Below, piece by piece: positions 1 through 64,000 of a DNA stretch of 64,000 nucleotides (positions within the stretch are counted from its first letter, which is position 1; the number at the start of each line of letters is the position of its first letter). Where the stretch lies: NCBI RefSeq assembly GCF_021390595.1, contig NZ_JAJEJR010000001.1:930001-994000 (forward strand), read 5' to 3'. The position numbers and the translations under genes were made by a program. This DNA comes from Paraburkholderia sp. HP33-1. GTDB taxonomy: Bacteria > Pseudomonadota > Gammaproteobacteria > Burkholderiales > Burkholderiaceae. The notes beneath the pieces were generated by a model. It was not told the origin of the DNA and did no database searches. It saw nothing but the letters and a program-made list of their open reading frames with translations.

Positions 1-70
1 AGCCGCCCCCGAGCAGGCCCGCGCCGACGCATATCGCGCCGGCAGCGAAGAGCCGCAGCCTGCCACGCAT
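1..70 (-). CDS. N-terminal fragment of an exported hypothetical protein
   Basis: An open frame begins with ATG at position 70 and runs leftward off the window. The 23 visible residues begin MRGRLRLFAAGAICVGAGLL: a basic start followed by a hydrophobic Ala/Gly/Leu core, as in a Sec signal peptide. It starts 23 bases after the stop of the lipoprotein gene on the same strand, so the two may be co-transcribed. No strong ribosome binding site is visible, and nothing can be said about the mature protein. The start is uncertain. Confidence 0.35.
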   Translation of the reverse strand, partial: MRGRLRLFAAGAICVGAGLLGGG

Positions 71-93
71 CGGAACACCAAGCGAGCATGCCT

Positions 94-672
94 TCATTGC
101 AGCGCACCCCAGCGCTCGGTGGCGGGCTCGGCCGACGCCCAACGCCAGTTCTGACCATCACGGCACACCGATGCGATGAAAAACGCGCTGCTCGCGGGTT
201 TGTCGCGCGTGGCGTTCTGATCGACGGAAAAGACGATTTCCTTGCAGTCGAGCGCGCCGGTGCTGATCAGACGGCTGACGGTCACGCGGCCGTGCTCGTC
301 GTCTTCGATGGGGAACGAATGGGTGATGCTCCAGGGGGCGACTGCGCCGATTTCGAGCGGACCGGCCGCCTGCGCGATGTTGTTCTGGGTATTCGTGTGG
401 ACCACGCGCTCCGAGTACTGCACGCCGGCCCGCGCCGCGGCGACCGCGCCAAGACCGATACCGGTCGCGACCGCCGCGTTGCTGGTGACCTTGTTGGCGA
501 CCGCGGCACCCGCGACACCGGCGCCCGCGACCGCGCCTTCCGAGTACAACGAACTACAGCCGCTCAACGTCGACGAAACCGCCAGCGCCAACGCGATCAA
601 CGCCATTGCGTGAGGGCGTTTGCCTGCGACAACGGACTTCACGTTGCCAGCCCACCCCATGTTCTTTTGCAT
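94..672 (-). CDS. Predicted outer-membrane lipoprotein, function unknown
   Basis: 192 residues. The N-terminus has a basic stretch, a hydrophobic core (ALIALALAV) and a lipobox LSGC with the acylated cysteine near residue 39, so the mature protein should be a lipoprotein. After the Cys there is an Ala/Gly/Val-rich helical stretch (residues 45-80), which could insert in or lie on a membrane, and then a soluble C-terminal domain. A GGGAG sequence lies just before the chosen ATG, but the spacing is short; a second ATG four codons in is possible. The family is not recognised. The neighbour to the right is a sigma-54 activator on the same strand, 332 bases upstream. Confidence 0.75.
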   Translation of the reverse strand: MQKNMGWAGNVKSVVAGKRPHAMALIALALAVSSTLSGCSSLYSEGAVAGAGVAGAAVANKVTSNAAVATGIGLGAVAAARAGVQYSERVVHTNTQNNIAQAAGPLEIGAVAPWSITHSFPIEDDEHGRVTVSRLISTGALDCKEIVFSVDQNATRDKPASSAFFIASVCRDGQNWRWASAEPATERWGALQ

Positions 673-1004
673 TTCTCCCGTCCCTGCCCGTACAGGTGCC
701 TTCGATCACACGTCGGGCGTGTAAGCGATGGGCACGTCGTTTAATACGCTGCCGCATTGTGCAGGATGCCTTTTGTAATTGGCAGCGAAAAAATGCAAGA
801 AATTGCAAAACATCGTGCGCACTGCGATGTTTCGTGTAGCGAGGGCGGGAGAATTTGCCTGGCTGTGCCAGGTAATTGAGATAAGACGCAAATCTGCAGT
901 CGGAGCTACTCCAGGGGAAGACGAATTCAGTGCCGCGAAACGATCACGACGAGCGACGTCGCAGCGGACCGCCCTGATCGGCGAACGGCACCGCGTTGCG
1001 GTGC
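673..1004. other. Intergenic region, no gene seen
   Basis: 332 bases between the lipoprotein start and the stop of the sigma-54 activator. It should hold the lipoprotein promoter. It contains an inverted repeat with 8-base arms AAACATCG / CGATGTTT at 808-832 separated by 9 bases. I looked for a sigma-54 promoter (GG-N10-GC) because of the adjacent activator and found only near-misses with wrong spacing. No convincing small ORF or RNA gene was found. Confidence 0.4.
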
Positions 1005-2063
1005 CTATTGCTCGGCTTCGTCATCCCCGCTTTCGTCGCCGTATGCGCTCAACCGGTTGTACAACGTTTTGAGGCTCACGCCGAGGGCTTTCGCCGCGCG
1101 CCGCTTGTCGCCGCCGCAGTACTTGAGCGTGCCGAGAATGATCTGCTTCTGCGCATCGGCGAGCGGCGTGCCGATCCACACGCTCATCGCATCGCCTTGC
1201 GTGACCGCCTTCTTGACCCGCGACGTGAGATGTGGATGCGGCAATTCAACGGTCTTCTCAGCGAGGATGAACGCACGATACACGGCGTTTTTGAGCTCGC
1301 GCACGTTGCCCGGCCACGACCATGAACGCAGTGTTTCGATCGAGCGTTTGCTGAAGCTCTTGTTCGTGGCTTCCTGCTGATTCAATTGCGCGAGGAAGTG
1401 TTGCGCGAGCAGTTCGCGATCGTTTTCGCGCTCGCGCAGCGGCGGCGCGCGCAGCGGAAACACTGCGAGCCGGTACATCAGATCCTCGCGCAGGCCGTTT
1501 TCCTTCACGGCCACCGCGGGATCGCGATTCGTGGCAGCGATCACGCGCACGTTACCGCTGATCAGCTCGTTGCCGCCGACGCGATAGAACGTGCCGGTCT
1601 CGAGCGCGCGCAGCAGCTTGACCTGGCGCACCGGCGCCATTTCGGTGATTTCGTCGAGAAACAGCGTGCCGCCGTTCGCGTGTTCGAAGTAGCCGATGCG
1701 GCCCTGGACCGCGCCGGTGAAGCTGCCTTTTTCGTGGCCGAACAGTTCGGCTTCGATCAGCTCGTCGGGAATCGCGCCGCAGTTCACGGCGACGAACGCG
1801 CCGTCCTTGCGAGCGCTGCGCTCGTGGATGGTGCGGGCGATCAGCTCCTTGCCGGTGCCCGATTCGCCGATGATCAGCGCGGTCGCGTCCGTATCGGCGA
1901 CGCGTTCGATCTGCTCGTACAAATCGAGCATCACCGGCGACGAGCCGTACAGCAATCCATACGATTTCAGTCCCGCGACGCCGTCCGCGACGCGCTGCTT
2001 CGTTCGTGGCGAAGCGTTGTCACCGGCGGACACGGCGGGCGAGTCCAGATCGGTTGACGCCAT
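1005..2063 (-). CDS. Sigma-54-dependent activator (AAA+ and Fis-type HTH, no receiver domain)
   Basis: 352 residues. It activates transcription by remodelling sigma-54 RNA polymerase with ATP. After a short unconserved N-terminus (about 45 residues) comes the AAA+ domain with Walker A GESGTGKE, Walker B-type GGTLFLDEI and the sigma-54-contacting loop GSFTGA, a variant of the usual GAFTGA. The C-terminus carries a Fis-type helix-turn-helix (KRRAAKALGVSLKTLYNRL). No phospho-receiver, GAF or PAS domain is present, so control is probably by partner protein or expression. Start ATG at 2063 is preferred over an upstream in-frame ATG at 2138 because conserved sequence begins only later. It is a clear paralogue of the activator at 3254-4654. 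Confidence 0.9.
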   Translation of the reverse strand: MASTDLDSPAVSAGDNASPRTKQRVADGVAGLKSYGLLYGSSPVMLDLYEQIERVADTDATALIIGESGTGKELIARTIHERSARKDGAFVAVNCGAIPDELIEAELFGHEKGSFTGAVQGRIGYFEHANGGTLFLDEITEMAPVRQVKLLRALETGTFYRVGGNELISGNVRVIAATNRDPAVAVKENGLREDLMYRLAVFPLRAPPLRERENDRELLAQHFLAQLNQQEATNKSFSKRSIETLRSWSWPGNVRELKNAVYRAFILAEKTVELPHPHLTSRVKKAVTQGDAMSVWIGTPLADAQKQIILGTLKYCGGDKRRAAKALGVSLKTLYNRLSAYGDESGDDEAEQ

Positions 2064-2408
2064 AAAGGGGGGAGTCCTGTGCAAATGAAGTTCGTGTTGC
2101 GGCGCGCAGGCCTTGAATGCGATAGACCGTACAGCCACTATCTCATAAAAGACGATTTAACCACTTCGACACAGATTCCCGCAATCGAACTGGCCGCTGC
2201 TGGAATAGACGTGCTCGCAATCGGTCGAAAGTGCTTGAGGTTGGCTTTTTCCAGCGCGCTAAAGCGGTAAATATACCGGCCACATGCTTTGCCCCATTGA
2301 CCGCGTTATCGAGTCGTGCGAGCTTTTGACCGCTAGGTCGCATGCTCACCGATCGACTCGCGCATCCTGTGACTTCGCGCGAACGCCGAATCAGACGAGG
2401 AGTGAACG
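2064..2408. other. Divergent intergenic region
   Basis: 345 bases between two divergent genes, a sigma-54 activator (leftward) and a DUF883 gene (rightward). It must contain both promoters. A purine-rich GACGAGGAG just before position 2409 is the probable ribosome binding site of the DUF883 gene. No -24/-12 element with correct spacing and no RNA gene was recognised. Confidence 0.4.
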
Positions 2409-2726
2409 ATGACTGACACCACGCAACAACTTGCACTCGGCGGACAGAAAATCGTCGAGGATCTCCGGGTGCTGCTGAGGGACTCGGAGGAAATGCTGCG
2501 GCTCGCCGCCAACGTGCCGGGCGAAGGCGTCGATGCCTTGCGCGCCCGGCTCGGTACCCATGTGGAAACGCTGCAATCGGCGCTCGGCGACGCGCAGCGC
2601 AACGTGCATCGCCGGTATCGCGAGGTGACGGTCGGCACCGAGCGCTACGTGCGCCATAACCCCTGGCGTTCGCTTGCGTTCGCGGCGGCCAGCGGTTTTC
2701 TGCTCGGCGTGCTGGTCGCGCGTTAA
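2409..2726 (+). CDS. DUF883 (ElaB/YqjD-like) membrane-anchored protein
   Basis: 105 residues. The layout is typical of the ElaB/YqjD/YgaM family: an amphipathic, charged, mostly helical N-terminal 75 residues (likely coiled coil), then the motif RYVRHNPWRSLAFAAASGFL, in which a conserved Asn-Pro-Trp precedes one C-terminal membrane anchor. In E. coli relatives sit in the inner membrane, bind stationary-phase ribosomes and are induced by stress under RpoS; that is family knowledge and not shown here. The gene starts 7 bases after GAGGAG. A small membrane protein gene follows 56 bases downstream, probably in the same transcript. Confidence 0.88.
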   Translation: MTDTTQQLALGGQKIVEDLRVLLRDSEEMLRLAANVPGEGVDALRARLGTHVETLQSALGDAQRNVHRRYREVTVGTERYVRHNPWRSLAFAAASGFLLGVLVAR

Positions 2727-2782
2727 ACGCGGCGCACGCTTTGGACAGCCTGTACTCACCCGCATCACGATCCAAGGAGTTC

Positions 2783-3037
2783 ATGATGGCACGACCCACG
2801 ATTGGTATTTTCGGCGCTTTGATGGTACTCGGCGGCTTTCTGGCGGTTCGCTACGTGCAGCACAAACGCACGGGCCAGTTGTATCCGGCGCGCGACCTGA
2901 GCCGCTGGGAAAACGAGGGCGGCGCGGTGGCGGCGCCGGCGGCCTCGCCGACGGAAATGGCGCCTGCCACGCATAGCACCGACGGCTCGGGGCAGGTGAA
3001 CGGCGAAAGCGGTGCATGGCCGTTTCCGCGTGGCTGA
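2783..3037 (+). CDS. Small single-span membrane protein, hypothetical
   Basis: 84 residues. A short N-terminal hydrophobic segment (TIGIFGALMVLGGFLAV, residues 5-22) is followed by a basic patch and a low-complexity Ala/Pro/Ser/Thr/Gly tail, so it is likely an inner-membrane protein with a soluble C-terminal tail. The ATG at 2783 follows CCAAGGAG with good spacing; a second ATG is immediately adjacent. Its position after the DUF883 gene suggests co-transcription and a shared stress-related role, which is inference. No family recognised. Confidence 0.75.
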   Translation: MMARPTIGIFGALMVLGGFLAVRYVQHKRTGQLYPARDLSRWENEGGAVAAPAASPTEMAPATHSTDGSGQVNGESGAWPFPRG

Positions 3038-3084
3038 TCCGGTGCGCCCGAATTCAAGGCGGCCGGAAGCGACGGGAGGGGGGA

Positions 3085-3115
3085 TTGTTAAATGAATCTT
3101 AAAAGGCCGTATAAT
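3085..3115 (+). promoter_or_regulatory. Putative sigma-70-type promoter of the NtrC-type regulator
   Basis: A perfect -10 hexamer TATAAT lies at 3110-3115, with a TTGTTA candidate -35 at 3085-3090 (spacer 19, slightly long). It stands in an AT-rich patch that contrasts with the surroundings, about 140 bases before the start of the response regulator gene. Confidence 0.5.
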
Positions 3116-3147
3116 AGGTGAATAGGCAACAATAGCGCGGAAATAGG
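3113..3147 (+). repeat. Phased AATAGG direct repeats downstream of a promoter
   Basis: AATAGG occurs at 3113, 3121 and 3142, with a one-mismatch copy AATAGC at 3131. The spacings of 8, 10 and 11 bases are close to one helical turn, so the copies would lie on one DNA face. They overlap or directly follow the TATAAT box, as expected of binding sites for a regulator. Confidence 0.4.
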
Positions 3148-3253
3148 CCGGAATTCGCATATTATTGTTGCAATTTCTCACCAAATCAGCCGATCCGACC
3201 AGCGGCATGTCCCGCCCATTGTCTGATCCGCGCTTGCAGGCTTTCGAAACGCA

Positions 3254-4654
3254 ATGCCACATGTACTGATTGTCGATGACGACGCAGGTACCCGTGAGGC
3301 GCTTTCCGCCATCATCGGGCAAGACGGACTGACCACCGCCACCGCGGGCGATCTGCGCGAAGCGCGTATTCAACTGGTTCGGCAGATGCCGGACGTCGTG
3401 TTCACCGACCTGAAGCTGCCCGACGGCAGCGGGGTCGATCTGTTCGAGGATCTCGATCCGCGCTCCGGCGTGGAAGTGATCGTGATCACCGGTCACGCGA
3501 CGGTCGAGTCGGCGGTCAGCGCGCTGAAAATGGGCGCGGCCGACTACCTCGTGAAACCGATCAACATGCAGCGCGTGAAGGCGATCCTGTCGCGCCTGCC
3601 GCGCGCTGGCGACCTGAAGGCCGAGATCGGCACGCTGCGCGGCGAATTGCGCCGCATGGGGCGTTTCGGTCTGATGCTCGGCAATTCGCCGGCGATCCAG
3701 GAGGTCTACGACCAGATCAGCCGCGTCGCGCCGACGGCGGCCTCGGTGATGCTGGTGGGCGAATCGGGCACCGGCAAGGAAGTCGCCGCGCAGACGCTGC
3801 ACGAGCTGAGCCTGCGCCGCAAGCATGCGTTCCTCGCGGTCAATTGCGGCGCGATTTCGCCGAATCTGATCGAATCGGAAATGTTCGGACACGAACGCGG
3901 TTCGTTCACCGGCGCGGACCGGCAGCACAAGGGCTATTTCGAGCGCGCGAACGGCGGCACGCTGTTTCTCGACGAAATCACCGAGATGCCGATCGAGTTG
4001 CAGGTGAAGCTGCTGCGGGTACTCGAGACCGGCATGTTCATGCGGGTCGGCACGACGAAGGAGATCGAAACCGACGTGCGCCTGATCGCGGCCACCAATC
4101 GTGATCCGGAGCAGGCGGTGCTCGAAGGCAAGCTGCGGCTCGACCTTTACCACCGCCTGAACGTGTTTCCGATCAGCCTGCCGCCGTTGCGCGAGCGCGG
4201 CAAGGACGTCGAGCTGCTCGCGCAAGCGTTCCTCGATGAGCTCAACGAGCGCCACGCCACGAAAAAGCATTTCCCGGCCGCGGTGAAAGAGATGCTGCTG
4301 TCTTATCCGTGGCCGGGCAACGTGCGTGAGCTGAAGAACTATGTGCAGCGTGCGCACATCATGTCGAGCGCGGATTCGGATAGCACGGCTACGGTGCCGC
4401 TGCAGATCACGCTGTCGAAGCCCGCGGCGGGCACCGCGATCACGATCCCGTTCGGCACCTCGCTCGCGCAGGCCGACCGTCAACTGATCCTGGCGACGCT
4501 CGAGCAATGCGGCGGCGTGAAAACGCGCGCCGCGGAAATTCTCGGCATCAGCCTGAAGACGCTGTACAACCGGCTCGTCGAATACGGCAATGACGCGCGC
4601 GAAGACGGCGATCCCGCCGACGAATCGCGTGCGCTCGGCGGCGCGGACGCCTGA
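3254..4654 (+). CDS. NtrC-family sigma-54-dependent response regulator
   Basis: 466 residues in three domains. The N-terminal receiver (residues 3-115) has the acidic DDD pocket, phospho-acceptor Asp in VVFTDLKLPDGSG and the Lys in YLVKP. The AAA+ domain (about 145-370) has GESGTGKE, GGTLFLDEITEM and a GSFTGA loop. The Fis-type HTH at the C-terminus reads KTRAAEILGISLKTLYNRL. Phosphorylation should drive activation of sigma-54 promoters. No cognate histidine kinase lies in the window, so the partner is unknown. Sequence similarity to the receiver-less activator at 1005-2063, including the GSFTGA variant, points to duplication. It precedes otsA and stress-type genes, which hints at an envelope or osmotic role (inference). 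Confidence 0.92.
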   Translation: MPHVLIVDDDAGTREALSAIIGQDGLTTATAGDLREARIQLVRQMPDVVFTDLKLPDGSGVDLFEDLDPRSGVEVIVITGHATVESAVSALKMGAADYLVKPINMQRVKAILSRLPRAGDLKAEIGTLRGELRRMGRFGLMLGNSPAIQEVYDQISRVAPTAASVMLVGESGTGKEVAAQTLHELSLRRKHAFLAVNCGAISPNLIESEMFGHERGSFTGADRQHKGYFERANGGTLFLDEITEMPIELQVKLLRVLETGMFMRVGTTKEIETDVRLIAATNRDPEQAVLEGKLRLDLYHRLNVFPISLPPLRERGKDVELLAQAFLDELNERHATKKHFPAAVKEMLLSYPWPGNVRELKNYVQRAHIMSSADSDSTATVPLQITLSKPAAGTAITIPFGTSLAQADRQLILATLEQCGGVKTRAAEILGISLKTLYNRLVEYGNDAREDGDPADESRALGGADA

Positions 4655-4709
4655 TCTGACGGCACAGGCCTTGCAGCGCCTGGATGGAACGCAATACGAG
4701 GTCACCGAC

Positions 4710-4946
4710 ATGCCGCATTACGCCGCCGTTCCCGCGTCCTCCCTGCCGATGCGGGCTCACCGGCCCGAGCCGGTCGAGCCTCCCATCGCTCCGCCCGACC
4801 CTGATGAACCCGATACGGTTCCCGGCCCGACACCCGAGCCGATCGAACCCGACGAACCGTTCGAGCCCCCGATCGGCGATCCGCCGCCAGAGCCGGCACA
4901 AACGCCTCAAGCCGGCCCCCGTCCGACGCGAGCGCTGCAATGCTGA
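4710..4946 (+). CDS. Small proline- and glutamate-rich hypothetical protein
   Basis: 78 residues, ending in Cys. The centre is almost entirely Pro, Glu and Asp (PEPVEPPIAPPDPDEPDT and similar), so the chain is expected to be extended and acidic. The ATG at 4710 is preceded by GAGGT at a usable spacing and lies 55 bases after the NtrC-type regulator, so it may be co-transcribed with it. The function is unknown, and chance open reading in GC-rich DNA cannot be fully excluded. Confidence 0.5.
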   Translation: MPHYAAVPASSLPMRAHRPEPVEPPIAPPDPDEPDTVPGPTPEPIEPDEPFEPPIGDPPPEPAQTPQAGPRPTRALQC

Positions 4947-5144
4947 TGCGGCCTTCCATGCCGGTGCGCGGTCCCGCATCCGATGCAGCCGCCGCACCGC
5001 ACTAGGCAAGTCGCCCCAAGCCGGTGCAGCGAATTGCTGTATTTGTTACAAAGCCGGCGCATGTTTTACCGGCAATTTACGCTCTCGCCCCCTAGACTGT
5101 AAGGATGCCGCGACAGGTGGCAGGCTTCCCCCGGAGGCACGATC

Positions 5145-5357
5145 ATGAGACATCCCGCATTGCGACGTTCCGCGCGGCATTCCAGGCGCGGGCCCCGTCC
5201 GGCCGACGTCAAGGCCGAGCCGGCGGAGTCGCCGGACCCGGCCGCCCAGAATCGGATCGCTCCGCATACGCCACCGGACGGCGAGCACAACCAGGGCGGG
5301 GTACGTCAGGAAGGCCTTGAATACCAGCGCGATCTGGGCTCGGAGCAGGACGCCTGA
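5145..5357 (+). CDS. Small basic/hydrophilic hypothetical protein
   Basis: 70 residues, arginine-rich at the N-terminus (RHPALRRSARHSRRGPRP) and acidic at the C-terminus, probably disordered. A strong CCGGAGG ribosome binding site lies 8 bases before the ATG, which is the main reason for the call. No family was recognised. It stands alone between the proline-rich gene and otsA. Confidence 0.5.
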   Translation: MRHPALRRSARHSRRGPRPADVKAEPAESPDPAAQNRIAPHTPPDGEHNQGGVRQEGLEYQRDLGSEQDA

Positions 5358-5589
5358 AGCAGCGCCGCACCCGGGTGTGGTGCCGCGAGGGCCTCGATGC
5401 CGGTAAGAAAGACCTCTGCTTGCGTCATATAAGACAGAAGAATTTTCTTCGCGATACGCGATGATCGCGGGGTTTAGCTCGTCCGTCACATTTCCATACA
5501 AATTTATTTCCGGAATCTCAAATATCGGCACATTGCTTGCATGCACCGTTTTGGCACATTTCCGCATACAACGAAACAATGGAGCACCA

Positions 5590-7017
5590 ATGAGCAGATT
5601 GATCGTGGTATCGAATCGTGTCGCACCGATTCAGGAGGCGCGTCCGGCAGCAGGCGGGCTCGCGATCGGCGTACTGGACGCACTGAAGGAGACTGGTGGC
5701 GTCTGGTTCGGCTGGAGCGGTGAAACGGTCAGCGAGCCATCCGCGCCCGTGATCGAGAAGCAGGGCAACGTCACCTACGCGACGGTGGGCCTCACCAAGC
5801 GCGACTACGACGAGTACTACCGCGGCTTTTCGAACGCGACGTTGTGGCCGACCTTCCACTATCGCAACGACCTGTCCCGCTACGACCGCGGCGAATATGC
5901 CGGCTACCAGCGCGTCAACGCGACGCTGGCGAGGCAGCTCAAGGAACTGCTCAAGCCCAGCGACATCATCTGGGTGCACGACTACCATTTGCTGCCGTTC
6001 GCGCGTTGCCTGCGCGAGCTCGGTGTGATGAATCCGATTGGCTTTTTCCTGCACATTCCGTTTCCGGTGCCCGAAGTATTGCGCACGATTCCGCCGCACG
6101 AGGAACTCGTCAAGGCGATGTGCAGCTACGACGTGATCGGTTTTCAAACCGAGGCGGATCGTCAGTCGTTCGTCGACTATGTCGAGCGCGGTCAGCACGG
6201 CACATCAAGCGAAGACGGCATGGTGCACGCGTACAACCGCTTCCTGAAGGTCGGCGCGTACCCGATCGGCATCTATCCGGATGCGATCGCGAAGACCGCC
6301 GAGCAGTTCATCGACCGCAAGGCGGTGCGCAGCCTGCGCGACGGCATGCGCGGGCGCAAGCTGATCATGAGCGTCGACCGGCTCGATTATTCGAAGGGGC
6401 TGGTCGAGCGGTTCCAGGCGTTCGAGCGGCTGTTGCAGAACGCGCCCGGCTGGCATGGCCGCGTCTCGCTCGTGCAGATCGCACCGCCGACGCGCGCCGA
6501 CGTGCAGACCTATCAGCGCATCCGCCAAACGCTGGAGGGCGAAGCGGGCCGGATCAACGGCCGTTTCGCGCAACTCGACTGGACGCCGATCCAGTATCTG
6601 AATCGCAAATACGACCGCAATCTGCTGATGGCGCTATTCCGCCAGTCGCAGGTCGGCTATGTGACGCCGCTGCGCGACGGCATGAACCTGGTGGCCAAGG
6701 AATACGTCGCGTCGCAGGACCCGGCCGATCCGGGCGTGCTCGTGCTGTCGCAATTCGCGGGCGCGGCCGAGCAGTTGCCGGGCGCGCTCGTCGTCAATCC
6801 GTTCGATCTGTCGCAGATGGCCGAAGCGCTCGAGCGCGCTCTCTCGATGCCGCTCGCCGAGCGTCAGGCGCGTCACGCCGACATGATGAAGCCGATGCGC
6901 GAGAACAATCTGTCGGTATGGCGCGATACGTTCCTTGACGATCTGCGCCACGTCGCGACCGCGTCTTCGGTGACGGCCAAAGCGGTAAAGCTCGCTGACG
7001 TGACGGCATCGTCCTGA
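5590..7017 (+). CDS. otsA: Alpha,alpha-trehalose-6-phosphate synthase
   Basis: 475 residues, normal length for the GT20 family. It transfers glucose from UDP-glucose to glucose-6-phosphate to make trehalose-6-phosphate in the cytoplasm, for osmotic and desiccation tolerance. The N-terminus MSRLIVVSNRVAP and the following glycine-rich AAGGLAIGVL, the WVHDYHLLPF motif, SVDRLDYSKGL and the C-terminal RDGMNLVAKEYVA are all hallmark GT20 segments. The start at 5590 follows GGAGCACCA and matches the conserved N-terminus; the frame is open upstream but unconserved. No otsB phosphatase is adjacent. The 3' end faces the MFS gene with only 42 bases between. Confidence 0.95.
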   Translation: MSRLIVVSNRVAPIQEARPAAGGLAIGVLDALKETGGVWFGWSGETVSEPSAPVIEKQGNVTYATVGLTKRDYDEYYRGFSNATLWPTFHYRNDLSRYDRGEYAGYQRVNATLARQLKELLKPSDIIWVHDYHLLPFARCLRELGVMNPIGFFLHIPFPVPEVLRTIPPHEELVKAMCSYDVIGFQTEADRQSFVDYVERGQHGTSSEDGMVHAYNRFLKVGAYPIGIYPDAIAKTAEQFIDRKAVRSLRDGMRGRKLIMSVDRLDYSKGLVERFQAFERLLQNAPGWHGRVSLVQIAPPTRADVQTYQRIRQTLEGEAGRINGRFAQLDWTPIQYLNRKYDRNLLMALFRQSQVGYVTPLRDGMNLVAKEYVASQDPADPGVLVLSQFAGAAEQLPGALVVNPFDLSQMAEALERALSMPLAERQARHADMMKPMRENNLSVWRDTFLDDLRHVATASSVTAKAVKLADVTASS

Positions 7018-7059
7018 GCGGACAGGTGCGGCTCGCCTGGGCGGGCCGCGCGTTGCCGG

Positions 7060-8478
7060 TCACGTCGGCCGTGCCATCTTCTGCATGACCCGCATCGTGC
7101 TGACGACTGCCGCAACCGCCGAGAACCCCGCGGCCACATACAGCGCCACGATCGTCCCATTCTGCGGTGCGACACCGAAGATCAACGCGACCAGCGCGGC
7201 GCCGAGCGTCTGCCCGGTGAGGCGCGCGGTGCCGAGCATGCCGCTCGCGCCGCCGCTGCGCTCGCGCGGCGCGGACGACAGCATCGTGCGATTGTTCGGC
7301 GACTGGAAGATGCCGAAGCCCGCGCCGCACAGCGCCATGCGCCACACGATCTGCAGCGCGTCGGGGTGAGGCCCGAGCGTCGCGAGCAGCAGCAGTCCGA
7401 CCGTCATCGCCGCGAGCCCGACGCCGCCGAGCCAGCCCGCCGAGACCTTGTCCGACAGCACGCCCGAGATCGGCGCGGCGATGATGATGATCGCGGGCCA
7501 CGGCGTCATCAGGAGACCCGTTTCGACTTGCGACATGCCGAGCGTTTCCTGCAGCAGGAAAGGCAGCGACACGAATGCGAGCATCTGGGCGCAGAACGAG
7601 CAGACCGAGGTGCCGACCGACAGCGCGAACACCGGAATACGCAGCAGATCGATCGGCAGCAGCGGCGCGGGCTGCGTCAGTTGCCGGCGCACGAAGAAGT
7701 AGCCGATCACGAGGGCGCCGAGCGCCTCGAGCGTCACGTAGCCGACGCGCTGGCCGTGCCCAAGGCCGTCGACCGCAAAAATCAGCAGGCCGAACACGAA
7801 CGCGTTCATGACCGCGCTCAGATAGTCGTACGGCGATTCGTGGCCGGGGTTCAGTGGCAACGCCTTGAAGCCGCCGACGATCGCCGCGATACCGATCGGC
7901 ACGTTGATCGCGAATAGCCACGGCCACGTCGCGATCGCGAGCACGCCCGAGGCGACCGTCGGCCCGACCGCCGACGACACCGCGACGACCATCGCGTTGA
8001 CCGCGACGCCGCGCCCGAGCTGCGACGGCGGATAGATCATGCGCACGAGCGCGGTGTTCACACTCATGATGCCGGCCGCGCCGAAGCCCTGGATCACGCG
8101 CGCGAGCGCGAGCGTCGCCAGCGAGCTGGACAGCGCGCAGCCGAACGACGCGACCGTGAACAGGATCAGGCCCGACAGATAAACGCGCCGGTAGCCGATG
8201 CGGTCGCCGAGCGACGCAAGCGGCAGCAATGTGATCGTGATCGCGAGCTGATACGCGTTGACGACCCAGATCGATGCGGCGGCGCTCGCGTTGAGGTTGC
8301 GCGCGATCGTCGGCAGCGCGACGTTGGCGATCGCGCTATCGAGCACCGCGAGCGTGAGCCCGAGCGCGATGACGAGCATCGCCCAGTAGCGTTGCGGAAT
8401 CGGCAGGCCCAGTTCCTTTCCTTCGAGGCGGGAAGCGGAGGGCGTCGGGCCGTCCGTGCGCGGGGAGGGTGCGTGCAT
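7060..8478 (-). CDS. MFS drug-efflux transporter, DHA2 (EmrB/QacA) type
   Basis: 472 residues with about 14 hydrophobic segments. DHA2 signatures are visible: LDSAIANVALPTIARNL at the end of TM1, the motif-A-like LASLGDRIGYRRVYL between TM2 and TM3, and the ARVIQGFGAAGIM stretch. It should export hydrophobic compounds by proton antiport at the inner membrane; the substrate is unknown. No membrane-fusion (EmrA) partner or regulator is adjacent. It is convergent with otsA. Confidence 0.9.
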   Translation of the reverse strand: MHAPSPRTDGPTPSASRLEGKELGLPIPQRYWAMLVIALGLTLAVLDSAIANVALPTIARNLNASAAASIWVVNAYQLAITITLLPLASLGDRIGYRRVYLSGLILFTVASFGCALSSSLATLALARVIQGFGAAGIMSVNTALVRMIYPPSQLGRGVAVNAMVVAVSSAVGPTVASGVLAIATWPWLFAINVPIGIAAIVGGFKALPLNPGHESPYDYLSAVMNAFVFGLLIFAVDGLGHGQRVGYVTLEALGALVIGYFFVRRQLTQPAPLLPIDLLRIPVFALSVGTSVCSFCAQMLAFVSLPFLLQETLGMSQVETGLLMTPWPAIIIIAAPISGVLSDKVSAGWLGGVGLAAMTVGLLLLATLGPHPDALQIVWRMALCGAGFGIFQSPNNRTMLSSAPRERSGGASGMLGTARLTGQTLGAALVALIFGVAPQNGTIVALYVAAGFSAVAAVVSTMRVMQKMARPT

Positions 8479-8602
8479 CGATTGTTTGATTTGTCGGAGC
8501 TGTTGGCGCGCCCGCGCGCGGCTTACGTTCTGGCCGCCGTGGGCGTATCGGCTGGCGCGGCGCCGGCGTTACCAAAGCAACGGCGCCGCGCATGCGTGCG
8601 AG

Positions 8603-9106
8603 TTACTTGAGTTCGTAAAGGCCCGTGTGGGTCGTCGAGTCGATTTCGTTCAGGTGCGTCATGAAGCGCGCGATCGCGTTGGTGGTCTCCGCGGCGACCG
8701 GCAGATGCGGCACCTTTAGTGCGTGCAGCCGGAAGATGTAGCGATGCGTGCGGTCGCCGCGAGGCGGTGCCGCGCCGCCGAAGCCGACCGTCCCGTAATC
8801 GTTGCGCATCTGCATCGCGCCTTGCGGCAGCAGCGAGCCGTCGGCCTTGCCGGCGTTGCGCGGCAGTGAGCGCGCCTCGGCCGGAATGTTCACGACGACC
8901 CAGTGCCAGAAACCGCTGCCGGTCGGTGCGTCGGGATCGTGAACGGTGAGCGCGAAGCTTTGCGTGTCCGCGGGCGGCGCTTCCCACTGCAGCGACGGCG
9001 AGATGTTTTCGCCGTCGACGCCGAACGCCTTGTCGTTGTATTCGTGGGCTTTCGGCATGAAGCCGTTGGTGGGAAAGTCGTCGGACCAGAGACGGAAGTC
9101 AGCCAT
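8603..9106 (-). CDS. YbhB/YbcL-family (PEBP-fold) protein
   Basis: 167 residues of the phosphatidylethanolamine-binding-protein fold. Visible family motifs include the SPSLQWEAPP segment, the DPDAPTGSGFWHWVVVNIP block and the GGAAPPRGDRTHRYIFRLHAL block, which form the ligand-binding pocket. The cellular role in bacteria is poorly known. The start at 9106 follows AAGGGAGG and begins MADFRLWSDDF; upstream in-frame codons are unconserved. It lies 124 bases downstream of nothing on its own strand other than vsr, so it is probably monocistronic. Confidence 0.9.
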   Translation of the reverse strand: MADFRLWSDDFPTNGFMPKAHEYNDKAFGVDGENISPSLQWEAPPADTQSFALTVHDPDAPTGSGFWHWVVVNIPAEARSLPRNAGKADGSLLPQGAMQMRNDYGTVGFGGAAPPRGDRTHRYIFRLHALKVPHLPVAAETTNAIARFMTHLNEIDSTTHTGLYELK

Positions 9107-9337
9107 GATGTGCCTCCCTTGTTGATTGGTTCTGGGATCGTCGGAGTGCGCAATGTCGCGGCGGGCGAGGCGCATCTTCTGACATGCCGAAGGGCTTGAG
9201 GACATGCCGTGAAAGCGCGAAGAAAACGCCGCCGAAGCGTGCCTCGAAGGCGCCTCGAAAGCGCCCCGAGTGAGCTTTTCGAGTGTATCACCAGCGGCCG
9301 CGAGACTCGCGCGAGCCGGGCAGGTCGCAGCTGGTTT

Positions 9338-9784
9338 TCAGCCGCGCTCCTCGAACTGCGGCGCGTCGCTTCTGATCCACGCGACGAGCCGCTCGATCAC
9401 GCCCGCGATATCGCGATTCGCGCCGCGCAATGCGCATTCCCATACGACCGCGACGCGCCAGCCGCTCGCGAGCAGCGCGGCACGAACCTTGGCGTCGTTG
9501 CTGCGATTGCGGCCGATCTTGTCGCGCCAGAAGTCGGGCCGGGTCTGCGGCCATTTGAACAGATGGCAGTCGTGGCCATGCCAGAAGCAGCCATGCACGA
9601 GCACCACCGCGCGATAACGCGGCAGCACGATGTCGGGGCGACCAGGCAGATCGCGCGCGTCGAGTCTGAAGCGCAGGCCCTGGCGATGCAGCAGGCTGCG
9701 GATCAGGATCTCGGGTTTGGTGTTGCGGCCGCGAATACCGGACATCATCCGGCTTCGCGTCGCGCTATCGACGATATCGACCAT
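9338..9784 (-). CDS. vsr: Very-short-patch-repair DNA mismatch endonuclease Vsr
   Basis: 148 residues. It nicks 5' of the T in T:G mismatches that arise when 5-methylcytosine deaminates in Dcm sites. It shows the N-terminal DSATRSRMMSGIRGRNT, catalytic PGRPDIV, the zinc/active-site block HGCFWHGHDCHLFK and WRVAVVWECALRG, all very close to E. coli Vsr. It follows dcm by 39 bases on the same strand, matching the dcm-vsr pairing known in enterobacteria, although there the genes overlap. Confidence 0.95.
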   Translation of the reverse strand: MVDIVDSATRSRMMSGIRGRNTKPEILIRSLLHRQGLRFRLDARDLPGRPDIVLPRYRAVVLVHGCFWHGHDCHLFKWPQTRPDFWRDKIGRNRSNDAKVRAALLASGWRVAVVWECALRGANRDIAGVIERLVAWIRSDAPQFEERG

Positions 9785-9823
9785 CGTCAGCGGGCCGCCG
9801 CGCCGCGCGCACAGCCAGACCGC

Positions 9824-11116
9824 TCATGCGTAGAGCGGGAGGGAGCGTTTCGAAGCATCGCGTGTCGGGTGGGCGAGCAAGGTTTGCACATGCGGGAGCA
9901 TGATACGCGCCACTTCGCGCATCACCGGCATCACGACGCTGTTGCCGAACTGCCGATAGGCCTGCGTATCGCTGACCGGAATCCGGAAGGTGTCCGGGAA
10001 GCCCATCAGGCGCGCGCATTCGCGCGGCGTCAGACGGCGCGGTCGCAGCGCCTCGCCCTGATGGACGAGAATTTCGGAGCCGTCCTTGTGATAGCGCGCC
10101 GACAGCGTGCGCGTGACGCTATCCGGATACGCCATGCCGAAACCGAAGCCGTTGCCGGCCGCGCGATGCTTCGCCGCGTAGTTCTGCAGATACGCCCACA
10201 GCTTCGGTGTGAGCGTGTACTTCGGCTGCACGCGGCGCGCGGTGTGGTCGAAAAAGCGGTCGTGGTCCCACGGCAGCACGGGTTCGCTGCCGTCCGTGCG
10301 ATGCAGGATCGCGCCGAGCCGCGGACCGTGTTCGGGCAGACGCAGGTCGTCCCATGTGAACGTGGTCTTGCCGCGAAAGCCGACGATGATGATGCGTTCG
10401 CGATGCTGCGGCGTGAAATGCTGACCGTCGATCACGCGGTAGTGCACCTCGTAGCCGAGTTCGTCGCGCAGCGTTTGCAGGATCACGTCGAAGGTGCGGC
10501 CCTTGTCGTGAGACAGCAGGTTCTTCACGTTTTCGAGCAGGAATGCGGCGGGGCGCTTCGCGGCGATGATGCGCGCGACGTCGAAAAAGAGCGTGCCCTG
10601 GGTCGTGCATTCGAAGCCGTGCGGCCGGCCGAGCGCGTTCTTCTTGCTCACGCCGGCGATCGAAAACGGCTGGCACGGAAAGCCGCCGAGCAGCACGTCG
10701 TGGCTCGGCACATCCTCGGCGGGAAACGCGACGATATCGCCGATCAGCGCATGCGCGCTGCCGCTTCCGGCGCTTTCACCGTAGTTTTCACGATACGTCC
10801 GCGTCGAGAACTCGTTCCACTCGCTGGTGAACACGCATTCGCCGCCGTGCGCCTCGAAGCCCATGCGAATGCCGCCGATACCCGCGAACAGATCGATGAA
10901 GCGAAACCGTGCCGCGTCGCCCGCGTGTTGCGCCGCGTACGCGCCTTGCCGCAGCAGATCGCGCAATGCGGGCTCCAGCATAGCGGGACAAGGCGTTTCA
11001 CCTTTTTCCCAGCGACGCACCGTCTTGATGTCCTTGCCGACATGCGCGGCGATTTCGCGTTGGGTGAAACGGGCGCGCGCCTGCTTGAGCAGGTCGAACG
11101 GGGCGACGAGGGTCAC
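9824..11116 (-). CDS. dcm: DNA (cytosine-5) methyltransferase Dcm with N-terminal HTH
   Basis: 430 residues from a GTG start at 11116, which follows AAGGACG at good spacing; an ATG at 11170 would add 18 unconserved residues. The N-terminal 55 residues contain a helix-turn-helix ([20 protein letters not shown]). The methyltransferase domain starts [18 protein letters not shown] and has the catalytic [17 protein letters not shown], the target-recognition block [19 protein letters not shown], the [17 protein letters not shown] block and [11 protein letters not shown]. These match E. coli Dcm closely, so C5 methylation of CCWGG is the best prediction. No restriction enzyme gene is adjacent, so it is a solitary methylase plus Vsr. 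The HTH resembles the regulatory N-terminus of M.SsoII-type enzymes. Confidence 0.93.
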
Positions 11117-11151
11117 GTGGCGTCCTTGCTGGGAATTTTTGCGGACATTAT

Positions 11152-11162
11152 GACCTAAGGTC
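11152..11162. promoter_or_regulatory. Small palindrome upstream of dcm, candidate autoregulatory operator
   Basis: GACCTAAGGTC has 5-base arms around one central base and lies 36 bases upstream of the dcm GTG start. Its size and position fit an operator for the HTH domain carried by the methyltransferase itself. If translation began at the ATG at 11170 the palindrome would lie inside the coding region, which would weaken this reading. Confidence 0.35.
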
Positions 11163-11216
11163 GTCCCCATTTCCCATTTTTACCGTCGATCCATCAGGAA
11201 TTTTTCGCGATACGTC

Positions 11217-11244
11217 GTTTCGCTACGTTTGTCCGTAGCGAAAC
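11217..11244. repeat. Perfect 11-base inverted repeat upstream of dcm
   Basis: Arms GTTTCGCTACG (11217-11227) and CGTAGCGAAAC (11234-11244) are separated by six bases. There is no T-run on either side, so it is not a standard terminator. It lies about 100 bases upstream of the dcm start and could be a protein-binding site or part of an RNA hairpin. Confidence 0.5.
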
Positions 11245-11311
11245 ACGGTTGTCACGAATTCGCGTGTACGCTTCTCACGTGACGCTCGTTCCCTGCGTTG
11301 CGATGTGTGTT

Positions 11312-11346
11312 AGCGGCCGCGACTTCGTGCGCGGCCGCTTTTTTTT
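11312..11346 (+). terminator. Strong rho-independent terminator with no upstream plus-strand gene
   Basis: Ten-base perfect stem AGCGGCCGCG / CGCGGCCGCT with an 8-base loop, followed by a run of eight T on the plus strand. The nearest genes on both sides (dcm, and the gene at 11431) are on the minus strand, so the transcript it ends is not explained by any protein gene. Confidence 0.75.
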
Positions 11347-11430
11347 GCTGGGGCACGACGAGCCGCGTGCCGGCGTTGCGGCACGCGTGCGGGTTGAGCG
11401 GACGTAGAGACGGTGAAGCGGGCTGGTGGA

Positions 11431-11754
11431 TCAGGCGGACCGCAACTTCCTGGTCGCGTCAGACGGCTCGAACGGCGCGGGGTCGGGCGCGAAGCGTTCC
11501 CATTCGGGCGGCGGCGTCGAGGCGAGCTGATCGAGCCGCAGCAGCAGGCTGTCGACTTTACGCACTTGCGCGGGACCGAGCTGGCCGCTTTCGAGCAGCG
11601 AGGTCAGCCGTTTGCGCCAGTACGCAGCCGGCAGAATCGGACCGCCCAGATCGCCACGCAGCGACACGGGCATGACGCGCGCGATATGCGCAATGTCGTG
11701 ATCGATCAACGCAGCCTGCGATGATCCCGAAAACGTAGTCCCCGTATCGTCCAT
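11431..11754 (-). CDS. Hypothetical protein
   Basis: 107 residues, soluble, with a helical centre (PAAYWRKRLTSLLESGQLGPAQVRKVDSLLLRLDQL) that looks like a small helical bundle. The ATG at 11754 follows GGGAGGTGCC, a strong ribosome binding site. Family not recognised; it reads like a conserved Burkholderiales hypothetical. It is a single gene divergent from the small gene at 11952. Confidence 0.7.
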   Translation of the reverse strand: MDDTGTTFSGSSQAALIDHDIAHIARVMPVSLRGDLGGPILPAAYWRKRLTSLLESGQLGPAQVRKVDSLLLRLDQLASTPPPEWERFAPDPAPFEPSDATRKLRSA

Positions 11755-11951
11755 GGCACCTCCCTGAACGTGTATACGGCGGCGCGCGGCAAGACTTTAG
11801 GCCTTTTGACAAGAAATTTTCCTTGATCGCGCGTCGGCGCTCATCGATGGCGAGGCGCCGCCTGGGAGTAACCCGTGATCGCGATCATGGGCATTCCGCG
11901 CGCGGTGTGAGGCCTTTAGACTTGGCTCAATCCCACCAGGAGGTCGCGCCA

Positions 11952-12173
11952 ATGACACCCGAAAAGATACTTTCGATGTTCGAACGGCAGTACCTGGAAG
12001 GCAAGGCGCCGCCGGATCTCGAAGTGACCTGCGCGAACTTCGCGACGTGGCTTGCGGGGGCGTGGGAACTGCTCGATGGCAACGAGAAAACCCTGCTGCT
12101 GACGGTCGGCGCGGCGCTATGGCGCGAAGGCTTCAACATGCGCGCGGGCACGGCGACGAAGGACTTGTGGTGA
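11952..12173 (+). CDS. Small conserved-type hypothetical protein
   Basis: 73 residues beginning MTPEKILSMFERQYLEG. The composition is normal for a folded cytosolic protein with helical segments, Trp-rich (TWLAGAWELLDGNEK). CCAGGAGG lies at good spacing before the ATG at 11952, which fixes the start. Function unknown; no family motif recognised. Confidence 0.7.
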   Translation: MTPEKILSMFERQYLEGKAPPDLEVTCANFATWLAGAWELLDGNEKTLLLTVGAALWREGFNMRAGTATKDLW

Positions 12174-12302
12174 AGCGTTGATCGCGAACGGCGGCGGTGT
12201 GGCAGAGTTTGTAAGGTCTTTGCTCGGTGGCGCACGCGTTGGGCCGGGTCGGTTTATATTGGGCGGTCCTGCAATTTTTGCCCCATAGGGCGACCCGAAC
12301 CC

Positions 12303-13010
12303 ATGACCGATTTATCCGCTTTCGCGATCACGAAGAAATGGCCGGCCGAGCATCCGGACCGGATTCAGCTCTATTCGCTGCCGACGCCCAATGGCGTAAA
12401 AATCTCGATCATGCTCGAGGAAGCCGGCTTGCCGTACGAGCCGCATCTGGTGCGCTTCGATACCAACGATCAGATGACGCCGGCGTTTCTGTCGCTGAAC
12501 CCGAACAACAAGATTCCTGCGATCCTCGATCCGCACGGTCCCGGCGGCAAACCTCTGCCGCTGTTCGAGTCGGGCGCGATCCTGATCTACCTCGCCGACA
12601 AAAGCGGCCAGCTGATTCCGCAGGACCCCGCCGGCCGCTACGAAGCGATCCAGTGGGTGATGTTCCAGATGGGCGGGATCGGTCCGATGTTCGGGCAGGT
12701 CGGTTTCTTCCACAAATTCGCCGGCAAGGAGTACGAGGACAAGCGTCCGCGCGATCGCTACATCGCCGAATCGAAGCGGCTGCTCGGCGTGCTGGAGCAG
12801 CGGCTCGAAGGACGCCAATGGGTGATGGGCGATCTGTATTCGATCGCCGATATCGCGATCTTCCCGTGGGTGCGCAACCTGGTCGGCTTCTACGAAGCGG
12901 GTGAGCTGGTCGGCATTCAGGACTTCCCGAACGTGAGGCGCGTGCTGGCCGCGTTCGTCGAGCGTCCGGCGGTGGTGCGCGGCCTGAATATCCCCAGGCG
13001 ACCGGCTTGA
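12303..13010 (+). CDS. Glutathione S-transferase, nu/Ure2p-like (YfcG/YghU type)
   Basis: 235 residues with a thioredoxin-fold N-terminal half and helical C-terminal half. PDRIQLYSLPTPNGVKISIMLEE and the glutathione-binding LNPNNKIPAILDP and LFESGAILIYLADK segments identify the class; the helical domain carries MGDLYSIADIAIFPWVR. YfcG/YghU-type enzymes in E. coli reduce disulfides such as bis(2-hydroxyethyl) disulfide using glutathione or bound GSSG; the substrate here is not known. It appears monocistronic and lies just left of the tRNA-Arg islet. Confidence 0.92.
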   Translation: MTDLSAFAITKKWPAEHPDRIQLYSLPTPNGVKISIMLEEAGLPYEPHLVRFDTNDQMTPAFLSLNPNNKIPAILDPHGPGGKPLPLFESGAILIYLADKSGQLIPQDPAGRYEAIQWVMFQMGGIGPMFGQVGFFHKFAGKEYEDKRPRDRYIAESKRLLGVLEQRLEGRQWVMGDLYSIADIAIFPWVRNLVGFYEAGELVGIQDFPNVRRVLAAFVERPAVVRGLNIPRRPA

Positions 13011-13199
13011 TGGCCTGAGTGGTTCGCCGGTTTGACCGATGCGAACCGCTAACCGTGCCTCGCAGAATGGGTATTTTCGCGTCCTTGAAATTAATACCAC
13101 TCAATACGTATAACTTTTGGGGAGAGTCAAGTTTTTACCGGCTTTTCGGGCGACGCGTCGCGCGGCAGCTGCGACGCGACCGAATAAAAAGGTGAAGCA

Positions 13200-14039
13200 A
13201 TGAGCGCCGTTACATTGTTCGCATGGTCCGTTCCGGCGTATTTCCGAGGTTCGGTGGTCGATCATACCTGGGTGACGACCTATGACAGCCGGCTGAAGAT
13301 CTACCCGGCGCTGGCGGACGTTCTGACCGCCGGAGAGCACTATTGGTACAACTGGGGCAGCTTCCATGCGCAAGGCGGGACGCCGGTCAGCAAAGACGGG
13401 TTTTTGGCTTCCGCCGGGGCAAATCTGCTTTATGCTGGTTGTCTATGTCGGCCCGATGTTGACTCGAACATCAATGCGGCGGCTCGTGGAACGATATTTA
13501 GCTATGGCCGCGACGGCGTATGCCATCAGCTGTCAAACCAGATTCTTTGGGCGACCGGCCGCAGTGGAGTGACTCCTGCTACGGTCCACCTGTCCAGGGG
13601 TTACTGGTTAAGCAACGCGATTTTCGGCACATATGGCAAACAGCATGCTGCATGGGCGAGCAAAAAGATTCAGTGCTCAACCCCAGGCGGGAGTAACGCT
13701 ATGAATTCTGGACATGCGGATTCCGATGTCGATGATTTTCAGGAGCATCTCCGGGCGACCCTGAAAGGTCCTGGCGCGGACGCGAAGATCAAGGCGTTGA
13801 TGGATCATCGGCGCGCCTTTATGGTCCGGGTCGAGCGTTTGCAGTACGCCCCGCAGGGCAGCGATGTTCCGCCGGCCTCGGAACTGAACAAGGCCTATTC
13901 GTCGTTTCTCCACGATGCTGCCGACATTCTGGGTCCCGAAGACTTTGAGCGGGTTTTCGGCGTACGCCCAAGCGATGAGATGAACATCGTCGATCCGTCG
14001 ATATACGAGCAAAGTGTCCGTCGGCCGCTGCAAAAATAA
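13200..14039 (+). CDS. Unknown protein with conserved-looking Cys-His pair
   Basis: 279 residues, no signal peptide or membrane span. Two segments stand out: VVDHTWVTTYDSR with His22 at the start of a predicted strand, and GRDGVCHQLSNQILWATGR with Cys108-His109 at the start of a predicted helix. His-strand followed by Cys-helix is the order found in circularly permuted NlpC/P60 (LRAT/YiiX-like) thiol enzymes, so a thiol hydrolase or acyltransferase is possible; this is inference. The C-terminal 100 residues are helical and charged. The start ATG follows AAAAAGGTGA. Base composition is clearly lower in GC than the neighbours, consistent with transfer. Confidence 0.75.
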   Translation: MSAVTLFAWSVPAYFRGSVVDHTWVTTYDSRLKIYPALADVLTAGEHYWYNWGSFHAQGGTPVSKDGFLASAGANLLYAGCLCRPDVDSNINAAARGTIFSYGRDGVCHQLSNQILWATGRSGVTPATVHLSRGYWLSNAIFGTYGKQHAAWASKKIQCSTPGGSNAMNSGHADSDVDDFQEHLRATLKGPGADAKIKALMDHRRAFMVRVERLQYAPQGSDVPPASELNKAYSSFLHDAADILGPEDFERVFGVRPSDEMNIVDPSIYEQSVRRPLQK

Positions 14040-14208
14040 TGGAGCCGTTGGATTTGCGCGTGCTTCGCAGAGAAAGTTGGTCCCTCCGGGGAGCACGTTT
14101 CAGACGCGTTTTGCAATAACGGTCGTCGAACTCGCGATGTCGAGATTCTCTTTTTTCGCTGAGTTGCTTCACAAACGATCGATTCAGCAATGTCGGCGGT
14201 CCCTGCAG

Positions 14209-14607
14209 AATTTCTTCGACGGTGAATGGATCTTTCACATGTTCGAGAACATTCAACGACAGAACGCCATCGAATGATGGATCTTTGAAGGGCAGAACTT
14301 CTCCGACACCGCGCACATCAGTGGACGGATAGTTGGTGATGTCGAAATTGACCACATTTTCGTAGATCGCGGGACGGCTGCCCGCCCCACAATCCAGAAT
14401 GATCCCCAACAGGTGGCGCTCGATCATACCCAGTGCGTCCGGATCATACAGATTGCTTCCGGCCAGTTCCGAGTCGTAAATATCGAAATGCGACCTTCCC
14501 GATCGTAGTGCTCCAAGCCTGACAGCCTCAGCGACGTCCGGATTCGCGGCGAGATAGGCCTGCTCGCAAAAGTTCAGCTGGGTAGCGCGTTCAAGCGCTT
14601 GATCCAT
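14209..14607 (-). pseudogene. 5' remnant of a class I SAM-dependent methyltransferase gene
   Basis: The first 133 codons from ATG 14607 (GAGG upstream) look like a genuine SAM methyltransferase: LDCGAGSRP is the SAM-binding motif I, FDITNYPSTDVRGVGEVLPF and SFDGVLSLNVLEHVKDPF the following motifs. After VEEI the family would continue with a ...L.PGG.L... strand and catalytic end, but here the frame turns into unrelated sequence (rich in Arg and Ser) and runs on to a stop at 13819, overlapping the opposite-strand gene by over 200 bases. It lacks motifs IV onward, so it is very likely an inactive 3'-truncated copy. Confidence 0.65.
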
Positions 14608-14662
14608 GTCTGTCCTCGGCAACGTTCCGAAGTGGGCTCGCAGATTATGGCGAGCTGACTTT

Positions 14663-14914
14663 TCAGCCGGTGCCGACCATCGAGTCAACGAGTTCGCGTC
14701 CCTTGCGATAGGCCGCATCAAGCGCCTCGGCTTCGGTCGCAAAGACGTCGCCGAGTTCATAAAACTGTGTGCGTTGCCCGGCATGACGCAGGTCAGCGCC
14801 TGGTCGGCATACATACCCGTTGTAATGGTATGGGGTATTTGGCGTCGGGGGCCCGTACGCGAGGATGGGCAGCACCCAGATCTCAAGTCCCTTGCAGTCG
14901 ATTTTTTCCCACAT
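14663..14914 (-). CDS. Small conserved-type hypothetical protein
   Basis: 83 residues from ATG 14914, which sits 5 bases after GGAGG; the ATG four codons upstream overlaps this site and is less likely. The sequence reads like a small alpha/beta domain found in many Burkholderia hypotheticals: MWEKIDCKGLEIWVLPIL, a central Tyr-rich YHYNGYVCRPG, and a C-terminal helix EAEALDAAYRKGRELVDSM. Function unknown. The 5' end abuts the left end of the IS256 remnant, so the insertion may have cut away its promoter. Confidence 0.7.
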   Translation of the reverse strand: MWEKIDCKGLEIWVLPILAYGPPTPNTPYHYNGYVCRPGADLRHAGQRTQFYELGDVFATEAEALDAAYRKGRELVDSMVGTG

Positions 14915-14928
14915 AAACACCTCCAACA

Positions 14929-15050
14929 GGGCCTGTCAGTGATTTCGTGGTCAAGGCATATGATGCTCCCTAGGAGAATATATGCCTCGCAAACCGAAAA
15001 CCGCTCCTGCAAAGCTGCCGGCGATTCCTGCTGAGCTGCTCGGGCAGTGA
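14929..15050 (+). mobile_element. Left-end remnant of an IS256-family insertion sequence
   Basis: GGGCCTGTCAGTGATTTCGT at 14929 resembles the terminal inverted repeat of IS256-family elements. It is followed, after GGAGA, by an ATG at 14982 and 22 codons reading MPRKPKTAPAKLPAIPAELL, the N-terminus typical of an IS256-type transposase, then a stop at 15050. The remaining roughly 380 codons and the right end are missing, and the sequence passes directly into the tRNA-Arg terminator. It is a dead fragment. Confidence 0.7.
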
Positions 15051-15057
15051 TGGAAGC

Positions 15058-15094
15058 AAAAAGCCCCGCAGCGCAACGCATACGGGGCTTTTAC
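15058..15094 (-). terminator. Rho-independent terminator of tRNA-Arg
   Basis: On the minus strand AAAAGCCCCG pairs with CGGGGCTTTT and is followed by T residues. It lies about 30 bases after the CCA end of the tRNA gene. Confidence 0.8.
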
Positions 15095-15125
15095 GAGCAA
15101 ACTTGGGAGCCGCCAGGGCTCTACT

Positions 15126-15200
15126 TGGTCCCCCTGACAGGAATCGAACCTGTATCTAGCGCTTAGGAGGCACTTGTTCTATCCATTGAACTACAGGGAG
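15126..15200 (-). tRNA. tRNA-Arg (anticodon CCT)
   Basis: 75 bases including encoded CCA. Acceptor strands CTCCCTG / CAGGGGG (one T-G pair), D stem GTTC/GAAC, anticodon stem AGTGC/GCGCT closing loop CTCCTAA with anticodon CCT for AGG codons, and T arm ACAGG-TTCGATT-CCTGT are all seen. It borders a lower-GC islet on its 3' side, a usual position for integrated elements. Confidence 0.96.
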
Positions 15201-15329
15201 AGGACCGCGCTGGGCAGATCGGCGAGGAATCGTCGAGTTCAGATTGACCAGCGAGCGCAGAGTATATCAAACCGGCGCAGGCAAAAGGAGAGCCAGGCGA
15301 GGAGCCGCGCGCGCCTCTCACCAATCCCA

Positions 15330-15369
15330 CAAAAACAAAACGGCCCCGCAGACATCGCCTGCCGGGCCC
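15330..15369 (-). terminator. Probable terminator of the rubredoxin gene
   Basis: On the minus strand a G/C-rich stem GGCCCGGCAG / CTGCGGGGCC (one mismatch) with a short loop is followed by GTTTTGTTTTTG. It lies 67 bases past the rubredoxin stop. Confidence 0.65.
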
Positions 15370-15435
15370 TGCCAACCACCATGACCATCCGGCGAAGTGC
15401 ACACAACCGCACCCATCGCCCAGGTCATCGCAGCA

Positions 15436-15627
15436 TTAAAACTCCACCACCGCAAACTCCGCCTTGCCCACGTCGCACAGCGGGCAGCGCCAGTCTTCCG
15501 GGATGTCCGCGAAGCGCGTTCCCGGCGCGATGCCTTCTTCGGGCAGGCCGTCTTCCTCGTTGTAGATCCAGCCGCAAATCAGGCAGACCCAGCTCTTGTA
15601 TTCGGTCACTTCGATTACTGCGCTCAC
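15436..15627 (-). CDS. rubA: Rubredoxin
   Basis: 63 residues. Two Cys pairs, WVCLICGWIY and CPLCDVGK, bind one iron; the conserved YNEEDGLPEEGIAPGTRF and DIPEDWRCP stretches confirm a classical rubredoxin. It carries single electrons in the cytoplasm, for instance to alkane hydroxylases or peroxide-reducing systems; the partner here is unknown. The start is GTG at 15627. It is a single gene with its own terminator. Confidence 0.95.
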   Translation of the reverse strand: MSAVIEVTEYKSWVCLICGWIYNEEDGLPEEGIAPGTRFADIPEDWRCPLCDVGKAEFAVVEF

Positions 15628-15935
15628 GACACACTCTCTCGTTCAATGCAATGGCCGGCTTGCTCTGCCCCTTTTCGGGGCGGCGCGGCGACCCGCAATA
15701 TTACAGGAATTTGTCAAATCGACCCCAGGCGCCCGATGCGGCGCCGCCGCAACGCATCCGCGGCGGGTCCGTGCGCGAGCGACGAGCCTCGTCACACACC
15801 GCGTGTATGCTTCGATTTGTAACTACTTGATTAGATTGACGCGGCGCGCGCCTCGCACGTATTGCGACGATCGGTCTCAGGCGAGGGGGCAGGCGGTGTC
15901 GAGTGTCCGGATCTTCGTTCCCAAAGGAGAAAACG

Positions 15936-16337
15936 ATGTTTAAAAACAGATGGTTGATTGGCATCGCGGCGGCTGGGCTGCTCGCCGCGTCGGGCGTGGC
16001 GCAGGCGGCGGGCGTGAGCTTCGTGCAACCGGCGGACGGTGCGACCGTCACCAATCCGGTGCACGTCGTGTTCGGCCTCGACGGCATGAAGGTCGCGCCC
16101 GCCGGCACGATGACGGAGGGCACCGGGCATCACCATCTGCTGATCGACGGCAAGCCTGTACCGAAGGGCGAGGTCATTCCCGCGACCGACAAATCTCTGC
16201 ACTTCGGCAAAGGCCAGACCGAAACCGATCTGACGCTGCCACCGGGCGACCATACGCTCACCCTGCAATTCGGCGACGGCGCGCATCGCTCGTATGGACC
16301 GGAGATGAGCAAGACGATCACGGTGCACGTCAAGTAA
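15936..16337 (+). CDS. DUF4399 periplasmic protein
   Basis: 133 residues. A clear Sec signal peptide (FKNRWLIGIAAAGLLAASGVAQA) is followed by an immunoglobulin-like beta domain. The GHHHLLIDGKPVP and LTLQFGDGAHRSYGPEMS segments are typical of DUF4399. The three adjacent His suggest a metal site, but the function is unknown. The start at 15936 follows AAAGGAGA. It seems monocistronic. Confidence 0.88.
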   Translation: MFKNRWLIGIAAAGLLAASGVAQAAGVSFVQPADGATVTNPVHVVFGLDGMKVAPAGTMTEGTGHHHLLIDGKPVPKGEVIPATDKSLHFGKGQTETDLTLPPGDHTLTLQFGDGAHRSYGPEMSKTITVHVK

Positions 16338-16470
16338 GCAGCGGTTCGACACGGCCGGGCCGGCGCACGTATGGCCCGCCCGCGCCGATTGCATTGCTCG
16401 TTGCGTTGAGCGGGTCCTCCCGCCCGGTACAATGAGCGGTTCCGGCTCATCGCTGTCTTCTTCCATTCCC

Positions 16471-18405
16471 ATGTCGCTTTACACCATTACCGGAGCCCAG
16501 CTGGCGTTCGGCCACGTCGCGCTGCTCGACCACGCGGATTTCTCGCTCGAAGCGGGCGAGCGCGTCGGGCTCATCGGGCGCAACGGCGCTGGCAAGTCGT
16601 CGCTGTTGAAGATCGTCGCCGATCTCGCCAAACCCGACGACGGCCTCGTCACGCGTCAGCAGCATCTGAGCACGGTCTACGTGCCGCAGGAGCCTGAGTT
16701 CGACGCCGACGACACCGTGTTCGACGCGGTCGCCGCCGGTCTCACCGAGGCGCGCGCGCTGCTCGACGAATACGATGCGGTTGCGCATCAGCTCGCCGAC
16801 ACGCCCGAGGGCGCGGAACACGACGCGCTGCTCGCGCGCATGAACACGCTGCAATCGTCGCTGGACGCCGCGGACGCATGGAACTGGAGCACCCGCGTCG
16901 CGACCACGCTGCAGCAGATTGGCCTGAACGGCGAAGCGCGCGTCGGCTCGCTGTCGGGCGGGATGCAGAAGCGCGCCGCGCTCGCGCGCGCGCTGGTCGT
17001 GCAGCCCGATGTGCTGCTGCTCGACGAGCCAACCAACCATCTCGACTTCGACGGCATCCGCTGGCTCGAAGATCTGCTGGTCTCGCTGCGCGCGGGGCTG
17101 CTGTTCATCACGCACGATCGCGCCTTTCTCGACCGGGTCGCGACGCGCATCGTCGAACTCGATCGTGGGCGGCTGCTGTCGTATCCGGGCAATTTTTCCG
17201 CGTACCAGACGCGCAAGGCGCAGCAGCTTGAAGTCGAGCGCATCGAGAACGAGAAGTTCGACAAGCTGCTGGCGCAGGAAGAGGTGTGGATCCGCAAGGG
17301 CGTCGAGGCACGCCGCACGCGCAGCGTCGGGCGCATCGCGCGGCTCGTGCAGATGCGCAACGAGCGCGCCGAGCGTCGCAACGTACAGGGCAACGTGAAG
17401 CTCGACGTCGGTCAGGGCGAGAAGTCCGGCAAGATCGTCGCGGAACTGACGGATGTCACGAAGCGCTACGGCGAGCGCGCGGTGGTCGATCGCTTCACGG
17501 CCACGGTGATGCGCGGCGACAAGATCGGCTTCATCGGTCCGAACGGCGCGGGCAAGACCACGCTGCTGAAGCTGATCCTCGGCGAACTCGCGCCGGACAA
17601 CGGCAACGTGCGCGTCGGCACGAACCTGCAGGTCGCGTATTTCGATCAGATGCGCGCGGCGCTCGATCTGGAAAAGAGTCTCGCGGACACAATCAGTCCC
17701 GGCAGCGAGTGGGTCGAAATCAACGGCCAGAAGAAGCACGTGATGAGCTATCTCGGCGACTTCCTGTTCGCGCCGGAGCGCGCGCGTTCGCCGGTCAAGT
17801 CGCTGTCCGGCGGCGAGCGCAACCGGCTTCTGCTCGCGCGTCTGTTCGCGCGGCCGGCCAACGTGCTGGTGCTCGACGAACCGACCAACGACCTCGACAT
17901 CCCGACGCTCGAACTGCTCGAAGAACTGCTGATCGACTACGACGGCACGGTGCTGCTCGTCAGCCACGATCGCGCGTTTCTCGATAACGTCGTGACGTCG
18001 GTGTTCGCATCGGAAGGCGGCGGCAAGTGGCGAGAATACGTCGGCGGCTTCACGGACTGGCAGACGCAACGCGATCGCTCGGAGCAACTCGCGCTCGAAG
18101 CGCAGAAAGAGGCGAGCAAGGAAGCGCCGAAAGAAGCGGCACCGAAGGAAAGCGCCGGGGGCCGCAATGCGCAGCGCACCGTGAAGCTGTCGTTCAAGGA
18201 GCAGCGCGAACTGGAGGCGCTGCCGAAAATGATTGCCGACCTCGAAGCCGAACAGAAGTCGATCGGCGCGCAGCTCGAAGACGGCTCGGTGTTTGCGAAG
18301 GATGCGCGTGAGGGCGCGCGTCTGACCGAGCGCTATGCCGAGATCGACGAAGAGTTGATGCTCGCGCTCGAGCGTTGGGACGAGCTGGAAAACCGCGTCA
18401 AGTAA
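16471..18405 (+). CDS. uup: ABC-F ATP-binding protein, Uup-like
   Basis: 644 residues with two ABC domains and no membrane segments. Domain 1 has GRNGAGKSSLLK, signature LSGGMQKRAALARAL and LLLDEPTNHLD; domain 2 has GPNGAGKTTLLK, LSGGERNRLLLARL and VLDEPTNDLD. A charged linker joins them, and the C-terminal 90 residues form the coiled-coil DNA/ribosome-binding tail typical of Uup. ABC-F proteins act on the ribosome; Uup also affects transposon excision in E. coli. The start ATG at 16471 matches the usual MSLYTITGAQLAFG. Confidence 0.92.
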   Translation: MSLYTITGAQLAFGHVALLDHADFSLEAGERVGLIGRNGAGKSSLLKIVADLAKPDDGLVTRQQHLSTVYVPQEPEFDADDTVFDAVAAGLTEARALLDEYDAVAHQLADTPEGAEHDALLARMNTLQSSLDAADAWNWSTRVATTLQQIGLNGEARVGSLSGGMQKRAALARALVVQPDVLLLDEPTNHLDFDGIRWLEDLLVSLRAGLLFITHDRAFLDRVATRIVELDRGRLLSYPGNFSAYQTRKAQQLEVERIENEKFDKLLAQEEVWIRKGVEARRTRSVGRIARLVQMRNERAERRNVQGNVKLDVGQGEKSGKIVAELTDVTKRYGERAVVDRFTATVMRGDKIGFIGPNGAGKTTLLKLILGELAPDNGNVRVGTNLQVAYFDQMRAALDLEKSLADTISPGSEWVEINGQKKHVMSYLGDFLFAPERARSPVKSLSGGERNRLLLARLFARPANVLVLDEPTNDLDIPTLELLEELLIDYDGTVLLVSHDRAFLDNVVTSVFASEGGGKWREYVGGFTDWQTQRDRSEQLALEAQKEASKEAPKEAAPKESAGGRNAQRTVKLSFKEQRELEALPKMIADLEAEQKSIGAQLEDGSVFAKDAREGARLTERYAEIDEELMLALERWDELENRVK

Positions 18406-18650
18406 CGCAAAATGGTGCGAGCGCCGTGGTGCGCTCCACACCCATGATTCGACCCGACGTGCGCGGCCGGCACAAAAAACAATAGAAAACGCCGCCGCGC
18501 ACCGCACCCATATATGCAGCGAGCGCACGCCCGTGCCTTTTCACCGGTACCTGCCGCGCAGCGGTCCCGCAAGCCTTCATTGCCACTGCGGCGCATGTCC
18601 CCCAGCGCCTGCCGCGCCTTATCCAGTCGGCTAGTTCAGCGCGACGTCAA

Positions 18651-18678
18651 TTGCCGTCGTGATTGAAATCAGTACAAT
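18651..18678 (+). promoter_or_regulatory. Putative parE promoter
   Basis: TTGCCG at 18651 and TACAAT at 18673 with a 16-base spacer fit a sigma-70-type promoter. Transcription would begin near 18685. Confidence 0.5.
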
Positions 18679-18830
18679 ACCCCGCGAACAGGCTTCCCCG
18701 GCGGGCTCCACGGCCACGTCCGGCTTTCCAGCGCGCCAGCGGAAGCCGCGCAACAAAACAGCTTGCCCGCATCGCGGGCACCCCGCCTAACCCTGTTGTT
18801 TCGTTTCGCTTTTTTTGAAAACTCAACGCA

Positions 18831-18865
18831 TTGTCCACGGCCCTGTCCACAGGACCTGTGGACAA
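18831..18865. promoter_or_regulatory. DnaA-box-like cluster and palindrome before parE
   Basis: TTGTCCACG (18831), CTGTCCACA (18843) and, on the other strand, TTGTCCACA (18857-18865) resemble the DnaA box TTATCCACA; the last differs at one base. The second and third form a 19-base palindrome, GTCCACAGGACCTGTGGAC, at 18845-18863. The cluster ends 26 bases before the parE start codon. Confidence 0.5.
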
Positions 18866-18891
18866 CGATGAACCGACGCACCGAGTCAATC

Positions 18892-20877
18892 ATGTCTACG
18901 AAAAAGCCAAACGCCGCGTATAGCGAAGCGTCGATCAAGGTGTTGAAGGGTCTGGAGCCGGTCAAGCAACGACCCGGCATGTACACCCGCACCGAGAATC
19001 CGCTGCACATCATTCAGGAAGTCATCGACAACGCGTCGGACGAAGCCCTCGGTGGCTACGGCCGGCAAATTACGGTCACGCTGCACGCCGACCATTCGGT
19101 CTCGGTTGACGACGACGGCCGCGGCATTCCGTTCGGCCTGCACCCAGAAGAGGGCGTGCCGGTCGTCGAAATCGTTTTCACGCGCCTGCATGCGGGCGGC
19201 AAGTTCGACAAGGCCGCCGGCGGCGCCTATACGTTCTCCGGCGGCCTGCACGGTGTCGGCGTCTCGGTGACGAACGCACTGTCCACGCGACTCGACGTCA
19301 CCGTGTGGCGCGACGGCAAGGTGGCTGAGTTGAGCTTCGCGCACGGTAACGTCGCGAAGCCGCTCGAAGTGCGCGCCGCCGCGAAGGGCGAGAAGAAATC
19401 CGGCACGCGCGTGACCGCGTGGGCCGATCCGAAGTACTTCGATTCGCCGAACCTGCCGCTCGGCGAACTGCAGCGTCTGCTGCGCTCGAAAGCGGTGCTG
19501 CTACCGGGCGTCGAAGTCACGCTCGTCAACGAAAAAACCGGCGAGCAGCAAAGCTGGAAATACGAAGACGGCTTGCGCGGCTATCTGCTCGAAGGCATGA
19601 ACGGCAGCGATCTGCTGATCCCGCTGTTCGAAGGCGAGCGTTACGCGGAAAGCTCGCGTTCGAGTGAAGAGACGTTCGCCGAGGGCGAGGGCGCGGCATG
19701 GGTCGTTGCGTGGAGCGAGGAAGGTCCGCTCACGCGCGAGTCCTACGTGAACCTTATTCCGACGCCTGCGGGCGGCACGCATGAGTCGGGTTTGCGCGAC
19801 GGTCTTTACCAGGCGGTCAAGAGCTTCGTCGAGTTGCACAACCTTCAGCCGAAGGGCGTGAAGCTGCTCGCCGAAGACGTGTTCGCGCGCGTGTCGTTCG
19901 TGCTGTCGGCAAAGGTCTTGGACCCGCAGTTTCAAGGGCAGATCAAGGAGCGTCTGAATAGCCGCGACGCGGTCAAGCTCGTGTCGTCATTCGCGCGGCC
20001 GGCGCTCGAATTGTGGTTGAACCAGCACGTCGAGCACGGCAAGAAACTCGCGGACCTCGTGATCAAGCAGGCGCAGGCGCGTACGCGCGCCGGGCAGAAG
20101 GTCGAGAAGCGCAAGAGCTCGGGTGTCGCGGTGCTGCCCGGCAAGCTGACCGATTGCGAATCGACGGAAATCGGGCGCAACGAGCTGTTCCTCGTCGAGG
20201 GCGACTCGGCGGGCGGCTCCGCGAAGATGGGTCGTGACAAGGAGTACCAGGCGATTCTGCCGCTGCGCGGCAAGGTGCTGAACACGTGGGAAACCGAGCG
20301 CGATCGCCTGTTCGCGAACAACGAGGTGCACGACATTTCGGTGGCGATCGGCGTCGATCCGCACAATCCCGACGACAAGGTCGATCTGTCGAATCTGCGC
20401 TACGGCAAGATCTGCATTCTGTCGGATGCGGACGTCGACGGCTCGCACATCCAGGTGCTGCTGCTCACGCTGTTCTTCAAGCATTTCCCGCAGCTGATCG
20501 AGCGCGGCCACGTGTGCGTCGCGCGTCCGCCGCTGTTTCGCGTCGATGCGCCCGCACGCGGCAAGAAGCCCGCGCAGAAGCTCTACGCGCTCGACGAAGG
20601 CGAGCTCGAGGCGATTCTCGACAAGCTGCGCAAGGACGGTGTGCGCGACAACCAGTGGTCGATCAGCCGCTTCAAGGGCCTCGGCGAAATGAGCGCCGAG
20701 CAGCTGTGGGACACCACGATGAACCCCGACACGCGCCGCCTGCAACCGGTCGCGCTCGGCGAACTCGACTACGACGCGACCGTCGCGCGCATGACCATGC
20801 TGATGGGCAAGGGCGAAGCGGCGTCGCGCCGCAGCTGGCTCGAAGAAAAGGGCAACGAAGTGGAAGCGGACATCTGA
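18892..20877 (+). CDS. parE: DNA topoisomerase IV subunit B
   Basis: 661 residues. ATPase subunit of topoisomerase IV, which decatenates daughter chromosomes. GHKL ATPase signatures VIDNASDEA, DDGRGIPFG and GGLHGVGVSVTNAL are in the N-terminal domain; the TOPRIM domain has LVEGDSAGGSAKMGRDKEYQAI-type sequence and the DADVDGSHI acidic motif; the C-terminus has YKGLGEM-type FKGLGEMSAEQLW. The start at 18892 (MSTKKPNAAYSEAS) matches the family; an ATG eight codons upstream is possible. parC follows 71 bases downstream. Confidence 0.96.
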   Translation: MSTKKPNAAYSEASIKVLKGLEPVKQRPGMYTRTENPLHIIQEVIDNASDEALGGYGRQITVTLHADHSVSVDDDGRGIPFGLHPEEGVPVVEIVFTRLHAGGKFDKAAGGAYTFSGGLHGVGVSVTNALSTRLDVTVWRDGKVAELSFAHGNVAKPLEVRAAAKGEKKSGTRVTAWADPKYFDSPNLPLGELQRLLRSKAVLLPGVEVTLVNEKTGEQQSWKYEDGLRGYLLEGMNGSDLLIPLFEGERYAESSRSSEETFAEGEGAAWVVAWSEEGPLTRESYVNLIPTPAGGTHESGLRDGLYQAVKSFVELHNLQPKGVKLLAEDVFARVSFVLSAKVLDPQFQGQIKERLNSRDAVKLVSSFARPALELWLNQHVEHGKKLADLVIKQAQARTRAGQKVEKRKSSGVAVLPGKLTDCESTEIGRNELFLVEGDSAGGSAKMGRDKEYQAILPLRGKVLNTWETERDRLFANNEVHDISVAIGVDPHNPDDKVDLSNLRYGKICILSDADVDGSHIQVLLLTLFFKHFPQLIERGHVCVARPPLFRVDAPARGKKPAQKLYALDEGELEAILDKLRKDGVRDNQWSISRFKGLGEMSAEQLWDTTMNPDTRRLQPVALGELDYDATVARMTMLMGKGEAASRRSWLEEKGNEVEADI

Positions 20878-20948
20878 GCGCGTTGCGCTTCAGTTTCAGC
20901 TTCACGCGACATACGACACTTCAAGCCAAACACGGACACGGAATCTAG

Positions 20949-23270
20949 ATGGACGACGATAACACTCTCGACCTTTTCAACGAACCGCCGTCGGATAGCG
21001 ACGTGCTGACGCTCGGCAACTACGCGGAGCGCGCGTACCTCGAGTATGCGGTCAGCGTGGTCAAGGGGCGCGCGCTGCCGGACGTTTGCGACGGCCAGAA
21101 GCCGGTGCAGCGCCGCATCCTGTTCGCGATGAACGAGATGGGCCTCGGCGACAACGCGAAGCCGGTCAAGTCGGCGCGCGTGGTCGGCGACGTGCTCGGT
21201 AAGTATCACCCGCACGGCGACCAGTCCGCGTACGACGCGCTCGTGCGTCTCGCGCAGGACTTCTCGATGCGCTATCCGCTGATCGACGGCCAGGGCAACT
21301 TCGGCTCGCGCGATGGCGATGGCGCGGCGGCGATGCGTTACACCGAAGCGCGTCTGACGCCGATCGCGAAGCTGCTGCTCGGCGAAATCGACCAGGGCAC
21401 GGTCGACTTCATGCCGAACTACGACGGCTCGTTCGAAGAGCCGAAGGTGCTGCCGGCGCGTCTGCCGTTCGTGCTGTTGAACGGCGCATCCGGCATCGCG
21501 GTGGGTCTCGCCACGGAAATCCCGTCGCACAACCTGCGCGAAGTCGCGAGCGCGGCAGTCGCGCTGATCCGCCATCCGAAGCTTTCGCACGCGGAACTGA
21601 TGCAGCTTGTGCCGGGGCCGGACTTCCCGGGCGGTGGCCAGATCATTTCGAGCGAGGCGGAGATCGCCGCCGCGTACGAGACCGGCCGCGGCAGCCTGAA
21701 GGTGCGTGCGCGCTGGAAGATCGAAGACCTCGCGCGCGGCCAGTGGCAACTCGTGATCACCGAACTGCCGCCGAACACGGCCGCACAGAAGGTGCTCGAG
21801 GAAATCGAAGAACAGACCAACCCGAAGATCAAGCTCGGCAAGAAGGCGCTGACGCCCGAGCAGTTGCAGACGAAGCAGACACTGCTCGCGCTCGTCGACG
21901 CGGTGCGCGACGAATCGGGCAAGGATGCGCCGGTACGCCTCGTGTTCGAGCCGAAGTCGAGCCGCATCGACCAAACCGAGTTCGTCAACACGCTGCTCGC
22001 GCACACGAGCCTCGAATCGAACGCACCGCTGAACATGGTGATGGTCGGGGGCGACGGCCGGCCGCGTCAGAAGGGCTTGAGCGAAATCCTGCACGAGTGG
22101 ATCGCGTTCCGTTTCGCGACGGTGACGCGGCGCACGCGGCATCGTCTGTCGAAGGTCGACGACCGGATTCATATTCTCGAAGGCCGGATGATCGTCTTCC
22201 TGAATATCGACGAAGTCATCCGCATCATCCGCGAATCGGACGAGCCGAAGACCGCGCTGATGGCCGCGTTCGGTCTCACCGACCGCCAGGCTGAAGACAT
22301 CCTCGAAATCCGGCTGCGTCAGTTGGCGCGTCTCGAGAAGATCAAGATCGAGAAGGAGCTGGCCGAGCTGCGCGAAGAGAAGGCCCGGCTCGAAGAGCTG
22401 CTCGGCAGCGAATCGGCGATGAAGCGCCTGCTGATCAAGGAAATCGAAGCCGACGCGAAGCAGTTCGGCGACGAGCGCCGCACGCTGATCCAGCAGGAAA
22501 AGCGCGCGACGTTCGAAGCGCGCGTGGTCGACGAGCCGGTCACGGTCGTGGTGTCGCAGAAGGGCTGGGTGCGCGCGCTGAAGGGCCACGGGCTCGACAC
22601 CGCGGGCTTCACCTTCAAGGCCGGCGACGGCCTCTACGCGGCGTTCCAGTGCCGCACACCCGACACGCTGATCGCATGGGGCAGCAACGGCCGTGTCTAT
22701 TCGGTCTCGGTGGCTCAACTGCCCGGCGGGCGTGGCGATGGCGTGCCGGTCACGTCGCTGATCGAGCTCGAATCGGGTAGCCATCTGATGCACTACTACG
22801 CGGCGTCGGCGGAGCAGGCGCTGTTGCTCGCGTCGAGCAACGGCTTCGGCTTTATTGCGAAGGTCGGCGACATGGTGAGCCGCGTGAAGGCCGGCAAGTC
22901 GTTCATGACGATCGACGCGGGTGCCGCGCCGCTCGCGCCGATGCCGATGCTGCCGGACGCGGCGCAGGTCGCGTGTCTGTCGTCGGGCGGGCGTCTGCTC
23001 GTGTTCGGCCTCGACGAGATGAAGACCTTGTCGGGCGGCGGGCGCGGCGTCACGCTGATGGGGCTCGACGGCAACGAAACGCTCGTGCAGGCGCTGGCGA
23101 TCAACAAGGCCGGCGTGATGCTGATCGGCACGCGCCGTGGTGGCCGTGTCGACGAGGAGAAGCTTGCCGGCGGCGAGCTTGCGGCGCATGTCGGCAAACG
23201 CGCGCGCAAGGGACGTGCGCCCGACAGCAAGATGAAGCTCGACGGCATGCGTCCGGTGCTGCCGGCTTAG
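20949..23270 (+). CDS. parC: DNA topoisomerase IV subunit A
   Basis: 773 residues. DNA cleavage/religation subunit of topoisomerase IV. The active-site tyrosine lies in [14 protein letters not shown], the quinolone-determining segment reads [19 protein letters not shown], and the C-terminal beta-pinwheel is present but short compared with GyrA, without a GyrA box. It is encoded directly behind parE and probably co-transcribed. At the position of quinolone-hotspot Ser80 (E. coli numbering) there is Gln, and at Glu84 there is Asp; this is probably a lineage feature. Confidence 0.95.
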
Positions 23271-23463
23271 TGGAGTCGATTTAACGTAGTTTGACGCTGT
23301 AAAACCACGGGCGCCTGCTAGCATGCGGGGCGCTCGCGGTCTGTCTTAATAAAGTCCGTCGCGCGAAGGGTTTGGAAAGCAAACGGGGAGCGGCTCGCTC
23401 AGTTGCTGTTGAGCGGGATCAAGTGTCCTAAACGGTGTGGCGTCGTCGGGAGAGGAAAACAAT

Positions 23464-23922
23464 ATGAACAAGGCTATCGAAGTCGCGCTTTTTCTGCATC
23501 TGCTTGGGGTGGCGGTGTGGGTCGGCGGTATGGTGTTCGCGCATTTCTGCCTGCGCCCGGCGCTTGGCGATCTGTCGCCGCAACTGCGCCTGCCGCTGTG
23601 GGAGTCGGTGTTCGGCCGCTTCTTCAACTGGGTCGGCGTGTCGGTGCTCGTGATCCTGATCACTGGCGGCTTCCTGCTGACGCAATTCGGCGGCGCTCAC
23701 GCGCTTTGGCCGCTGCATGCGATGGCCGGTCTCGGCATCGTGATGATGCTGATCTTCGGGCATATCCGCTTCGCGGTGTATCCGCGCATTCGCCGCGCGG
23801 TGCAGGCACAGAAGTGGCCCGACGGCGCGCAGGCGGTCGGTACGGTCCGCCGTCTCGTGCTGATCAATCTCGTGCTGGGCGTCGTGACGATCGGCGTCGC
23901 GGTGCTCGCACGCGGGTTCTGA
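23464..23922 (+). CDS. CopD-domain integral membrane protein
   Basis: 152 residues, four hydrophobic segments. LFLHLLGVAVWVGGMVFAHF and the later LWPLHAMAGLGIVMMLIFGH are characteristic of the CopD/YcnJ copper-resistance fold, with His residues in membrane segments that could bind heme or copper. Usually annotated as CopD family; the function in short single-domain members is unproven. The start ATG at 23464 follows GGAGAGGA. It converges with the ChrA-like gene. Confidence 0.85.
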   Translation: MNKAIEVALFLHLLGVAVWVGGMVFAHFCLRPALGDLSPQLRLPLWESVFGRFFNWVGVSVLVILITGGFLLTQFGGAHALWPLHAMAGLGIVMMLIFGHIRFAVYPRIRRAVQAQKWPDGAQAVGTVRRLVLINLVLGVVTIGVAVLARGF

Positions 23923-23970
23923 TCGCCAGTTCGCCGATGGCGCGGCCGGCGTAGCGCGGCCCGCGCCGCG

Positions 23971-25179
23971 TCAGGTCGTAGCGCCGTACGCGAGCCACAA
24001 ACCGCACGCCACCGCCACCGTTCCATACACGGCATACACCGGCACCTTCAGCTTCGCGAAGCACGTCGCGGAGAATGTCGCGGTCAGCAGATAGATCGGC
24101 TCCAGCGGTACATGCACGGCGATGCGCAGCACCGCGACCGCGAGAAACGCGGTCGTGACTGCGCGCAGAATCCTCATGCCGTGCTCGAAGCGCGGGTTCG
24201 CCTTCAACTGATGCAGATGCCGCTGCGCAAGCACGACGAGGCATCCCGACGGCACGAACAGCGCGAGCGTCGCGATCAGCGCGCCCAGCCAGCCATCGAC
24301 CAGATAACCGAAGAACGGCACCACGTTCAGCAAGGGGCCCGGAGACAACGGCGACAGCGAAAACGCGAGCGTGAAGTCGTTATCCGATACGCCGACTGCC
24401 GGCGTGACGAACAGCGTCTTGAGCACCGGCAACGCCGAGAAGCCGCCGCCGAACAGCGTCATGCCGGCGCCCGCAAGGCGTGGCCACAGCAGCGCGAGTT
24501 CATAGCGCTGCGGCAGCGGCAGCGCGAACAGCACGAGTAGCGCGCTGAGCCCGGCCAGCAGCCGATAGTCGCCGCGCTCCAGCGACACGGTGAGACGCGA
24601 GTCGCGCTCCGGGCTCGCGAACCAGCCGGTGCCGAAGGCCGCGCCGAGCATCACCACATAGGCCGCGGCGTTGTGCGCATAGAACAGCGCAATGCTGCCG
24701 AGCAATGCCGCCGTCCATTCGAGCTTGCCGCGCACGAGCGCGCGGGTCTGCTTGTACCAGGTGATCGCGATCAGCGTCGCGAGCACGACGCTGAAGTGAT
24801 GCAGCAGCGTTTGCGACGCGATCGTGTGCACGATGGACACGCGGTAGAAGATCGCGAACAGCGTCATCAATGTGAAGAAGGGCAGCACGCATGCCACACC
24901 GGCGACCCATGCGCCGGCGCGTCCGCGCAACGCGTGTCCGAGCTGCACAGCGACATTGCAGCCGACGGGTCCCGGCACCATCCACGCGAGCGCGATCAGA
25001 TCCGAGAACGCCACGCGCGACAGCCGCCGCTGGCGTTCGACGTAGTGATGCTCGAGCTGCGCCATCAACGCGAGGCCACCCCACGACAGCGCTGACAGGC
25101 CGAACACAACCCGAAACAGCGTCCATAGCGGTTCCCGTTGCCCACGGCGGGCAGCCTCCTCGCTCGTGATGGTCTGCAT
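23971..25179 (-). CDS. ChrA-like transporter (CHR family, two-domain)
   Basis: 402 residues, about 10-12 membrane segments in two homologous halves. The first half has WGGLALMAQLEHHYV and AWMVPGPVGCNVAVQLG, and the second FGGGFSALPVLKTLFV and LSPLSPGPLLNVVPFFGYL, both variants of the CHR motifs in which a GP pair follows a small loop. Chromate efflux is the known function of the best-studied members; these motifs diverge from them, so the substrate is uncertain. It begins 37 bases after the stop of the GGDEF/EAL gene on the same strand. Confidence 0.85.
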   Translation of the reverse strand: MQTITSEEAARRGQREPLWTLFRVVFGLSALSWGGLALMAQLEHHYVERQRRLSRVAFSDLIALAWMVPGPVGCNVAVQLGHALRGRAGAWVAGVACVLPFFTLMTLFAIFYRVSIVHTIASQTLLHHFSVVLATLIAITWYKQTRALVRGKLEWTAALLGSIALFYAHNAAAYVVMLGAAFGTGWFASPERDSRLTVSLERGDYRLLAGLSALLVLFALPLPQRYELALLWPRLAGAGMTLFGGGFSALPVLKTLFVTPAVGVSDNDFTLAFSLSPLSPGPLLNVVPFFGYLVDGWLGALIATLALFVPSGCLVVLAQRHLHQLKANPRFEHGMRILRAVTTAFLAVAVLRIAVHVPLEPIYLLTATFSATCFAKLKVPVYAVYGTVAVACGLWLAYGATT

Positions 25180-25216
25180 CGGCGCTGCGGTGGCCCGCCG
25201 TGCGGGCGTCCGTCCT

Positions 25217-27580
25217 TTAATTGTTGGTGCTCGATACGCTGTTCATGTTGTCGGTTTCGTGCACGGCGCGGCGGCCGCCGACGTTGTTCACGCCACATAC
25301 GCCGAAGCGCTCGAGCAGCGCCGGAATCGCCTCCACCGGCACCGGACGCGAGAACAGGAAGCCCTGTGCCTCGATATGGCCGAGCGCGGCCAGCCACGCA
25401 ATCTGCTCCTCGGTCTCCGTGCCTTCGACCACCACCGTGAGCCCGAGCGAGCGCGCGAGGTTGACGATCGCGGTGACCATCACGCAGACGCTGCGGTCGC
25501 CCGGAATCGCCTGGACGAACGAACGGTCCACCTTCAGCGTATCGACGGCGAAGCGGTTCAGATAGGACAGCGAAGAATAGCCGGTGCCGAAATCGTCGAG
25601 CGCGATGCGGACGCCGAGACGCTTCAGCGCAAAGATTTTTTCGGCGACGACTTCCGGATATTCCATCATCGTTGTCTCGGTGATTTCGAGCTCGAGGCGG
25701 CGCGCGGAGATGCCGGTTTCCTCGATCGCGCGCGAGATCGTTTCGAACAGGTCGCCGCGCCAGAACTGCACCGCCGAAATATTCACCGCGAGCGACAGCG
25801 TGTCGTAGCCCTGGTGCTGCCATTGCGCGAGCTGGCGGCACGCCGTCTCGATCACGAAGTCGCCGATCGGCACGATCAGGCCGGTCGATTCGGCCACGGG
25901 GATGAATTCGCTGGCCGGGATCAGTCCGTGCTGCGGATGATTCCAGCGCAGGAGCGCTTCGAAGCCGGTGATGCAGCGACGCGTCAGATCGATCTTCGGC
26001 TGATACGCGAGGAACAGTTGCCCTTCGTCGAGCGCGACGCGCAACTGCTGTTCCCACTTCATCAGATGGTCCGCGCGATGTGACAGATGCGGCGAATAGA
26101 ACTGGTAGCAGTTCTTGCCGGCGTCCTTCGCGCTGTACATCGCGAGGTCGGCTTTCTTCAGCAGGTCGATCTCGTTTTCGTTCGCGACCGAGTACAGCGC
26201 AATACCGATGCTCGCATGCAGCACGAACGAGCTGCCGCGCACCTCGAACGGCTTTGAGAACACATTGCTGGCGGCTTCGGCGAGCGTGACCGCGCGCTTC
26301 TCGACATCGTCACCCTTGATCACGACGACGAACTCGTCGCCGCCGATGCGGGAGAGCGCGCCGCCGTCGCCGACCGCGGCGGACAGGCGCGAGGCCGTCA
26401 TCTGCAGCACGATGTCACCGGCGTTGTGGCCGAGCGTGTCGTTGACGGTCTTGAAGTTGTCGAGATCGATAAAAAGAATGGCGAGGCGGCCAAGATTGAA
26501 CGGCTGCGCGACGTCCTGGCGCAGCGCCTGCAGCGTCGCATAGCGATTGCGCAGGCCGGTCAACAGATCGTATTCGACGAGATGCGTCATCTCGCGCTCG
26601 CGGCCGAGCAACTTGCCGATCAGGCCGGTCGCGACCGCGAAGAAGCTGAGCATGGCGAGCGAGACGAAGCCCGCCATCAGCAGATAGACGTTGCGCGTGT
26701 GGTTGTAGTCGGCGAATTCTTCGCCCTGCGAGAGACCCACGAGCACGCCGAGCGGATAGCCGTCGATGTGCCGGTACGACACGATGCGCGTGACGTTGTC
26801 GATCGAATCGACGTAGATGCCCGACACGTGCTCCGAAGTCGGATACGTGCCGCTCGCGGTGAACGTGCCGCTCGCCTTGTCCGCGTTGCCGGTGCGGCGC
26901 GCGAGCACCGTGCCGCTGTCCGAGATGACCGCAATCACGCCTTCGCGGCCGATCGCCGCGTTGTTGTAGAAGTCCGACGTGAAATAGCTCGGGTCTTCGG
27001 AGACGACGACGACGCCCGCGAACGAGCCGTCCGGATGATTCAGACGCCGCGTCATCTGCAGCGTCCAGTGACCCGATATGCGGCCGAGCACCGGCTTGCT
27101 GATGTATAGCTGGTCGTCGTTCTCGTGCTCGTGGACCTTGAAGTGCTCGCGGTCGGACAGGTCGATGTGAGCGGGATTGGGTTCGGCCGTATTAGCGATC
27201 AGTCTGCCGTGCTCGTCGATCAGCGACACCTGCACGAGCGTTTCGCTTTGCACGACGCTTTTTTCGACCGTGCTCGCGAGATCGAAATGATCGGGCGTCT
27301 TTTCGTACTCGTATTTGACGAAGCGCGTGATCTGATCGACCTGGTGAATCGCCTTGATGGTGTGCTGCTCGAGCGCTGCGGAAAGAATTGCGGACGACGC
27401 CATCGCTTCGCGGTACGTTGCATCCTTTTCTACCGACAGCCGCGCAAAGATCACGGTCCACAGCAGGACCAGTACCACTATGCCGAGAGCGGGAATGACG
27501 AGCAACGCACGACGGCGTGTGGCCATTGGATCGCGGTGTGGCCTGGTTTCGCGCGGGTCGGAGAAACGGGACTGAGTCAT
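25217..27580 (-). CDS. Membrane-bound GGDEF/EAL cyclic-di-GMP enzyme with Cache-type sensor
   Basis: 787 residues. Two membrane segments (about 25-46 and 300-322) flank a periplasmic domain of the dCache type with the AVISDSGTVLARR and GYPLGVLVGLS features. Cytoplasmic GGDEF domain has an intact RIGGDEFVVVI; the EAL domain has GFEALLRW, the DDFGTGYSSLSYL metal/loop segment and a late EGTETEEQ. Both catalytic signatures are complete, so it could make or hydrolyse c-di-GMP in response to a periplasmic small molecule. It is the first gene of a probable pair with the ChrA-like transporter. Confidence 0.93.
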   Translation of the reverse strand: MTQSRFSDPRETRPHRDPMATRRRALLVIPALGIVVLVLLWTVIFARLSVEKDATYREAMASSAILSAALEQHTIKAIHQVDQITRFVKYEYEKTPDHFDLASTVEKSVVQSETLVQVSLIDEHGRLIANTAEPNPAHIDLSDREHFKVHEHENDDQLYISKPVLGRISGHWTLQMTRRLNHPDGSFAGVVVVSEDPSYFTSDFYNNAAIGREGVIAVISDSGTVLARRTGNADKASGTFTASGTYPTSEHVSGIYVDSIDNVTRIVSYRHIDGYPLGVLVGLSQGEEFADYNHTRNVYLLMAGFVSLAMLSFFAVATGLIGKLLGREREMTHLVEYDLLTGLRNRYATLQALRQDVAQPFNLGRLAILFIDLDNFKTVNDTLGHNAGDIVLQMTASRLSAAVGDGGALSRIGGDEFVVVIKGDDVEKRAVTLAEAASNVFSKPFEVRGSSFVLHASIGIALYSVANENEIDLLKKADLAMYSAKDAGKNCYQFYSPHLSHRADHLMKWEQQLRVALDEGQLFLAYQPKIDLTRRCITGFEALLRWNHPQHGLIPASEFIPVAESTGLIVPIGDFVIETACRQLAQWQHQGYDTLSLAVNISAVQFWRGDLFETISRAIEETGISARRLELEITETTMMEYPEVVAEKIFALKRLGVRIALDDFGTGYSSLSYLNRFAVDTLKVDRSFVQAIPGDRSVCVMVTAIVNLARSLGLTVVVEGTETEEQIAWLAALGHIEAQGFLFSRPVPVEAIPALLERFGVCGVNNVGGRRAVHETDNMNSVSSTNN

Positions 27581-27938
27581 CGCTCGGCCCTTGACTGGGT
27601 GTTAGCCGCTTGCAAACGCACGGGCATCGACTGCGCGAAATAGTTGGATAGCTGCATGGTGACCAAGGTGCCAAAGCTGCCGCGCAGGAGGAGAGGGCGT
27701 TGCGCCGCGCCTGACCGTCCGCAGGTCATCGGATACGGTTCGTTCGTTATATCCGTCTCGATATTACTGAATGCCACTGGATTAAGGAAGCGTCCGGGCA
27801 TGGGGTATACGCTGGCGCGCCGGGCGCGACGAATTCGGAGAACCAGGTATGGCAATGCCATCGCGCTGCGGCTTTTTGTGGTGTGTCGCGGCGACATGCG
27901 GCATCTCGTCATGGTCTGCGCGCGAGGCCGCAAGCCGC
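27581..27938. other. Intergenic region, no gene seen
   Basis: 358 bases between the GGDEF/EAL start and the PhzF stop, both on the minus strand. It should hold the GGDEF/EAL promoter. An open frame of 125 codons on the minus strand ends in ATGA overlap with the GGDEF/EAL start, but its composition (Arg/Pro/Ser rich) and lack of a ribosome site do not support a gene. Confidence 0.4.
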
Positions 27939-28838
27939 TTACGCGAGCCGGCACGTACCGTCGACGATCGTCACCGAAGGCCCGCCGATCCAGATCTTGC
28001 CGCGCGCATCGTCGTAGTGGACCGACACCTCGCCCGCGCGCCCGAGCACGGTGCCCTGACGCGCGGTGTAGCGCGCGCCCGGACGACGTTGCTGGAGGTT
28101 CAGGAGACCCGCGAGCGCGGCGTTGGCGCTGCCCGTCACCGGGTCTTCACCGACGCCGAAGCCGCCGCCCGCCATCAGGCAACGGACCTCGAACGTTGCC
28201 GGGCCGTCGGCGTCGTGCGGGCCGTACACGGCGACGCCGTGCGTGTCGACCGAATGCGCGAGTTCGGCGAGCGCGGCCGCATCCGGTTCGAGCGCGAGGC
28301 AGGCGCGTGCTGAGTCGACGCGCACGACGAGCCACGGTGCGCCATTGTCGACCGCGCACGGCGGCGCGCTGAAGTCGATCGCCTGACTACGTAAGGCCGT
28401 AGACAGCTCTTCGTAACGATGCTCGGCGAGCGGCGTCACGCGCGCGGGCGGCGCGGCAAACGCCCATGTGCCGTGAGCGCTGTCAGCGCCGTCGAGCGCT
28501 TCGAGTTCGACGAGACCCACGCCGCATTGCTGGATCAGCTTGCCGGCCTGCTTCGGCTGGTAGCCGCTTTCACGCAGAGCATGCGCGGTGCCGAGCGTCG
28601 GATGACCCGCGAACGGCAACTCGCCGCCCGGCGTGAAGATGCGCACGCGATAGTCGGCGGCCGCATCGGTCGGCTGCAGCAGAAACGTGGTTTCGGACAG
28701 ATTGGTCCAGCGCGCGATGGCCTGCATCTGCGCGGTATCGAGCGCGTCGGCATCGAACACGACGGCAAGCGGATTGCCCTTGAACGGCGTCGACGTAAAC
28801 ACGTCGACCTGTTTGAAGCGAACGGTGTGAGCGGACAT
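27939..28838 (-). CDS. PhzF-family epimerase/isomerase
   Basis: 299 residues, the usual length. The N-terminus FKQVDVFTSTPFKGNPLAVV, LSETTFLLQPTDAAADYRVR and FTPGGELPFAGHPTLGTAHAL are diagnostic, and the C-terminal half has GEDPVTGSANAALAGLL. PhzF is a diaminopimelate-epimerase fold; the catalytic Glu equivalent is in LSETTF. Substrate unknown. Start ATG 28838 is the conserved one; the open frame extends upstream without family similarity. A terminator separates it from ridA. Confidence 0.92.
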   Translation of the reverse strand: MSAHTVRFKQVDVFTSTPFKGNPLAVVFDADALDTAQMQAIARWTNLSETTFLLQPTDAAADYRVRIFTPGGELPFAGHPTLGTAHALRESGYQPKQAGKLIQQCGVGLVELEALDGADSAHGTWAFAAPPARVTPLAEHRYEELSTALRSQAIDFSAPPCAVDNGAPWLVVRVDSARACLALEPDAAALAELAHSVDTHGVAVYGPHDADGPATFEVRCLMAGGGFGVGEDPVTGSANAALAGLLNLQQRRPGARYTARQGTVLGRAGEVSVHYDDARGKIWIGGPSVTIVDGTCRLA

Positions 28839-28919
28839 CGACAGGTCCCCGGCGCAATGGACGTGGAAGGAGTTCGCGGATTCTATCCGCGTCTGCACCG
28901 GCGATCCACCGTTGCAGTC

Positions 28920-28962
28920 AAACAAAACGCGCCGCCGGTGCGTGACACCAGACGGCGCGTTT
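28920..28962 (-). terminator. Terminator downstream of the RidA-family gene
   Basis: Arms AAACGCGCCG and CGGCGCGTTT are separated by 18 bases; on the minus strand the stem is followed by TTTTGTTT. It lies 73 bases after the RidA stop. Confidence 0.7.
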
Positions 28963-29034
28963 GATTTTCAATGCGGCGTGCATCATGGATGAATGTCACG
29001 CGATGCCGCACGCATCGTCACATCGCTTCGATGC

Positions 29035-29499
29035 TTATTCGACCTCGGCGATCAGCTCGATCTCGACGCACGCGCCGAGCGGAATCTGCGCGACTCCGAA
29101 CGCCGAGCGCGCGTGCTTGCCGCGCTCGCCGAACACGTCGGCGATCAGCTCGGACGCGCCGTTCGTGACCAGATGCTGCTCGGTGAATTCGAGCGTCGAG
29201 TTGACGAGGCTCATCAGCTTGACGATGCGCGTGACGCGGTTCAGGTCGCCGACGTGCGCATGCAAGGTGGCGAGCAGATCGATCGCGATCGAGCGCGCCG
29301 CGGCCTTGCCTTCGTCGGTGCCCATCGTTGCGCCGAGCTTGCCGATCCACACCTTGCCGTCCTTCTTCGCGATGTGGCCCGACAGATACACCGTGTTGCC
29401 GCTTTGCGCGCTCATCACATAGGCCGCTGCCGGCGCACCCGCCGCCGGCAGTTCGATGCCGAGTTCCTTGAGCTTGTCGTACACATTCGATTGAGCCAT
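29035..29499 (-). CDS. RidA/YjgF-family protein
   Basis: 154 residues, in the longer RidA subgroup. The conserved VYLSGHIAKKDGKVWIGKLGA segment, the VTRIVKLMSLVNST stretch and the ARSAFGVAQIPLGACVEIELIAEV end, with the substrate-binding Arg (HARSAFGVAQIP) and Glu, identify it. RidA deaminates reactive enamine/imine by-products of PLP enzymes. It lies downstream of a PLP aminotransferase on the same strand, which fits that role. Start ATG at 29499 follows CGAGGACACGAC. Confidence 0.93.
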   Translation of the reverse strand: MAQSNVYDKLKELGIELPAAGAPAAAYVMSAQSGNTVYLSGHIAKKDGKVWIGKLGATMGTDEGKAAARSIAIDLLATLHAHVGDLNRVTRIVKLMSLVNSTLEFTEQHLVTNGASELIADVFGERGKHARSAFGVAQIPLGACVEIELIAEVE

Positions 29500-29601
29500 G
29501 TCGTGTCCTCGTTTCGGTGAGATTGCATGAATGCAGGCGGGCGAAGTTCGCACGCAATGCGCGTGCGGACTTCGCCCCGATGTCAGTGCGGCTTACGCCG
29601 T

Positions 29602-30798
29602 TCAGATTTTCGCGCGCACGATTGCCGCGAGACGCGCCACGCCTTCGTCGATTTTAGCCGGTGGCACCGTGACGAACGACAGACGCAGCGTGTTGTGCTG
29701 CGCTTCGTTCGCGAAGAACGGCCCGCCCGGCACGAACGCGACGTTCTGCGCGACCGCTTCCTCGAGCAGCTTCATGCTGTCGATCTGCGCCGGCAGATTG
29801 ACCCAGATGAACATGCCGCCTTCCGGACGGTTCCAGCTCACGCCTTCGGGCATATAGCGTTCGAGCGCGGCGAGCATCGCGTCGCACTGGTTGCGATACA
29901 GCTCGCGGATCGTCGGCACGTGCGTGTCGAGAAAGCCATCCTTGACCACTTCGTGGACGATGCGCTGCGTGAAGCTCGGCGTGTGCAGGTCGGTGGCCTG
30001 CTTGGCCTGCACGAGTTTGAAGATCAACTCTTCGGGCGCGATGATGAAGCCGACGCGCAGACCCGGCGCGAGCACCTTCGAGAACGAGCCGAGATAGACG
30101 ATGTGATCGGGCGCCATCGACAGCATCGTCGGCAGCGGTTCGCCCGCGTAGTCGAGTGCGCCGTACGGGTCGTCCTCGATCACCGGGAACGGTGCGGTCT
30201 TCGCGAACTCGGCAAGCGCGCGGCGGCGTTCGACCGGCAGACGGCGGCCCGTCGGATTCTGGAAATTCGGTTGCGCGTACAGCAGACGCGCGCCTTTGGT
30301 CAGTTCCGGCTTGAGGCCTTCGGGGATCAGGCCTTGCTCGTCGGTCGGCACCTGCACGTAGTGCGGCTCGTACATCGAGAACGATTGCAGCGCGCCGAGG
30401 TAGGTCGGCGTTTCGACCAGCACCGGGCTACCCACGCAGACGAGCACCTTGCCGAGCAGGTCGAGCGCCTGTTGCGAGCCGGTCGTGATCAGCACCTGCG
30501 ACGCACGGATCTGCGCGCCGTTGACCGAGTAGCGTTGCGCGACCCATTCGCGCAGCGGCAAATAGCCTTCGGTCGCGCTGTACTGCAGCGCCGCGGCAGG
30601 CGTGTCGCGCAGGATGCGGTCGGCCGCCTCGCGCATGCGCTCGGCCGGAAAAGTAGCCGGCGAGGGCAGGCCGCCTGCGAAGGAAATGACTTCGGGCCGT
30701 TCCGTGACCTTCAGGATCTCGCGGATCGCGGAGCTCGTGAGCTTGCGTGCGCGTTCGGACAATTGCCACGTCGGGGCTTTCAGGTCGCTTTGGTCCAT
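29602..30798 (-). CDS. PLP-dependent aminotransferase, class I/II (2-aminoadipate/aromatic type)
   Basis: 398 residues, fold-type I. The PLP lysine is in YLGSFSKVLAPGLRVGF; other conserved segments are SFAGGLPSPATFP, ITTGSQQALDLLGKVL, YAQPNFQNPTGRRL and IEDDPYGAL. These resemble LysN/2-aminoadipate and aromatic aminotransferases (substrate unproven). ridA follows 102 bases downstream. Confidence 0.92.
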   Translation of the reverse strand: MDQSDLKAPTWQLSERARKLTSSAIREILKVTERPEVISFAGGLPSPATFPAERMREAADRILRDTPAAALQYSATEGYLPLREWVAQRYSVNGAQIRASQVLITTGSQQALDLLGKVLVCVGSPVLVETPTYLGALQSFSMYEPHYVQVPTDEQGLIPEGLKPELTKGARLLYAQPNFQNPTGRRLPVERRRALAEFAKTAPFPVIEDDPYGALDYAGEPLPTMLSMAPDHIVYLGSFSKVLAPGLRVGFIIAPEELIFKLVQAKQATDLHTPSFTQRIVHEVVKDGFLDTHVPTIRELYRNQCDAMLAALERYMPEGVSWNRPEGGMFIWVNLPAQIDSMKLLEEAVAQNVAFVPGGPFFANEAQHNTLRLSFVTVPPAKIDEGVARLAAIVRAKI

Positions 30799-30904
30799 GA
30801 TCTCCTCTGCTGGTGTTTCTGGAACCGGTCAAAACTTCGATTATCGCGCGACTCGGCAACCGGTGCCGCTGGGGGGCCAACGGGGTTGCTGACTCGCGCG
30901 CTGC

Positions 30905-31618
30905 TTATCTGAGGGTCCGCGGACCCTCGGGTGTTTCAAATTCAGCGACGAGCGCCGCGGCGCCGTCGGTCGGCTGCACGTCGAGCAGGTGCGCGGCGTC
31001 GAGCCAGCGCAGTTGCTCGCCAATCAGCTCGGCCCGCGGATGCACCGCTTTCAGGGCCTTCAACGCGAGGTTCGTCTGCGCGAGCACCTGCGACGGATGA
31101 CGCGTCGAGTCCCACTGGATCAGCGACGGCAGCACGCCGTCGCCGGCGCCTTGCCAGGCGGGGAACGAGCCGTCTTCAGGCACCGTCAGGCCCCATGTGA
31201 AATCGCCGCGCGTCATCGGCACGACTGGCGCGATGCGCTGCGGATACTGCGCCTGCCACGTCGCGAGATGCTTCGGCCGCTCGACGCGCGCGACCCAGTG
31301 CGATAGATACGGCCCGTTCTCGAGTCGCGCCTGCGTCGCCGGGTCGTCGAGCGCGAACAGGCGCGGGCGTGGCCCGACGCGATCGGCTGCGGTGTCGGCC
31401 GCGGCCTGCGGATCGACCGCGATTACTTCCAGATAGAGGCCGCCCCACAGTCCCAGCAGGCGGTTGTGGGTGCGCATCAGCGGATGCGCGCCGCCGCCGG
31501 TTGGTGCGACGCCGAGCGTATCGGCGACGTACTGGACGCCTTCGTCCAAAGTGCGCGCGCAGACTACCAGGTGATCGAGACTGAGCGAATGAGCTGTCGG
31601 GGTTGTCAGGGCTGTCAT
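30905..31618 (-). CDS. Glyoxalase/VOC-like protein (Glyoxalase_3 type)
   Basis: 237 residues. The beginning LDHLVVCARTLDEGVQYVADTLG is a VOC-fold beta-alpha motif; a GGAHPLMRTHNRLLGL segment supplies the His and polar residues expected for a ligand or metal site. The rest (WGLTVPEDGSFPAWQG, LPSLIQWD) matches the Glyoxalase_3-type family of unknown substrate. The ATG at 31618 faces the MocR-type regulator gene, so it is a possible target of that regulator. Confidence 0.85.
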   Translation of the reverse strand: MTALTTPTAHSLSLDHLVVCARTLDEGVQYVADTLGVAPTGGGAHPLMRTHNRLLGLWGGLYLEVIAVDPQAAADTAADRVGPRPRLFALDDPATQARLENGPYLSHWVARVERPKHLATWQAQYPQRIAPVVPMTRGDFTWGLTVPEDGSFPAWQGAGDGVLPSLIQWDSTRHPSQVLAQTNLALKALKAVHPRAELIGEQLRWLDAAHLLDVQPTDGAAALVAEFETPEGPRTLR

Positions 31619-31814
31619 GGCGGGTCGACGGAAAACGCTGTTCTGCGCAAAGGCCCGGTGCGCGCCACGCGTGAAGGCTGCGCTGCCGGGGCCGTAAGCA
31701 TAACCGTTTGCCGGATCGGCGCGCCATGCGGATGGTTTTGCATTGCGTCACCATCCTTCGCTGAATCCCAATGTAGCGGCCGAGACCTGCACAGTAACGG
31801 TACAATCGACGCGA

Positions 31815-31826
31815 TACTGCTCAGTA
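31815..31826. promoter_or_regulatory. Inverted repeat between VOC gene and MocR regulator, candidate operator
   Basis: TACTG-CT-CAGTA at 31815-31826 lies 16 bases before the regulator's start codon, in the intergenic region shared by two divergent genes, where GntR/MocR proteins usually bind. Confidence 0.35.
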
Positions 31827-31841
31827 CAGTTGGAGCCCGTC

Positions 31842-33299
31842 ATGTCTGTCCCGCTTGCCCAGATTCCTGCCCCGCATGACACCGCGTCGCTGACGCTGGT
31901 CGAACAGCTCGTCCAATGGGCGCGCCGCCGCATCGAGGAGCGCGTGTTTCGCCCCGGCATGCGCATGCCGTCGATCCGCAAGCTCGCGCTCGACAAGGGC
32001 GTGTCGCGCTTCACGGTAGTCGAAGCGTACGAGCGCCTCGTCGCGCAGGGTTTTCTGGAGTCGCGGCGCGGCTCCGGCTTCTATGTGCGCGAGCGCCAGG
32101 GCGGCGCGGCGACGGTCGCCGAGCTGCGCCCGCGCGCCGAAACCCTGCCCGCGCCAGCCAAAATCGACGTCGTCTGGCTGCTGCGCAACATGCTGCATAC
32201 CGGCGCGCGGCCCGAGCGCAGCCCGGGGCTCGGCTATCTGCCGGCCGGTTGGCTCGATGGCGACCTGATCACCAACGCGTTGCGCACGCTGGGCCGGCAA
32301 AGCGGCATGCAGATGCTCGGCATCGGCACCGCGCAAGGTTTCCTGCCGCTGCGCCAGCAGTTGCAGACGCGACTCGAGGAACTGGAGATAGGGGCGTCGC
32401 CCGAGCAGATCGTAATGGTGTCCGGCATCACGCAGGCGATCGACCTCCTTTCGCGCATTTACGTGAAGCCGGGCGATGCGGTGATCGTCGGCGATCCTGC
32501 GTGGTTTCAGATGTTCGGCTGCTTCGCCTCGCAGGGCGCGCGGCTCGTCGGCATGCCGTACACGCCGGACGGCCCGGACCTCGACGCGCTCGAAGCGCTG
32601 GTCCAGGAATGGCGCCCCAAAATGCTGGTGATCAACTCGGTGCTGCAGAACCCGACCGGCACGTCGTTGACCGCCGCGCAGGCGTTCCGCATCCTGCGGC
32701 TTGCCGAAGCGTACGACTTCATCGTCGTCGAGGACGATATCTACGGCGATCTGTGCCCGCCCAGCTACGCGGGTACGCGGCTCGCGAGCCTCGATCAGCT
32801 CAAGCGCGTGATCTATCTCGGCAGCTTCTCGAAGACGCTTGCGCCGAATCTGCGTGTCGGTTTCATCGCATGCGCGCCGGAGGTCGCGACGGTGGTCGCC
32901 AATCAGAAGATGCTGGTCGGCATGACGAGCCCTGAACTCAACGAGCGCGTGATCTACAAAATTTTGACCGAAGGCCATTACCGGCGGCACGTCGAGCGCA
33001 TTCGCGCGCGGCTCGACGGCGTGCGCGAGAAGGCCGTGCGGATGATCGAGAATACCGGCATGAAGCTGTTCCTGACGCCGACGGCCGGCATGTTCCTGTG
33101 GGCCGACACCGGCGTCGACGCGGGCGCGCTCGCCGCGGCCGGGCACGAAGCCGGCTTTCTGCTGACGCCGGGCGGGCTGTTTTCCCCGCAGCAGTCGCCG
33201 AGCACATGGATGCGCTTCAATATCGCCAATTGCGGCGATCCCGAGTTGCCGGCGTTCCTGAGCCGGTATCTGGACGGCGTCGCGCGGCGCGCCTCTTGA
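31842..33299 (+). CDS. MocR-family transcription regulator (GntR HTH fused to aminotransferase)
   Basis: 485 residues. The first 75 form a winged-helix GntR domain ([29 protein letters not shown]), then a linker, then a fold-type I aminotransferase-like domain from about residue 115 with the PLP lysine in [17 protein letters not shown] and the Asn-Pro-Thr motif in LQNPTGTSL. Such proteins sense amino-acid or vitamin-type effectors through PLP. The start ATG at 31842 follows TTGGAGCCC. It is divergent from the VOC gene and near a PLP aminotransferase, so the cluster may be a single regulated pathway (inference). Confidence 0.92.
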
Positions 33300-33405
33300 A
33301 ACCGCGCCGGAGCGTCCCCATTTGCGCGGACGATCGGCGCGGCAGGCCCGAACCGCGTTTCGCCGCTGTCCACCCCCCCATTCGCAACAGAGAGGAAGTC
33401 CGACC

Positions 33406-35304
33406 ATGGCACAAGAAACCATGAGCTTTCAGGCAGAAGTGAAGCAGCTTCTGCAACTGATGATCCATTCGCTGTACAGCAACAAGGAAATCTTTCTGCG
33501 CGAGCTGATCTCGAACGCGTCCGACGCGGCCGACAAGCTGCGCTTCGAGGCAATCGAAAACAGCGCGCTGTACGAAAACGATCCGAACCTGCGGATTCGC
33601 GTGTCGTTCGACAAGGCCGCGCGCACCGTCACAATCGACGACAACGGCATCGGCATGAGCCGCGACGAAACGATCGCGCACCTCGGCACGATCGCGCGAT
33701 CGGGCACGAAAGAGTTCTTCGGCAAGCTGTCGGGCGACCAGCAGAAGGATGCGGCACTGATCGGCCAGTTCGGCGTGGGTTTCTACTCGGGCTTCATCGT
33801 CGCGGACAAGATCACTGTCGAAACGCGCCGCGCCGGTTTGCCGGCCTCGGAAGGCGTGCGCTGGGAAAGCGCGGGCGAGGGCGATTTCGCGGTCGAGACG
33901 ATCGGGCGCGCCGCGCGCGGCACGACCATCACGCTGCATCTGCGTGCCGATGAGGACGAGCTGCTGTCGTCGTATCGCCTGAAGTCGATCATCCAGAAGT
34001 ACTCGGACCACGTCGCGCTGCCGATCCTGATGAACAAGGAAGAGTGGGACGCGGAAAAGAGCGAGATGGTCACGAAGGACGAGGATGAGACCGTCAATCA
34101 GGCGAGCGCGCTGTGGACCCGTTCGAAGAACGACATCAGCGACGATCAATACAAGCAGTTCTACCAGCACATCTCGCACGATCATCAGGACCCGCTGACG
34201 TGGACGCATAACCGTGTTGAAGGCCGCAGCGAATACACGCAGCTGCTGTACGTGCCGGCGCATGCGCCGTTCGATCTGTGGAACCGCGAGCAGCGTGGCG
34301 GCCTGAAGCTGTACGTGAAGCGCGTGTTCATCATGGACGACGCCGAGCAACTGCTGCCCACGTATCTGCGCTTCGTGAAGGGCGTCGTCGATTCGGCCGA
34401 TCTGCCTCTGAACGTGTCGCGCGAAATCCTGCAGGAAAGCCGTGACGTGAAGGCGATCCGCGAAGGCGTGACGAAGCGCGCGCTGTCGATGCTCGAAGAA
34501 CTCGCGAACTCGGAGAACGACGCCGATAAGGAAAAGTACGCGGGCTTCTGGAAAGAGTTCGGCCAGGTGCTGAAGGAAGGCATCGGCGAGGACTCCGCCA
34601 ATCGCGAGCGTGTCGCAAAGCTCGTGCGCTTCGCGTCGACGCATACGGGAACGACTGAGCAGACGGTGGCGCTGGCCGACTACGTCGCTCGCATGAAGCC
34701 TGAGCAGACGAAGATCTACTACGTGACCGCCGACACCTGGCAGGCCGCGTCGAACAGCCCGCATCTCGAAGTGTTCCGCAAGAAGGGCGTCGAAGTGCTG
34801 CTGCTGACCGATCGCGTCGATGAATGGATGCTGTCGTTCCTGAATGAATTCGACGGCAAGCCGCTGCAAAGCGTCGCGCGCGGCGACCTCGATCTCGGCG
34901 CGCTGAACGACGAGGAAAAACAGGCGCAGGAGAAGATCGGCGAAGAATTCAAGCCGCTCGTCGAGAAGATGAAGGATGCGCTGAAGGACAAGGCGAAGGA
35001 CGTGCGTCTGACGTTCCGCCTGACCGACTCGCCGTCGTGCCTCGTCGCCGACGACGGCGAAATGAGCGGCTACCTGCAGCGCATGCTGAAGGCCGCGGGC
35101 CAGCAGGCGCCGGAGTTCCATCCGATTCTCGAAGTGAATCCGGAGCACGCGCTGGTGAAGGGCCTGCATGCGGATAGCGCGAATTTCGACGACTGGTGCC
35201 ATCTGCTGTTCGATCAGGCCCTGCTCGCCGAAGGCGGCGCGCTGGAAGATCCGGCGAGCTTCGTGAAGCGCACCAATGCGTTGCTGCTGTCGCGCGCGGG
35301 TTGA
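33406..35304 (+). CDS. htpG: Molecular chaperone HtpG (Hsp90)
   Basis: 632 residues. N-terminal GHKL ATPase begins [16 protein letters not shown] with [24 protein letters not shown], and [13 protein letters not shown]; middle domain has VKRVFIMDD and [12 protein letters not shown]-terminal dimerisation domain is present. Start ATG at 33406 follows AGAGGAAG. Full length for the family. A strong terminator lies 55 bases after its stop. Confidence 0.97.
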
Positions 35305-35358
35305 ACGTGAGTTGGGAGCGTTGATCACGTTGTTGGATTGACCCTTCGTGGTTGAGAG

Positions 35359-35387
35359 ATGCGCTGCTTTGGCAGCGCATTTTTTTG
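35359..35387 (+). terminator. htpG terminator
   Basis: ATGCGCTGC-TTTG-GCAGCGCAT stem-loop followed by seven further T residues, 55 bases after the htpG stop. Confidence 0.9.
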
Positions 35388-35490
35388 TCTTCTGGATTGC
35401 GTCGGATTCTTGCCTGGAGGAGTGCGCGCAATGAGCGCAAGCGTTGCTGCGAAAAAATGCAGTCAGACCGCGCCGCTATAATCCGACACC

Positions 35491-36207
35491 ATGTCTATCC
35501 GTTTCGATCCCGCTGACGCCCACTGGCGCGTCGCGCCTTTGGCCACTTTCAGCGCCGCCCAGAAAGACTGGCTGACCCGCGGCGGTTCACTGACCGCGCA
35601 TCTGCGCGCGCTCGGAGCGGTCGCGGTACGCGTGACGCGCGAAGCGGTCGCGCTGCCGTGGTCCGACGAAGCCGCCGCGCTCGGACTCGCGCCGCGCGCG
35701 CCGGTGTGGGTGCGCGAAGTGGTGCTGTCGGTCGATGACGTGCCGTTCGTCGCCGCGCATAGCGTGACGCCACGCGCCGCGAGCGTCGGCATCTGGCAGG
35801 CGACGCGGCGGCTGCGCACGCGGCCCCTCGCGGAGTTGCTGTATAGCGATAGCAGTGTCGCGCGTTCGTCGCTGGTGAGCCGCAGGGTGGGGGAACAGCA
35901 TCCGTTGTATCGGTTGGCCGCGCGTGAATTCGACGGCGGCGATCGGCAAGCGCCGCATGCGCTGGTCGCGCGTCGCTCGGTGTTCGAGCGTCATGGCGCG
36001 CCGCTGATGGTGACCGAATGCATGTTGCCGGCATTGTGGGAGCATTTGCGTGCGTTGGACGCGGCCGCTCGCGCGCACGCTGCCGCCTCAGGCGCCGGCG
36101 CGGCGCATATCGCGCACGGGCGGATGCGCGAACACGGTCGTCCACTCGATCACACCGCGTCGCGCGCGCACAGCGTGCCGCGTAGCGCCGACGAGCGGAG
36201 CCGCTGA
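35491..36207 (+). CDS. ubiC: Chorismate--pyruvate lyase
   Basis: 238 residues. UbiC converts chorismate to 4-hydroxybenzoate and pyruvate, the first committed step of ubiquinone synthesis. Recognised by [15 protein letters not shown] near the N-terminus, [21 protein letters not shown], and [19 protein letters not shown] near the C-terminus. The last about 50 residues ([10 protein letters not shown]...) are an unconserved, likely disordered extension compared with the roughly 165-200 residues usual in the family. It follows the htpG terminator, with its own promoter implied. The next gene starts within its stop codon. Confidence 0.88.
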
Positions 36208-36683
36208 TGTTGCGCGGCTTTCCCCCGGTCGTCGCTGCCGACACGCACACGCTGATACTCGGCAGTTTTCCCGGCGAAGCGTCGCTGGCCGCGGTGCAGT
36301 ACTACGCGCACCCGCGCAATCAGTTCTGGAAGTTATTAGGTGCCGTGTTTGGCGAATCGGAATTGCATGCGCTCGACTACGATGCGCGTCTCGAACGCGT
36401 GTTGAAGCACGGCGTCGGCATCTGGGACGTGCTCGCCGCGTGCCATCGTGAAGGCAGTCTTGATTCGGCGATCCGGAATGCGAAGCCGAACGACTTCGAT
36501 TCGCTGCTCGAGCATGCGCCGTTGCTGAAGAAGGTTTGCTTCAACGGCAAGACCGCAGGGCGATTTGCCGAAGTGATCGGGGCTGCCGGGTATGAAACGC
36601 TCGTGCTGCCTTCGTCGAGCCCGGCGAATGCGACGCTTTCTTTCGATCAGAAGCTTGTCATTTGGCAGGGAATCCGCTGCTGA
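36207..36683 (+). CDS. DNA-deoxyinosine/uracil-DNA glycosylase superfamily protein
   Basis: 158 residues. UDG-fold, similar to the DNA-deoxyinosine glycosylase (Mug-like) subgroup: LILGSFPGEASLAAVQYYAHPRNQFW contains the GxxPG-type active-site loop, and LVLPSSSPANATLSFDQK is the minor-groove loop. It would excise deaminated bases (hypoxanthine or uracil). ATG at 36207 overlaps the ubiC TGA by one base, indicating translational coupling. Confidence 0.85.
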   Translation: MLRGFPPVVAADTHTLILGSFPGEASLAAVQYYAHPRNQFWKLLGAVFGESELHALDYDARLERVLKHGVGIWDVLAACHREGSLDSAIRNAKPNDFDSLLEHAPLLKKVCFNGKTAGRFAEVIGAAGYETLVLPSSSPANATLSFDQKLVIWQGIRC

Positions 36684-36871
36684 CTGCGGCGAATCCCCGT
36701 TCCAGGATCAGTAGTGCCGCGATAGATTCGTTTGGATCGACGTGGGCAGTGCGGCGCGGTCTGGCGAACGGCGAGTTCCAAGGTTATAACCGCCGTTGGC
36801 CATGATCAAGATCGCCGCACTGTCCTGCGCCAAACAAGCCATACGAACTTTGCATCCGGCGGCAAATTCGC

Positions 36872-38350
36872 TCATGGCGACTGCACCTGCACCGGAGCCC
36901 ACGGCTGGCCCGACGCCTGCGGGGCGATCACGAGGTAGCGGTGCTTGTCATCGGAGGAACTCACACCTGGCGTGACCAGTTGACGAATCTGGCCGAGCGC
37001 GTTGACGATCGCGGAGCCCGCTGGATTGGTCATGAAGTTCGCGAGAACTTGCACGTTGCCAGTGCCGTCGGGATTGTCGGCCAGGCCCAGCACATAGGGC
37101 TGCTTCGCTTGCAGGCCGGTGACGGCGGCCTGGAGCACCTGCACGAGACCCTGATCAAACAACGCGACAGTCGTCGGTGCATCGGCGGCGTCTGTCGGCT
37201 TGGTCGATCCCGCCGGCACTAATGTAATGTGGGCACTCTGACCAGCGAGGCCGAGTGCCTGCAGGTTCTGCGACCCATCACCTTCCGGCACCGCGTTCGG
37301 CACATAGGTGACTGCTTGCGGCGCCTGCCCGATCGGTATGGTTGCGATGACCTTGTTGGTCAGCGTATCGATTGCAGTCATTGCATCGGCGTTCTCGAGA
37401 CCGACGTAGATGCGGCTACCGTCACCCGACGGCCAGAGCCCATGCGGCAGGTTACCGACCGGAACTGTCGCGACCTGCGAGAAGTCATCCGTTCGGAACA
37501 CCTTGACAACATTCAGGCCGCCGACCGTCACGTACGCGAACATGCCGTTGGCGTTATGCACGATGTTTACATGGTTGGTAATCGGGCCCGTGTCGAGTGT
37601 CTTGATCAGCGCGAATGGCGGCCTCGCATCGAACACCTGCACCTTACCCACGTCCTTGAGCGTGAACCAGACCTGCTTGCCGTCAGGGGTCGCGGCAATG
37701 TCCGGACAGAACGGGCTTGCCTGCTTGACTGCGCCGACGATCTTGTGGTCAGCCACGGAAACTATCTCAGTCTCCGGATTGAAGGATGAGCAGACGTAAC
37801 CATACTTCCCGTCCGATGAGAAGATTTGCATGCCAGGGCCAGCTGGGACAGTTATGCGTGTTTTCTCCTCGAACGTCGTCCCGTCGAGTACCGCGACGTA
37901 GTTTTCGCCGCGCACGGTCACCCAGACTTCCTTTCCATCAGGCGTAAAGAAGGCCTCGTGAGGCGAGCGGCCAACGTAGGTGACATGATTGATGGCGTTC
38001 GTCTGCGTATCGATGAATGAAACCGAGTTCGATCCGATGGAGACGACCGCGATCGTGCGATGGTCCGGTGAGTAACCCATCCCATGCACCAGCAATTGGC
38101 CTTTGTACAACGGACTGAAATTGCCCGGCGACGGGTCGCCGAGGCGAATCAGGCCGACCAGCTTGTTGTCGGCCGGGTCGATCACCGACACCGTGTTCGA
38201 AAACTGCTCGGCGGCATAAACCCGATCATGGTGGCTTACCGGAATGTCGGGATCGGCGAGCGATCCCGGCGCCTGCCCTGCCCAGGCGTGCTGCGCTGCG
38301 GCCAGCGCGGCTGCAGACAGTGCGATGGTGAAAATTGTTGTGGGTTTCAT
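36872..38350 (-). CDS. Secreted YVTN-type beta-propeller protein
   Basis: 492 residues. A signal peptide (MKPTTIFTIALSAAALAAAQHAWA) is followed by seven blade-like repeats with YVTN/YncE-type sequences, for example VYAAEQFSNTVSVIDPADNKLVGL and GSRIYVGLENADAMTAIDT. The C-terminal 120 residues form a different domain of unknown type. Periplasmic location is expected; the function is unknown. The start ATG 38350 follows AGGAGCAGTG; the preceding GTG belongs to the coupled upstream stop region. It overlaps the stop of the DUF305 gene, so the two form an operon. Confidence 0.88.
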   Translation of the reverse strand: MKPTTIFTIALSAAALAAAQHAWAGQAPGSLADPDIPVSHHDRVYAAEQFSNTVSVIDPADNKLVGLIRLGDPSPGNFSPLYKGQLLVHGMGYSPDHRTIAVVSIGSNSVSFIDTQTNAINHVTYVGRSPHEAFFTPDGKEVWVTVRGENYVAVLDGTTFEEKTRITVPAGPGMQIFSSDGKYGYVCSSFNPETEIVSVADHKIVGAVKQASPFCPDIAATPDGKQVWFTLKDVGKVQVFDARPPFALIKTLDTGPITNHVNIVHNANGMFAYVTVGGLNVVKVFRTDDFSQVATVPVGNLPHGLWPSGDGSRIYVGLENADAMTAIDTLTNKVIATIPIGQAPQAVTYVPNAVPEGDGSQNLQALGLAGQSAHITLVPAGSTKPTDAADAPTTVALFDQGLVQVLQAAVTGLQAKQPYVLGLADNPDGTGNVQVLANFMTNPAGSAIVNALGQIRQLVTPGVSSSDDKHRYLVIAPQASGQPWAPVQVQSP

Positions 38351-38844
38351 CACTGCTCCTCTCGCGTAGTGTTCGGCATATCCATTTGCATGCCGGGGTG
38401 GGGCGTCGGGTGGGTGTGGGCGGCGGGAGCGGAAGCCGGCTTTTGCTGGTCTTGAGCAGGCGCCGACGGCGGCAATGGCTGGCCGAGCGCGACGCGCATG
38501 GCGACAATTTCCTGCTGTTGCTCGACGACGATTTCTTGCGCGATGCGACGCAATTGTTCGTTGTGGCCATAGCGCAGTTCAGCCTGTGCCATGTCGATGG
38601 CGCCTTGATGGTGAGGCACCATCATTGCGACGAAATCACGATCGACATCGCCTGTCGGCTTCACGGACATACCTTCCATCATCCTTGTCATGGCGGCATC
38701 GTTCTCCGCCAGAAAGGGCGCTTCGTCAGAAGCCGCGGTCTGCAAACCTGCAGTGAATGCACGCGAATCACAAAGCGCTGAGATCGCAAGGGCGATGACG
38801 ACGCTCAGGATCGTTCGCGCGGTACGAGGAACGGGGGTGCGCAC
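38350..38844 (-). CDS. DUF305 periplasmic protein
   Basis: 164 residues from a GTG start at 38844 preceded by AGGAG. It has a signal peptide and a DUF305 four-helix-bundle domain: DVDRDFVAMMVPHHQGAIDMAQAEL with the MMVPHHQGAI motif, whose two adjacent His and Met residues could bind copper, and a His/Met/Pro-rich tail (AAHTHPTPHPGMQMDMPN). Metal-binding and copper tolerance is inferred from these residues. The stop overlaps the ATG of the beta-propeller gene by four bases. Confidence 0.9.
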   Translation of the reverse strand: MRTPVPRTARTILSVVIALAISALCDSRAFTAGLQTAASDEAPFLAENDAAMTRMMEGMSVKPTGDVDRDFVAMMVPHHQGAIDMAQAELRYGHNEQLRRIAQEIVVEQQQEIVAMRVALGQPLPPSAPAQDQQKPASAPAAHTHPTPHPGMQMDMPNTTREEQ

Positions 38845-39736
38845 GATGATTCTCCTGTTGTGGTTGGCACGTGTCTCATTCGAGTGAACCCGTCGGATGC
38901 GAGGTTATTCCGTGTGCCTGACACTTTTTTCGCGGAAGACGTGCTGGCTTGACCTTTCGAGCTTTCCGGAGGCCCATGTTCGCAGTCCACACCAAAGTGT
39001 CGCTCCGAATCACGGCATCTTTGTCCGAGGACGCGACGAACATGATCGCCGCATGAAGGTCCGTTGCTGGACGCCGAGCCGACATTTGAGTGACAGCCCG
39101 GGCTCTCGGGGGAGAGGCCGGAGTTGGCCGCATCTTGCCGCATACCGCTTGCAGAGGTTTGCAATCTGCCCGGTCGATTTAGACCTGCTGCCCTACGTTG
39201 AGAATTTTCATCATTTATGGCGCAACCATCAGGAATTTTCACAACGCACGGCACAGGCCAGGACATGCGTGCCACCGTTAGTGAAAAAGCCCTTTGGAAT
39301 CAGCGTCGCGGTTTTCACTTGCCGCGTCACTCGACACGAGGATCGCTTTCTGCACGGCGCTCGTGCAACCCGGTCATGTCGGGCCGATAGCAAGCGTGTC
39401 ACGAAACACGCCCGCACCCAGCATTGCGTCTGTCAGCAGTGACGGCAGCGCTGCAAGCACCCGCTCAATGCGTGCATCAGGAGCGGCATCAGGCGACGTC
39501 CGCTCGGGCGGAGTGCCCAAAGGCTCGGCAACACCGGAGCATCATCACCGGTAACGTCTTTTTTGTCCATTTCAGACTTTTATTTTATTTTTCGCCTATA
39601 GTCCCAATGCGGATACGCCGCCAGGGACAGGGGCGCCGTCCGGGGGGACAGTGCCGTTCAGGTCGCTGGCCTCCGGTGCGCAGTCCTTACAACAAGCCGT
39701 TCTGAACTGGATACACCACTCCTAGGAGCGAATAAG
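38845..39736. other. Long gene-poor region, probably degenerate
   Basis: 892 bases between the DUF305 gene and the binding-protein gene. Several open frames of 80-180 codons exist on both strands, but none has a good start, ribosome site and believable composition together. On the minus strand around 39360-39530 one frame reads like a remnant (AEPLGTPPERTSPDAAPDAR and LTDAMLGAGVFRDTLAIGPT) and is then broken by stops. The right end has an AT-rich stretch at 39557-39603 that may hold the promoter of the binding-protein gene, with a Shine-Dalgarno CTAGGAGCG before 39737. Confidence 0.4.
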
Positions 39737-40519
39737 ATGAAGAAACTGATTGCAGCCTTTTCGGTTACCCTGCTTGCCATATCCGCAGGCGCCGCCCACG
39801 CAAAGGACTGGAGCACCATCCGCTTTGGCACCGACGCGACCTATGCACCGTTCGAATCGAAGGCAGCCGATGGCAAGCTTGTCGGTTTCGACATCGATCT
39901 CGGCAATGAAATCTGCGCGCGCCTGAAAGCGAAGTGTGTGTGGTCCGAAAACGACTTCGACGGGATGATCCCGGCCCTGAAGGCCAGGAAGTTCGATGCG
40001 GTGCTGTCGTCGATGTCGATCACGCCGCAACGGGCCGAACAGATCGCCTTCTCGACAAAGATCTACAACCAGCCGACACGCCTCGTCGTGAAGAAGGGCG
40101 CGACGATCCTGCCGACTGTGGAGTCGCTGAAGGGCAAGTCGGTGGGAGTCGAGCAGGGCACGACCCAGGAAACCTATGCGAAGACCTTCTGGGCACCGAA
40201 GGGAGCGAACGTCGTGTCATACGAGAATCAGGATCAGGTCTATGCCGATCTTCTGTCGGGCCGCCTGGATGCGACGCTGCAGGACGAAGTGCAGGCTGAC
40301 CTGGGCTTCCTGAAGACGCCCCGCGGCGCGGGCTACCAGTTCGTCGGCGAAGAACTGGTCGACGAAAAGGTGCTCGGCGTCGGCGCTGGCATCGGTCTGC
40401 GCAAGGACGACCCCGACCTGAAGGCAAAGATCGATCAAGCCATCGCGGACATGCTCAAGGACGGCACTTACAAGAAACTCGCGGCCAAGTACTTCGCCTT
40501 CGACATTTACGGCGGTTGA
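39737..40519 (+). CDS. Periplasmic amino-acid-binding protein (HisJ/ArgT, cationic amino acid type)
   Basis: 260 residues. A signal peptide (MKKLIAAFSVTLLAISAGAAHA) is followed by a type II periplasmic-binding domain. IRFGTDATYAPFESKAADGKLVGFDIDLGNEIC is the cluster 3 signature; MIPALKARKFDAVLSSMSITPQRAEQIAFS and SVGVEQGTTQETYA are also typical of lysine/arginine/ornithine binding proteins. No permease or ATPase gene is adjacent, so it is either an orphan receptor or feeds a transporter encoded elsewhere. Ribosome site TAGGAGCG. Confidence 0.92.
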   Translation: MKKLIAAFSVTLLAISAGAAHAKDWSTIRFGTDATYAPFESKAADGKLVGFDIDLGNEICARLKAKCVWSENDFDGMIPALKARKFDAVLSSMSITPQRAEQIAFSTKIYNQPTRLVVKKGATILPTVESLKGKSVGVEQGTTQETYAKTFWAPKGANVVSYENQDQVYADLLSGRLDATLQDEVQADLGFLKTPRGAGYQFVGEELVDEKVLGVGAGIGLRKDDPDLKAKIDQAIADMLKDGTYKKLAAKYFAFDIYGG

Positions 40520-40757
40520 TGGGATGCTGTGCGGGGGGCGTAGCCCTGCGCACGATGCCTGAGATTGGAAGCGCGCGATGCTGCGATAAAACGCGAGCTA
40601 CGCGCGCCGCGCAACCTCGGAGGCAACGGCCCGCATGGAGGAGGGCTACGGGAAGGGCCGGCCGGTCAGGGGCTCGTCGATGTCAAATTGACCAAAACCC
40701 CAACATATTCTGGTTCCTGGTCGGTGAGGTGATAGAACGGGATCTGGTTGACATGGA

Positions 40758-40988
40758 CTATCCGGCCCGGCTCGACGCGTTGCTCGAACAGTCGCCGGTA
40801 TGTCTGCTCGCTTCGCGCGATGCGATGCCACGGGCAATGAATTCGCTTTGGTTGCGACGGCGTTCAATGCTCTCGCGGATCGATTGCTCGACGAAACCCG
40901 ACAGCGTTTCTCCTTCGCCGAGGACGCTTTCGGCGGCGTCGCGTAGTTCCGGTTCAACCCGGATGGATGGAAAGGCGGCAAATTTCAT
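40758..40988 (-). CDS. Ribbon-helix-helix antitoxin-like protein, C-terminally altered
   Basis: 76 residues. FAAFPSIRVEPELRDAAESVLGEGETLSGFVEQSIRESIERRR reads as a ribbon-helix-helix repressor of the YlcI/ParD-like antitoxin type. After EFIARGIASREASRHTGD the family continues with an acidic toxin-binding tail; here it ends soon after in a short Ser-rich end, which suggests a frameshift or truncation. No toxin gene (RelE/ParE type) is adjacent: the 238 bases beyond its stop, up to the binding-protein gene, have only an unassigned coding-like segment. A perfect 24-base palindrome lies 11 bases before its ATG. Confidence 0.65.
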   Translation of the reverse strand: MKFAAFPSIRVEPELRDAAESVLGEGETLSGFVEQSIRESIERRRNQSEFIARGIASREASRHTGDCSSNASSRAG

Positions 40989-40998
40989 GGGGTCTCAC

Positions 40999-41022
40999 AA
41001 AGCATCGCAATTGCGATGCTTT
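40999..41022. promoter_or_regulatory. Perfect 24-base palindrome, operator of the antitoxin-like gene
   Basis: The half-site AAAGCATCGCAA is followed directly by its exact reverse complement. It begins 11 bases upstream of the antitoxin-like start codon, the usual position of the autoregulatory operator of ribbon-helix-helix antitoxins. Confidence 0.7.
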
Positions 41023-41073
41023 ATCCGCCGCTAGCCATGCTGGCGCAAGTCAACCGGTCGGCCGAATCCACCG

Positions 41074-41568
41074 TCATAGCTTGAGTGCAAGGAACCGGGT
41101 GCCGTCCACCGGATTCTCGTAGTAGGGCGCGGTTTCGACGAACCCCAACCGCTCGTAAATGCCCTGTGCAAAACGGGTTTGCGGAACTGAGTCGAGAACC
41201 AGCGTCGAGAATCCCAATGACTTCGCTTTCCTGATCACCGATGTGACCAGCGTTTCGCCAAGCGACAACCCTCTGAATGCTTCGCGAACATAGAGCCGCT
41301 TGATTTCCGCGGTCTCTGCCGTATGACGAAGCAGCCCCGCGCAACCGGCGAGTTCGCCGCCGGCGTCTGCGACGAAGAACATGCCGGATGGCAAGGTATA
41401 AACGGGTTCGAACGCGTCCATTTCAGCGTCGAATCCCCGGTACGACAGATCCATATCCAGCCAGCGGACATACTCGCGGATCAAGGCGACGAGGCTGTGC
41501 GTATCGGCGGGGAAAACGGCTTCGCGAACGATCGGCCGCGGCGTTTGCATGGCGGCTCTCAGATCCAT
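41074..41568 (-). CDS. GNAT-family N-acetyltransferase
   Basis: 164 residues. GNAT fold: motif A is RLYVREAFRGLSLGETLV (acetyl-CoA pyrophosphate loop) followed by a helix, and the late strand and motif B occur in FAQGIYERLGFVE. The N-terminal strand-helix (ADTHSLVALIREYVRWL) is also typical. Substrate unknown. The gene overlaps the stop of the cupin gene by ten bases, so they form a translationally coupled pair; ATG at 41550 is an alternative start with a GAGAG site. Confidence 0.88.
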   Translation of the reverse strand: MDLRAAMQTPRPIVREAVFPADTHSLVALIREYVRWLDMDLSYRGFDAEMDAFEPVYTLPSGMFFVADAGGELAGCAGLLRHTAETAEIKRLYVREAFRGLSLGETLVTSVIRKAKSLGFSTLVLDSVPQTRFAQGIYERLGFVETAPYYENPVDGTRFLALKL

Positions 41569-41960
41569 ACGTCGTTTTCGGCCGTTCTTTCGTTGGTCGT
41601 ATCGCCGGTGTTGACGACGCCGCGCGGTTCGATCAGCAGCAGCTTCACTTCGGACCCGGCATACGGCTTGTGCTCGACTCCCTTTGGAACCACCGCCATT
41701 TCTCCGGGCAACAGTTCGATCGAACGGTCGCGGAAGTCGATGCGCAACCGGCCTTCGAGGACGATGAACGTTTCGTCGGTATCGGCATGCCGATGCCAGA
41801 CGAAATCGCCGACTAGCTTTACGACCTTGAACTGATAGTCATTCATTTCAGCAACGACGCGCGGCTGCCAGTGGCCGTCGATCTGACTGATCTTGTCGAG
41901 CAGGTTGATCGTCTTGTATTGGCCGCGTTGCTCCGGTGTTGGCTGGGAATCGCTGTGCAT
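41559..41960 (-). CDS. Cupin-domain protein
   Basis: 133 residues. The double-stranded beta-helix metal motifs are present: GDFVWHRHADTDETFIVLEGRLRI (His, His, Glu) and LLPGEMAVVPKGVEHKPYA (second His). It would bind a metal, but the reaction is unknown. Cytoplasmic. It is the first gene of a pair with the GNAT gene on the minus strand. Confidence 0.88.
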   Translation of the reverse strand: MHSDSQPTPEQRGQYKTINLLDKISQIDGHWQPRVVAEMNDYQFKVVKLVGDFVWHRHADTDETFIVLEGRLRIDFRDRSIELLPGEMAVVPKGVEHKPYAGSEVKLLLIEPRGVVNTGDTTNERTAENDVWI

Positions 41961-42041
41961 GGTGGCTCCATTGCGGTGATACGTGGAACAGAGCTTAGTC
42001 CGGCCGCCGGCGGGTGTCTTGAACGATCGTGCAGGCTTGCG

Positions 42042-42869
42042 CTAGCCGGCGCGCCGATCGCTCATTATCGCGAGCCAACGTGCGGGAGGGATTCCGTACG
42101 CGTGGCGAAAATGTCGGGTCATGTGGCTCTGGTCGGCGAAGCCGGCGGCGGCCGCGGTGTCCACGAGGCAAACGCCGCGCAGCATCATCGCGCGCGCCGC
42201 TTCGAGCCGGCGCATGACCAGATAGTGATGGGGACTGGTACCGTAAAAGGTTCTGAAATCGCGCGACAGGCTCCAGCGGTCCTCTCCGCTGACGGCGGCG
42301 AGTTCATCGAGCGTGACGGCGCGGGTGCACGATGCATGCAGATATTCCCGCGCCCGCTGCGCTGCCGCGAAATTTGCGGATTTGCGCGTCGGTCGTGCGC
42401 CCGACGCGTTATCCAGCGCGAGCGCGAGGCCGGCGAGAGCGTCGTCGCGTTCGAGTGGCTCCGCGTCGCCGCGCATCTGGCGCAGCGCTGCTTTCGTCGC
42501 TTCGAACAGGCGCGGATCGTTCGTGACCCCGCCTTCGACGAACGGCAGGGGGCGGCCGCCGAGGACTTCCTGGATCGCAGCGGGCTGTACGTAAATCATC
42601 TGGTAACGAAATCCCTCCTTCGTGCCGGCCTGACCGTCGTGCACTTCGTCGGGATGGAGAACCATCGTCTGTCCGGGCAGGCTGGTGCGCAAACCGCGCC
42701 GGTAATGGAAGCATTGGACGCCTGAGAGGGTCAGGCCAATCGCATACGTGTCGTGCCGATGCATCGAGTACGCGTTGCCATGGAAAAACGCTTCGATGCG
42801 TTCGATTCCGTCAGTGGGTTCCGAACGGGAAATCCAGTCGGATTGGAGTTGGTTGATGTCGTCGTCCAT
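42042..42869 (-). CDS. AraC-family transcription regulator
   Basis: 275 residues. The N-terminal effector domain (AraC-binding type) begins ERIEAFFHGNAYSMHRHDTYAIGLTLSG, with the HRHD metal/ligand motif and cupin-like repeat. The C-terminal AraC HTH pair is TLDELAAVSGEDRWSLSRDFRTFYGTSPHHYLVMRRLEAAR and AAAAGFADQSHMTRHFRHAYGIPPARW. Start ATG at 42869 follows CGGAGCG. It is encoded next to the cupin/GNAT pair, in the same direction and upstream of it, so it may regulate them. Its effector is unknown. Confidence 0.9.
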   Translation of the reverse strand: MDDDINQLQSDWISRSEPTDGIERIEAFFHGNAYSMHRHDTYAIGLTLSGVQCFHYRRGLRTSLPGQTMVLHPDEVHDGQAGTKEGFRYQMIYVQPAAIQEVLGGRPLPFVEGGVTNDPRLFEATKAALRQMRGDAEPLERDDALAGLALALDNASGARPTRKSANFAAAQRAREYLHASCTRAVTLDELAAVSGEDRWSLSRDFRTFYGTSPHHYLVMRRLEAARAMMLRGVCLVDTAAAAGFADQSHMTRHFRHAYGIPPARWLAIMSDRRAG

Positions 42870-43194
42870 CACACGCTCCGGCTTGGTTTGGCAGATCTGC
42901 GGGAACATCGAGATCAGATCATTGTAGCGGCGCGAATGCTCGCACGCCTGGCATGCGTGATAGTGCGACTGACCGAATTCTCCCCGTAGCACAAAAATGA
43001 GGCAGAATCCAAACGAGCGACCCGCTGCGCGAAGCCGTCCGCCGTGTTCGCTTAAGCGTTCCGCTCAGGCGTTCCGGGGCCCCGCATCGCCATGTGCCAG
43101 GGTCCTCGTGTTGTCGTTTTCCTGATCGAAATTTGCGCATCCTGCCCCGTATCACGCGCGAGATGCCTTTCAACCGCCCGCCCAGAGCCCAGCA
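42870..43194. other. Intergenic region between AraC gene and icd
   Basis: 325 bases separating divergent genes. The region upstream of icd shows no terminator and no clear ribosome site: the CAGCAATG before the start has only a weak purine stretch. An in-frame extension of the AraC gene to 42992 is open but unconserved. No small gene or RNA seen. Confidence 0.35.
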
Positions 43195-45435
<2,241 letters not shown>

Positions 45436-45520
45436 CGTGACGCGTGAAGTGAGGTGATGGCGAGCCGCCAGTGGGCGGCTCGTCGCAGGGAAGGGCGGCG
45501 AGTGCCACCGGTGAGCGCGT

Positions 45521-46207
45521 TCAGTACTGCACGATGATCGCGACTCGCCGGTTCGCCGCTCTTGCCGCCGCGTCATCGCCTGCGACCAGCGGGAAATTGT
45601 CCGCCCGCCCGATCGCGGCCAGCCGATGCGGCTCGATTCCGCGCTCGACCAGATACCTGACCACCGCCCCCGCGCGAGCCGAGGACAGCTCCCAGTTGGA
45701 CACATACTTCGCGGTCGAAATCGGCACACTGTCGGTATGCCCTTCGACGAGCACATTCCCGGTCGCATCCTTTTGCAGTACCTGCGCGATCTGATTCAGT
45801 ACCTCGAACGAATCCGGCAGAAGCCGCGCATCGCCGGCGTTGAACAGGATCTTCGCGTTGACGCCGATTTCGACGCCGTGCGGCAGGTCCGTCACCGTGA
45901 TCAGCCCCTTCTCGCGCAGCGCATCGAGCAATGCGCTCAGCCGCTTGCGCGCTTCCTGTTGCGTGGCGCCCGCCGGCGCGGGCGTGCTCTGCTGCGCCGT
46001 TTTCGTTTCGAGCATCTGATACCTGAGCTCGAGTTGCTTCGATTTCGCCAACTGCAACACATACAGCGCGAGGAACAACACCATCATCGTCGTGATGAGG
46101 TCCGCGTACGAGATCAGCCAGCGGCCGCCCTCGGTGCCTTCGCCGCCGTGCCCGTCGCGCTCGTCGGCGCCGCTTGGCGGGCGTTTGCCGTCAGACGTCG
46201 TTTGCAT
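45521..46207 (-). CDS. MotB-like stator protein with OmpA peptidoglycan-binding domain
   Basis: 228 residues. A short cytoplasmic N-terminus is followed by the membrane helix WLISYADLITTMMVLFLALY, containing the stator proton-accepting Asp (about residue 36, equivalent to MotB Asp32). The C-terminal OmpA-type domain has VLVEGHTDSVPIS and ELSSARAGAVVRYLVERGI, which bind peptidoglycan. It completes a stator with the MotA-like protein 44 bases upstream. Domain order and both key features are intact, so it should anchor and conduct ions; the ion is not identifiable here. No flagellar genes other than this operon are in the window. Confidence 0.93.
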   Translation of the reverse strand: MQTTSDGKRPPSGADERDGHGGEGTEGGRWLISYADLITTMMVLFLALYVLQLAKSKQLELRYQMLETKTAQQSTPAPAGATQQEARKRLSALLDALREKGLITVTDLPHGVEIGVNAKILFNAGDARLLPDSFEVLNQIAQVLQKDATGNVLVEGHTDSVPISTAKYVSNWELSSARAGAVVRYLVERGIEPHRLAAIGRADNFPLVAGDDAAARAANRRVAIIVQY

Positions 46208-46251
46208 GGGTGATTAATCCGTTTCGAATGGCAGCGCGCTTCATGGCGGGC

Positions 46252-47016
46252 TCAGGCGAGCGACTCCGCCGCGCGCCCGCGCACCTCGCCCGTCAGGCGC
46301 GTCTCGATCGTATGCGGGGACTCCTTGCGTGAAATCGCGAGGAGCCCGTCGAGGTAGAGGCGGCGAAACCGCGCCTCGCTGTCGACCTGCGCCTGCAACT
46401 TGCCGTACAGCGGCAGAAACACCAGATTCGCGAGCGCGAGACCGTACAGCGTCGCGACGAACGCCGTCGCGATGCCCGAGCCGAGTTGCGCCGGGTCGAG
46501 AATGTGATTGGTGACCTGGATCAGCCCGAGCACCGAGCCGAGGATGCCGAACGTCGGCGCATAGCCGCCCGCCTGCTGCCACACGCGCGCGGCCGCCATG
46601 TGATTGCGCGCGTACGCATCGAGTTCGCGCTGCAGCGCGTCTTCGAGCACGGCGGTGGACACGCCGTTCGCGAGCAGTTCGAGCCCGCGTCTGGCGAATG
46701 GATGAATGCCGCTGACGTCCATCGATTCGAACGCGAGCAGGCCGTTGAGCTTTGCCTGGTCACCCCATTCGAGCAGATCCGCAAGACTCTTCTGGTCGAC
46801 CCGCCGCGCGCGCGTGAACGCGAGACCGAGCAGCTTCACCGCATCGAAGAAGCGCGCCCATGTGTTCTGGATCATCACCGCGCCGAGCGTACCGCCGAGC
46901 ACGATGACGAACGCTTCGTACTGGAACAGCGTCAGAAAATGCCCGCCTTCGAGCGCGAAGCCAAACACGATCGCCGCTCCGCCGAACAGCACACCGAATA
47001 ACGTCAACAGATCCAT
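46252..47016 (-). CDS. MotA-like stator protein
   Basis: 254 residues with four hydrophobic segments. MDLLTLFGVLFGGAAIVFGFALEGGH and FVIVLGGTLGAVMIQ form the first two, a long charged cytoplasmic loop follows, and APTFGILGSVLGLIQVTNHI and LGSGIATAFVATLYGLALANLV form the last two, containing the conserved Pro of MotA. Its sequence is closer to the PomA/MotC branch than to E. coli MotA. It is encoded 24 bases after a cyclic-nucleotide/FliG-like gene and 44 before the MotB-like gene, all on the minus strand. In flagellar motors the MotA cytoplasmic loop contacts FliG, whose counterpart here would be the upstream gene product. Confidence 0.93.
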   Translation of the reverse strand: MDLLTLFGVLFGGAAIVFGFALEGGHFLTLFQYEAFVIVLGGTLGAVMIQNTWARFFDAVKLLGLAFTRARRVDQKSLADLLEWGDQAKLNGLLAFESMDVSGIHPFARRGLELLANGVSTAVLEDALQRELDAYARNHMAAARVWQQAGGYAPTFGILGSVLGLIQVTNHILDPAQLGSGIATAFVATLYGLALANLVFLPLYGKLQAQVDSEARFRRLYLDGLLAISRKESPHTIETRLTGEVRGRAAESLA

Positions 47017-47040
47017 GCTTGTCCCCGAACCGCGCCGCGT

Positions 47041-48255
47041 TCACGCTGCCTTCAGCGTCTTCACCGCGTCGAGCAGCCGTTGCTCGATGTCACCGACTTC
47101 GACCGGATCGATCTTGATGTCGCGCCGCATCACCCACGACACTTCGTTGCGGCGCACTTCGGTCATCACCGACAGCAGGCGCTCGGCCACCGGCTGCCCG
47201 TCGATGCTGACGAGCAGCTTCGCGAGATCGTACGTATCGAAGCCGCTGACGACTTCGAACAGCGTGCGCTGGTCGACGAAGGCGAGATCGTCGAGCGAAT
47301 TGAGCGCGCCGCTCTGGCGCGTACTGCGTCGCGAGAAATAGGCGACGCCTTGCTGCTCGACATAGGTCAGCACCTTCGACTTGCGGAACGCGAAGAGTTC
47401 GTCGGCGATTTCGCCGTGCGACAGCTTGTTCAGGATCAACGTCTTGTCGACGCCGATCAACGCCTCCAGATCGGTCAGCTCGATCAGCTCGAGCTCGCTG
47501 CTCACCGCGATATCGAGCTCGCCTTCCGCGACCTGCTGCGCGCGATCGACGATGCGCGCGGCGTCGAACGTGACGACCTGGCGTGCGGCCGCGCCGTCAT
47601 ACGCCGAGTATTCGGTCGACACGTTATTTAGTTGTCCGGGCTGCGCGGCCTCGATCGTGACGAGGTTGAGCTTCTCCATGCGCTTGAGCATCGCCATCAC
47701 GTGCGGACGCGAATGGCCGGCAATCGCGCGACACTTCTTGATCACTTCGACGAGCGGCACCGAGATTTCCTCGCCCTGCGATTGCTGCGGCCGGCGTCCC
47801 CAGCTGTCGTTCGCATCGCGCCGTTCGCCGTTCGACATCAGTGTCAGCACGTGGGCATACGACAGCACGCCCGGCAGAAAATCGGCGTGCGTATAGGTCG
47901 CGAGCAGATCGTCCTTGCGCTTCACGCGACGAATCAACGTGCGTGTGATATGACGCAGCAACGGCGACACTCGCTCGATCTCTTCGTCGAGCATGCCGGT
48001 CGGTACGACGGTCAGTTGACAGAAGCTCAATGCCTTCGCCGTGTGGCTGCGCGGCTCGGCAGCGAGCAACGCGGCTTCCCCGAAGAATTCGCCACGGCCC
48101 AGCGTCGCGACGACGACCTTCTTGTCGTCGCAGCGAGTGGAAAGTTCGACCTTGCCTTCCGTGATCAGAAAAACGACGGACTCACCCGAGTAGCCCTCGG
48201 AATAGATGATCTCGCCGGGCGCCGCTGTGCGCGTCCACGACTGTTGCCGATTCAA
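47041..48255 (-). CDS. Crp-like cyclic-nucleotide-binding protein with FliG-like C-terminal domain
   Basis: 404 residues from a TTG start at 48255 preceded by AGGGG at 7 bases; further upstream codons are unconserved. Residues 10-85 are a cNMP-binding domain (PGEIIYSEGYSGESVVFLITE and the cassette GEFFGEAALLAAEPRSHTA). Residues about 155-200 resemble a winged-helix (SVPLVEVIKKCRAIAG, VMAMLKRMEKLNLVTIE). The last 85 residues (LDDLAFVDQRTLFEVVSGFD, LLSVMTEVRRNEVSWVMRRD, PVEVGDIEQRLLDAVKTLK) align with the C-terminal ARM domain of flagellar rotor protein FliG, pattern V-D-x-R, M-[ST]-x-R, V-x-[LV]-x-[DQ]-[IV]-E. It precedes a MotA-like gene, so it may be the sensor/rotor half of a stator module. 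The FliG match is by eye. Confidence 0.85.
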   Translation of the reverse strand: MNRQQSWTRTAAPGEIIYSEGYSGESVVFLITEGKVELSTRCDDKKVVVATLGRGEFFGEAALLAAEPRSHTAKALSFCQLTVVPTGMLDEEIERVSPLLRHITRTLIRRVKRKDDLLATYTHADFLPGVLSYAHVLTLMSNGERRDANDSWGRRPQQSQGEEISVPLVEVIKKCRAIAGHSRPHVMAMLKRMEKLNLVTIEAAQPGQLNNVSTEYSAYDGAAARQVVTFDAARIVDRAQQVAEGELDIAVSSELELIELTDLEALIGVDKTLILNKLSHGEIADELFAFRKSKVLTYVEQQGVAYFSRRSTRQSGALNSLDDLAFVDQRTLFEVVSGFDTYDLAKLLVSIDGQPVAERLLSVMTEVRRNEVSWVMRRDIKIDPVEVGDIEQRLLDAVKTLKAA

Positions 48256-48657
48256 AGTATTTCCCCTGCAGCGCTGTTTTGTCGTTGCGGCTGTGCGACG
48301 CGGCGCATTGCATCGCATGGGGCGACAGCCATTCCCCTTACGCACGTTTACGACATTGGGCAGGGACTCTTTAACGGGCGGGAGAGGGTCGGATCGGGAG
48401 GAAAACGCGCTGCAAGTCGCGTTTGGAAGCGGAGAACCGCGATAAAACGCCAGGTGAATCGTTTGCGCGTGGCGTAATGGCGCATGTATGCCGCGACCCG
48501 GCGGCCGGCAAATTTTTTTATGACCACGGTTCGAAAGCATTTGCCTGGGAGTCCGTTGGAAGCAGTTGATGAACGGTCGATTTGAATGAGCGGGCCGCAG
48601 CGAATGCTATGCTCTCGTTCGACCAAAAATATTGCGCCTATGGCGCGACATCCGCAC
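48256..48657. other. Divergent intergenic region
   Basis: 402 bases between two divergent genes, holding the promoters of the stator operon and of the methyltransferase-like gene. An open extension of the cNMP/FliG frame to 48540 has no family similarity and reads as chance. A CCGGCGGCCGG stretch followed by seven T at about 48494-48519 could be a weak terminator on the plus strand. No FliA-type (GCCGATAA) promoter found by eye. Confidence 0.35.
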
Positions 48658-49593
48658 ATGACGAAACTGATCAGGCGCGCTTCGGCCGAAGCGCGCGCTT
48701 TCCGCAACCGGGACGCCGAAGCTATCGGCGGTAAGCAGAAAATGGCGCACAAAAAGGCGCCAAAACCCACGCACAATGCGAGCGGCACCGTCGACCACGA
48801 CGTTCACGACGCACCGCAAATCGAAGCACCGCGCAAGCCGCGTTTCGCGCCGGTGACGTTCTCCGAAGAGGGCGGCGTGCGCTTCCTGCATTTCGGCACG
48901 GAATGGGTGCAAGGCGCGATGCGTCTGCGCAAGCCCGATCACATCGAACTCGAATACGCGCAGCAGATGATGGCCTGGCTGCTGTTCCTCGAAACGCCGA
49001 AGCGCATCGTGCAGCTCGGGCTCGGCGCGGCGTCGCTGACCAAGTTCGCGCACCGCTTCCTGAAGGGCGCCAAGGTCGAGGCCGTCGAATTGAATCCGGC
49101 GGTCGTGGTGGCCGCGCACACGATGTTCGAGCTGCCGCCCGACGATGCGCGTCTGACCGTGCACGAAACCGATGCGTGGGACTTCGTCAACGAGCGCGCG
49201 AACCACGGCACGATCGGTGCGCTGCAGATCGACATCTACGATGCGACCGCGCGCGGCCCGGTGCTCGATAGCGTCGGGTTTTACCGCGCGGCGCGCGCGT
49301 GCCTGACCGAGGCGGGCATCGCCACGGTGAACCTGTTCGGCGATCATCCGAGCTTCGTGCGCAACATGAAGCGTCTGAACGAAGCCTTCGACGGCCGCGT
49401 CGTCGCGCTGCCCGAAGTACACGACGGCAACCGCATCGCGATCGCGTTCTCGGGCCCCGCGCTCGACGTGCCGTACGGCGCGCTCGAGGCGCGCGCGAAG
49501 CTGATCGAAGCCGAGCTCGGCTTGCCGGCGCGCAAGTGGATCAAGGGTTTGCGCGAATCGACGGGGCAGACGGGCGCATCGTTTGCGATCTGA
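48658..49593 (+). CDS. Spermidine-synthase-like SAM-dependent methyltransferase-fold protein
   Basis: 311 residues. The Rossmann core resembles spermidine synthases: IVQLGLGAASLTKFAHRFL (SAM motif I), KVEAVELNPAVVVAAHTMFE (acidic strand), then ARLTVHETDAWDFV and GALQIDIYDATARGP. The first about 80 residues are basic and unconserved. Catalytic residues for polyamine transfer are not obvious, so the role is unknown. Start is uncertain: in-frame ATGs at 48586, 48640, 48658 and 48742 are possible, none with a strong ribosome site. Confidence 0.82.
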   Translation: MTKLIRRASAEARAFRNRDAEAIGGKQKMAHKKAPKPTHNASGTVDHDVHDAPQIEAPRKPRFAPVTFSEEGGVRFLHFGTEWVQGAMRLRKPDHIELEYAQQMMAWLLFLETPKRIVQLGLGAASLTKFAHRFLKGAKVEAVELNPAVVVAAHTMFELPPDDARLTVHETDAWDFVNERANHGTIGALQIDIYDATARGPVLDSVGFYRAARACLTEAGIATVNLFGDHPSFVRNMKRLNEAFDGRVVALPEVHDGNRIAIAFSGPALDVPYGALEARAKLIEAELGLPARKWIKGLRESTGQTGASFAI

Positions 49594-49613
49594 GCGGCGC
49601 CATCCATTTCGGT

Positions 49614-49663
49614 AAAGCAAAGCGGCCGTGCCGGCGTATCAGTCGGCACGGCCGCTTTGCTTT
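49614..49663. terminator. Bidirectional terminator after the methyltransferase-like gene
   Basis: Arms AAAGCAAAGCGGCCGTGCCG and CGGCACGGCCGCTTTGCTTT are perfect reverse complements around 10 bases. A T-containing tail flanks the plus-strand end. Confidence 0.85.
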
Positions 49664-49888
49664 CAGTACTTTTCACGTCTGCTCTGCAACCTCATCCAGC
49701 GTGCTTCGTTGGCCTGCCGCAGCCTTGTCCCACGCCAATGCGCCTCGGGTCGTCCCTGCTTGACCGGGTGTTCGCGACTCCTATACTCTTTCGAAGCTTT
49801 CGGGGCGCCCGTGGCCATTCGCCCGCTGTGTGTTCCATCTCCCGCCGACCACGGGCAGATAAATTCTAAATAGGAAACAGGAGACGTC

Positions 49889-50131
49889 ATGGCTCGCGAC
49901 GCCGACGTGAAGAAAGCCAGCAAGCACTGGCTCTGGCTATTGCTGCTCCCCTGGATCGCGATGGTCTGGGTGCCGTCCTACAACCGGATCGAACCGCAAC
50001 TGTTCGGTTTTCCGTTCTTCTACTGGTATCAGCTATTGTGGGTGCTGATCAGCGCGGTCATCACCTGGTTCGTCTACTCGAAGACCAAATCCCGCTACAC
50101 GGGTCGCACGAACGGGGGCGCGCAACAATGA
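49889..50131 (+). CDS. DUF3311 membrane protein, partner of SSS symporter
   Basis: 80 residues with two membrane segments (WLWLLLLPWIAMVWVP and FFYWYQLLWVLISAVITWFVYS). DUF3311 subunits are usually encoded directly before sodium/solute symporters of the acetate/monocarboxylate type. The stop overlaps the symporter start by four bases (ATGA), which supports a coupled operon. The ATG at 49889 follows ACAGGAGACG. Confidence 0.9.
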   Translation: MARDADVKKASKHWLWLLLLPWIAMVWVPSYNRIEPQLFGFPFFYWYQLLWVLISAVITWFVYSKTKSRYTGRTNGGAQQ

Positions 50132-51678
50132 ACCCCATTGCAACCTTCGTCTTCGTTCTATTTTTCATCGGCGTCACGATTCTCGGCTTCGTCGCGGCCC
50201 ACTGGCGGCGCGGCAATCTCGCGCATATTGAAGAGTGGGGTCTTGGCGGCCGGCGCTTCGGCACGATCGTCACGTGGTTCCTGCTGGGCGGCGACCTGTA
50301 CACCGCCTACACGTTCATCGCGGTGCCGGCGCTCGTGTTCGGCGCGGGCGCGACGGGCTTCTTCGCGCTGCCGTACACGATCCTGATCTATCCGTTCGCG
50401 TTCGTCGTGTTCCCGAAGCTGTGGAGCATCGCGAAGCGGCATGGCTACGTGACGTCGGCGGACTTCGTGTCGGCCCGCTACGGCAGCCGCATGCTCGCGC
50501 TCGCGGTCGCGGGGACCGGCATCGTCGCAACGATGCCGTACATCGCGCTGCAGCTGGTCGGTATCGAAGTGGTGATCGGCGCGCTCGGTTTCGACACGAC
50601 GGGCTTCGTCGGCGATCTGCCGCTGATCATCGCGTTCGCGATCCTCGCGGCCTACACGTACACGTCGGGCCTGCGCGCGCCCGCCATGATCGCGGTCGTC
50701 AAGGACATCCTGATCTACGTGACGATCTTCGCCGCGATCATCGTAATTCCGCCGCAACTCGGCGGCTTCGGCCATATCTTCGGCGCGGTGCCGCCGGCCA
50801 AGCTGCTGCTGAAGTCGCCGGACGTGTCGAGCCTGAACGGCTATAGCGCGTACGCGACCCTCGCGGTGGGCTCGGCGCTCGCCCTGTTCCTCTATCCGCA
50901 CTCGATCACCGCGGTGCTGTCGTCGAAATCGAGCAACACGATCCGCCGCAACATGGCGCTGCTGCCGGCCTATTCGCTCGTGCTCGGCCTGCTCGCGCTG
51001 CTCGGCTTCATGGCACTCGCGGCCGGCGTGAAGGACATGCCGGAATTCGCGCCGTACTTCAAGGCCTTCGGCCCGAACTTCGCGGTGCCGGCGCTGTTCC
51101 TGCACTTCTTCCCGTCGTGGTTCGTCGGCGTCGCGTTCGCGGCGATCGGTATCGGCGCGCTGGTACCGGCGGCGATCATGTCGATCGCGGCGGCGAACCT
51201 GTACACGCGTAACGTGCACAAGGAGTTCATCAACCGCAACATGACGCACGACCAGGAGACCAACGTCGCGAAGCTCGTGTCGCTGATCGTCAAGGTCGGC
51301 GCGGTCGCGTTCATTCTCGGTCTGCCGCTCACGTACGCGATCCAGCTGCAGCTGCTCGGTGGCATCTGGATCATCCAGACGCTGCCGGCGATCGTGCTGG
51401 GTCTCTTCACGCGCATGCTCGACTACCGGGGTCTGTTGCTCGGCTGGGCGGCTGGTATCGCGACCGGCACGTGGATGGCGATTTCGCTGAAGCTCGCGAG
51501 CTCGATCTTCACGATCCACCTGTTCGGCATGGCGATTCCGGGCTATGCGGCGGTGTGGTCGCTGATCGTGAACCTCGTGGTGTCGGTCGTCGTGAGCCTG
51601 TTCGTGCGCGTGGTGGGCATGCAGCGCGCCGAGGACCGCACGCGTCCGGAAGACTACCTGGACGTCGTCGAAGGCTGA
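50128..51678 (+). CDS. Sodium:solute symporter, MctP/ActP type
   Basis: 516 residues, about 13 membrane segments. AAHWRRGNLAHIEEWGLGGRRFG and the downstream TYTSGLRAPAMIAVVKDI, LYPHSITAVLSSKS and ALVPAAIMSIAAANL sections fit SSS-family monocarboxylate/acetate transporters. The substrate (lactate, pyruvate, acetate or similar) is not decided by sequence. It is coupled to the DUF3311 gene. Confidence 0.93.
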   Translation: MNPIATFVFVLFFIGVTILGFVAAHWRRGNLAHIEEWGLGGRRFGTIVTWFLLGGDLYTAYTFIAVPALVFGAGATGFFALPYTILIYPFAFVVFPKLWSIAKRHGYVTSADFVSARYGSRMLALAVAGTGIVATMPYIALQLVGIEVVIGALGFDTTGFVGDLPLIIAFAILAAYTYTSGLRAPAMIAVVKDILIYVTIFAAIIVIPPQLGGFGHIFGAVPPAKLLLKSPDVSSLNGYSAYATLAVGSALALFLYPHSITAVLSSKSSNTIRRNMALLPAYSLVLGLLALLGFMALAAGVKDMPEFAPYFKAFGPNFAVPALFLHFFPSWFVGVAFAAIGIGALVPAAIMSIAAANLYTRNVHKEFINRNMTHDQETNVAKLVSLIVKVGAVAFILGLPLTYAIQLQLLGGIWIIQTLPAIVLGLFTRMLDYRGLLLGWAAGIATGTWMAISLKLASSIFTIHLFGMAIPGYAAVWSLIVNLVVSVVVSLFVRVVGMQRAEDRTRPEDYLDVVEG

Positions 51679-51708
51679 TCCGGCTCCAGATCACGCTCTG
51701 AAAAACGC

Positions 51709-51745
51709 AACGCCCGCCGACGAAAGTTCGCGGGCGTTTGTGTTT
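51709..51745 (+). terminator. Terminator after the symporter gene
   Basis: AACGCCCGC pairs with GCGGGCGTT around a 12-base loop, followed by TTGTGTTT. It lies 30 bases past the symporter stop. Confidence 0.75.
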
Positions 51746-51805
51746 GCGGGGCACTTCAGGGCAGGATAGCGGAACCGTCCTTTCACGCGTTCGCCGCGCG
51801 CCGCC

Positions 51806-52930
51806 ATGGCTGCTGCCGATACTCCCACCGTGATCCCCCGCCGCGCGGCGCTCAGCCGGATGGTGCGCGCGGTCACGTCGCCGTACTACCGCTACCGGCA
51901 CGCGAGAGTGCTGCACAGCCTGCGCGTCGGCCTCGCGATGCTGGTGTCGATTCTTGCGACGACCGGCATCGATATTCCGCACGGCATCTGGTCGTCGGTG
52001 ACGCTGCTGGTCGTGATCGGCGGCTTGCAGCATCACGGCAATATCCGCAAGAAAGCGGCCGAACGCGCGGCCGGCACGCTGCTCGGCGCATCGATCGGGC
52101 TCCTGCTGATCGTGCAGCAGAACTACATCGGCTCGCTGCCGCTCACTTACGTGCTGATGGCGATCGTCGCGGCGATCTGCGCGTGGTTCGCGATCGGCTC
52201 GTCCGGCTATATCGGGCTCCTGACCGCGATCACGATGTGCATCGTCGCGGGCCACGGCGACAATCTGATCGACGTCGGCCTGTGGCGCACGCTGAACGTG
52301 CTGATCGGCATCGTGATTGCGCTGGCGTTTTCGTTCGCGTTTCCGCTGCACGCGACGTATTCGTGGCGCTATGGGCTCGCCGCTAATCTGCGCGAATGCG
52401 CGAGCATCTACGCGCGGCTCCTTGAAGGCGAGACGATCACCGAGGAAGAGCAGGTCAAGCACTTCCTGCAGATCAACAAGCGGCTCGTGCAACTGCGCTC
52501 GCTGATGCCGTCGGTCGCGAAGGAAATCGACGTGCCGCAGACGAAGCTCGAGGAGATCCAGCGGCTGCATCGCTCGGTGCTCAGCTCACTCGAACTGCTG
52601 GCGACGGGGCCGCTGATGAACGCCGACGCCGCCGCGCGCACGGCCTTTGCGAAACATTGCGGTGCCGAGGTGCGCGCGGTGCGCTCGATCCTGCTGTCGA
52701 CCGCGCGCGGGCTGCGCTTTGGCCGCCCGACGCGCTTCGGGATTCCGGCGGCCGCGCCGCTCGCGAAGGGCAATAGCGCTGCGGCCGCCGCGTTGCCGCC
52801 CGACTGGCAAGGGCCATACTGGCTCGGTCAGCGGCTCGCGGAGCAGGTGGACCGGTTACGCGCGCTGTTGCTGGAGACCGAGCCGAACTGGAATATCGAG
52901 CGTCACGCGCGGGCGGCGCGGATCGCCTAG
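51806..52930 (+). CDS. FUSC-family (aromatic acid exporter-like) membrane protein
   Basis: 374 residues. Six clustered hydrophobic segments (residues 40-180; LRVGLAMLVSILATTGIDIP, GIWSSVTLLVVIGGLQHHGN, and so on) resemble FUSC/ArAE-type exporters such as AaeB. A cytoplasmic C-terminal 180 residues is helical with charged segments. It could export hydroxylated aromatic acids or fusaric acid; no membrane-fusion partner is adjacent. The start ATG at 51806 follows no clear ribosome site. Confidence 0.87.
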   Translation: MAAADTPTVIPRRAALSRMVRAVTSPYYRYRHARVLHSLRVGLAMLVSILATTGIDIPHGIWSSVTLLVVIGGLQHHGNIRKKAAERAAGTLLGASIGLLLIVQQNYIGSLPLTYVLMAIVAAICAWFAIGSSGYIGLLTAITMCIVAGHGDNLIDVGLWRTLNVLIGIVIALAFSFAFPLHATYSWRYGLAANLRECASIYARLLEGETITEEEQVKHFLQINKRLVQLRSLMPSVAKEIDVPQTKLEEIQRLHRSVLSSLELLATGPLMNADAAARTAFAKHCGAEVRAVRSILLSTARGLRFGRPTRFGIPAAAPLAKGNSAAAAALPPDWQGPYWLGQRLAEQVDRLRALLLETEPNWNIERHARAARIA

Positions 52931-52943
52931 ACGGAGCTGATCC

Positions 52944-53363
52944 TCAAACTTGCGGCGGCAGCGTGACCATCCACATCAGGCCGAAGCGGTCCACCACCAT
53001 CCCGAAGCCCTTGCTCCAGAAGGTTTGCTGGAACGGCATCACGACCTTGCCGCCGTCGGCGAGCGCGTTGCAGTATTTCTCCGCCGACGCGCTGTCTTCG
53101 ACTGTCAGCGACAGGCTGAAGCGGTTGAACGGGCCGGCTGCCGGGTCGCAGTTGCCGTCGGAAGCCATCCACGTGCTCGAGCCCATCTGCACGTTGGCGT
53201 GCATGATCTTGTCGGCGAGCTCGGGGCGCGGCGGGTTGTTCGCGTCCGGCGGCGCCTCCTTGAACAGCATCTTGAAGGTCACCTGGGCGCCGAGTTTGTC
53301 GGTGTAGTAGTCGAGCGCTTCCTGGCAACGGCCGTTGAAGAACACATAGGGCTGAACGTACAT
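52944..53363 (-). CDS. VOC/PhnB-like protein (glyoxalase fold)
   Basis: 139 residues. MYVQPYVFFNGRCQEALDYY is a signature of PhnB-type and DUF1428-like proteins in the VOC superfamily, and the C-terminus MPFQQTFWSKGFGMVVDRFGLMWMV is also typical. The metal- or substrate-binding role is undetermined. ATG 53363 after GGAGACGATC is preferred over the in-frame ATG four codons upstream, which overlaps the ribosome site. It is convergent with the FUSC gene and precedes nothing else. Confidence 0.88.
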   Translation of the reverse strand: MYVQPYVFFNGRCQEALDYYTDKLGAQVTFKMLFKEAPPDANNPPRPELADKIMHANVQMGSSTWMASDGNCDPAAGPFNRFSLSLTVEDSASAEKYCNALADGGKVVMPFQQTFWSKGFGMVVDRFGLMWMVTLPPQV

Positions 53364-53438
53364 GATCGTCTCCATGATCAGGCGTTGGCGGGCGCCATCG
53401 TTCCCCGAATGCGGCAGCGGGGAGTGGCGCCCTGCATC

Positions 53439-54392
53439 TCAGCGCAGCGTTTCGATCAGTTTTTCCAGCTTTACCGCGTCCGCGGCGAACGTACGGATGC
53501 CTTCGGCGAGCTTCTCGGTCGCCATCGCGTCGTCGTTGACGAGGAAGCGGAACGATTTCTCGTCGACCGGCACGCGCCCGATGTCCGCGTCGCCCGATGC
53601 CTCCGCTGACAGCTTACGCTCGACCTTGTCGGTGCTCTCCTGGAGCTTCTGCAGCAGATCGGGGCTGATCGTCAGCAGATCGCAGCCGGCTAGTTCCAGA
53701 ATTTGCGAGGTGGTGCGGAAGCTCGCGCCCATCACCTCAGTCTTGTAGCCGAACTTCTTGTAGTACGCGTAGATGCGGCGCACCGACTTGACGCCCGGAT
53801 CGTTGGCGCCGCCGTCTTTCGCTTCGTCCCACGCGCTGCCGGCGCTCTTCTTGTACCAGTCGTAGATGCGGCCGACGAACGGCGAGATCAGCTGCGCGCC
53901 CGCTTCGGCACAGGCCGCCGCCTGCGCGAGCGAGAACAGCAGCGTCATGTTGCAGTGGATGCCTTCCTTCTGCAGCACCTCGGCCGCGCGCACGCCTTCC
54001 CACGTGGAGGCGAGCTTGATCAGTACGCGGTCGCGCTCGACGCCGTGCTCCTTGTAAAGCGCAATCAGTTCGTGGGCTTTCGCGATCGAGCCTTGGACGT
54101 CGAAAGACAGGCGCGCGTCGACTTCGGTCGACACCCGCCCCGGGATGATCTTGAGGATCTCGCTGCCGAACGCGATCAGCAACTGGTCGATGATCGCGCC
54201 GACCGGCTTCGACGCATGCGCCTTCACGGTCTTTTCGAGCAGCGGCCGGTAATCGTCTTTCTGCACGGCTTTCAGAATCAGCGACGGATTGGTGGTCGCA
54301 TCCCGCGGCTTGTACTGGGCGAGCTGCTGGAAGTCGCCGGTGTCGGCCACCACGGTGGTGTACTGCTTGAGTTGATCGAGTGCGGTTGTCAT
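53439..54392 (-). CDS. tal: Transaldolase
   Basis: 317 residues. Non-oxidative pentose phosphate pathway: moves a dihydroxyacetone unit between sugar phosphates. N-terminal [20 protein letters not shown] and [15 protein letters not shown]; the catalytic Schiff-base Lys is in [34 protein letters not shown] and [13 protein letters not shown] follow. Full length. Start ATG 54392 with conserved N-terminus. benE lies upstream on the same strand, but 223 bases separate them. Confidence 0.97.
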
Positions 54393-54615
54393 GTTCGGGC
54401 CTTCAGGGCGCGTGCGCGCCGTGGTTCAGGGGAAATGAGGACGCCGCCGCGCCGGCTGGACAAAGCAGAGGAGCCAGCCGGCGCCGGCGGCCGCGGGTCA
54501 AGCCGCAGCGCGTCCCGCGATGGCGCGGGGAAACGCTGCCGGATACATCTATTCTATGGCGGATCGCCGGGGACAGTATGAACACCGGGTATCGACAGCA
54601 GGCGGTGCGCTCGGT

Positions 54616-55836
54616 TCACACACGCCGTGGGTTCAACACGGCTTGCGTTACCACGCCGGCGACCAACCCCCAGAACGCCGAGCCGATCGACAGCAGCGTG
54701 AGCCCCGAGGCGGTCACCATGAACGTCACGAGCGCCGCCTCGCGCTGCCTCGTGTCCTGCATCGCATTGGCGAGCCCGCTCATGATCGAGCCGAACAGCG
54801 CGAGCGCCGCGACCGACACGACCAACTCCTTCGGGAACGCCGCGAACAGCGCGGCGATCGTCGCGCCAAACACCCCTGCGACCAGATAGAAAATGCCGCC
54901 CCATACGGCGGCCGTGTACCGCCTGGCGGGGTTTTCGTGCGCTTCGGGGCCCGTGCAGATCGCCGCCGTGATCGCCGCAAGATTGATGCCGTGCGAACCG
55001 AACGGCGCGAGCAGCAACGACGCGACGCCGGTCGTCGCGATCAGCGGCGCGGACGGTGTCGTGTAGCCGTCCGCGCGCAGCACCGCGATGCCGGGCACGT
55101 TCTGCGAGGCCATCGCGACCACGAACAGCGGAATGCCGATGCTCACGCACGCGGCCACCGAAAACGACGGCATCGTCAGCACCGGATGCGCGAGCGCGAC
55201 GTGAAAATGGCTGAAGTCGAGCAGCCCGAGGCCGCCGGCGGCGGCCGTGCCGGCCACGAGCGTCGTCGGAATCGCGTAACGCGGCACGAACCGCTTGACG
55301 ATCAGGTAGGTGAAAAACATCGTCAGCACGAGCGCGGTCTGGAACTGCGCGGCGCGGAAAATCTCGATGCCGATCTCGAACAGGATGCCCGCGAGCAGCG
55401 CTGAGGCGAGGCCCGACGGAATCCGCTTCATCAGCGCGTCGAACCAGCCGGTCACGCCGACCAGCGTCAGCAGCGCCGCGCAGAAGATGAACGCGCCGAT
55501 CGCCTGCGCGTACTCGACATGGGGCAGCGACGCCACCAGCAGCGCCGCGCCAGGCGTCGACCACGCGATCACGATCGGCGCGCGAAAGCGCAGCGACAGG
55601 CCGATCGTGCAGAGGCCCATGCCGATCGACAGGGCCCAGATCCAGGACGAAATCTGCGCGTCGCTCAGATGCGCGGCCTGGCCCGCCTGGAACATCAGCA
55701 CGAGCGAGCTCGTGTAGCCGGTCATCGCCGCGACGAAACCCGCGACGATCGTCGATAGCGACGTATCGGCAAGCGGATTGAAACGCCGGGGCGCCGTGGC
55801 GGCGGGGGACAACTGGGGAGACGGGGACGAACTCAT
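54616..55836 (-). CDS. benE: Benzoate/H+ symporter family protein
   Basis: 406 residues, about 12 membrane segments. STIVAGFVAAMTGYTSSLVLMFQAG, VIAWSTPGAALLVASL, SGLASALLAGILFEIG and HGINLAAITAAICTGPEAH are typical of BenE. Expected to import benzoate or a related aromatic acid at the inner membrane. No benzoate degradation genes are in the window, so the exact substrate is uncertain. Start ATG 55836. Confidence 0.93.
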   Translation of the reverse strand: MSSSPSPQLSPAATAPRRFNPLADTSLSTIVAGFVAAMTGYTSSLVLMFQAGQAAHLSDAQISSWIWALSIGMGLCTIGLSLRFRAPIVIAWSTPGAALLVASLPHVEYAQAIGAFIFCAALLTLVGVTGWFDALMKRIPSGLASALLAGILFEIGIEIFRAAQFQTALVLTMFFTYLIVKRFVPRYAIPTTLVAGTAAAGGLGLLDFSHFHVALAHPVLTMPSFSVAACVSIGIPLFVVAMASQNVPGIAVLRADGYTTPSAPLIATTGVASLLLAPFGSHGINLAAITAAICTGPEAHENPARRYTAAVWGGIFYLVAGVFGATIAALFAAFPKELVVSVAALALFGSIMSGLANAMQDTRQREAALVTFMVTASGLTLLSIGSAFWGLVAGVVTQAVLNPRRV

Positions 55837-55896
55837 GCGAAGGCTTTCTTGTTGGGGAAGTTACAGCGTCAAGACGTGGATATCTGAAGGTCGGCG

Positions 55897-57072
55897 TTAC
55901 TTGCTCAGCACCCGCATGGCCGTCTCGAGGCCCGCGAGCGTCAGCGGATACATGCGGTGGCCCAGCACTTCGCGAATTGCGCTGACGGACTGCCGGTATG
56001 GCCACAGCGCTTCCGGTTCCGGATTCAGCCACGCGAAGTGCGGGAAATGATCGGCGAGCCGGCGCAACCAGACCGCGCCGGCCTCGGCGTTGTTGTACTC
56101 GACCGAGCCGCCCGGCTGCAAGACTTCATACGGGCTCATCGTCGCGTCGCCGACGAAGATCAGCTTGTAGTCGGGCGTGAACTTGTGCAGCACGTCCCAC
56201 GTCGGCGTGCGTTCGGCGTGGCGGCGGCGGTTGTTTTTCCACAGGAAGTCGTACACGCAGTTGTGGAAGTAGTAGAACTCCAGGTGCTTGAACTCGGCCT
56301 TCGCGGCGGAAAACAGCTCCTCGGTGCGCTTCACGTGATCGTCCATCGAGCCGCCGACGTCGAGCAGCATCAGCACCTTCACGTTGTTGTGCCGCTCGGG
56401 CACCATCTTCAGATCGAGCCAGCCGGCGTTCGCGGCGGTGCTGCGGATCGTGTCGGGCAGATCGAGTTCTTCCGCGGCGCCTTCGCGGGCGAAACGGCGC
56501 AAGCGCCGCAGCGCGACCTTGATGTTGCGCGTGCCGATCTCGACCTGGTCGTCGTAGTCGCGATACGCGCGCGCTTCCCACACCTTGACGGCCGTGCGAT
56601 TGCCGGCCGCGTCGCCGCCGATGCGCACGCCCTCGGGGTTATAGCCGCCGTTGCCGAACGGCGACGTGCCGCCCGTGCCGATCCATTTGTTGCCGCCCTC
56701 GTGGCGCTCCTTCTGCTCGTCGAACAGCTCCTTCAGGCGCTCCATGAGCTTGTCGATGCCGCCCATCGCCTCGATCTGCGCTTTTTCCTCGGCCGACAGA
56801 TCGCGTTGCAGCTTCTTCTTGAGCCAGTCGAGCGGAATGTCGAACGCGAGCTCGGACGTTTGCGCGACGCCGTTGAAATACGCGCCGAACGCTTGGTCGA
56901 ACTTGTCGAAGTACTGCTCGTCCTTGACGAGCGTGATGCGGGCGAGGTAGTAGAACTCGTCGAGCGACGGCGCGATCACATTGGCCTTCAGCGCTTCGAG
57001 CAGCGTCAGGTATTCCTTCACCGACACCGGCAGTTTGGCGGCGCGCAGCGAGTAGAAAAAGTCGATCAGCAT
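55897..57072 (-). CDS. VWA-domain protein, CoxE-like
   Basis: 391 residues. The N-terminal two-thirds are helical and charged. A von Willebrand factor A domain at the C-terminus starts VKVLMLLDVGGSMDDHVKRTEELF, a MIDAS variant with Asp-X-Gly-X-Ser, and continues with FYYFHNCVYDF and IFVGDATMSPYEVL. CoxE-like VWA proteins work with MoxR ATPases to assemble metalloenzymes. It is encoded 28 bases downstream of the MoxR-type gene, confirming the pair. Confidence 0.9.
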   Translation of the reverse strand: MLIDFFYSLRAAKLPVSVKEYLTLLEALKANVIAPSLDEFYYLARITLVKDEQYFDKFDQAFGAYFNGVAQTSELAFDIPLDWLKKKLQRDLSAEEKAQIEAMGGIDKLMERLKELFDEQKERHEGGNKWIGTGGTSPFGNGGYNPEGVRIGGDAAGNRTAVKVWEARAYRDYDDQVEIGTRNIKVALRRLRRFAREGAAEELDLPDTIRSTAANAGWLDLKMVPERHNNVKVLMLLDVGGSMDDHVKRTEELFSAAKAEFKHLEFYYFHNCVYDFLWKNNRRRHAERTPTWDVLHKFTPDYKLIFVGDATMSPYEVLQPGGSVEYNNAEAGAVWLRRLADHFPHFAWLNPEPEALWPYRQSVSAIREVLGHRMYPLTLAGLETAMRVLSK

Positions 57073-57100
57073 GCTGGATGTCCTGCGGCGCGGCGCCCGT

Positions 57101-57943
57101 TCAACGGTTGTTGCGGTTCATGAACAGCAGCCGCTCAAACAGGTTCACGTCCTGTTCGTTCTTCAGCAGCGCACCGTGCAGCGGCGGCACGATCTGCTTC
57201 TGATCGGCCGAGCGCAGTGCTTCGGGAGGAATCTCTTCGGCGAGCAGCAGCTTGAGCCAGTCGAGCAGCTCGGACGTGGACGGCTTTTTCTTCAGGCCCG
57301 CGACGTTGCGCAACTCGAAGAAGCTCTGCAGCGCCGCGGCGAGCAGATCCTTTTTGATGCCGGGGTAGTGCACGTCGACGATCTGCTGCATCGTCGTCGC
57401 GTCCGGAAACTTGATGTAGTGGAAGAAGCAGCGGCGCAGAAACGCGTCGGGCAGTTCCTTCTCGTTGTTCGACGTGATGATCACGAGCGGACGATGCTTC
57501 GCGCGCACCAGTTCGCGCGTCTCGTACACGTAGAACTCCATGCGGTCGAGCTCGCGCAGCAGGTCGTTCGGGAATTCGATGTCGGCCTTGTCGATCTCGT
57601 CAATCAGCAGCACGCTCTGTTCGTCCGATTCGAACGCCTGCCACAGCACGCCCTTGACGATGTAGTTGCGGATGTCCTTCACGCGCTCGTCGCCGAGCTG
57701 CGAATCGCGCAGACGCGAGACCGCATCGTATTCGTACAGCCCTTGCTGCGCCTTGGTGGTCGACTTGATGTGCCATTGCAGCAGCGGCATGCCGAGTGCC
57801 GCGGCGACTTCCTCGGCGAGCATGGTCTTGCCGGTGCCGGGTTCGCCCTTGATCAGCAGCGGACGCCTGAGCGTCATCGCGGCGTTGACCGCGAGCTTGA
57901 GGTCGTCGGTGGCGACGTACTGCGATGAGCCTTCGAAACGCAT
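57101..57943 (-). CDS. MoxR-type AAA+ ATPase
   Basis: 280 residues. Walker A GEPGTGKTMLAEEVA, Walker B SVLLIDEIDKADIEFP, sensor-1 VIITSNNEKELPDAFLRRCF and the C-terminal helical lid are complete. MoxR ATPases act with VWA proteins as chaperones in cofactor insertion or folding of enzymes. The start ATG at 57943 (MRFEGSSQYVATDDLKLAV) fits the family; the frame is open upstream for 100 further codons without similarity. First gene of a two-gene operon with the CoxE-like gene. Confidence 0.92.
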   Translation of the reverse strand: MRFEGSSQYVATDDLKLAVNAAMTLRRPLLIKGEPGTGKTMLAEEVAAALGMPLLQWHIKSTTKAQQGLYEYDAVSRLRDSQLGDERVKDIRNYIVKGVLWQAFESDEQSVLLIDEIDKADIEFPNDLLRELDRMEFYVYETRELVRAKHRPLVIITSNNEKELPDAFLRRCFFHYIKFPDATTMQQIVDVHYPGIKKDLLAAALQSFFELRNVAGLKKKPSTSELLDWLKLLLAEEIPPEALRSADQKQIVPPLHGALLKNEQDVNLFERLLFMNRNNR

Positions 57944-58257
57944 GGCGAGATGCTCTTGTGCGGAAAAAAACCAGTATAAGTCAGAAGGACTGTCGGCCTG
58001 AAACCGGCTCACGTTGGGTGTCAGCCGCGCTGTCGTGCGGCGGTGGCGCTGCTGTGGTGCCGTTGCGAAGCCGCCGCGGGCATGGCGCGGGGCCCGTCCC
58101 GGCGGGCGTTGCGCGGCTCCCGCGTCCGGTGGACGTTCGGCGCGGCGGCGCGGTACAATTAGCCCGATTTTTTTGGCCTGCGTGGCCACCTTATAAGAAG
58201 AACGGCCGGACCGCTGCCTTTCTGGGCACCCGTTTCCCCTCAAGCCAGGTTACATCT

Positions 58258-58626
58258 ATGAATAAATTCGTCGGCAAACACGTCGTGATCGCAGCGCTGT
58301 CGGTGCTCGCGGGCTATGCGGCCAGTGCGCAGGCAGCGGATATCGTAGGCAACGCCAAGGCGGGCCAGGACAAGGTCGCGATGTGTATCGGCTGCCACGG
58401 CATCCCTGAATACCGCACGGCTTATCCAGAGGTTTTCCGCGTGCCGAAGCTCGGCGGGCAAAATCAGGCTTACCTCGAAAACGCGCTGCACGCCTACAAG
58501 AAGGGCGACCGCCATTTCGACACGATGCACGCAGTCGCGGTGACGCTGTCGGATCAGGACATTGCCGACGTCGCCGCGTACTACGCAGCACAAAATGCCG
58601 CTTCGCAAAACAATCCCAACAAGTGA
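58258..58626 (+). CDS. Class I c-type cytochrome, monoheme
   Basis: 122 residues. Signal peptide (KHVVIAALSVLAGYAASAQA), then one heme site CIGCHG with a following segment GIPEYRTAYPEVFRVPKLGGQNQAYLENAL and the axial Met near the C-terminus (FDTMHAVA). It resembles a half of cytochrome c4/c553. Exported by Sec and heme-loaded in the periplasm; acts as an electron carrier. A second such gene follows 46 bases downstream. A TACAAT at 58153 may be its -10 box. Confidence 0.9.
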   Translation: MNKFVGKHVVIAALSVLAGYAASAQAADIVGNAKAGQDKVAMCIGCHGIPEYRTAYPEVFRVPKLGGQNQAYLENALHAYKKGDRHFDTMHAVAVTLSDQDIADVAAYYAAQNAASQNNPNK

Positions 58627-58672
58627 TCGGCGTCGGTCACCAGCTCATCAAATTCGTGGGACAGGAGATTTC

Positions 58673-59053
58673 ATGATCAAGCCCGGACAGGCACTCCACA
58701 CGGTATTCAAGGCTGCAGCCGCGGCGTCGGTGATCGGTCTGGCCGCAGCGAACGTCGCGCACGCGGCCGACGCCGGCAACGGCAAGGTACTTGCCGACAG
58801 CCACAACTGCGCGGCCTGCCACGGTGTCAACCTGAACAAGCCGGTGAGCCCCGAGTATCCGAAGCTGGCCGGTCAGCACTCCGACTACGTTTACTGGGCG
58901 CTGCGTCAGTACCAGATGGGCACCGGCAATCCGCACTTGGGCCGCAACAACGCGATCATGCAGGCACAGGTGCAGACCCTGTCGCTCGGCGACATGAAGG
59001 ACATTGCCGCTTACATCGAATCGCTGGACGGCGACCTCGTGCAGAAGAAGTAA
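58673..59053 (+). CDS. Class I c-type cytochrome, monoheme (second)
   Basis: 126 residues. Signal peptide ending near AHAADAG, one heme site CAACHG (HNCAACHGVNL), and the axial Met in NNAIMQAQVQTL. The PVSPEYPKLAGQHSDYVYWALRQY stretch is typical of the c4-type domain. Together with the gene upstream it looks like a two-gene split form of a diheme cytochrome. ATG 58673 follows GACAGGAGA. A terminator follows at 59086. Confidence 0.91.
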   Translation: MIKPGQALHTVFKAAAAASVIGLAAANVAHAADAGNGKVLADSHNCAACHGVNLNKPVSPEYPKLAGQHSDYVYWALRQYQMGTGNPHLGRNNAIMQAQVQTLSLGDMKDIAAYIESLDGDLVQKK

Positions 59054-59085
59054 GCGTCGGGCGCGGGATTCGCGCCGAAGCTTTA

Positions 59086-59124
59086 AAAGCAAAACACCCC
59101 GCCTTGGCGGGGTGTTTTGCTTTG
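59086..59124. terminator. Bidirectional terminator of the cytochrome c pair
   Basis: AAAGCAAAACACCCCGC pairs with GCGGGGTGTTTTGCTTT with a short CTTG loop; A and T runs flank both sides. Confidence 0.9.
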
Positions 59125-59180
59125 CTGGCGTCGCACCTCGGCGTGCCTCGCGTGGTGCGACGCCGGAGTTTTCAGTCGCT

Positions 59181-59615
59181 TCAGTCGCGTGTCGCGCGCC
59201 GTTCGATGCGCTGAAGATACGCGTCCGTATCCGGCGGGGTGCCGGTACGCTGGGCTTCCCAGATGGTTTCGCCGAGGCAGTCCATGATCGCGTGCTGCGC
59301 CTCGTGCGTCGAGCCGAGCCGCGCGGCGAGACGGTCGTGCGCGGCGCGAATGCCGGGCGGCTGATCGATCGACAGCTGCTCGGAGATCGCCAGATGCATC
59401 GACAGATGCAGGAAAGGATTGGTCTGGCCGCGCTCCGGCGAATAGTCCTGCGCCTGGGCGGCCGGGCCGTCGGCGAGGTCGGCGTGGTATTCCGGATGCT
59501 CGACGATCCAGTCGGCGGCGATCGCCTCGAGCGGCGTCAGAATCTCGCCCTGGCGCTGTTTGCGCCAGGTGTCGGTGAAAAAGAGGCGAACTTCGTCGCG
59601 GCTGGGATTGAACAT
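59181..59615 (-). CDS. DUF1841 protein
   Basis: 144 residues. FNPSRDEVRLFFTDTWRKQRQGEILTPLEAIAADWIVEHPEYH, then NPFLHLSMHLAISEQLSIDQPPGIR are hallmark DUF1841 blocks, with conserved His and Glu suggesting a metal-binding helical bundle. Function unknown. It lies in the nth-rnfB neighbourhood on the same strand. Confidence 0.92.
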   Translation of the reverse strand: MFNPSRDEVRLFFTDTWRKQRQGEILTPLEAIAADWIVEHPEYHADLADGPAAQAQDYSPERGQTNPFLHLSMHLAISEQLSIDQPPGIRAAHDRLAARLGSTHEAQHAIMDCLGETIWEAQRTGTPPDTDAYLQRIERRATRD

Positions 59616-59732
59616 CGTGGAACCGGTGCGTGGGAGTGGGGCGTGCGCAGTGCGCGGAACATATTATTTTACGCGGCAGCCACGCTGGGTGCAGGCGCGG
59701 GGCTCGGCCTCGGGATTCGAATTGGCCCGCGC

Positions 59733-60377
59733 CTAAAGATCGGGCGGCGGCGTCTTCGGCCGGAACTCGCACAGCGGCTCGATCGCGCAATGCCAGCATT
59801 CGGGGCGGCGCGCCTTGCACACATAGCGCCCATGCAGGATCAGCCAGTGGTGCGCATCCTGCCTGAATTCTGCGGGTGTGAATTTTTCGAGTGCCGCTTC
59901 GACCGCGCGTACGTCCTTGCCGGGCGCGAGCCCGGTGCGGTTGGCGACGCGGAAAATGTGCGTGTCGACCGCGATGGTCGGATGGCCGAACGCCGTGTTC
60001 AGGATCACGTTGGCCGTTTTGCGGCCGACGCCCGGCAGCCCTTCAAGCGCTTCGCGATCCTCAGGTACCTCGCCGCCGTACTGGTCAAGCAGGATGCGAC
60101 AGGTCGCGATCACGTTCTTCGCCTTCGTCCGATACAGACCGATCGTCTTGATATAGCTCGCGACACCTTCCTCGCCGAGGTCGAACACCTTCTGCGGCGT
60201 GTTAGCGACCGGGAACATCCTGCGCATCGCCTTGTTGACCGACACGTCCGTCGCCTGTGCCGACAACAGCACCGCGATCAGCAGTTCGAACGGCGTCGTG
60301 TACTCGAGCTCGGTGGTCGGATGCGGGTTCAGGCTCTGAAGGGTTTCGTAGATCGCGCGGCGTTTGTTCGCGTTCAT
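59733..60377 (-). CDS. nth: Endonuclease III
   Basis: 214 residues. DNA glycosylase/AP lyase for oxidised pyrimidines. Helix-hairpin-helix LEGLPGVGRKTANVILNTAFG with catalytic Lys, the VDTHIFRVANRTGLA segment with catalytic Asp, and the C-terminal [4Fe-4S] ligands CKARRPECWHCAIEPLC. It starts 43 bases after rnfB on the same strand. Confidence 0.97.
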   Translation of the reverse strand: MNANKRRAIYETLQSLNPHPTTELEYTTPFELLIAVLLSAQATDVSVNKAMRRMFPVANTPQKVFDLGEEGVASYIKTIGLYRTKAKNVIATCRILLDQYGGEVPEDREALEGLPGVGRKTANVILNTAFGHPTIAVDTHIFRVANRTGLAPGKDVRAVEAALEKFTPAEFRQDAHHWLILHGRYVCKARRPECWHCAIEPLCEFRPKTPPPDL

Positions 60378-60420
60378 GCGGAGCGGGTCGAGGTGAGTGG
60401 GACGGACGGCGCCGATGTGC

Positions 60421-61311
60421 TCAGCGGGTGGTCGGCGGCGAGTTGGACGGCGGGTCCGATTCGTTGGACGGCTGCTCCGGGCTGCGCGTGTCGTCGCCCC
60501 CGGCCAGACCGAGACGGTGGCGGCGCGCTTCGGCGGCGTCGATCTGCGCCTGCACGTCGGCGCTGACGTTCTCGGTGTTCAGCGGTCCCTGGCCTTTCGC
60601 GGCCATTTCGTCCTTTTTCTTGCGCGCGCGTTCTAGCGCGGCCTGGATGATCGCGCGTTTCTTCGCTTCGGCGTCGTCCGCAACCGGGGTGGCGCGGGCC
60701 GGTGCTGCTGTCGCGCCGGCAGCTGGCACCGTGGCCGGCGCAGCCGCCGGGACACTCGCGCTCGCGGCTCGCCGCGCTGCAGCACGCGCTTCGGCGGCGT
60801 CGCGCTCGCGCGCGAGACGTGTCTCGTGGCGGTCGTGACGCGTACGCGCCGCGTCAGCCTGGCTCTGACTCCAGGCATCCCATCCGGTCGCCTCGCCGGT
60901 CACGGGCAGCATCGCGATGCAGTCGACCGGGCAGGGTGGCACGCACAGGTCGCAGCCGGTGCATCGCTCGGCGATCACGGTGTGCATCTGTTTCGGAGCG
61001 CCAACTATCGCGTCGACGGGGCACGCCTGCATGCACAGCGTGCAGCCGATGCACACCTGTTCGTCGATAACCGCCAACGGACGCGGGCGTTCGACGCCGT
61101 TGGCGGAATTGAGCGGAATCACTGGTTTGCCGAGCAGCGCCGCGAGGCGCGCGATACCCTCGGCACCGCCGGGCGGGCACTGGTTATAGTTGGCCTCGCC
61201 GCTGGCGACGGCTTCGGCATACGGACGGCATGCGGGATATCCGCATTTCGTGCATTGCGTTTGGGGCAGCAGATCCTCGATGCGATCTGCGAGTGTATTG
61301 ACGTCTGTCAC
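60421..61311 (-). CDS. rsxB: Soluble RnfB/RsxB-type ferredoxin
   Basis: 296 residues. N-terminal domain has the four-Cys [4Fe-4S] motif [21 protein letters not shown] plus NQCPPGG. Two ferredoxin clusters follow: [16 protein letters not shown] and [16 protein letters not shown]. The usual N-terminal membrane helix of RnfB is missing, so it is probably soluble. A C-terminal 140 residues, rich in Ala, Arg and Glu, is an extension absent from E. coli RsxB. The other rnf genes are absent here. It precedes nth by 43 bases, as in E. coli where nth ends the rsx operon. Confidence 0.92.
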
Positions 61312-61549
61312 GGTTATGACGTGGGGGCTTGCCGTGCGATCGCACGACCTGAACTAAATAGCACATTATCGCCGATTTCCCCGATTGCCATTCGCAGTCC
61401 ATGTGCCATAATCGAAGCGCTTCATTCGAAAGACCGCAGAAAAGGGTGTGTTTCCCAACCACGACGCGCCCGCTCAACGCCGCCACTATAAGGCTAGGAG
61501 AGGCCGGCGGCGCGATCCGGATAACGCGGCTCACGAAGACGATGCCACC

Positions 61550-62182
61550 ATGAATCAGCCGAAAATCAAAAGAGATCCTGAAGGCACGAGGCGCCGCATT
61601 CTGCTTGCGGCGGCCGAAGAGTTCGCAAGTGGAGGGCTGTTCGGCGCGCGCGTCGATCAGATCGCCCGCCGCGCGGAAACCAATGAACGCATGCTCTATT
61701 ACTACTTTGGTAGCAAGGAGCAGCTTTTTACCGCGGTACTCGAACACGCGTTCAGCGCACTCAATGAAGCGGAACGCACGCTCGAACTCAATGGAATCGC
61801 GCCCGTCGAGGCCGTTACGCGGCTCGCGCATTTCGTTTGGGACTACTACCGCGATCATCCCGAGTTGCTCCGGCTCATCAACAATGAGAATCTGCATGAA
61901 GCACGTTATATGCAGAAGTCGACGCGCATCCGCGAAATGATCTCGCCGATCGTCGCGACGCTCGGCGGAATTCTCGAACGTGGGCAACGCGCGGGGCTGT
62001 TTCGCACGAACGTCGACCCGCTGCGTTTTTACGTGACGCTCTCGGGCATGGGCTACTACATCGTGTCGAACCGATTCACGCTCGAGGCGACGCTCGGCCG
62101 CGATTTCAGCAGCGCCGCCGAACGCGGCGAAGTAATCCAGATGAATACCGAGCTGCTGCTCGCATATCTGTTGAGAAAATAA
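61550..62182 (+). CDS. TetR-family transcription repressor
   Basis: 210 residues. The N-terminal TetR HTH is IKRDPEGTRRRILLAAAEEF, GGLFGARVDQIARRAETNERMLYYYFGSKEQLF. The ligand-binding domain is helical with a TetR_C type (LRLINNENLHEARYMQK, RAGLFRTNVDPLRFYVTLSGMGYY). Effector unknown. The start ATG at 61550 has no good ribosome site; the frame is open upstream without similarity. A strong terminator separates it from phaZ, which is convergent. Confidence 0.9.
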   Translation: MNQPKIKRDPEGTRRRILLAAAEEFASGGLFGARVDQIARRAETNERMLYYYFGSKEQLFTAVLEHAFSALNEAERTLELNGIAPVEAVTRLAHFVWDYYRDHPELLRLINNENLHEARYMQKSTRIREMISPIVATLGGILERGQRAGLFRTNVDPLRFYVTLSGMGYYIVSNRFTLEATLGRDFSSAAERGEVIQMNTELLLAYLLRK

Positions 62183-62245
62183 CGGACGCTGGCGCGGTGA
62201 TCATCGCCGCGACAAAAAATCAGTATCACCAACAAAGCGTAATAG

Positions 62246-62283
62246 AAAAGCCAACGGCCTCGAGAAGAGGCCGTTGGCTTTTT
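62246..62283. terminator. Bidirectional terminator between the TetR gene and phaZ
   Basis: AAAAGCCAACGGCCTC and GAGGCCGTTGGCTTTT pair perfectly around GAGAA; T runs follow on the plus strand. It serves two convergent genes. Confidence 0.9.
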
Positions 62284-62306
62284 AAATGCTATTGCAAGTT
62301 TAATGC

Positions 62307-63584
62307 TCAGGCTTCGACTTTTTCCTGCGTCGGCCTCGCCGTTTTATTGTGCTCGAGAATGAAGTCGCGCAATTGCGGATAAATGATGGTGCGCCAGCGG
62401 CGGCCCGAGAAAATGCCGTAGTGGCCGCATTTTTCCGCAGTGAAGTGACGCTTGTTCTTCGCCGGAATGCCGCCGCACAGGTCATGCGCCGCGTAGGTCT
62501 GGCCGTCGCCGGAAATGTCGTCGAGTTCGCCTTCGATCGTAAACAGTGCGGTCGTCTTGATGTCCTGCGGCCGCACCGGTTCGCCGTCGACGACCCAGGT
62601 GCCCTCGGCAAGACGGAATTCCTGGAACACGACGCGGATCGTGTCGAGGTAATAGTCGGCGTCCATGTCGAGCACTGCGTTGTACTCGTCGTAGAAGCGG
62701 CGATGCGCTTCGGCGTCGTCTTCGTCGCCGCGCAGCAGGCTCTGGTAGAAATCCCAATGCGACGCCGCGTGACGCTCGGGATTCATCGCGACGAAACCGG
62801 TGTGCTGCAGGAAGCCCGGATAGACCTTGCGGCCCACACCCGGATAGTTCGGCGGCACCGTGAAGATCACGTTGTTTTCAAACCACTCGTACGAGTGCTG
62901 CGTGGCGAGCGAGTTGACCGAGGTCGGGCTCTTGCGCGCGTCGATCGGGCCGCCCATCATCGTCATGGTGCGCGGCGTGTCCTCGCCGCGGCTCGCCATT
63001 AGCGATATGGCGGCGAGCACCGGCACGGTCGGCTGGCACACCGAGATGACGTGCAGGTTCTTCGCACCAATATGGCGAATGAATTCCTGGATATACGCGA
63101 TGTAGTCGTTCAGACCGAACCAGCCGGCTTCGAGCGGCACCATGCGCGCGTCGATCCAGTCGGTGATGTAGACCTTGTGGTCTTGCAGCAACGTGCGCAC
63201 GGTGTCGCGCAGCAGCGTGGCGTGGTGTCCTGACAACGGTGCGCAGACGAGCACGACCGGCTCGTCTTTCAATTGGTTGACAGCATCGCTGTCGTCCGCG
63301 AAACGCTTGAAGCGCGTCAGGCGGCAGAAAGGCTTTTCGATGAAGGTCTGCTCGACGATCGGAATGTTATGACCGTCTTTGACAATCTGGTGAATGTTGA
63401 ACTCGGGCTTTTCGTAATCCTTGCCGAGCCGGTAAAGCAGTTCGTAGCCGGCGGACAAGCGCGTGGCGCCCGGCCAGTAGGCTAACGGACTGGCCGGATT
63501 CGCAAATGACTTCGATGCGGCCTGAGCCCAGGCGGTCAGAGGGTTCAACATCGCCCGCTGGAATTCGTGCAGTTGATAGAGCAT
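62307..63584 (-). CDS. phaZ: Intracellular polyhydroxyalkanoate depolymerase
   Basis: 425 residues, no signal peptide. Hydrolyses intracellular poly-3-hydroxybutyrate granules. The catalytic nucleophile is Cys in VISVCQPTVPVLA, as in Ralstonia PhaZ1; other blocks are PLSGHHATLLRDTVRTLL, DARMVPLEAGWFGLNDYI, and the catalytic His in AEKCGHYGIFSGRRW. Full length for the family. It has its own promoter region of about 180 bases to the right. Confidence 0.96.
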   Translation of the reverse strand: MLYQLHEFQRAMLNPLTAWAQAASKSFANPASPLAYWPGATRLSAGYELLYRLGKDYEKPEFNIHQIVKDGHNIPIVEQTFIEKPFCRLTRFKRFADDSDAVNQLKDEPVVLVCAPLSGHHATLLRDTVRTLLQDHKVYITDWIDARMVPLEAGWFGLNDYIAYIQEFIRHIGAKNLHVISVCQPTVPVLAAISLMASRGEDTPRTMTMMGGPIDARKSPTSVNSLATQHSYEWFENNVIFTVPPNYPGVGRKVYPGFLQHTGFVAMNPERHAASHWDFYQSLLRGDEDDAEAHRRFYDEYNAVLDMDADYYLDTIRVVFQEFRLAEGTWVVDGEPVRPQDIKTTALFTIEGELDDISGDGQTYAAHDLCGGIPAKNKRHFTAEKCGHYGIFSGRRWRTIIYPQLRDFILEHNKTARPTQEKVEA

Positions 63585-63763
63585 GTTTGCTCCGTTTTAA
63601 GCGGTTCGCATTGGGCTTCGCAAACACGCGTGAGGCGTTGCGGCGGGCCATTCTGGTTGTTGGCACATTCTTGTTGGCCGACAGTCGGATCGATAATATC
63701 GAACAAAGCAAATTTGTGCAACGCAACAATGTTCGCGTTCAGTGTACGCAAACTGTCACGGGC

Positions 63764-64000
63764 TCATGCTAGCGGCGATGCTGCTGCGCCGCTATCAGGG
63801 CTTGCCTGAGCCTCAAGCTCCAGCGAGCGGATGCCGTTATGCGGCGGATGACCGGTCGCCTGGGCCATCTCCTGCTCGTGCTTCATCAGGTTCAGTCCGG
63901 TGTGGACGAGCGCCACGTGCGAAAACGCTTGCGGGAAATTGCCGACCAGACGTTTTTCGACCGGGTCGTACTCCTCGGACAGCAGGCCGACGTCGTTGCA
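63764..64000 (-). CDS. C-terminal part of a GH15-family glucoamylase/trehalase-like protein
   Basis: 79 codons including the stop, extending beyond the right edge. CNDVGLLSEEYDPVEKRLVG and FPQAFSHVALVHTGLNL are the C-terminal signature of bacterial GH15 glucan/trehalose-hydrolysing enzymes, in which the Gly-Asn-Phe-Pro-Gln-Ala-Phe-Ser-His motif is conserved. The tail after residue 50 is unconserved. The substrate (glucose polymer or trehalose) cannot be told from this fragment. Confidence 0.88.
   Translation of the reverse strand, partial: CNDVGLLSEEYDPVEKRLVGNFPQAFSHVALVHTGLNLMKHEQEMAQATGHPPHNGIRSLELEAQASPDSGAAASPLA

Follow-up and report, generated by a model that had tools for sequence, protein, structure and literature searches.

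A conserved stator operon in Paraburkholderia led by a predicted cyclic-nucleotide-binding protein with a FliG_C-like domain

Introduction

What might a cyclic-nucleotide sensor be doing in an operon with a pair of flagellar stator genes? In the window, by which we mean the whole 64,000-nucleotide stretch of Paraburkholderia sp. HP33-1 analysed here, three minus-strand genes follow one another with intergenic gaps of 24 and 44 bases between the window's open reading frames (Table 1). The first encodes a protein, here called the sensor, which joins a cyclic-nucleotide-binding domain (CNBD) to a C-terminal FliG_C-like domain, and the next two encode MotA and MotB stator subunits. The nearest relatives are found in Paraburkholderia sprentiae, P. 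podalyriae, P. tuberum and others, at 93-95% identity. No RNA element reached the Rfam gathering score between positions 45000 and 49000.

Table 1. Features of the operon, with positions counted from the first base of the window.
Feature	Position	Strand	Details
cNMP-binding protein with C-terminal FliG_C-like domain	47041..48255	(-)	404 aa, TTG start
Cyclic-nucleotide-binding domain	47911..48255	(-)	residues ~1-115; FGE (58-60) and R69 of phosphate-binding cassette
Winged-helix-like region	47560..47904	(-)	residues ~118-232
Second helical segment	47356..47553	(-)	residues ~235-300; possibly a second HTH as in Bd2879
FliG_C-like (ARM_C) domain, predicted	47041..47310	(-)	residues 316-404 and stop
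MotA-family stator subunit, MotC-type	46252..47016	(-)	Pfam; NCBIfam PRK09109
MotB-family stator subunit	45521..46207	(-)	plug and OmpA peptidoglycan-binding domain; Pfam, alignment to solved MotB
Sigma-28 (FliA)-like promoter, putative	48348..48373	(-)	TAAAG-N14-GTCGTAA, first base -118 from start codon

Domain composition of the three proteins

The first-pass annotation described a fusion of a cNMP-binding protein with a FliG-like domain, and this fusion is real. The CNBD, a feature of CRP/FNR regulators, matches Pfam at 7.8e-19. The Pfam check also upheld MotA and MotB, but the FliG_C match, at residues 320-403, is below threshold in the single sensor protein (E 0.017, 15.8 against 23.3 bits). 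Profile matches of this domain in the PDB are to FliG-type chains only and, among the matches listed, all those covering residues 316-404 are FliG. The C-terminal domain is predicted from these profiles to have the FliG_C fold. No PilZ domain was detected in the sensor up to E 10 (Pfam).

The middle of the sensor is winged-helix-like, and a role as a transcription factor must therefore be weighed. The sensor could act mainly as a CRP-like regulator, binding DNA through its winged-helix middle under the control of the cyclic nucleotide. Anchored by its FliG_C-like domain to the rotor or to idle stators, it would let the state of the motor act back on gene expression. This is the main rival to the gating role proposed below, and we regard it as rather unlikely. 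In a more specific form, distinctly less probable, the protein would respond to cAMP, its FliG_C-like domain being captured by idle stators and released by engaged ones, thereby reporting stator state to gene expression.

The stator subunits are complete, as had been proposed. MotA contains MotA_ExbB and MotA_N, and MotB has its plug, transmembrane Asp and OmpA domain. Like the MotCD stator of Pseudomonas, the operon has a MotA that passes the cut-off of NCBIfam PRK09109 (247.6 bits, cut-off 237), which we take to be a MotC-type model. Unlike in MotCD, a sensor gene leads the operon and MotB lies below the MotD equivalog cut-off (PRK09038; 174 against 283), placing MotB outside the MotCD subfamily by this measure. 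MotB also matches ZorB models (best 1.4e-21). A Zorya defence system (ZorAB) was considered and rejected, since none of the ZorA models was matched by MotA (E <= 1).

The rotor face of the FliG_C-like domain

Unlike FliG, the sensor has neither FliG_N nor FliG_M, with no match up to E 10 (Pfam), and carries a CNBD instead. The torque residues of FliG, which we take to be K264, R281, D288, D289 and R297 (E. coli numbering), were mapped onto the sensor by HMMER alignment to the FliG of the same genome. None of the five charges is kept in any of the 44 close Burkholderiaceae rows (alignment A5): K264 is replaced by A, S, V or T, R281 by A, T or V, D288 by W, D289 by V, I or L, and R297 by D or N. 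The 16 distant rows retain K264 in 11 cases, R281 in 12 and D288 in 5, and D289 and R297 in none.

With all five residues replaced, the sensor is unlikely to serve as a replacement rotor, and docking on MotA would be unable to use the known charge pairs. The first-pass suggestion of a ligand-gated stator module still fits, but its proposal that rotor contacts are replaced is disfavoured. In the former torque helix R368, W374, R377 and R378 are invariant in all 44 rows, indicating that the helix surface is constrained rather than free. These substitution patterns suggest an interface with the stator that has been re-built, rather than a copy of the torque contact.

On the stator side, the basic residue and Glu of the cytoplasmic loop are, we assume, R90 and E98 in E. 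coli MotA. In the operon MotA, K89 and E97 are kept in 66/66 sequences. Three distant MotAs keep the loop Glu and lack the basic residue.

Conservation of the three genes

Of 98 sensor loci (L002-L099, from fetches that share species), 97 have MotA and MotB beside the sensor; the 30 short ones (L002-L031) are cut off within MotB. Locus L097, the one exception, holds a sensor match from the contig edge and a 51-residue piece of MotA, with no MotB. MotB lies ~1 kb further on in L080, the sensor and MotB are each in two pieces in L082, and the sensor is in two pieces in L096. When open reading frames from 65 loci were clustered, the three operon genes were constant (65, 65 and 64 loci; ORFs read from these genes in other frames form clusters too). 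The flanks vary, the next commonest neighbour being a chemoreceptor-type cluster in 17/65 loci. Of the 65 loci, 15 (L041, L038, L039, L040 and 11 others) have a chemoreceptor-type gene 0.1-2.1 kb beyond MotB and on its strand, four of them within 160 bp; two such genes were scanned and both have an MCP signalling domain.

Across 299 family genomes, sensor orthologues occur in 72 and a distant homologue in one more (G339), giving 73 matches. All 72 carry an orthologous MotA at >= 68% identity, although G541 has an in-frame TAG inside the MotA frame. The orthologous MotA occurs without a sensor in G561 only, as contig-end fragments; in G433 and G521 the MotA is a different one, at 36-37% identity. 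The order sensor-MotA-MotB is kept in distant Gammaproteobacteria (L139, L140, L142), and Paraburkholderia sp. PGU19 also carries the trio on a mobilizable plasmid of 853 kb (L193:3901-8833), with a chemoreceptor gene just upstream. No MotA adjoins the sensor in L141 or L100. The latter (L100:5429-6583, from G339, a genome of the same family) encodes a distant relative, at ~34% identity, with no adjoining stator genes and a gene for a VpsR-domain sigma-54 activator upstream.

In the order sample the sensor was found in 2/300 genomes, own genome included. In the class sample 73/321 genomes match at 1e-8, own genome included, and among the matches listed only four other genomes (G704, G819, G820, G693) match past profile position 202. 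In the phylum sample 107/299 match at 1e-15, and the matches listed besides the own genome reach position 205 at most. Five of the remaining class-sample matches, from five genomes (L143, L144, L145, L147, L152), were scanned with Pfam and all are CNBD-EAL proteins, a fusion seen also in Bd1971.

An accidental neighbourhood can be rejected on these counts (97/98 loci; MotA in 72/72 genomes). Judged from sequence, the trio is a conserved module with near-obligate linkage and a gene order kept far beyond chance, in agreement with what the first-pass annotation had led us to look for. The same linkage bears on a further reading, that the C-terminus is a divergent helical domain of ARM type surviving as a fold alone, both the likeness to FliG_C and the proximity to stator genes being coincidental or relics. 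The association with stators in both Burkholderiaceae and distant Gammaproteobacteria, the restriction of PDB profile matches to FliG-type chains and the constrained helix surface (R368, W374, R377, R378) all argue against it, and we consider it improbable.

The putative promoter and the link to the flagellum

The operon had been described as stand-alone, a view that its upstream DNA does not support. A first scoring used the E. coli sigma-28 consensus; scores were modest, but fell at one place in most loci. The window site alone is not significant (p ~0.12 against shuffles). A relaxed pattern, T[AC]AAG-N13-16-G[TCA]CG[TA][TA]A, set after the recurrent position had been seen, occurs at -84 to -148 in 65/65 upstream regions (the window and 64 loci; L088, L096, L097 and L098 were left out for their start positions). 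The spacer is 14 bases in 22 regions and 15 in 43, with 48 distinct spacers, and across the 2.3 million strand-bases that these loci make up the pattern has 76 matches, the 65 included. Unchanged, it was found at -81 to -148 in 31/31 further loci (L003-L031, L088, L096), beside the window copy L002; L097 and L098 had no upstream DNA. The two sets overlap in species, and these counts are not independent because the species are related. The spacers have nevertheless diverged across loci while the promoter boxes have not, and when 22 selected upstream regions were aligned, only the two boxes and a ribosome-binding GGGGA emerged as conserved blocks. No CRP-type TGTGA operator was found in 65 upstream regions of 260 bases. 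A similar site lies at -113 in L100. No sigma-28-like site was seen before the distant genes of L139, L140 and L141, and L142 has only a poor one.

Ahead of the flagellar genes of the same genome the plain pattern had no match. A matrix built from the operon sites scored 14.8 bits 73 bp before motA, 12.8 bits 118 bp before fliC and 12.9 bits 85 bp before flgK (genes identified by NCBIfam); the other three of the top six matches in flagellar regions, the best at 17.4 bits, lie over long ORFs. Elsewhere in the window the matrix matches at 63812 (+) with 20.1 bits and at 11800 (-) with 14.8 bits, the former probably by chance because it is inside a minus-strand ORF.

FliG is present in 72/73 sensor-bearing genomes against 157/226 other family genomes, a comparison confounded by descent. 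In the lone sensor genome without a FliG match (G533, a symbiont MAG; L082 / L157) the sensor and MotB are each split into two frames, and the MotA frame and promoter motif remain. L082 comes from the uncultured Paraburkholderia symbiont Vsou and is apparently the same as G533. The operon is thus not independent of flagella. A motor separate from the flagellum, in which MotA/MotB drive the FliG_C-like protein or are gated by it (as a rotor in its own right or an ion-channel regulator), might be read from the position of the operon, ~2.3 Mb from fliG and fliC on contig C1, and from the union of sensor, FliG_C-like domain and stator in one operon. It sits poorly with the sigma-28-like promoter, the co-occurrence with FliG, the split genes where FliG is missing, the lost torque charges and the lack of FliG_N or FliG_M matches, and we give it little credence.

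A proposed role in gating stator engagement

With a probability of about 0.5, we favour a sigma-28-controlled auxiliary stator whose engagement is gated by a cNMP-responsive partner of its own. MotA and MotB, of MotC type, would form an auxiliary flagellar stator expressed with the late flagellar genes, and the same promoter would deliver a dedicated soluble regulator together with the extra stator. A 3',5'-cyclic mononucleotide would bind the N-terminal domain of the regulator and shift the docking of its FliG_C-like domain at the stator-rotor interface, so that this domain joins or leaves the MotA loop or the C-ring. FliG_C normally sits on the MotA cytoplasmic loop, and this loop would be the simplest docking site. 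The change in docking may then admit the operon stator set to the motor or withhold it, the regulator acting as a recruiter or as a brake.

Several observations count against this gating role. A pure motor regulator would not need a winged-helix-like middle, and all five torque residues are replaced (44/44 rows). L141 and L100 lack an adjoining MotA, and the MotA frame of G541 is interrupted by TAG. The putative promoter was not found in L139, L140 and L141 and is poor in L142, and matrix matches also fall over long ORFs and elsewhere in the window.

If gating of this kind does occur, the motor would have a second chemical input in a large bacterial group that includes soil dwellers, plant symbionts and opportunists. 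The operon would also offer a testable reason for the two stator sets of some species, and the sensor C-terminus a soluble FliG_C variant, made by nature, with which to study rotor recognition by stators.

Relation to known systems

The second-messenger regulators of the stator-rotor interface that have been well studied sense c-di-GMP through PilZ domains. YcgR acts at MotA/FliG, MotI on MotA and FlgZ on MotC, and the MotL gene lies 34 bp after motB (PMC8203827). The proposed regulator would be analogous to these c-di-GMP switches, as a second-messenger protein acting on stator or rotor. It differs from them in that its sensor is a predicted CNBD for 3',5'-cNMP, rather than PilZ, and its docking module resembles FliG itself.

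The first ~300 residues resemble Bd2879 of Bdellovibrio (PDB 9sfa), where a CNBD is likewise followed by winged-helix regions; the sections available describe no FliG_C domain and mention no stator genes (PMC12750041). The phosphate and ribose contacts reported there as replaced in Bd2879 are kept in the operon sensor. Foldseek aligned the sensor to Bd2879 over 315 columns with TM 0.25, weak support for a second HTH at residues ~235-300, a segment that a further comparison barely covers; a model of the sensor middle region gave no Foldseek match at E <= 0.001.

Burkholderia terrae BS001 has three motA/motB pairs, with no MotCD homologue and no regulator reported in the available text (PMC5462819). 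No second motA/motB or sensor gene was recognisable in the accessible portions of three expression papers (PMC3155924, PMC2830190, PMC3734258). The first-pass annotation knew of no description of the fusion, and none of the sensor-FliG_C-stator combination was found by full-text search within open-licence PMC papers, nor, among the papers listed in a broader search, in titles and the starts of abstracts. This suggests that control of the motor by a cNMP sensor, FliG_C-like domain and stator together is undescribed, as far as found in the open-licence literature. CNBDs do occur in other fusions: the metagenome proteins P0145 and P0148 each combine a CNBD with PF01058, and P0148 is annotated as an F420-non-reducing hydrogenase small subunit.
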